DNA of 29,699 bases from Zoopage sp. CT-All (taxonomy: Eukaryota; Zoopagomycota; Zoopagomycetes; Zoopagales; Zoopagaceae). Below are positions 1 through 29,699 of this stretch, piece by piece (position 1 is the first letter of the stretch; each line of letters starts with the position of its first letter). Where the stretch lies: positions 1 through 29,699 of the forward strand of contig QZWS01000074.1 of NCBI GenBank assembly GCA_004114245.1, read 5' to 3'. The notes under the pieces were generated by a model that saw nothing but the letters and a program-made list of their open reading frames with translations, was not told the origin of the DNA and ran no database searches. The position numbers and the translations under genes were made by a program.

Positions 1-43
1 GCCATACCCCTTGTAGTGACAGTCTTGTCTTTTCTTTGTGTAA

Positions 44-848
44 TCAACACAGGTTTCTCCGCCCTCCTTGCATCTCTTGCACTCTGCCTGCCCCCAGGCC
101 CCTCCTGGCCCAGGCGGACGTTACAGAGACTAAGCCACTCAAGGTTGGTACCATAACTGGCCTGAGGGTTGAGCAGAGACAATGGAGTAATGGTTCAAAG
201 GCAAGGTTGTAGAGTGTGGAAGACAAAAGATCCTTTTGGCAGAGACCCCAAGCAACCCAAAAAGGTGACAACAAAAATTATTGACAAGGAGGCAAGAGGG
301 GGACGGCAAATACAAGGCATCAAGCAAATAATTCCAGTGAGGACCAAAACCAAAATGTGAGAGGACACTGCCATTCAACTCAATCATATGCCTTGGCCTG
401 ATCAAAGAAGGCTAGTGTGCATGATGTCTCAGATAAGCAACATGCTTTAATAACAACATCAGTGAAGTAAAATGTGTTCATGAATTAGGCGTCCTGGGAC
501 AAACGCAGCTTGATCAGGGTGTATGAATGTTGGCAGAATACTAAATAGGCAATGGTTCATCATGGCACTGAGCAATTTGGCATCCACATTGAGGAGCAAT
601 ATTGGACGCCAATTGCCCAGTTTACGACAATCACCCTTCTTGTGTAGCAGGACGACCACAGATTCCAAGAATGACTTGGGTGCAACTCCACTTAGCTGAA
701 CTTGTTGAAACACTTGATAGAGGAGAGGGGCCAGTTCAGCGCAAAAATGCTTGTAAAATGCCCCTGAATGACTGTTGGGACCTGGGGACTTCCATGGTGG
801 AATGTTTTTGATTTCTGTCTTGATGTCTCCCAGAGAGAACATGGCCAA
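44..848 (-). pseudogene. Broken LINE reverse transcriptase domain
   Basis: Frame 848-459 reads IPPWKSPGPNSHSGAFYKHF, then LLHKKGDCRKLGNWRPILLL, then HPDQAAFVPGR. These are the N-terminal blocks and R1-R2 of LINE-type reverse transcriptases. Further on (about 412-365) a different frame reads AFFDQAKAYD-stop-VEWQ, which is motif A with its catalytic Asp followed by an in-frame TGA (380-382) where family members usually have Arg, as expected from CGA to TGA decay. Next come LLVNN and, after another shift, LYNLAFEPLL (motif B' and palm region). At least two frameshifts and one stop abolish function. No YADD motif is visible before the window edge. Confidence 0.88.
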
Positions 849-916
849 GCTAACAGAATGCTAGCAAAATGGAAATGGAATGGTAACAGAATGGCTTTGC
901 ACAAACACCCTATTGA

Positions 917-1105
917 TCATGGTCGCTGCGTAAAATACATGGTGGCCATGTTCACCACTGGGCAAACCTCAGGGCAGGCCCTCCAGCTGGTGCTTGGACA
1001 TGTTGGTCTCGAACAGGAAGCAAAGTCTAGGTCAATGTCAGTAATCCAGCAAAGCATTGCTGATTGTTTGCCAAGATCGGCCAGGCTATGGGCATTGAAC
1101 GTCAT
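917..1105 (-). pseudogene. Remnant of LINE ORF2 endonuclease N-terminus
   Basis: The minus-strand translation starts MTFNAHSLADLGKQSAML and continues WITDIDLDF. This resembles the N-terminus of APE-type endonucleases in LINE ORF2 ('..WNarSL....+......D+..L.E'). A shift of frame after LDF gives FLFETNMSKHQLEGLP, where the glutamate of the usual 'Q-E-T' metal-binding motif would fall, so a frameshift lies near position 1015. The match is short and the call rests partly on its position between ORF1 and the reverse transcriptase. Confidence 0.35.
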
Positions 1106-1356
1106 GCCATACAGCGTCGCAAATTGGGTTGTGAGTTAGGGAGCTGGGAGGATGCGGACAGGGGCTGGAATGGGTCAGGAGCAAGATCATGGGCCGGAAC
1201 AGGTCATGGGTTGGAGCAGTACCAGGGTTATTAGGGCTGTAGCAGTCTACCTCTCTGAGCTCAGGATTCATTGGGTGGCGCGCACAGTACAATTGGGTCA
1301 AGCTGAGTAAGCGGGATCTCGCCCAGATCAAAGTTGGCGATCTCCGCATCCTCCTC

Positions 1357-2589
1357 CTAGACTGCCCTTGGCAGTTCCTGGATCAGACCTTGCTTGAGGT
1401 CATATCGCAATCGGCTGTGGTAGGCTGCCTTGACTTCTTCCGGCATCCGCTTTAGGTGAACCAGTTCAAAGCTGCCACTGATTTCTGCCATATCCTCCCA
1501 GCAGAACTGACAGAAGACTTGCGACGCCTGCCACTTAGTCTTGGCATTGCGCATCTTGTCACGGTTTGCTGTGTACCAGCGGCAGAGGCGGAGAATTTCA
1601 GCCTTCTTGCGGGCATTGGACCAGACTGCATGCTTGGGTGAGCTCATGTCAAATGAGGCCCAGCGCTCTTCAAGCTGGCAATATCCAGCTGTCTTCTCTT
1701 CCACCTCCTTGCGGAACTGGTCCTCCATGTCTGCAAAGAGCACAAACTTCATACGCGGGCCGCGCGTTGTGTCAATTGTCATACTGTACAGTATAAGAGC
1801 TGCGTCAATACCCATAGCCACCAGCCATCTTTTCATCAAGTAGTCTGGAATGAACTTGGACATCTTGGCAGTCACTTTCACAAGGCAGCAATACGCTGGC
1901 ATCATATAGTCAATGTCAAGGTGACGGAATCTGGTGCTGGCGCTGCCCTCAGTCGACTGCCGTGTCAGCAAGTTTGTCATTGAGGCAAGGACCTGGCTCC
2001 GGCGTGCCTCCGAGTCCTGCTCCTTGCTCGCTTTTCGGATTATATCAGCAATGGACCTAGCACGGTTTGGACAAGAGACAGCGTTACGCTGCTGTGTCGG
2101 CTTGGCTGAAGCACCAGCATACATGTCTAGCGCTGGCTGCTTCTCTGGCTTGTTCTGGATAGGAACTGGCAGTGACAGCAGAGTCTCTCGGAGCGACACG
2201 CCTTGACTCTCGGCAATCATATTATGGGCGTGGATCAGCTTCTGGCCCAGATGGAGGACACCCTCCGACAGCATGCATAGCAAGCTCACAGACAGCGCGC
2301 CAAGCAGCCCTTCCACCACCTCCGCCTTTTCTTCCTTGCTTATTTCATTAATTGCCTTGGCCAGGGTGCAGGCTTTGGCCAAGAAGCTATCTTTGGGGGT
2401 CTTTTCACATTCGGCTTCGCCGTCGGGTGGCACATCGACAGTGAGGGCAGAGTCTGCGGCTCCAGGGTCTGTGCTGGCGGCCGCAGTGTTGGTGGTGACA
2501 GTTGCGGTAGCGGCTAGTCGCGTGATCGGTCGCGGGATGGCCCTAGGTGGCGAGGGGCGTGTCATCGCGGCGGTTTGAGACTGCGACAT
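1357..2589 (-). CDS. LINE ORF1-like (gag-like) protein, 410 aa, intact frame
   Basis: This is an intact 410-codon frame beginning MSQSQTAAMTRPSPPR. The first 60 residues are a Pro/Thr/Ala-rich low-complexity tail. A helical stretch (KEEKAEVVEGLLGALS) follows. A central segment (WLVAMGIDAALILYSM and MKFVLFADMEDQF, about residues 255-295) has the '..alGId...I' plus 'eFl...' pattern of the RRM-like domain in fungal non-LTR ORF1 proteins. A CQFC pair near residue 363 with later histidines could be a degenerate zinc knuckle, but the spacing is not canonical. It lies immediately upstream, on the same strand, of endonuclease and reverse transcriptase remnants, which supports the ORF1 call. ORF1 would bind element RNA. 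An open frame beside a wrecked ORF2 is unusual. The alternative is an unrelated host gene. Confidence 0.55.
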   Translation of the reverse strand: MSQSQTAAMTRPSPPRAIPRPITRLAATATVTTNTAAASTDPGAADSALTVDVPPDGEAECEKTPKDSFLAKACTLAKAINEISKEEKAEVVEGLLGALSVSLLCMLSEGVLHLGQKLIHAHNMIAESQGVSLRETLLSLPVPIQNKPEKQPALDMYAGASAKPTQQRNAVSCPNRARSIADIIRKASKEQDSEARRSQVLASMTNLLTRQSTEGSASTRFRHLDIDYMMPAYCCLVKVTAKMSKFIPDYLMKRWLVAMGIDAALILYSMTIDTTRGPRMKFVLFADMEDQFRKEVEEKTAGYCQLEERWASFDMSSPKHAVWSNARKKAEILRLCRWYTANRDKMRNAKTKWQASQVFCQFCWEDMAEISGSFELVHLKRMPEEVKAAYHSRLRYDLKQGLIQELPRAV

Positions 2590-2606
2590 CCCGATACTCC
2601 GCCAAT

Positions 2607-3581
2607 ATGTCCGCGCAACTCTCCGCAGATGTTCTCGCTATCCCACAGCTCCCGCAGCCTACGGCGTCGATCTGCCCGATCTCTTATTCTAGCGAATACA
2701 CCGCAGTAATGGATAGGGTGCGACAGGCGACAGCGTCGGGCGAGCGCAGCGTGCGCGTGCTGGAATTGACCACGCATGCGGTCTGGCTCAATCCAGCCCA
2801 TTACACCGTTTGGCAAATCCGCCGGGAATGCCTTCAAAAGCAGCTGGAGCAGACCGGTATCGACGTCGCTGCAGAGTTGGCGTTTTGTGGCGCAGTACTG
2901 GACGAGAACCCGAAGAACTACCAAGTGTGGCACCATCGACAGGCAATGCTGGCTATGCACCCAGCCCCGGTCGAGTTGCTGGACGGCGAGCTGTCATTTC
3001 TTCATACAGCGTTCTCGCACGACTCGAAAAATTATCATGCGTGGACATACCGACAGTGGCTGTTGCGGACGTTCCCTCGTGAGCTTTGGGATGCGGAACT
3101 CGCTTGGACAGCGGCACTGTTGCTGGACGATGTGTGGAATAATAGCGCGTGGAACCAGCGCTATTTTGTCCTACACTCGCATCCTAGTGGAGTCAAGGCG
3201 GCGGGAGATGCGTTGGTCGCGGAACTGACCTGGACGCTTCAGCAGGCCGATCGGGCGCCAGCAAATGAAGCCCCGTATAACTACGCGCTTGGGACCGTCA
3301 AGCAGTGCCCTGCCATACTGACTCCTATGCTGCTTGAGCACTGTATGTCTAAAATTGGCGATAATTGGAAGGAATCTATTTCGGATGACCCAGCCGAACT
3401 GCCTCGCGAAGCGTCGGTTAGTCTGTTGCGAACGCTTGTTGAGTTGTACGAGGATCAAGTGCGGTACTTGTCCGATCCGGCGATGACGCGAGAAGTTGTG
3501 GTTTGGTCCCTTAAAATGTTGCAGGCGATGGACAAGGTGCGGGGCAAGTACTGGACTTGGATACTGCAGGGACTGGCATAG
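2607..3581 (+). CDS. RAM2: Protein farnesyltransferase/geranylgeranyltransferase type I alpha subunit
   Basis: This intronless gene encodes 324 aa, near the 316 aa of yeast Ram2. The alpha subunit pairs with Ram1 (farnesyltransferase) or Cdc43 (geranylgeranyltransferase I) to prenylate CaaX cysteines of Ras, Rho and a-factor-like substrates in the cytosol. PFTA repeats are clear: NPAHYTVWQIRR (62-73), NPKNYQVWHHRQ (101-112), DSKNYHAWTYRQ (139-150), DVWNNSAWNQRY (175-186) and a weaker NEAPYNYALG (220-229). They form the right-handed helical-hairpin crescent that wraps the beta subunit. I chose the ATG at 2607 because the frame-open ATG at 2547 would add 20 residues lying inside the LINE ORF1 and unlike the family. 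Only 17 bp separate it from the divergent LINE ORF1 start, so its promoter must lie within retrotransposon sequence. Confidence 0.95.
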   Translation: MSAQLSADVLAIPQLPQPTASICPISYSSEYTAVMDRVRQATASGERSVRVLELTTHAVWLNPAHYTVWQIRRECLQKQLEQTGIDVAAELAFCGAVLDENPKNYQVWHHRQAMLAMHPAPVELLDGELSFLHTAFSHDSKNYHAWTYRQWLLRTFPRELWDAELAWTAALLLDDVWNNSAWNQRYFVLHSHPSGVKAAGDALVAELTWTLQQADRAPANEAPYNYALGTVKQCPAILTPMLLEHCMSKIGDNWKESISDDPAELPREASVSLLRTLVELYEDQVRYLSDPAMTREVVVWSLKMLQAMDKVRGKYWTWILQGLA

Positions 3582-3852
3582 GAATTACATATCTCCAACT
3601 TATAGCCTGCTACATTTGCTAAGGACGCAAAACAGGATAATTCAAGCAGTGTCGAGTATCAAATGTCAAAAAAACATTCTATATTACTATAATGAGTAGC
3701 TGTTAGTTTAGTGTTGGGTTTTTAAGATCACAGATGTGTTCAGGGTATAGAATTTCTGTATTTGTCAGGAGACAAGCTGTGCTTGCTCTCCTTTTATACT
3801 GTTGGATTACAGGCTATTGAGTCTGACTAAGCCATTGCTCTTATCACAACAC

Positions 3853-5265
3853 TTAGTACCCCTCATTTGCAAGCCTATTGCTCAGCTTATGGACAAGATC
3901 GTGTTGATCCAACTTCTCCAGCTTCTGGATTATTGCCTTTATTGATCCAGGGATATGCACCTTATTAGTCTCATCTTTGGTGAGTCCTCTGGTCTCTTGC
4001 TGCAAAATGTAAATGATCTCATGGTACAAGATCCTGTTCAAGGCTCTTTTGTTCTGAAATAGCTTATTTGTAATTGCCCAGACTGTAACGATTGGGCCAC
4101 ATGGCCTCTGGAGTATAGCCAGCTGAGCCGGGCCCAACTCTGGTAGTCTCTTTTCTCTCTGTCGGGTCAACACAAATACATCCTTCTTTGTCATTGACCC
4201 TCCTGAGCATCCCGTTGTAACACAGACCAGTTTTTTTAGGCCAAGACCATTGGTAATCAAAATGTAATGCTTGTAGTAGTCAAGTATGCTGTCAGAATAT
4301 CTGAGAGGGATTGGTAGACCTGTGAAAAGACTAGCCATACTGGGAGGCTTTATTGAGATGTAGACAGACACATCTTGGTCATAGTTGAATGGTGGATGCT
4401 CCAATGTATTGTAGTGCATAGAACTGCATGGAGAAATTGCCAGAGGAGAGAAAAGGATCAGAAAATTAGAGAATAGCATTGCATGGATGCTCCAAAGGTC
4501 CTTGGCTGATGGGTGTAGGGTCAATGCTTTAATTGCATCATAAGCCTTTGAGCAGAAGAGTGCAAAAAGTGCCTTTGGGCCAAACTGAAACATGGAGTAT
4601 ATATCCCCTTGCTTTGAAAATCATAATAATGCTTCTGGCTTCCACCTTGGATTGAACACAAGATTTGTGGTAAACTGGTTTTCCTGTGTTGTCCTTAGTT
4701 TCTTAACAAGCAATGCAGAGTTTTCATTGATAAAAGACTCCAAGGTACATGCCAAATGTGTACTGTGAATAAAATTTCTAGGAGAAATGGTAAATACCAA
4801 GGGATTGACAAGGTCTGGATGCAGCCTGCTAGTTTCAAAAGGTTCAGCAAGCATTGGCGGGCAGCTTGATTAGATGCTAAGCACTCAGGGAAACTATATG
4901 CTTGTCATGCATATAAGGACTTCTCTGATAGGCTTTGACTATATTTTAATACATAAAATCATTTGGGTCACAACCATGGATTGGGTTGACTCCATGACAT
5001 GGAGAATGTATGTACTTATGGTATGGAATTTCTTGGTCAATGAACAAGCATGCAATGCTGACAGATTCAACTGAGAGCATGTTTGCATGAGGCTTCCAAG
5101 ATCAGCAGGCTCTGTATCAACCAGAAGTATAGACCACACATCTGGAGGAATCTGGCCAATGTTGCCACTAGCAGGAGGGAAGTTTGGCAGGTTAGAGGAG
5201 GCCAAGGTTGATATTGACAATAATGCCAATAGAACAGCAATGAAAAGGAGTGCAAGCATCTTCAT
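3853..5265 (-). pseudogene. Broken gene for an unrecognised protein with a signal-peptide-like start
   Basis: Minus-strand reading starts MKMLALLFIAVLLALLSIS, a good signal peptide or signal anchor, then IPPDVWSILLVDTEPADLGS, which faintly recalls an F-box but is not convincing. Near 5060-5080 the frame shifts to one reading DQEIPYHKYIHSPCHGVNPI. This has a TAA after NDFMY and a TAG after VSLSA. After a further shift, frame 4854-4621 (ending WKPEALL) is separated by one in-frame TGA (4621-4623) and nine codons from the 246-codon frame 4593-3853, which ends KLSNRLANEGY. The tail (about 80 residues, charged, helical) is uninterrupted. Two frameshifts and three stops argue for a pseudogene; introns of fitting length do not repair them all. 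I do not recognise the family. Confidence 0.55.
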
Positions 5266-5650
5266 CCTGATGTCAAAGCGGTGTGAGAGTCATCAAGTTT
5301 GGGGTGGAAGGGGAAAAACCACATGCAGTCACTTAAAGAAAATCCTGTGTATACATTCCATAGAATATATCGCAGGTCACCACGTGCAGTCACTTAGTGC
5401 CACTGCTGATAGATGGAAAGGTTACTGCATTAGACACAATGGAGAGGCTGTCAGAAGGTTTGTATGTCATGTATTTGGTGGACAAGAGTGCTGAGGTGTC
5501 AACCAACAAACTCTTGTACTGCCCTGCTGACCATTTCTCTTCCTCACACCATGAGCTGGCCACTGCTACACAAGGCAAGCCAAACCGACTCTTCTGTTCT
5601 AATAAACACTTGCTGTCAACATTCTGCTATATAGGATACACTGCAGCAAG
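5266..5650. other. Spacer, nothing firm
   Basis: No gene can be supported. A plus-strand open frame (5397-5654, GTG start) overlaps the 3' end of the next gene and has some coding-like look (LSEGLYVMYLVDKSAEVSTN), but it has no start ATG near its beginning, no recognisable domain and no partner exon. A 12-bp sequence, TGCAGTCACTTA, occurs twice here (5323-5334 and 5384-5395). The stretch presumably holds the 3' UTR of the minus-strand gene to its right and the upstream region of the pseudogene to its left. Confidence 0.4.
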
Positions 5651-7762
5651 CTAGAGACGCTTGGATCCTAGCATTCTATACATGGTCTGCACGAGCAAGC
5701 GAGTGTCCGATTCAATTGTTTCTAGGATAGGACACTGCTGCACGGCTATGTAGCCAGCCTTATGGCCGAATGGCAGCGATTTGTGCTCGTTGAAAAGTGC
5801 ATCAGCCGCTTTTATTCTTCCCTATACGATGGCATTAAGGAGGCCGTTCTTCGCAGCAACTCACCTTGACAATGACGTTGGGCTGACTAAGTTGAGCACG
5901 GATCGGGTAAAGCCTGTCTGCGTGCGCCGATGCGCGCCAATCACGATACGACGCTTCGGACCGCACCCATAGATGCGACTCAACCAGGTCAAACTCGTGC
6001 AGCATATTGGTTTCATCGACGGCTGTATGCGTAGTCAGCCGCTCGATTTGAACGATGCACCAGTGAGACGTGTCAATAAATACAAGCTCGTCGTCGCCAC
6101 TACTATAATCAGTGTACTGCAACACAATATACTGCTCACTGTAGCAAGATGCTTGATGCAACATCCTGGTTTCGGATTGGCTCATCGATTTCTGTTCTTA
6201 TCACAACATTGCAATCCTCACTACAAATCAATGATCAAGGGCTCTAGTTTTTGAGTTTGATTACTTGGATATACGGGCTATATGATAGCTCATTCTCAGG
6301 TCGCGCACTTTTGTCGGCACTTGAACAGAAGGCGAGTCTGGAGCAAAAAACGCAAGCGACACTTGTTCTTGGCAGCCCATGCGATCGCAGAGAATCGCCT
6401 TGTATTCCGTGTTCGAAACACTGTGCATCTTCTCGAATGCCTTCCTGGCGTTCCCAGCATATTGATCTTGGAGACTATCCATGTATCAGTCAGTAGATAG
6501 CAATAAAAGCGTTCTGCGTACAAGGGTGTGAATTGACGAGGCGTGTGAATCGAGTCCGGCGGCTTCTCATCGCGAAATGATAGCAAGCCAAGACTGTCAG
6601 CGGATCACATCATCGCCAAGGCCATGCTCTGAACTTACGTTGTTTCAAATATAAGGGTCCCGCAGAACATGGCAAGTTCGCGAAGAACTGCTACAACGCA
6701 TGCTCCGAACTGTCCATATGGTATCCATCGGTCACTGGTCATAGCCACCATAGTTAAAGCAAGTGTAAATGAGCGAGGAAACGTACATTCGCTCGTACCC
6801 CCATTTTGGAAGAAATGAAGCTTGGTCCCACCGAAAGCGGAGCGCGGACTGCACATGATTCTTTGATAGAGGCACCGTGTCCAGTGCCTTCTCGCACCCA
6901 AGAATATGTGGGCAGACTGCCCTTTCCTGTTGCTACTGCCAAGTTAAAACTCATTCTCATACTGAATGCACCACCTGGTGTGACAAGAACGCTTTCAATA
7001 GCCTTAGTGCATGCTGCGCATCCTCGATGCTATCCGACTCTACAATGACCTCGTTCGATGCCGTTAAAACGGTCGTGCGACACTCGTCACCAACGGCGCT
7101 CATAAAAGCCCTCGCATGTGCCATAAAAACCTCACGCATGCGATGCCTTGTCTCCAAGTCGGCTTCAGGGGCGATGGGAAACCTGAGCAGATGGCGCTTC
7201 CGAGGCCACGACTTGTGCCACTGGAGCATACAAAACTCCTTCAAAACGTCGACCCCGACCTCCAAATCTTGCTTCCGCTTATCGCGATCGTCTACATCGG
7301 GAGACGTGGACGGTGACCGCTTACGACCAAGTATACTTCCGCCTTGGCGTCGGAGCTTGTTGGCCTGCACAGTGAGGCGTGCATCGACGGTGCAGAACAA
7401 TTGCCAAGATCTAAGCGCGCCGTCGACATCTGCTTTAGAATTTCCTTCAATTCTAAATCTCTGCTCGTTGGGAAGCGAAGCATTCCGTGAGAAAGCGACA
7501 TTTAACGACACTGGCCGAACATCTTGATGCTCGCGGAAGACGGTGACTCCAGTAAAGATGTCTTCGATTCGGACGCACAGCCGTCGGACTCGGTCCTCTG
7601 GAAAGGATGCATACACGGCCTGCTACTTGATTAGTTGTGCACGCCTACAGGAAGGCTACTGTTGAAAACGAGCACAAGGGCGCGTGCTGAGAGTGCTTTG
7701 GAGTGATCATCACTGGGAGATTGGTCACGTGTCCGATGCGCAGCCATTCCTGCATTTGGCAT
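5651..7762 (-). CDS. Seven-exon gene, unrecognised conserved-looking protein (about 549 aa)
   Basis: Exons read on the minus strand: 7762-7649, 7619-6963, 6926-6799, 6734-6639, 6474-6265, 6138-5865 (or 6165-5865) and 5821-5651. They total 1,650 nt and stay in frame to the TAG at 5651-5653. Introns are GT..AG; the one at 6475-6638 (164 nt) is the longest in the window and the first (29 nt) is the least certain. The sequence is coding-like throughout: ALVLVFNSSLP, FPEDRVRRLCVRIEDIF, VQSALRFRWDQASFLPKWG, DRWIPYGQFGACVVAVLREL, a Trp/Asp-rich segment (ESHLWVRSEASYRDWRASAH), and the C-terminus LVQTMYRMLGSKRL. There is no signal peptide or membrane helix. A basic stretch (KRSPSTSPDVDDRDKRK) may be a nuclear signal. 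The ATG at 7747 is an alternative start. I cannot assign a family. The gene lies 126 bp downstream of GCN1 in the same direction. Confidence 0.75.
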
Positions 7763-7888
7763 ACCTGGGTTAAAGATATTAATAAACCCAGCAACACCTC
7801 TCCACAGGACCACTCAGCTTCAAAATACTAGTTGCAATTGTCTGCATTCATGATATATATCATTCTCTCCCGATAGCAATCGTCATCA

Positions 7889-10800
7889 TCAACGCTTTCC
7901 ATTTTCAACGCCTGCGGCTAAAGAGCGCTTGTAGTGGTCGGCCAAGAGTTTGGAGACCGAGGCGGGTAATTTCTGAAGAATACGCTAGAGTTGGTGAGCA
8001 GCAAGCACATTGCAGTGAGCAAAAACCTCGTATTTCTCCGTTCCTTTTGACAACGCAAGGAATGCCGTCAGCGCGGCGTCCGTTGAAGTTCGGACGCTTG
8101 GGTTTCGGTCGCGGGCACAATCAAGAAGCACTGGCATAATTCTTACGACCTCTGCATCCAGTAGGTCTCCTGGAGCTGCAGCAGCTCTCTCAATGACACA
8201 GAGAGATGCACAGCGAATTTCGCTAGGCACTTCAGGCATAAGCCAATTCCAGGCCAACTGACAGTGCTCCATAGCGTTGGCGGCGATATCGGGGCTTAGC
8301 AGAAGACTGCTGAAGCAGTCCAGAGCGTTTGTTGCCACCTCAGGATCATCTTTTGATCCCAGGCCATTCACAACCAGGTCAATCAGTCCGATTGCAGAAT
8401 GAATTGCCTCGGCCCGGGTAATATTGATCCGAAGAAGCTCACGAAGAACAGCGAGTCGCATGTCCGTCGACGGGATATTTCTGCTAAGGGTCAGCCAGCG
8501 AATGAGTGTCAAGCTTCTGAGATACCTTATCATTTGGACACACTTTGTCTCATCCGATGCTGAGCAATATCGAGCCATGCACTTGCTGAATGCTGGCGAA
8601 TTTCCTGAAAATTTTGAAGCCAATGCTGCAAAGCGTTAAAGAATTTACCGTTGCTTCGAGCCATGAGGCCGATGAGCAGTCGAGCGACTTGATCGAGTGC
8701 AGCCTCCCCGATACTCCCGGAACCGCCAGCAATGACGCCCTCGATTGCCATTATATACGAGTCTATCTTTTCCTCTTCCGTAGTCGTCGCGGTAGTGACC
8801 AGCTCGCTGACAATTGTATCCAAACGTGGCTGCAAGGGAACAAGAAGGGTCAAATTTCGGCATGCCGCATCGCGCACACGAGGCGAACTGTCGCTCAAGC
8901 CCTTCATATATGTTCGCTGAAGCTGCGGCACGAAGGGCTTTAATAGGGCCAGCGAATGCTCGGAAAGAACACTTACAGACATGAGCGAGCATCCCAAAGA
9001 GATCGAGCTTACTTCAACGCAAGCAAGATGCTTGCCCTGACATCGGAATGGAGCTTTTCGCCAGCGACTCGAATCAACGGGCCAACAACTTGGGCCAAGA
9101 ATGGCTTCAAATGCGCTGTCGTTGTTGTGCGAATTAGAAAACCTGGGTTCGTCAGCGCATACACACTAGAGTTCAATACGAACCAATTCCCTCGGCGGCA
9201 GTTTCCTTTACTCCCATCGAACCGTTCATCAGCGCGTCGACAAACGGGGGCAAAAATGATGCAATTCCCTTTATGATTAAATTTCACATCAATAGAACCG
9301 CAAATAGTCATACGCACCTTTTGCTGGCAAAACGCGGGAACCGGGCTCCCTTTACGAAGGGCAGACTGGAGTCCCTGGCGCGTAACGACGACCAAGACAT
9401 CGCGATCTTCTTTACGAATCGCAGCAGTGAGAGCGCTGAGCGCTTTCCACACAGCAGTGCCGACCTCGACGTCGGGATCGGTAACGATTCGGTACAACGC
9501 ACGTACGTACTCTTCAAATGCCTTGCACCAGGTCATCGAACCCTTGCGCATGGCTGCGGCAAACTCGCATGCCCCAAGGAGGCTTCTCTTGTTGGCAACG
9601 GCACTCATACGCTCAAGATAGTATAGCATGGCATCGGTATCTACCACTGTATCGAGGACAGCCTCGGCAGCCTGCTTGGCACAATCCCCGTCGTTTGCAC
9701 CAGGCGTAGTGAATGCAGATATAATATACTGAAGAATCGGCTCAAAGTTCCGCCTCAACTGAACTTCCGACAGCGGCACAATAGAAGAAAGCAGAGTAAC
9801 GCCGGAAGCGGACACACCATGAGTGCCTAGATATGCGACCACGAAAGGGAACACAACAGCGGGTCTGACGACGGCAATTTCTTTCATCGCCGCCATGGCA
9901 ATGAACGAGCGGCTGCCTTCCAGCAACTTGAACAAGGGTGGAATGACGGCCTCCACAGCCTGGGCTCCACAATGCGCATAGAGTGCGTCAAAGATTGCAA
10001 CACCGGCGGACTGAATCGATGGCGAATCGTCGCAGATTGCCTCCAGCGAAAGACGCGCAATATCCTCGACCGACTCGCTCAAGTCGAGACCAGATGCAGC
10101 ATTGAGAATGGACGATAAGCTGCGTGTAGCCCCTAGGCGGATCGACTCGACATTTGAGTGAAGGCCCTCAGAAAGCATGGGAATGATGATGCGCACGATG
10201 CGTTCGCCGAGCTTTCGAACAACGTCCACCAGAACACGATCGCCGAAAGAGCCCTGCGCTTCATCAACGCCCAGACGCTCGCGTACAAGGGATATGATAT
10301 GCGAGAGAATCTCTTTGAGCGTACGGGGCGTGTTCTGAACCAAAACCTTCCAGATTTGGTTTGCATGCTGGCGAATGGCGCCAACTTCGTCCAAGCGCGC
10401 AATATAGAGACCAGCGAGCAAGGCGTGGGTGCGATCCTTCCCAAGCACATGGACAAGCTTCGCTCGACGGTCAGCATCAGCGATGCCGTCTTCATCTTCC
10501 TCTTCCGTCTGCGACTCGGTGCCAGTGATCTTGTACAGAAGATCGCCAAGAAGCTGAATCGAACTGAGGCGAATGCGCCAATTCTCGTTGAAGAGGCCCT
10601 TTTCCAGCTCGGGAAGCAGGAGTTCGACTGTACTTTGCGGGAAATTGTTGACAATAATCTGACCAGCACGAAGTGCGGCTTCGCGAACATACTCCGATTC
10701 CTCCGCAAGACCTTCCCAGAGTGGACCAATAATGCGCTTGATAAATGGCTCGAAACGCGGACCGTAAGTAAGCGGCATATAGATGATCAAGGAGATGTAG

Positions 10801-13800
10801 CCCTCACGAGCCTGAGGCGTGGACGAGAATGCACTGCTTCCGACCTCCTGCAGGAACATATCTAGACGACTGTCCGGAAGGGTTGCCAGGATTTCGCTGA
10901 TGCCCTGTGCGGCCCCTTGTCGGTCAGCGCTGCCGCAGTCAGACCGAAGTATGGTGACCAAATCTGGAATAAGATTCGAGTAGTGTTCTTCGCCGAGCTT
11001 GCGGACAAGACCACCAAGGGCCCTTGCAGCCGCCGAGCGTGTCTCGGGCACGGAATCAAATAGCGCCTCCTTGAGCGTCGGTATGAAGTCGTAAAGAGAC
11101 AGGTCCTCGCGAAGCGCAAGAGCAGACATGGAGCCTACAATTTGGGCAGACTTTCGCTTGATATCCGAACGACGCTCTTTCAGTCCTCGCGTGACAAGTG
11201 GGACAATAAGCGCCAACGACGGTGCGTCGATGATATGAACAAAGGCCGTCGACAGCAGCCGCCTGAGGGCGCTGTCGGTTTGCATATGTGGATCGCGCAG
11301 TGCATTCATGATCACTGGAATCAGCGAGCGCATCTCGGGACTGGCAACGGTCTGACCAAAGCTTTCAAGAGCATGGGTAGCCGACGCACGCACATTTTGG
11401 TGCGAATCTGTCAGTGCCTCGGCCAACCTTGGAACGACGATAGGAAGGCATGAAGACAGATGCTTTGGCTCACAGTTGGCCATAGCCCCAATAAGCTCGA
11501 GGGCACCTTGCTTGGCCCGCCAGTTACGCTCGGCCAGCGCCTTGAGCAAAATCGGAAGCATAACGCGCACACCGTGGCCGCTCACATGCCGCATAACTTC
11601 TTGCGAACAATCGTTCGCGGCTTCGCGAATTTCGACCTTTCCATCGCCCAGGCAAATGACGAGGCAGGTCAAGATTTGTATACTATAAGGTTCGAACAAA
11701 GTGCCCAAAAGCTCAGACATGTGCTGAAACGCAAAAAGGGCGCCCTGGCGTGCACCTGTGTCCTTCTTGCCTTCAAGTAGATCGACCAGATTGCTGAACA
11801 AACCGCTTGTGCTTAACAGGGTAATCCCTCTGCCTTTGACAACCGCTGCGAGTCCATACGCAGCCCCTTGTCGCTCGGCGTATTTGGTTGATGAGTTCAA
11901 AACCACATCCGTAAATCGCCTCAAATACGATGCTACGTCGACGTTTGCAAGGAGTGGATACAGACAGTCAGCCACTGCGGCCTGCACCACCTCGGACGGG
12001 GTGTCAAGAATCGAGATTAGCTTGTCGACAACTTCTCCGACGCGACGGTCGCTCTTTTGCAAGAAACGAGCGGCACGCCCGTAAAGAATGACCGAGGCAA
12101 CACGCACGGCATCTACAACGCCAGACTTGGCGAGCTGCTGGTCGATAAATTCCAATACCGGCGTGGTGCCGCTCGTTCCAAGGGCATCCACAAGCATTGA
12201 CGCTGCCTTTAGCATTGCCATACGAACACGGGAGTCCTTGTCTCCAAGAGCCGGCAAAATAAAGAAAAAAGACAGTAGAGTGTCGAGGTCATTGACGCCG
12301 ATGAAAGGCGAGAGACCTTCAAATAGCAGTGCAACGTCAACCCGGCTTTGCCACGGGTCGACTTTCTTATCCGTCCCCGGAATGAGCATGCCAAACTTGT
12401 CATATTCGGCTTCCAAGGAGATGATCTGCACAACAAGTCGATTACGCCACATGAAGCGCCACAATGGGGCTCATACCTGCGAGGTGTAGTAAGCTGCTCC
12501 GCAGCGGATGACGTCCGCCATAATCGAGATTTCAGCAAGATCACTGGCAAAAAGGCTTGCAATCGATCGAGCAGCAGCTTGACGGATATGCCCATGGGCT
12601 GACGCTATATAATAGGTAAGCGGTGATTTAATTCTAGCACAGCGAACAGATATGGGGAAGAATCAAATCCCAAGCCGGGGTATCCAATTCATGCTCCGCT
12701 TCAACGTCGAGGGCCAAGCTACGAGTGTCGGCGTTCTCGTCAAACCTGAGAACAAAGATAATCTCATTTCCAGGGTAAATCATGGGAATCTGAGGAAGAG
12801 CCTAATAGACATCGTAGAAGAGCATAAAATGGTAATTGCATACGGCAATAAATATGAGTGCAGCCTGACGAGTATCGACGGACGGCGACTTGGTTGTTGC
12901 GAGAACAAACCGGTACTCATCAACCGTCAGCAGGTCACCGCAAGCATCAGCAAAGGATGCCAAAAATGCATGTGCTTTGCTCGACAAACGAGGATGATTA
13001 CTGATGACCTCAAAAACCAGTCTGAGAGTATCGCTTCGAGGGAATGATTTGCTTGAGCCTAAAGGGTGAGCGAGATCAACGAAAATGATATCCTACCTAG
13101 ACCAGCATGGAAACAGAGTGTCTCAAAGGCCAGCACCGTTTGCTCCGAGGTTGTAGTATCGGCATCGTTGCCTTCCTCGTCGTATTGAGCATTCTCAATC
13201 TCAAGCCCTTCACCATTGCGGCGGATTACTTGGTCAAGGAAGGCAGCAAGAACAGCAAAGAAATCTGCCTCAAACGCTTCAACCTCTGCTGCAAAGCGGA
13301 GGCGATAGAGCACTCTGATAATCAGGCCTATATACAGTTAGTAATCAGCAAGCAAAAATTTTCACTAGCCGGCAAGGGGTTCACTGCACCAGCTTTCTCG
13401 AACAGGAATGTCTTTTAACCGCAAAAGTGCATAGACAAGGGGAAGATGCATAAGTTTGAGGCGTTCAGGGATGCAACTGAAGAAGACTGGGACAACATCC
13501 TCGGCCGCATGCCCAACAAGCAGGTACGCCTTCGGAATGATACGCAGCAGCAACGCCAAATGCTTCTGGACAATGGCCAAATCAATGCTTCCCGGTGTCG
13601 AATGAATTGCTTTAATAAGCTCGAGACCTGTCACTAGATTGAATTTGACGGCAGTCATGTGCACGCGAATTGATGCTTCCTTGGCAAGTTGCTCGCGTTC
13701 AGCTGGGCTGCGCTTGCCTGCTTTTTTCCGTGCTGCCTCCATGAGATCCGCATCCCAATTGGTGCTCGAAGCCATCGTTGGCACGTCCTCGCAGAGAACG

Positions 13801-16325
13801 CCCTCGGGGGTTTTCCAAATACGAACGGCTGCGTCGTCGATCTTCACCAATGCAGCCTCGTTGATACGCAAGAGCACTTCCTCCGACATAGCGGAAACGA
13901 AGCGGTGATCTATAACGACAAGAGTGGCTGCTAAGGAAACGGCTGCCTGACGCCAAGAAGCATCCTTTGAGGATAATAGGGTGGAGACTTGCATCAAAAG
14001 GGAGTCTGCTGCAGCAAATGTCGTGGTAAAATCATACTTTGCCATAAACGCGAGCTGGACCCATGATTGGGTTCCGGATGCTAAAGCTTGGTCAGTGCAA
14101 GAATGCAACATAGAGACACTACCAATGAGGGGGTGATGCGCGAGAGAAGCCATTGAAGTTAAAGCGCGACAGTCGCTTCTTGCTACTGCATTGAGAAGTT
14201 GATATGCATCTCGGCTGAAAGTAGGCAGTGTTTCAACAGACTTAGCATGCTGTTAGATTACTTTAAAAACAAACGGGTTACCGATTCAATCATGTGGGTG
14301 AGCTCTAGAACAATATCTTGGCCGAGCGAAGACGATGCTGCCAAGAGACATGCTGCGGCACATTGCTGCGCACGTCGTTTGACAATGTGGTCGTTAGATA
14401 CTGTTGCCATGAAAACAATGGCGTTTGCCAAGTTCTTTTCCATTATAGGCTGGATGGCATAGAGTCCTTGTAAAACGTTCGTAAAGCGCAACATCTCAGA
14501 CCTTGTCGTTAGCTTTTTGAAAATGCGGTCGTTGGTCGCGACTTGGAAGAGCTGCTCGAAGGAAGGGTCGGCCGCAGATATTTCGCCCAGGACCAGCAGC
14601 ACTGCGATGATCTGATATGTATCGACAGCACTGCCAGAATACGTCAACGGAGCAGACATAATAGATTCAAAGATCGCCCTTAAAGCGACAACAAGCGGCT
14701 GTGTGATTGCGTTCAGTTGGGGCACTTTGGTCACACTGCTCGCGTTGGTCACATCATCTAGATCAACTAAGAAAGGACAAGCTTTGATAGAAAGGCAAAC
14801 CAGAGTCCACCAGTGCAACAGCGACACATTCAATCCAATACCTCGTCAACGCATTTGGCTTGCTGGAAAGCTTTGATGCGATGGTAACTATAGCAGTCGA
14901 GGTGGCTTTGTGCTCGGGCGAGCATAGCAGGGTTGCTTTAAAGACACCCGCGAGAATCAAGCAAAGTGGACGAACGCATGCCTCGTTGGTTTCCTTCGAA
15001 GCAAGCTCCGCAATCGTCGAAAGAATCGTGGGAGCCAGCTCGCCAATGGGAAGCGGTGTTGACGCAAGTGACTGCAAAAATACACCACGATACTCCGCCG
15101 AACTAATCTTTTCTGATGAAATAGTCAGCATTTGCCGGCAGAGGCTGCACACTCCCTACTTGATCCAGTGACATAGGCATTTAGAATCGCGATAGAACCT
15201 GCAGGTGAAAGTGCTTTGCAGAGCAGCGACTGCAGCATCAACGAAGCGAGGTGCCGCACGTTGGAATTTGTGGATTGAAATTGCGTGACAAGCGTCGACT
15301 GCAACTCTAAAACGAGAGGGCTCGAGTCGAACGACAAAGCATTGCCAAGGTTCTGCGCGATCGCAAGCATAATTTCGGGGGATCGAAGAAGCATGCGCGT
15401 GAGCGTCGGCTTAATCTCCTGTTCGAAAGCAGCCTGCTCCATGTTTGCAAGCAGAAATGGGTGAAGGGCATTCTGGCAACATAATAAGCGGCTACACAAT
15501 ATGCGATATAATGTTACAGCCGTGTATCGCGGAAGGAGAGTTTTCGAGCCTATCACGATATCCTTGTATATCTTGATGATTCTGAGCTGAATATCCTGCG
15601 TAACCCTATCCGCAGGAACACTGTCAAGCAGTTTCCCAAGCAATGCGACGCTCTCTGCGGCGGGCGACGCGATAATAGTTGATAAGAGCTTCACCGCGAG
15701 ATCAGTCTAAATTGATTAAGAAGCGCATTCAGCAGTGTACTAGCATACATGCGACTGAATCCCTCTGTTAATCTTGTGCAAAAGAAAGTCGCTTTTTATT
15801 CCTTCCTCGTGGAAGTAGAGTATGCTTTCTGTCATTGCCGCGAGAATGGAAACGAGAGCACGCAGTTCAGCTTCCGAGGTCTTGGCGCAAGCGGCAACAT
15901 GATCAAAAACATGCAAGCAAGCGCATAGCAAAAACGACACGTGCTTCACGTCAATAATTGGCCTGATTCAGTGGATTTACAATGCGAAAGTAGGGTAGAA
16001 AGAATGCTTACCGGCAGGAGGCCCGGGTATTTTGCACGTAATTGTTCAACCACGCCAGCAGAGCCGACAAATTATCCGGATCCGCCGTAATCACCGTGTC
16101 CAGGGCTCGGAGAACCGCAGTCTGCGACGCACGGTCGCGGTACAACCAGAAGGTCTTGGCCAACACTGCCCAAGCTGCAGCGGCATCCACCTCTGCACGC
16201 CCCGTCAGCCCCTGCGCACATTCACAGTCCGTCGTACCTTTTTCACGCACCGACTCGATAAACGAACCGTCGAGGAACGCGACGCGGCGCCGGGTGCTGC
16301 TGGCCAAAGCCAGAGTCGAATCCAT
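7889..16325 (-). CDS. GCN1: Translational activator Gcn1 (Gcn2 kinase co-activator)
   Basis: Gcn1 binds stalled or collided ribosomes together with Gcn20 and passes the uncharged-tRNA signal to the eIF2-alpha kinase Gcn2 in general amino-acid control. Sixteen exons fit: 16325-16012, 15962-15749, 15706-15160, 15112-14801, 14766-14262, 14214-13385, 13327-13097, 13058-12844, 12801-12648, 12604-12477, 12425-9318, 9268-9184, 9142-9013, 8971 to about 8540, about 8480-8027, and 7984-7889. They total 7,755 nt (2,584 aa; yeast has 2,672). HEAT repeats run through the protein. Exon 11 (1,036 codons) carries the eEF3-like HEAT core and the segment NWRIRLSSIQLLGDLLYK typical of the Gcn2-binding region. 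Upstream, exon 6 has the family hallmark TNWDADLMEAARKKAGK..LAKEASIR. The junction near 8480-8540 and the last donor (8026 or 8008) are the least certain. Confidence 0.95.
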
Positions 16326-16938
16326 GTGAGGCGACTGCTAAACAGCAGTCAGACGTGCGTCCAAACTCTCTGTATCATGTAGGAGTGCGTCCAAACTCTC
16401 TGTATCATGTAGGAACAGCTACGCCGCTGCCACCGCTGGATCCTCCACTCCCACCGCTACCTCCCCCATCGCCTCCTCCTCCAATCCCGGCAGAACGTGA
16501 CGTAGCCAGCGATCATGATGAGACAGCAGCAGCCCGCGATAACCGGATTGACACAACCATCCGACGTTGGCTGGCAGGCAAATTCGGCAGCTGGCAACCA
16601 ATTGAGAACCCTGCACCAACCGAGCGGGATGCCTAGCGGACCTTAACCCGCACACAGTAGCGGCGGCGGTTCCGGCGCCTCAGGGCGTATCTAGGGGGTT
16701 CTATCGTAGGACGGCAGAATGATAGTGCAATCGGCAAGGATCGGCGGTATGTTTCATTTGTTTCCCGACGGCACCCGCAAGAGCAATGCAGGTATTATTT
16801 CCTGGTGAAAAAAAACAGCAGTCAGACTGCCGCCCTCATAGGCTGGGTAGTAAATCATAATATATTCAAAACCGAATGATTTTGGCTCATTCCTATTACT
16901 TGGATATTCTTGGGATAATTGAGGCATAAGATAATAAT
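16326..16938. other. Spacer between GCN1 start and giant-gene end
   Basis: This holds the GCN1 promoter side and the 3' UTR of the giant gene. A small inverted repeat (GACTGCT..AGCAGTC, 16334-16350) and a 30-bp tandem duplication sit just upstream of the GCN1 ATG. A plus-strand frame, 16355-16636 without an ATG start, reads through the duplication into a run of prolines (PLPPLDPPLPPLPPPSPPPP) and then RRWLAGKFGSWQPIENP. This could be an exon of a small gene, but no 5' exon was found. The AACAGCAGTCAGAC 14-mer recurs near 16813. The remainder to 16938 is AT-rich and shows nothing further. Confidence 0.5.
16355..16414 (+). repeat. Perfect 30-bp tandem duplication (two copies)
   Basis: The 30-nt unit at 16355-16384 (starting GTGCGTCCAAACTC, ending CATGTAGGA) is repeated without a mismatch at 16385-16414. 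Two copies with no spacer indicate a recent slippage or short duplication about 30 bp upstream of the GCN1 start codon. It is not a CRISPR array. Confidence 0.98.
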
Positions 16939-19900
16939 TTAGTGGCTAATAACGCGCGACTGGCGACGCTTCTTGCGGCCTGCACGATGACGGCGTTTTT
17001 TCGTTAGTCCCAACCCGTCGCGCTCATCACCACTACCAACGTCGGAGCTATCCGGCGATCCCTCGGGATGAGCAGCGCCGTTTCCCTCGCTGATAGCCCG
17101 CAGCTCGGGAGCAAATTTCACCGAAATAGGCACAGCCATATCCTTCGCAATCGGATCCAGATCGAGCACTTCCTGCGTATCCACAAACTGGTCCTCGTCG
17201 CTACTACTGCTGACAGTAGCCCGCTCGATTAAAGTGCGGCTAATTACACGGCGGACAACGCGACGGCGGAAAATGTGTCCGCTGGCGAGCATCACGTCCT
17301 CATACGCCTCCACGTCTTTGTCGCCCAAATGATCTTCGTCTTCGTGGACTTCGTCTTCAGTATCCACGATCTGCTCTCCGCCGTCCTCTAAGAAAACAGT
17401 GGAGCGAATGATGCGACGCACGAATCTCGTAGCGCGACCGGAGGTGTTGGCGTCGGCCGAAGCATGCTCGTTCAGCATGCTTTCATCAGTGCTCTGCTCC
17501 ACCACTTCTTCACTTCCATCTGACCTTACGATCACACGCTTCACGACTCGTCTGACAACATGGCGTTTGGTAGAAGAGGCCGTGGTGCCCAGTTCAACTG
17601 CTTCCTCGTGTTCGCTCGTCAAAGGCAGGACGTCCTCATCCATGGTAAGCACATCCTCAGAGCCATCGTCACGGACGACGACCAGCCTGACTGTCCGACG
17701 AATAATCCGCCTTGAGGTCAGCAGTATTCCGCCTTCGGGAATGTTTTCGGACGGATCCTGGCCTTCGAGAAGTTCGTCGGTGGTATCAACAAACGACTGC
17801 TCGCTGTCCGTCGTCGAGATCACTCGCCTGACTGTGCGCATGATCACGACGCGACGCTGCAAGATCGTGGTGGCTCCTGATGCATTTTGCATGACTTTCT
17901 CGATCTGTTCGGCGGGGATGTCTTCCTCGGACTCGACAATATCTGCCTGCCCATCGCCTGTGATTATCGACCGGCGTACAATACGTCTCACGCTGTGGCG
18001 CGAAAGGACGGTTTCCGTGGTATTGCTTGAACTGTTCAAAACAAATGCACCAGACCCTACTCAAGAGTATCAAACAAGCTGTTACAGCAAGTTGTGTCCT
18101 ACCAGTTTGCTTCAAGGTTGATTTCGCGCCTTCGCCCTGGGTCAACACGGCGATGGATCCATTTGCATTTTTATGCGAGAAAACATCGGAGGCAATACGC
18201 GATTGGCGTGACCCACGGCGATGCTTCCTGCCAGCACGGTGCTTGCGCTTGGCAGCAAAAGCTTCGCGCTGTTCAACGGTCATCGTAGCCAGCGTAGCTT
18301 CATCGGCAGATGATTCCGTATCAGAAGTCGCACTCAGAGATTCCGAGACGCCGTGAACGGTAGAGGATTTGAACTTCTTCGCAACAGTATGCACATCTTG
18401 AGTAGCGGCACCCTTGTCTTGTCTACTGCGGCGATGCTTGCGACCAGCACGATGCTTCCGCTTGCTCATGTACACTTCTCGTTGTTCCTCGGTCATATTG
18501 CGTAGTGACTCCTCGTCGACGGAATAAAAAGTCTCGGAAAGAGAGGCATCTGATTCCACGGCGCCGGACCGAGCTGTCTCGGGATCGTCGGAGCTGACTT
18601 CAACATCAACATACGTTTCCGTACCGTCTGCTTGGATCACTACGCGTCGAACGATTCTAGTGACCCGCTTGCGTGAAACGGTGCTGCTGATCGCTGCATT
18701 TGCAGATGCTTGGGTTGACACTGTCAATCAGATTAGACATTATCAAGCGCCAACAGAGCATATACCGAAGGCTTCCTTGGCATTCTGGCTGGATTCAGTG
18801 ACGTGATATGCGTCGACAGACGTCGTGTGCGCCATTTGAGACTGTCGTTTTTTATGCTTCCGGCCAGCGCGATGCTTGCGCCTGGTCTTGTAAATTTCAC
18901 GCTGTTCAAGCGTCATAGCTGCTAACGAGGACTCGTCAAGCGATGCTTCTGAATCAGATTGGGCGCCCGCGATCACATCCACTGAATTGCAGGTTCGCAT
19001 GCCCTGTTCATCCGATATCAATGTACTAGCTTCGGCGTCGCTGACTTCAACATCGACGATTGTTTGTTCACCGTCCGCGGTGGTAACAACTCGTCGCACA
19101 GTTCTTCTTGTAATTGTGCGAGTAGAGGGGGGCGCTTCATCCATCTGAGACGCCGAGGAAGATTTTGCCGGATCGGTGACACCTAAAAGGATATTAGCTG
19201 AGTATGTGCATTGATTATACGCATACCTTGGCCATTGATAGTCCTGAAATCGATCCGTTTTCCATTAGTCTCGCTGGCGGTGGACGAAGGCTCGAGGTGG
19301 GATTGGCGCTTCTTATGCTTGCGGCCTGCCCGGTGCTTGCGCTTCCTCTTGTAAGCTTCAAGCTGCTCAGAGGTCATGCTCATCAGTGTGGATTCGTCCG
19401 CAGATGACTCGGATTCGGAATCAACGTGGGTGACCCGAGTTGTTGCAGAGATGGCTAGAGTGGTCTGGGCAACATCATCGTGGGCAGTGCTTCGAAACGA
19501 ATGGTTGGCTGAGCCGTTGGATTCACATACAGCTGACGCTGCTCGGGCTGCATAATTGGATTCTATCGAGCTCGTCAGCAAAGGGAGTGCGCTGATTAAT
19601 GCCAACCCATGCTTTCGGATACTGCGGATAGGCTTTGGGATTCGCGAGAATATTTCCTGACAGCCAATGAATGCGCACCATCCGTGTGTGACTGGCGCTT
19701 CTTGTGTTTGCGACCCGCGCGGTGTTTGCGCTTGGTCTTGCGTGCTTCATGGGCTTCACGCTCCTGGACCGTCATACCGGCCAGAGCCGTTTCGTCAAAG
19801 GATTCGCTGTCAGATTCGGACGATTCACTCTCGACAAGGGGTTCCACAAGTTGCAGATCACGCGCGCCTGATAATGAAGAGTCGGCATCTGTGACTTCTC

Positions 19901-22900
19901 GGTCTTTCGTCGATGTATCCTCGGAAACCATGGCAGCGACACCTGATGCGACTTGCTTGAGGGCTCCATAAAAGCTAAATCTCGATTGGCCAATATCAGT
20001 CTGATGCGATGAAGAAGTAGTGACTGTCGACGCCTCGCGCGCCAAGTGCTCACTCAACATGGAGTTCATGTCCGTAGTCCTCGTCATGGCCGTTTCCAGC
20101 TTGCGTGAGCTGGTCCCCTCAGCGACCTCTACGACATGCTCTGACCCATCGGTGTGCACCACGGTACGCCTAACAAACCGGCGAATAATCTTGCGAATAA
20201 TAGTCCTTACGCCTGACTCATCCACATGCTCGGAGGTGCTGTTTACCTCGTCCGGCAGACCAACCTCCTCGCTGTCAGAGATAAATGATGTGCCATCGGC
20301 GTGGATAATCGTACGACGAATAATGCGGCGCACAATGCGTTTCGTAATTACCGTATTCCCAGCTTTGTCGATGGTCGTCCCATCAACAATGTCGTGAGAG
20401 TAATCCTGAACAGCATTGGAAACTTCCGTGGTATTTTCGTCAGCTTCCACAGTGCGACATTCACCGGATGACGTCGTAATCACACGTCGAATCACGGTTT
20501 TGACGGTTTTGCGGATGATCAATCGGTTGCCATTGGCGTCGACGGTCTCCACGCAAGATTCAGCGCCGTCAAGTCCGGTGGCCTCGTCTTCAAAAGATTG
20601 GCTTTCTTCCCGAGTGCCATCGGCCCGAATAAGCGTCCTGCGAATGACCCTGCGAACAATGCGTGTCGTTTCGATTGTCTCGCCATCGGCTGTTGTCAAA
20701 AGTCCTTCAGGCACTGACGCTGCTGCCTCGTTCTGAACTTCGTCAACATAACTTTGCGAGCCATCCTCAGTCACGACAATGCGACGCACTGTACGCTTGA
20801 TATACCGGCGAGTGACGAGAATACTTCCGTTTTCGTCGAGGCGCTGCTCGATACCACCCTCTGCTAGACTGTCGGCATCAGTGGCTTCGCGCTCGATGAT
20901 CTGAGAGCTGCCGTCGCTCTTGATGACGGTGATCTGTATCATAGACCTTTCGATGCATTTCCCTTTATGCTAGAATGAAATTAGCAGCAGCCATGATATT
21001 GAGGTTGAGACCCACGGTCCATGAGCTCGATACTTCGTCGCACTGCGAAACGGAGTCCGCTTCTTCGACCTCTGTGCCATCCGCAAGTACAGTCCTCACA
21101 ACTCTTCTCGTCACACGGCGTATGGTGATCTTTTGTCCGTGCTCATCAATAGTCACTTGAACGCCGTCAGTCTCGCCGCCATTATCATTGTCATCCTCAT
21201 CAAATGTCTGCGTAACTTCACTTCCGTCTGCCTTCACAATTGTGCGGGTGACAATGCGACGCACAACGCGCTTTACGGTAGAGCCAGACGCTTCCAAAGT
21301 TCGTTTGCTTTCTGAAGTCGCCTCCGACTGGGTATGTACGTCGGTCCTATTTACCTCGGAATTGTAAACACTACGCCTGGCACTCTTGTGCTTGCGACCA
21401 GCGCGATGCTTGCGTTTTCTCCTATAGGCCTCGCGTTGTTCGATTGACATGCTCATCAGCACAGACTCGTCCGCAGAAGGCTCGGATTCGGACTCAACAA
21501 GGGCGGCTTGGGACTCGCCGGCAAGCTCCAGTGATTGTGCAGTTGTCTCAGTCTCGTCACCGCTGGCAGCGACATTGATGACCGACTCAGTTCCATCGGC
21601 ATTTATCACAGTCCTTCGAACAGTGCGAGTGATGCGCCTATTCGTTACTGAAGCGTGGCTGCTGCCATTCTCATGCGAGTGGGTTTTGGCTTCCGCTACC
21701 GCATGACCGTTGAATGCGTCTGTTTTCTCATTCAAAACGACTGTCCGGGATGAGGTAGTGCTGACTCCATCTATTCGATGTGAGCACACAAAAGTGCATA
21801 CTGAATGCAAACCATTTTTTGCGGACACTGATGAAAGGCTATGGTACTCTTGCGAAATACACTTGACGCTGGATGTAGACAGAGCTTCGATCGGTGCTTG
21901 GCGTTTCTTGTGCTTGCGCCCAGCACGGTGTTTACGCTTCTTCATGTGCGCCTCGCGCTCTTGGATGGACATTGAAGCAAGAGCGATGTCGTCGAGCGAG
22001 TCACTATCAGTGTCAGAAAAAGACTTTTCTGCAGATGCCTCCGCGTAGTCAAGAGCGCGCGATGCTTCAAGGCTTGGGGAGCTCTCCTTCGGGGGAGTCA
22101 CAGCAACAGCAGCTTGGTTGGATTCCATCTGCGTATCCTCAGCAACCAGTGCAACAACTCCAGAGGCGACCTGCTTGAGAGCGCCGAGAATGCTAAATCG
22201 AGATTTGTTTACTTTTGACTCTGCTGAAACGGTAGTTGTTTCGCTCGTCAAGAAGCGATGTAACACGCTGCTCGCGTCAGCAGCCTTGACCAATGACGTC
22301 TCCAACTTGCGCGAGCTGGTCCCCTCAGCGACCTCTGCAGTATACTCTGATCCATCGACATGCACAACCGTGCGTTTAATGAACCGACGAATAATCTTGC
22401 GAATAACAACCGTTGAACCTGCTTCGTCCACATATTCCTGAGTACTGCTTGCTTCCCCAGATTGGCCGGCTTCTTCGTGTTCCGATACGGCCGTAGTACC
22501 ATCCGCATGGATAATTGTGCGTCGCACGATGCGGCGCACAATGCGCTTCGTAATAACCGTATTCCCGGCTTCATCAATAGTCGTTCCGTCAACAATATCC
22601 CTTGACTGATCACTGGCAGCGTCGGTGACTATCGTGGCATCGTCATCGACATCGACAGTGCGAGATTCGCCAGAATGCGTTGTAATGACGCGTCGAATCA
22701 CGGTCTTCACGGTTTTGCGGATGACGATTCGGTTGCCATTGGAGTCCGTGGTCTCCAAGTGTGATTCGTCTGCATCGCTCTCGTCTCCATCATTTACGTC
22801 TTCAAAAGATTGGCTCTCCTCTTTAGTGCCATCGGAGCGGATGATCGTCCTACGAATGATTCTGCGAATAATGCGCCTTGTCTCAATCGTCTCGCCGCTG

Positions 22901-25900
22901 GTGGTTTTCAAAATTCCTTCGGACACTGCTGCTAACGGTACAGGAGCGGACTGGATCTCCTCGACAGCACGCTGTGAGCCATCCTCGTTCACGACAATGC
23001 GACGCAATGTACGCTTGATATACCGACGAGTAACGAGAATATTTCCGTCTCCGTCAAGGCACTGCTCGGTGCCACCCTCCGTTAGACTGTCGGCATCAGT
23101 GGCTTCGCGCTCGATGACCCGAGAGCTGCCGTCGCTCTTGATGACAGTGATTTGCATCATAGACCTTTCCACCGTCTCCGTCTACAAGACCATTAGCAAA
23201 CGCTCAACATGAGAAAATATACCTGTTGCTCGGTGGACGTCTCGCTAAAATGTGAAATAGTAGCTGAGGCAGTCTCATCAACATTCGTGCCATCCGCAAG
23301 CATAGTCCGCACAACTCTTCTCGTCACACGGCGTATGGTGATCTTTTGTCCGTGTTCATCAATAGTCTCTTGAACGCCGTCAGTCTCGCCGCCATTATCA
23401 TTGTCATCCTCGTCAAATGTCTGTGTCACTTCGCTTCCGTCTGCCTTCACAATGGTGCGTGTTACAATGCGACGAATAATTTTTTTAGTGATTGGAGCGG
23501 CAGCTTCAACGACAGTGCTCGACAAAGCCGATTCCGATTCCAAACCGCGAGAAGTCGATTCCATATCATTGGCGTCCACAAACTCGTCGTCGTTGTCAGA
23601 AACGGCGTAAGACTCGGTAGCCCGCGCTTCGGATTCCATATGGTGCTTCTCCTCGGTCACTTCGGTCGCATCGTCAGTGTCCAAGGTGCGAACTACACGG
23701 CGAACTACACGGCGGATAATAATCTTCTGTCCGGTTTCATCGACAGCCTCTGTTACGTCATCCGTGTCGGCGACATCGCCATCTTCTTCAACAGTCTGCG
23801 TCTGTTCACTTCCATCAGCCTTGATAATCGTGCGTGTCACAAGACGGCGAATGACGGTTTTCCTCAGTGGAACAGCTGTCTCCGTAACCGGCAACTCTGA
23901 ACTGACATCAAGGTCACGAGATTGCCCCTCCGAAGCATCAACAAAGTCGTCATCTTCCTCCAGAGTTGCCGTCTGGTTTAATACTGCCGTCGTCTTGCTG
24001 CTGTCGAATTCCGAGCTGGAAACTTGAACTTGGGTTGCTTCACTAGCTGTGCTACTGTGCACAACACGACGAACGACGCGTCGAATCGTAATCTTCTGGC
24101 CCTGCTCATCGAAAGCTTCTTGAACTTGCTCAGATTCCGGCTCACTGTGGTCCAGCTCCATGGTCTGCGTCTCTTCGGTGCCGTCTGATTTGACGATGAC
24201 CCTTGTGACGAGCCGCCGAATTCGCTTGGTTGTAGTTGCAGTTACAGCTGCAGATGAGGCATCGGAAGCAGCTATGTTTTGAGCAGAGACTACGCAATCG
24301 CGCTTTTGATCCGATGCGATTTCCGATGCGTCAGAAGCAGAAATCGAAGATAGAACTACACCACTGGCTTCTTGGACCACAGTAGATGCTGTCTGCTCCT
24401 CAGTTGAGGATTTCACGCCATCATTTTGGACAGTAACCCGTCTAATCACTCGGCGCACAATTTTCTGGCCATGCTCGTCGACGCTTTCTTGGACCTGTTT
24501 CGACTCTTGTTTGACGTCTTTGCCATTGCTCTCCGCTGTTTTCACGGTTTCGCCGCTATCCTCTTTGACCTTTACTCTGGTGATCAGGCGACGGGTGGTG
24601 CGCATTGTAAAAGCGGTAGGCGTATCAGGGCTTTGCTCCGCCTTGGATTTCGTCTCTTTTTCCAGCGATGTCTAATATTTTGTCAGATAATGGTGCACAA
24701 ATCGTTCCGATGGAATACCTCAACGGTCAACGCTTTAGCACTTTTTTTGGCGTGGCTATCGACAGCATCTACGACTAGGGCAGACTTTGATTCTGACTGC
24801 GAGGAAGTGCAACTGCTCTCATCACGGACAGGAAGCTCTTCAATGACAGCAGATCGCTTTGTTAACGCGCCATCACAAGACTTGTCGACTGTGGCTGCTA
24901 CGATCACAGCTGCAACAGGCAGCACTGCAAGCGAGGCAGTAGAGGTAAAAGCCTCGGCTTGCGATGAATGACTCATAGTTTTCTGTGATACTTCAACAAT
25001 TGGCTTGGCAGGAAGCGACGGGGCTTGGATTGGTTCGGCAACTGCTTCTGGTTCCGTCGTGACCTTACCACTTCCAGTGTGGATAATACGCTTTACGACC
25101 TTCTTAACAACAAGAGTACGTTCTCCGTTCTCGCCAACAGTCTCTTCGGCAACGCTGACATGACCACTGGTTTGGTGCATCTCATTTGAAACGTCGCTTG
25201 ACGATAGCTGAGCCACGTGATTCTCGGTTAAGGACAGATCTGCAACTTCAGTCGCTGCATCTTCACCGCCACGATGCCCTTTACGAATAATACGCTTGGT
25301 GATTTTGCGGATAACGACGCGCTCGCCGTGTTCGTTGACCGTCTCCTTCGTCTCATCGACATCGTTTTCATGCCCCTCTTCCTCAGATGTAGCAGTGTGC
25401 TCCGTTCCATCCGCCTTGATCACCGTGCGAGTCACAGTCCTACGCATGAGATAGCCTGCCGTTGCAGCAGCTCCTGCGCCAGAAATGCTGATGGGACACT
25501 TCCCAGCCTCAGCCTGCTGAGAAACATGAGTACCTTTTGAACGAATTCGCTTGCGAGGTACCTTGTGAATCAGGCGGACAATAATTTTGCGGGTGATGAC
25601 ACGCTCCCCAAACTCGTTCAATGATTCCTGCACTTCATCCACGTCGCCTTCGTGCCCCTCCTCTTCTGACACCAATTCTTCCGTCTCGGTACCGTCGGCC
25701 TTGACAATCGTCCGAATAACACGACGACGAATCACCGTAGCAGAAAGGGCTTCCGCGTGGTCTGCGTGGCCATTTGACTTTTCGGTGACAGCAGCTGCGT
25801 GGTCTTGACTAAAATCCTGGACCTTGACCATACCATCCGCACGCTGGCAACTTTGGCGAATCAATCGACGAACGACAGTTGTAGTGACAACACGTTGACC

Positions 25901-28900
25901 AAGCTCGTCAACACTTTCAACCTCTCCTTCGGTCGGCTGGGCCTTCGCATCGCATTCTTCCTCCACCTCCTTGTCCTCGAATGTTCCATCCTTCTTATGC
26001 ACTCGACGACGAATGATTCTGCGAGTAATACGCGTCGTGGTGATAAGCGATCCGTCGCTCTGCGAAGCAATACCTTGCAACAGTACAGCTTTTCCGGTCA
26101 AGGAGCGAGCGACGTCATTCTCGTCGTCTTCGGTAACGCGTTTCGAGCCATCCGCGCCTTGAACTACCCGCTGAATGTGGCGCGTCACAATGGTACGCAC
26201 GATGGTTCGATCGCCAGTAGCAGGGTCGCTACTCTCATTAATCGTTTCGCCTGCACGATCAGAAGCATTTCCGTCTTCGACGACAGGATCCAATATCTCT
26301 TGGGATCCGCTCTTGCGCATGATAGATTTGCGAATAATGCGACGCACCACCAAGCTAGACATCATGCTTCCGCCATCTGGCAAAGCAATCTTGCCGAGGG
26401 TGATTGAAGCAGTGGCAGCACGAACGGCCTCGTCCTGGTGCAACTCTTCGTGGACGTCTTCGCCACCATCAGCTCGCAGGCATTTGCGAATGTTGAATCG
26501 GCGGACCAAAACGCGTGTAACGACGCGATTGCCATCTTTATCGGTCTGCTCGGAGTACTCGTCGCTCTCTGGCGTGGATGGATCGCACTCAACCCAATCG
26601 TCCTTTTCTTCAACGGCTCCATTCTTGCGGTGAATTATGCGGCGCACAATTCGCCGAGTTACGGTTGTGGTAGAAGCCTGAGAGCGTCCGGCCAGGGCAT
26701 ACCGAGACATCAGCACTGCAGAACGACCGGCAAGCTCGCGTGCGAGGGTATCTTCGTCCTCCTCAAGCACGCTTTCGGCGCCATTGGCCTGACGAATGGC
26801 CCGCCGAATTCGGCGCACAATCGTGGTGCGCGTCACAGTGCGTGAACCAGATGCGTCGATGGACTCGATGACAGACTCGCCGGCCTTGTCCGTTGAAGCG
26901 CCTTCCTTAGTTGCCTGCTCAAGGTCTTCGGTTGCACCATTTTTGTGGACAATAGATCGCTGGATCAGACGACGCACGATAAGAGTGGAATTGACAGTGC
27001 TGCCATCCGGGCGGGATTCAGACCCAAGGGTAATTGCCTTGGCTGCGCTACGGACTGCCTCGTCCTGATCTAGCTCGTCATGAACTTCTTGACTGCCGTC
27101 CGAGCGCAGGCGCTTGCGTCGAATATAGCGCCGCACGAGGGTATGCTTTACTACGCGTTCGCCGTGCTCGCCAATTTCCTCAGTGCACTCGTCCGATTCT
27201 GGAGTAGCAGGATCGCATTCGACCCATTCCTCCTTTGTCTCTGTGGATCCATCCTTCTTGTGGATCAAGCGACGTACAATCCGCTTTACAATGCGAGTGC
27301 TAGTCGACGACGAGGCCGCTCCTTGTGCACTGGACGATTTGGAGATGGAAACAGCACCGGCCAGCGCGCGGGCAACGTCGTCCTCTTCGACTTCCTCCGT
27401 CCTTTCAGTTCCATCGGCACGACGAGATAGTTTGTGAATGCGCCGCGTGATTATTGTCTTCATCACAGTGCGCGTTCCGTCGCTGGCGTTGATGACTTCA
27501 CGAACGCTCTCGCCTGCTTTGTCCGAATCAGTGCCATCTTGCACCGTCTCCGCAAGATCCTGCTTGGTTCCATCCTTACGAAGAAGATACCTGACAATGC
27601 GTCGCAAAACAACGCGTGTCGAGGTCGTAGTGCTGCCATCAGCTGACTTGGTGGCGCCCAACGTGATCAGGGGCATCCCGGCGCGAACAGAATCGTCCTG
27701 ATCAAGTTCATCGACTGTTTCTTCGGCACCGCTGGCGTCGAGTCCACGGCGGCGCAGATACCGCCTCACAGTATAATACGTGATCTGGCGAATACCGCTC
27801 GAGTTGGTAGACTCCTCCATGCGGTTACTAATGCAAGACTCGTTGTCGGCGTCCTCCATTTCTTCCGTCTCCTGACGAGTACCGTCGCGCTGGATAATGA
27901 TACGGCGAATTAGGCGACGATAGATGTACGTGGTGACGGTGTTGGTGATGCGCGAGCCAGATCCCTCCGCGATGACAGCCTGCGATTGCTGCTGTTTGCG
28001 AAGCCTTTCCATGCGCTCGATGATCATTTTAGCGGTGGACTCGGTCCAGCTTGTGGCATGATCAATCTCTTTCTTGCCAGAAATGCATAGTTTCGGAAGC
28101 TTGGCAACTTGGCCATTAGCGGTATAGCACTCGCCGGTCTTGCTCGCAACGTCGTCGGCAAAGGCGGCAAAAAGCACAGTCTCGGCGCCCGAGCGGTACG
28201 CCTCCAAAGTCTTGACAGACTTGTTTGTCTCGGCGCCACCGACCAGCACTAGCCGGGTCATAAGACGCTGCGACCAGACGCGGAGCCAGATGATGAGCGC
28301 GAACATAGAGCGGTCATAGCACCAGACTGCGTCGTGTCCTGCCGTCTTGGCGTTGAGATCGAAATCAAACGCGCCCGTAGCGTACTTGTGCGCCCAGGCA
28401 CCGTCGGCGAGGAATATAACGCGGGAAATGCCGGCGGTGTCCTGCAGACGCTTCTCGAACCAATGGGTTAGAAGATACACGCCAATGTGATTAACGGCTA
28501 AATGACGATCGATATCATCCGACGTCATCGCCACAGAGTCCGCAGCACCATAGTAGGCGCAGTGAAAGAGCCCGTTGAGCGCGATATCGCGGTGGGCAAA
28601 GGCATCCACGGCAGCACGGATGCTCATTGGATCGGCGAGATCCAGGAACATAAACTCGGCCTTGCCGGTGTGGACGTCCTTGCTGAGCGTCTCCACGGCC
28701 TTGGCACCGCGCACCGCGTTATTCGATGCAATGAAGACGGTGGCCGAGTGCTGCAGCAGGTGCCTAGCAGCATGGTACCCGATTCCGACGTCGCCGCCGG
28801 TAATGAAATACACCTGCGCGCAGGAGTAAGCACATCAAGCGGGGGCGGGGCGATAGGGTTACCTTTCCCGTGAGCGAAGTGATGAGGTCCGTCGTCCAAC

Positions 28901-28931
28901 GGGTTTTCTTGCGACAGCAGCAGAATGGCAT
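16939..28931 (-). CDS. Giant SDR-pseudoenzyme / RR-DG repeat protein, about 3,862 aa, ten exons
   Basis: Exons on the minus strand: 28931-28863, 28813-24719, 24671-23223, 23181-21813, 21770-21016, 20969-19607, 19562-19227, 19182-18766, 18720-18103 and 18056-16939. They sum to 11,589 nt and close in frame; all nine introns are GT..AG, 41-49 nt. Residues 1-12 are MPFCCCRKKTRW (possible S-acylation site). Residues 20 to about 290 form an SDR fold: TGGDVGIG (28-35), DLADPMS, NHIGVYLLT (131-139), and a C-terminal part like retinol-dehydrogenase/WWOX-type SDRs. The active site is lost: YDRSM (189-193) replaces YxxxK, FLADG replaces the VSS serine region, and FHCAYYG replaces NNAG. About 3,500 residues of repeats with the core RR[IV]xRRx[IV]xxxDG[ST] follow, then eight acidic-Ser plus KRKHRAGRKHKKRQ modules. 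There are no membrane helices. I do not recognise the full protein; a scaffold role is inference only. Confidence 0.85.
16953..21945 (-). repeat. Eight dispersed acidic-Ser plus KRKHRAGRKHKKRQ basic modules
   Basis: Copies of the basic block centre at about 21922, 21401, 19716, 19327, 18867, 18443, 18236 and 16978. Seven are preceded by a Ser/Glu/Asp stretch and a short helix with the form L.[SA]M[ST].EQREAY. Variants include RRKHRAGRKHKKRQ, KRKHRAGRKHRRSRQ and, at the C-terminus, KRRHRAGRKKRRQ. The core HRAGRK is invariant in all eight. The blocks resemble bipartite nuclear localisation or nucleic-acid/acid-binding sequences; the acidic part resembles casein-kinase-2 substrate sequence. These readings are inferred. 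Confidence 0.93.
19607..23470 (-). repeat. 2.2-kb tandem segmental duplication inside the giant gene
   Basis: Exon 4 (1,369 nt) and exon 6 (1,363 nt) are paralogous. Both start ..ERSM(M/I)QITVIKSDGSS, both carry RYIKRT.RRIVV.EDGSQ, DIVDGTTID.AGNTVITKR and VAEGTSSRKLET, and both run from phase 0 to phase 1. The end of exon 3 and the end of exon 5 are likewise near-identical (VKADGSEVTQTFDEDDNDNG, then EHGQKITIRRVTRRVVRT). Landmarks are offset by 2,213-2,218 bp (for example 23331 against 21118). The duplicated unit therefore includes the intervening intron. Confidence 0.93.
25800..27950 (-). repeat. 210-aa (630-bp) four-part super-repeat in exon 2 of the giant gene
   Basis: Four sub-units of about 50 aa alternate. 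A is RRIVRRxIHKKDGS..EEWVECDP.TPESDE. B is LVRRYxRRxxLR.DGSQEVHDELDQ, ending A.xITLG. C is VRRxIxRSIVxKxG..EDLE, ending DKAGESV.E. D is TIVxRRIxRxxxxADGxExxxEED, ending AR.LAG. A-type cores lie at about 27.91, 27.27, 26.64 and 26.01 kb, a constant spacing near 630 bp. This gives three full ABCD blocks and a partial fourth that grades into diverged units. The DNA copies are diverged, so the array is old and held at the protein level. Confidence 0.9.
28011..28931 (-). other. N-terminal lipid-anchor-like motif and inactive SDR domain of the giant protein
   Basis: Exon 1 encodes MPFCCCRKKTRWTTDLITSL, then TGK. Exon 2 resumes VYFITGGDVGIGYHAARHLL. The LTGKvyfITGg.vGIG pattern with the downstream landmarks LDLADP, VNHIGVYLLTHW and GAETVLFAAFADD..SGECYT-like text is typical of the atypical-RDH/WWOX group of SDRs. 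The cofactor loop is intact, so nucleotide binding may survive, but three catalytic-site elements differ from consensus. The usual basic residue after beta-2 (ACR) is replaced by ASN. Cys4-6 followed by RKK resembles known palmitoylated N-termini. Binding and lipidation are inferred. Confidence 0.75.
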
Positions 28932-28993
28932 ATCGACGATGATGGGGAGGAGGATTTAGCTACGGCGAGCGGCAATGTCCGGGGTGTTTGCGG

Positions 28994-29061
28994 GCGCGGT
29001 TAATGAGATAGCGCGGTTGGTGAGATAGCGCGGTTGATGAGTGGGCGCGGTTGATGAGCGA
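28994..29061. repeat. 17-bp x 4 minisatellite upstream of the giant gene
   Basis: Four consecutive 17-nt units begin GCGCGGTT (28994, 29011, 29028, 29045), with consensus GCGCGGTTGATGAGNNN. They lie 63-130 bp upstream of the giant gene's ATG, a plausible place for multimerised factor-binding sites, though simple slippage is equally possible. Confidence 0.9.
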
Positions 29062-29256
29062 GCGCTGGTATCGAGCGTCGAGGGACAGCCGGATATAAAC
29101 AGCGTGGGTGGCGCGGGATGGGATGCGGCGGCGGGCTGGATGTTGCCTTCGGCGACTTGCAAATTGGAGAGAAAATGAAATGCGAATTTCGGACTATTTA
29201 TTGCCCTGGGACCCAGAGGGTCGTGGTTAATTGGATATTCAGCAAGCATGCGGAGA

Positions 29257-29294
29257 GTGGAATGCATGCAGGAAAGTGGAATGCATGCAGGAAA
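29257..29294. repeat. 19-bp tandem repeat, two copies plus a partial third
   Basis: The 19-nt unit GTGGAATGCATGCAGGAAA occurs at 29257-29275 and 29276-29294, followed by a diverged partial copy (GTGCAATGCCTG). Each unit contains the palindrome TGCATGCA, a possible binding site in the divergent promoter region. Confidence 0.9.
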
Positions 29295-29503
29295 GTGCAA
29301 TGCCTGTATTTGCGAGTGGATTGGTATTACAGAAGGTGCGCCTAAATGTCTACCTTGTATATATGTGTGTTTTTGTTTTGAAACTGCCTCTTCAGCATTT
29401 AGTGCATCCCTGCAACATATGCGTTGTTTAGTCTTTATACTGAGGAACAATCAGAAGGAGGGTATGTACACTTGAGTACTGAATCATCTTCTTTACTCCA
29501 TAT

Positions 29504-29699
29504 ATGCCACCCCCAAGCTCCGCAGAGCCAATTTCGCTATTAACATCGAGCGACGGGGGGTCGTCGACGCCCAATTCTCCCGAAATCGTCGTCAAGAGGA
29601 AACGGCTGGTGCAAGGGCGGCGCCGTCAGCGACTCGAGGACGAGAGCTGGGCCGCTGCCGACGTGGTGCATCTGATCGAGTCGCTGACGGCGCCGCCCT
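29504..29699 (+). CDS. Partial gene, 5' end only (65 codons), runs off the right edge
   Basis: From the ATG at 29504 an open frame runs to the end of the window without a stop: MPPPSSAEPISLLTSSDGGS, then STPNSPEIVVKRKRLVQGRR and RQRLEDESWAAADVVHLIES. It has a Pro/Ser-rich start, a basic patch (KRKRLVQGRRRQR) that could be a nuclear signal, and the beginning of a helix (WAAADVVHLIESL). G+C content rises sharply here. The last 85 bases contain a perfect inverted repeat, so the terminal codons may not be genuine. The family cannot be named. Confidence 0.5.
   Translation, partial: MPPPSSAEPISLLTSSDGGSSTPNSPEIVVKRKRLVQGRRRQRLEDESWAAADVVHLIESLTAPP
29614..29699. repeat. Perfect 24-bp inverted repeat at the window's right end
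   Basis: Bases 29614-29637 are the exact reverse complement of 29676-29699, with a 38-nt loop. The right arm ends on the last base of the window. It lies inside the partial coding frame. Confidence 0.97.

Follow-up and report, generated by a model that had tools for sequence, protein, structure and literature searches.

A predicted giant fungal repeat protein with a head derived from short-chain dehydrogenases

What is encoded by a gene in which a short-chain dehydrogenase/reductase (SDR) domain is joined to a very long, highly charged repeat tail, and is this one gene at all? The window, i.e., the whole stretch of DNA that was analyzed, is one entire contig of 29,699 bases; its parent assembly of 8.62 Mb in 419 contigs has fungal gene content (two Chitin_synth_1 and five Zn_clus matches). 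The reading that is developed here, to which we assign slightly less than an even chance, is that the product of one fungal gene is a structural tether of 3,862 residues with a membrane-held pseudo-SDR head, a charge-zipped hairpin ribbon and docking modules. The gene product was classed among the giant repeat proteins, with a pseudoenzyme as its head.

The genes adjoining the giant gene are of ordinary types. A GCN1-like HEAT-repeat gene with several exons lies on the minus strand (window 9009-12464 and 7985-8623), and a protein prenyltransferase alpha subunit is encoded in one open frame on the plus strand (window 2547-3581, PPTA, E 4.6e-32). A further open frame on the plus strand (window 29504-29699) is divergent from the giant gene and reaches the contig end; the two may have a common promoter region. 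Short tandem repeats with units of 17 and 19 bp are present upstream of the giant-gene start (window 28994-29065 and 29246-29303), and past its 3' end a 30-bp unit occurs in two perfect copies (window 16355-16414).

The gene model consists of the following features:

16939..28931, minus strand: whole gene, ten exons, 3,862 aa (splice signals and frame, codon usage, dN/dS)
28931-28863, 28813-24719, 24671-23223, 23181-21813, 21770-21016, minus strand: exons 1 to 5
20969-19607, 19562-19227, 19182-18766, 18720-18103, 18056-16939, minus strand: exons 6 to 10
21771..21812, minus strand: optional in-frame intron of 42 nt, picked to line up with the intron 19606-19563 of the other duplicate copy

The predicted ten-exon model starts with an ATG at 28931, and its stop codon ends at 16939. 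The introns were placed manually, guided by splice signals and by the frame. All nine are 41-49 nt long, and in four of them CTAAT is present a short distance ahead of the acceptor. First-guess introns of 64 and 60 nt broke the frame or fitted more poorly and were replaced by introns of 46 and 44 nt. The 42-nt intron (21812-21771) has a length divisible by three, and its retention would yield a protein of 3,876 aa. The model of 3,862 residues plus stop agrees with the 3,863 codons in ten exons that had been counted in the preliminary description. The statement that no open frame spans the whole gene was likewise correct, yet exon 2 alone (4,095 nt, 1,365 codons) is one open frame that contains 17 repeat units behind the SDR head. 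The fusion of head and repeats is therefore independent of splicing. The model frame has no internal stops, whereas the two other sense frames contain stops in all exons except the 69-nt exon 1. Synonymous codon usage, with the adjoining GCN1 and prenyltransferase ORFs as training set, ranked the model frame first among the three sense frames in ten of ten exons, but with small margins, and in six exons (3, 4, 5, 7, 8 and 9) an antisense frame scored higher than the model frame. Taken alone, codon usage is thus weak support for the model frame.

The tail is characterized by repeat units, three stretches of which are listed here:

25013..27943, minus strand: first array of hairpins at residues 314-1290, with 17 units, of which the initial 12 form three blocks of four units (about 210 aa each)
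26681..27310, minus strand: block of four units (residues 525-734), for which antiparallel beta strands were modelled (AF2 pLDDT 86.0, pTM 0.70)
17320..18018, minus strand: final four hairpin units, in exon 10

The units were anchored on the turn glycine, and 43 units were kept by eye from 67 regex anchors; the anchors left out were basic modules, the head and loose matches. About 1,100 aa of 50-aa RR..DG repeats in four-part blocks had been described before. The blocks are real in exon 2, with unit spacings of 51/53/53/54, 51/53/52/54 and 51/53/53/54, but the extent had to be revised, and the 43 units are spread over residues 314-3734 (17, 5, 6, 3, 6, 0, 1, 1 and 4 units in exons 2 to 10). 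An HMM built from the 17 exon-2 units only detected 24 domains at iE<0.01 in residues 1389-3862. The HMM built from all 43 units detected 44 domains at this threshold and seven weaker ones in the real protein, which contains the units on which it had been trained, in contrast to shuffled tails, which contained zero domains in 18 of 20 cases and one domain in the other two. One unit, at residue 1412 (HMM 0.0039), falls outside the 43. In total, 1,885 of the 3,562 tail residues, slightly more than half, are outside the units.

All 43 units share one plan, in which a basic strand (RRhhRRhh) is followed by an xDG turn and then by an acidic strand. In the consensus, basic pairs alternate with hydrophobic pairs, followed by [K/R]-A-D-G-[S/T] and an acidic stretch. 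The mean net charge per unit is +5.2 ahead of the turn and -4.8 behind it (43 units). The charge of the tail is thus ordered strand by strand, beyond the mere balance seen in the whole protein (549 K+R and 634 D+E of 3,862 residues).

Structure prediction for a 210-aa block had been proposed in the preliminary description, and AlphaFold2 (AF2) indeed modelled residues 525-734 as long antiparallel strands. The pLDDT values of the five models ranged from 69.9 to 86.0, and values of at least 90 were reached in only 53 of the 210 residues. The model contains two helices, both in inter-unit stretches. The alignment consisted of seven non-overlapping rows, all from the giant gene; an alignment of 15 overlapping blocks was discarded because its rows were self-aligned. 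In the strand ahead of the turn, the hydrophobic period has its peak near 85 degrees; taken alone, this would allow an amphipathic helix. Strands are favoured over a helix because of the content of Val, Ile and Thr, the xDG turn and the AF2 strands. The units are predicted to be antiparallel beta hairpins, paired across strands by Arg and Glu, that continue as a beta meander. Foldseek and VIA fold searches yielded no convincing match. Several Pfam matches (RHH_9 in three of seven blocks, best 0.0025, Hpf1_C, Herpes_UL3 and others) were disregarded because of their weakness.

Additional information on the tail came from an internal duplication:

21733..23498, minus strand: duplication copy 1, residues 1780-2340 (62% amino acid identity over 550 codons, dN/dS 0.31)
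19513..21285, minus strand: duplication copy 2, residues 2490-3050 (copy comparison; DNA repeats D3-D6)

The internal exon duplication that had been noticed before is a tandem duplication of about 2.2 kb. Over the 550 aligned codons dN was 0.28 and dS was 0.92. The resulting ratio indicates that the frame is under purifying selection at the protein level; it was lowest in the hairpin part (0.25, 294 codons) and was 0.33 in the basic-module part (163 codons). The substitution pattern between the copies supports the reading frame, and an outside orthologue is not needed for this comparison. Introns are shared as well. A phase-0 intron is found just before ERSM in both copies, offset by two codons in the alignment, and a phase-1 intron after the basic module is located at the same aligned codon, an agreement with some circularity, as the choice of the 42-nt intron had been guided by its counterpart.

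These results bear on an earlier proposal that the protein is a scaffold or forms condensates and has a membrane or nucleotide-binding head. A scaffold with a dinucleotide-fold head fits. The strand-by-strand charge alternation and the AF2 beta strands favour a folded ribbon in the units over a fully disordered condensate; this alternation, like the missing catalytic residues of the head, was not part of the earlier proposal. The alternative is a disordered polyampholyte, i.e., a tail without a stable fold that undergoes charge-patterned phase separation. It would agree with the balanced charge and with the large part of the tail outside the units, but it is unlikely in view of the ordered strand-turn-strand plan, the block pLDDT of 86.0 and the fact that dN/dS is lowest in exactly the hairpin part. 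The disorder reading survives for the linkers outside the units.

The second element of the tail is a short basic module:

21906..21972, 21384..21450, 19700..19766, 19311..19377, minus strand: basic modules 1 to 4 (DNA repeat D1)
18850..18916, 18430..18496, 18217..18283, minus strand: basic modules 5 to 7 (DNA repeat D1)
16942..16989, minus strand: basic module 8 at the C-terminus, where the acidic lead-in helix motif is missing

Eight acidic/basic modules had been reported. Eight basic modules were found, with eight near-identical copies of the core [KR]R[KR]HRAGRK, and the acidic lead-in is present in seven, which come after an acidic Ser-rich stretch and the motif M[ST]xx(E/Q)(E/Q)xE; the last module ends the C-terminus. 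Pfam and NCBIfam assigned no family to the module-bearing tail ORFs except Fibrinogen_aC, which is located in the hairpin part. The near identity of the eight HRAGRK modules and the acidic Ser-rich stretches ahead of seven of them would be in accordance with a nucleic-acid or nucleolar scaffold, in which the modules would do the work and the hairpins would serve as spacers. We regard this as improbable, although the arguments against it are weak: the module ORFs lack an assigned family, and the N-terminal CCCRKK suggests a membrane.

The N-terminal part of the protein contains two features:

28914..28922, minus strand: Cys-Cys-Cys, residues 4-6 (MPFCCCRKK), candidate S-acylation site (from the sequence)
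27974..28813, minus strand: SDR-derived head, residues 24-303 (Pfam adh_short 5.7e-12, alignments, AF2)

The SDR domain of the preliminary description was confirmed by Pfam (adh_short, 46 bits versus a cut-off of 26.6). The cofactor motif TGxxxGxG is kept as TGGDVGIG. In comparison with L007, an intact SDR of the same genome, NNAG is changed to HCAY, VSSGA to LADGA (the catalytic Ser is gone) and YGQSK to YDRSM (the lysine of YxxxK is gone), and the PG segment after the catalytic strand is a gap. In NCBIfam, the best 25 of 113 families were all far under their cut-offs; the best model, PRK06197.1, covered head residues 3-184, and matches extended only to about residue 185. The AF2 model of the head (pTM 0.80, mean pLDDT 74.8) was confident over about the first 80 residues and poor at about 141-160 and 191-260. 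The plainest reading is that the head is SDR-derived, looks catalytically dead and possibly still binds a dinucleotide. An active dehydrogenase on a long tether could account for the Pfam score and the TGxxxGxG motif, but it is very unlikely, because the head has lost NNAG, the PG segment and two catalytic residues (Ser and Lys), and because the NCBIfam matches end early and stay far under the cut-offs.

The nearest paralogue of the head that was found in the genome (C259:7310-8071, L025:1339-2385) is 33% identical to it. Its motifs are HAAN, LVDSK and YSRSR, i.e., NNAG and the lysine of YxxxK are missing, and its open frame stops at 348 aa and lacks a repeat tail. The YSRSR motif implies that the loss of the YxxxK lysine predates the giant gene or recurs outside it. 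Head and paralogue are perhaps members of a small family of SDR pseudoenzymes.

The least probable alternative is a gene-model artefact with head and part of the tail as separate genes, to which we give hardly any credence although the model is a prediction with hand-placed introns, because exon 2 is common to the head and 17 units, one repeat family runs across the junctions with introns of only 41-49 nt between them, and introns match at nearly equal places in both duplicate copies.

Homologues were sought among candidates that were selected by shared 5-residue words and length range. The exon 2 query (7,999 candidates scored) and the full-protein query (2,032 candidates scored) both gave no match at E<=0.01. 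A profile of the head and its paralogue gave six matches at E<=0.001 among 8,000 scored candidates, generic SDRs only; the best was a Merluccius polli protein named DHRSX (E 2.5e-21, 38% identity, 39% of the query covered). These searches do not establish an orphan gene, because candidates needed shared words and a fitting length. Across the genome assembly the repeat had 18 matches, all on its own contig (12 candidates scored), and within the assembly it was found only in the giant gene. A genome search for Tcp10_C and Fibrinogen_aC gave no match at E<=0.001; it carries no evidential weight, as the controls matched nowhere and a second search missed the giant gene. Among the titles listed in literature searches, none described the protein. 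The earlier statement that no named family is known with this combination agrees with candidate sets limited by length range and shared words, and within these limited searches the repeat appears to match no well-described family.

Four known systems were compared with the giant-gene product. Classical SDRs (retinol dehydrogenase, DHRSX and PRK06197-like) have the N-terminal Rossmann half and TGxxxGxG in common with the head, which differs in that it is without catalytic residues and is joined to a giant tail. NmrA-type SDRs are another SDR branch, and these regulatory relatives lack a giant tail, unlike the giant-gene product. For them, the use of an SDR-related fold for control is described in PMC3314646, the reference list of which cites work on the discrimination of oxidised and reduced dinucleotides.

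The third system is the fibrinogen alphaC domain (PF12160; PDB 2jor, 2baf), which has a similar local strand-ADG-strand sequence. PF12160 matched the ORF 20965-23172 with 29.7 bits versus a cut-off of 22, was under the cut-off in the ORF 19596-20942 (18.2) and was absent from the Pfam matches listed for the remaining tail ORFs. On the seven blocks it matched two at E<=0.1. Against PDB sequences, the ORF 20965-23172 matched only fibrinogen alphaC fragments up to E 1 (2jor 0.0047, 2baf 0.028). A profile of 39 units (the 43 without those anchored at 1849, 1889, 2559 and 2599) gave 0.12 for 2jor and 0.32 for 2baf, and a surface protein of streptococcal origin, which is unrelated, ranked between the two at 0.3. 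One tail exon thus appears to match the alphaC hairpin weakly. Fibrinogen is a vertebrate blood protein, and a Cys pair flanks its alphaC hairpin; nothing corresponds to this pair in the aligned query stretch, which contains no Cys. We read the hairpin motif as probably arrived at independently of fibrinogen. Self-assembly of alphaC regions was not relied upon, because a direct involvement of these regions in fibrin polymerisation is argued against in the title of PMC7186824.

The last system is the TCP (G-box) domain of CPAP/SAS-4 (Tcp10_C, PF07202), an analogy in the way of working for the repeat units. According to PMC3776556, it is a beta meander that stands free as a single layer, has type I turns between its roughly 20 strands and lacks a hydrophobic core. 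In the AF2 model of the block, successive long strands are predicted. Tcp10_C scored 14.7 bits versus a cut-off of 36, i.e., under it (E 0.024), and matched two of the seven block rows (best E 0.0027). CPAP was absent among the matches listed by Foldseek and VIA, which excludes nothing. We read the TCP domain as what may be the best mechanical analogy, not as kin.

Taken together, the reading as a structural tether is supported by the fusion in one frame, the lost catalytic motifs, the charge order of the units, the AF2 strands, the dN/dS of 0.31 and the alphaC match. Counting against it are the seven-row AF2 alignment, the 85-degree period, the unconvincing fold searches, the E of 0.12 for fibrinogen and the more than half of the tail outside the units. 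According to the tether reading, S-acylated N-terminal cysteines (CCCRKK) would hold the head at a membrane, and the head may still bind NAD(P)H or a partner. The hairpin arrays would be a long charge-zipped ribbon, linking partners or self-associating by exposed strand edges, and the basic modules would dock on acidic partners such as nucleic acid, a membrane or an acidic protein.

A bolder version, which we consider rather doubtful, is that the units represent a novel class of repeat. They would form a natural beta meander, freestanding and very long, in which salt bridges between alternating basic and acidic strands replace the hydrophobic core, and an SDR pseudoenzyme would carry this meander and anchor it, or sense it via NAD(P)H, at a membrane. 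If the fold holds, charge pairing and not a core would keep together a natural array of beta hairpins of great length, with a design near that of the TCP domain of CPAP, which is described as unusual. A metabolic enzyme fold would then also have been recruited, once its catalytic residues were lost, to head a giant structural protein.
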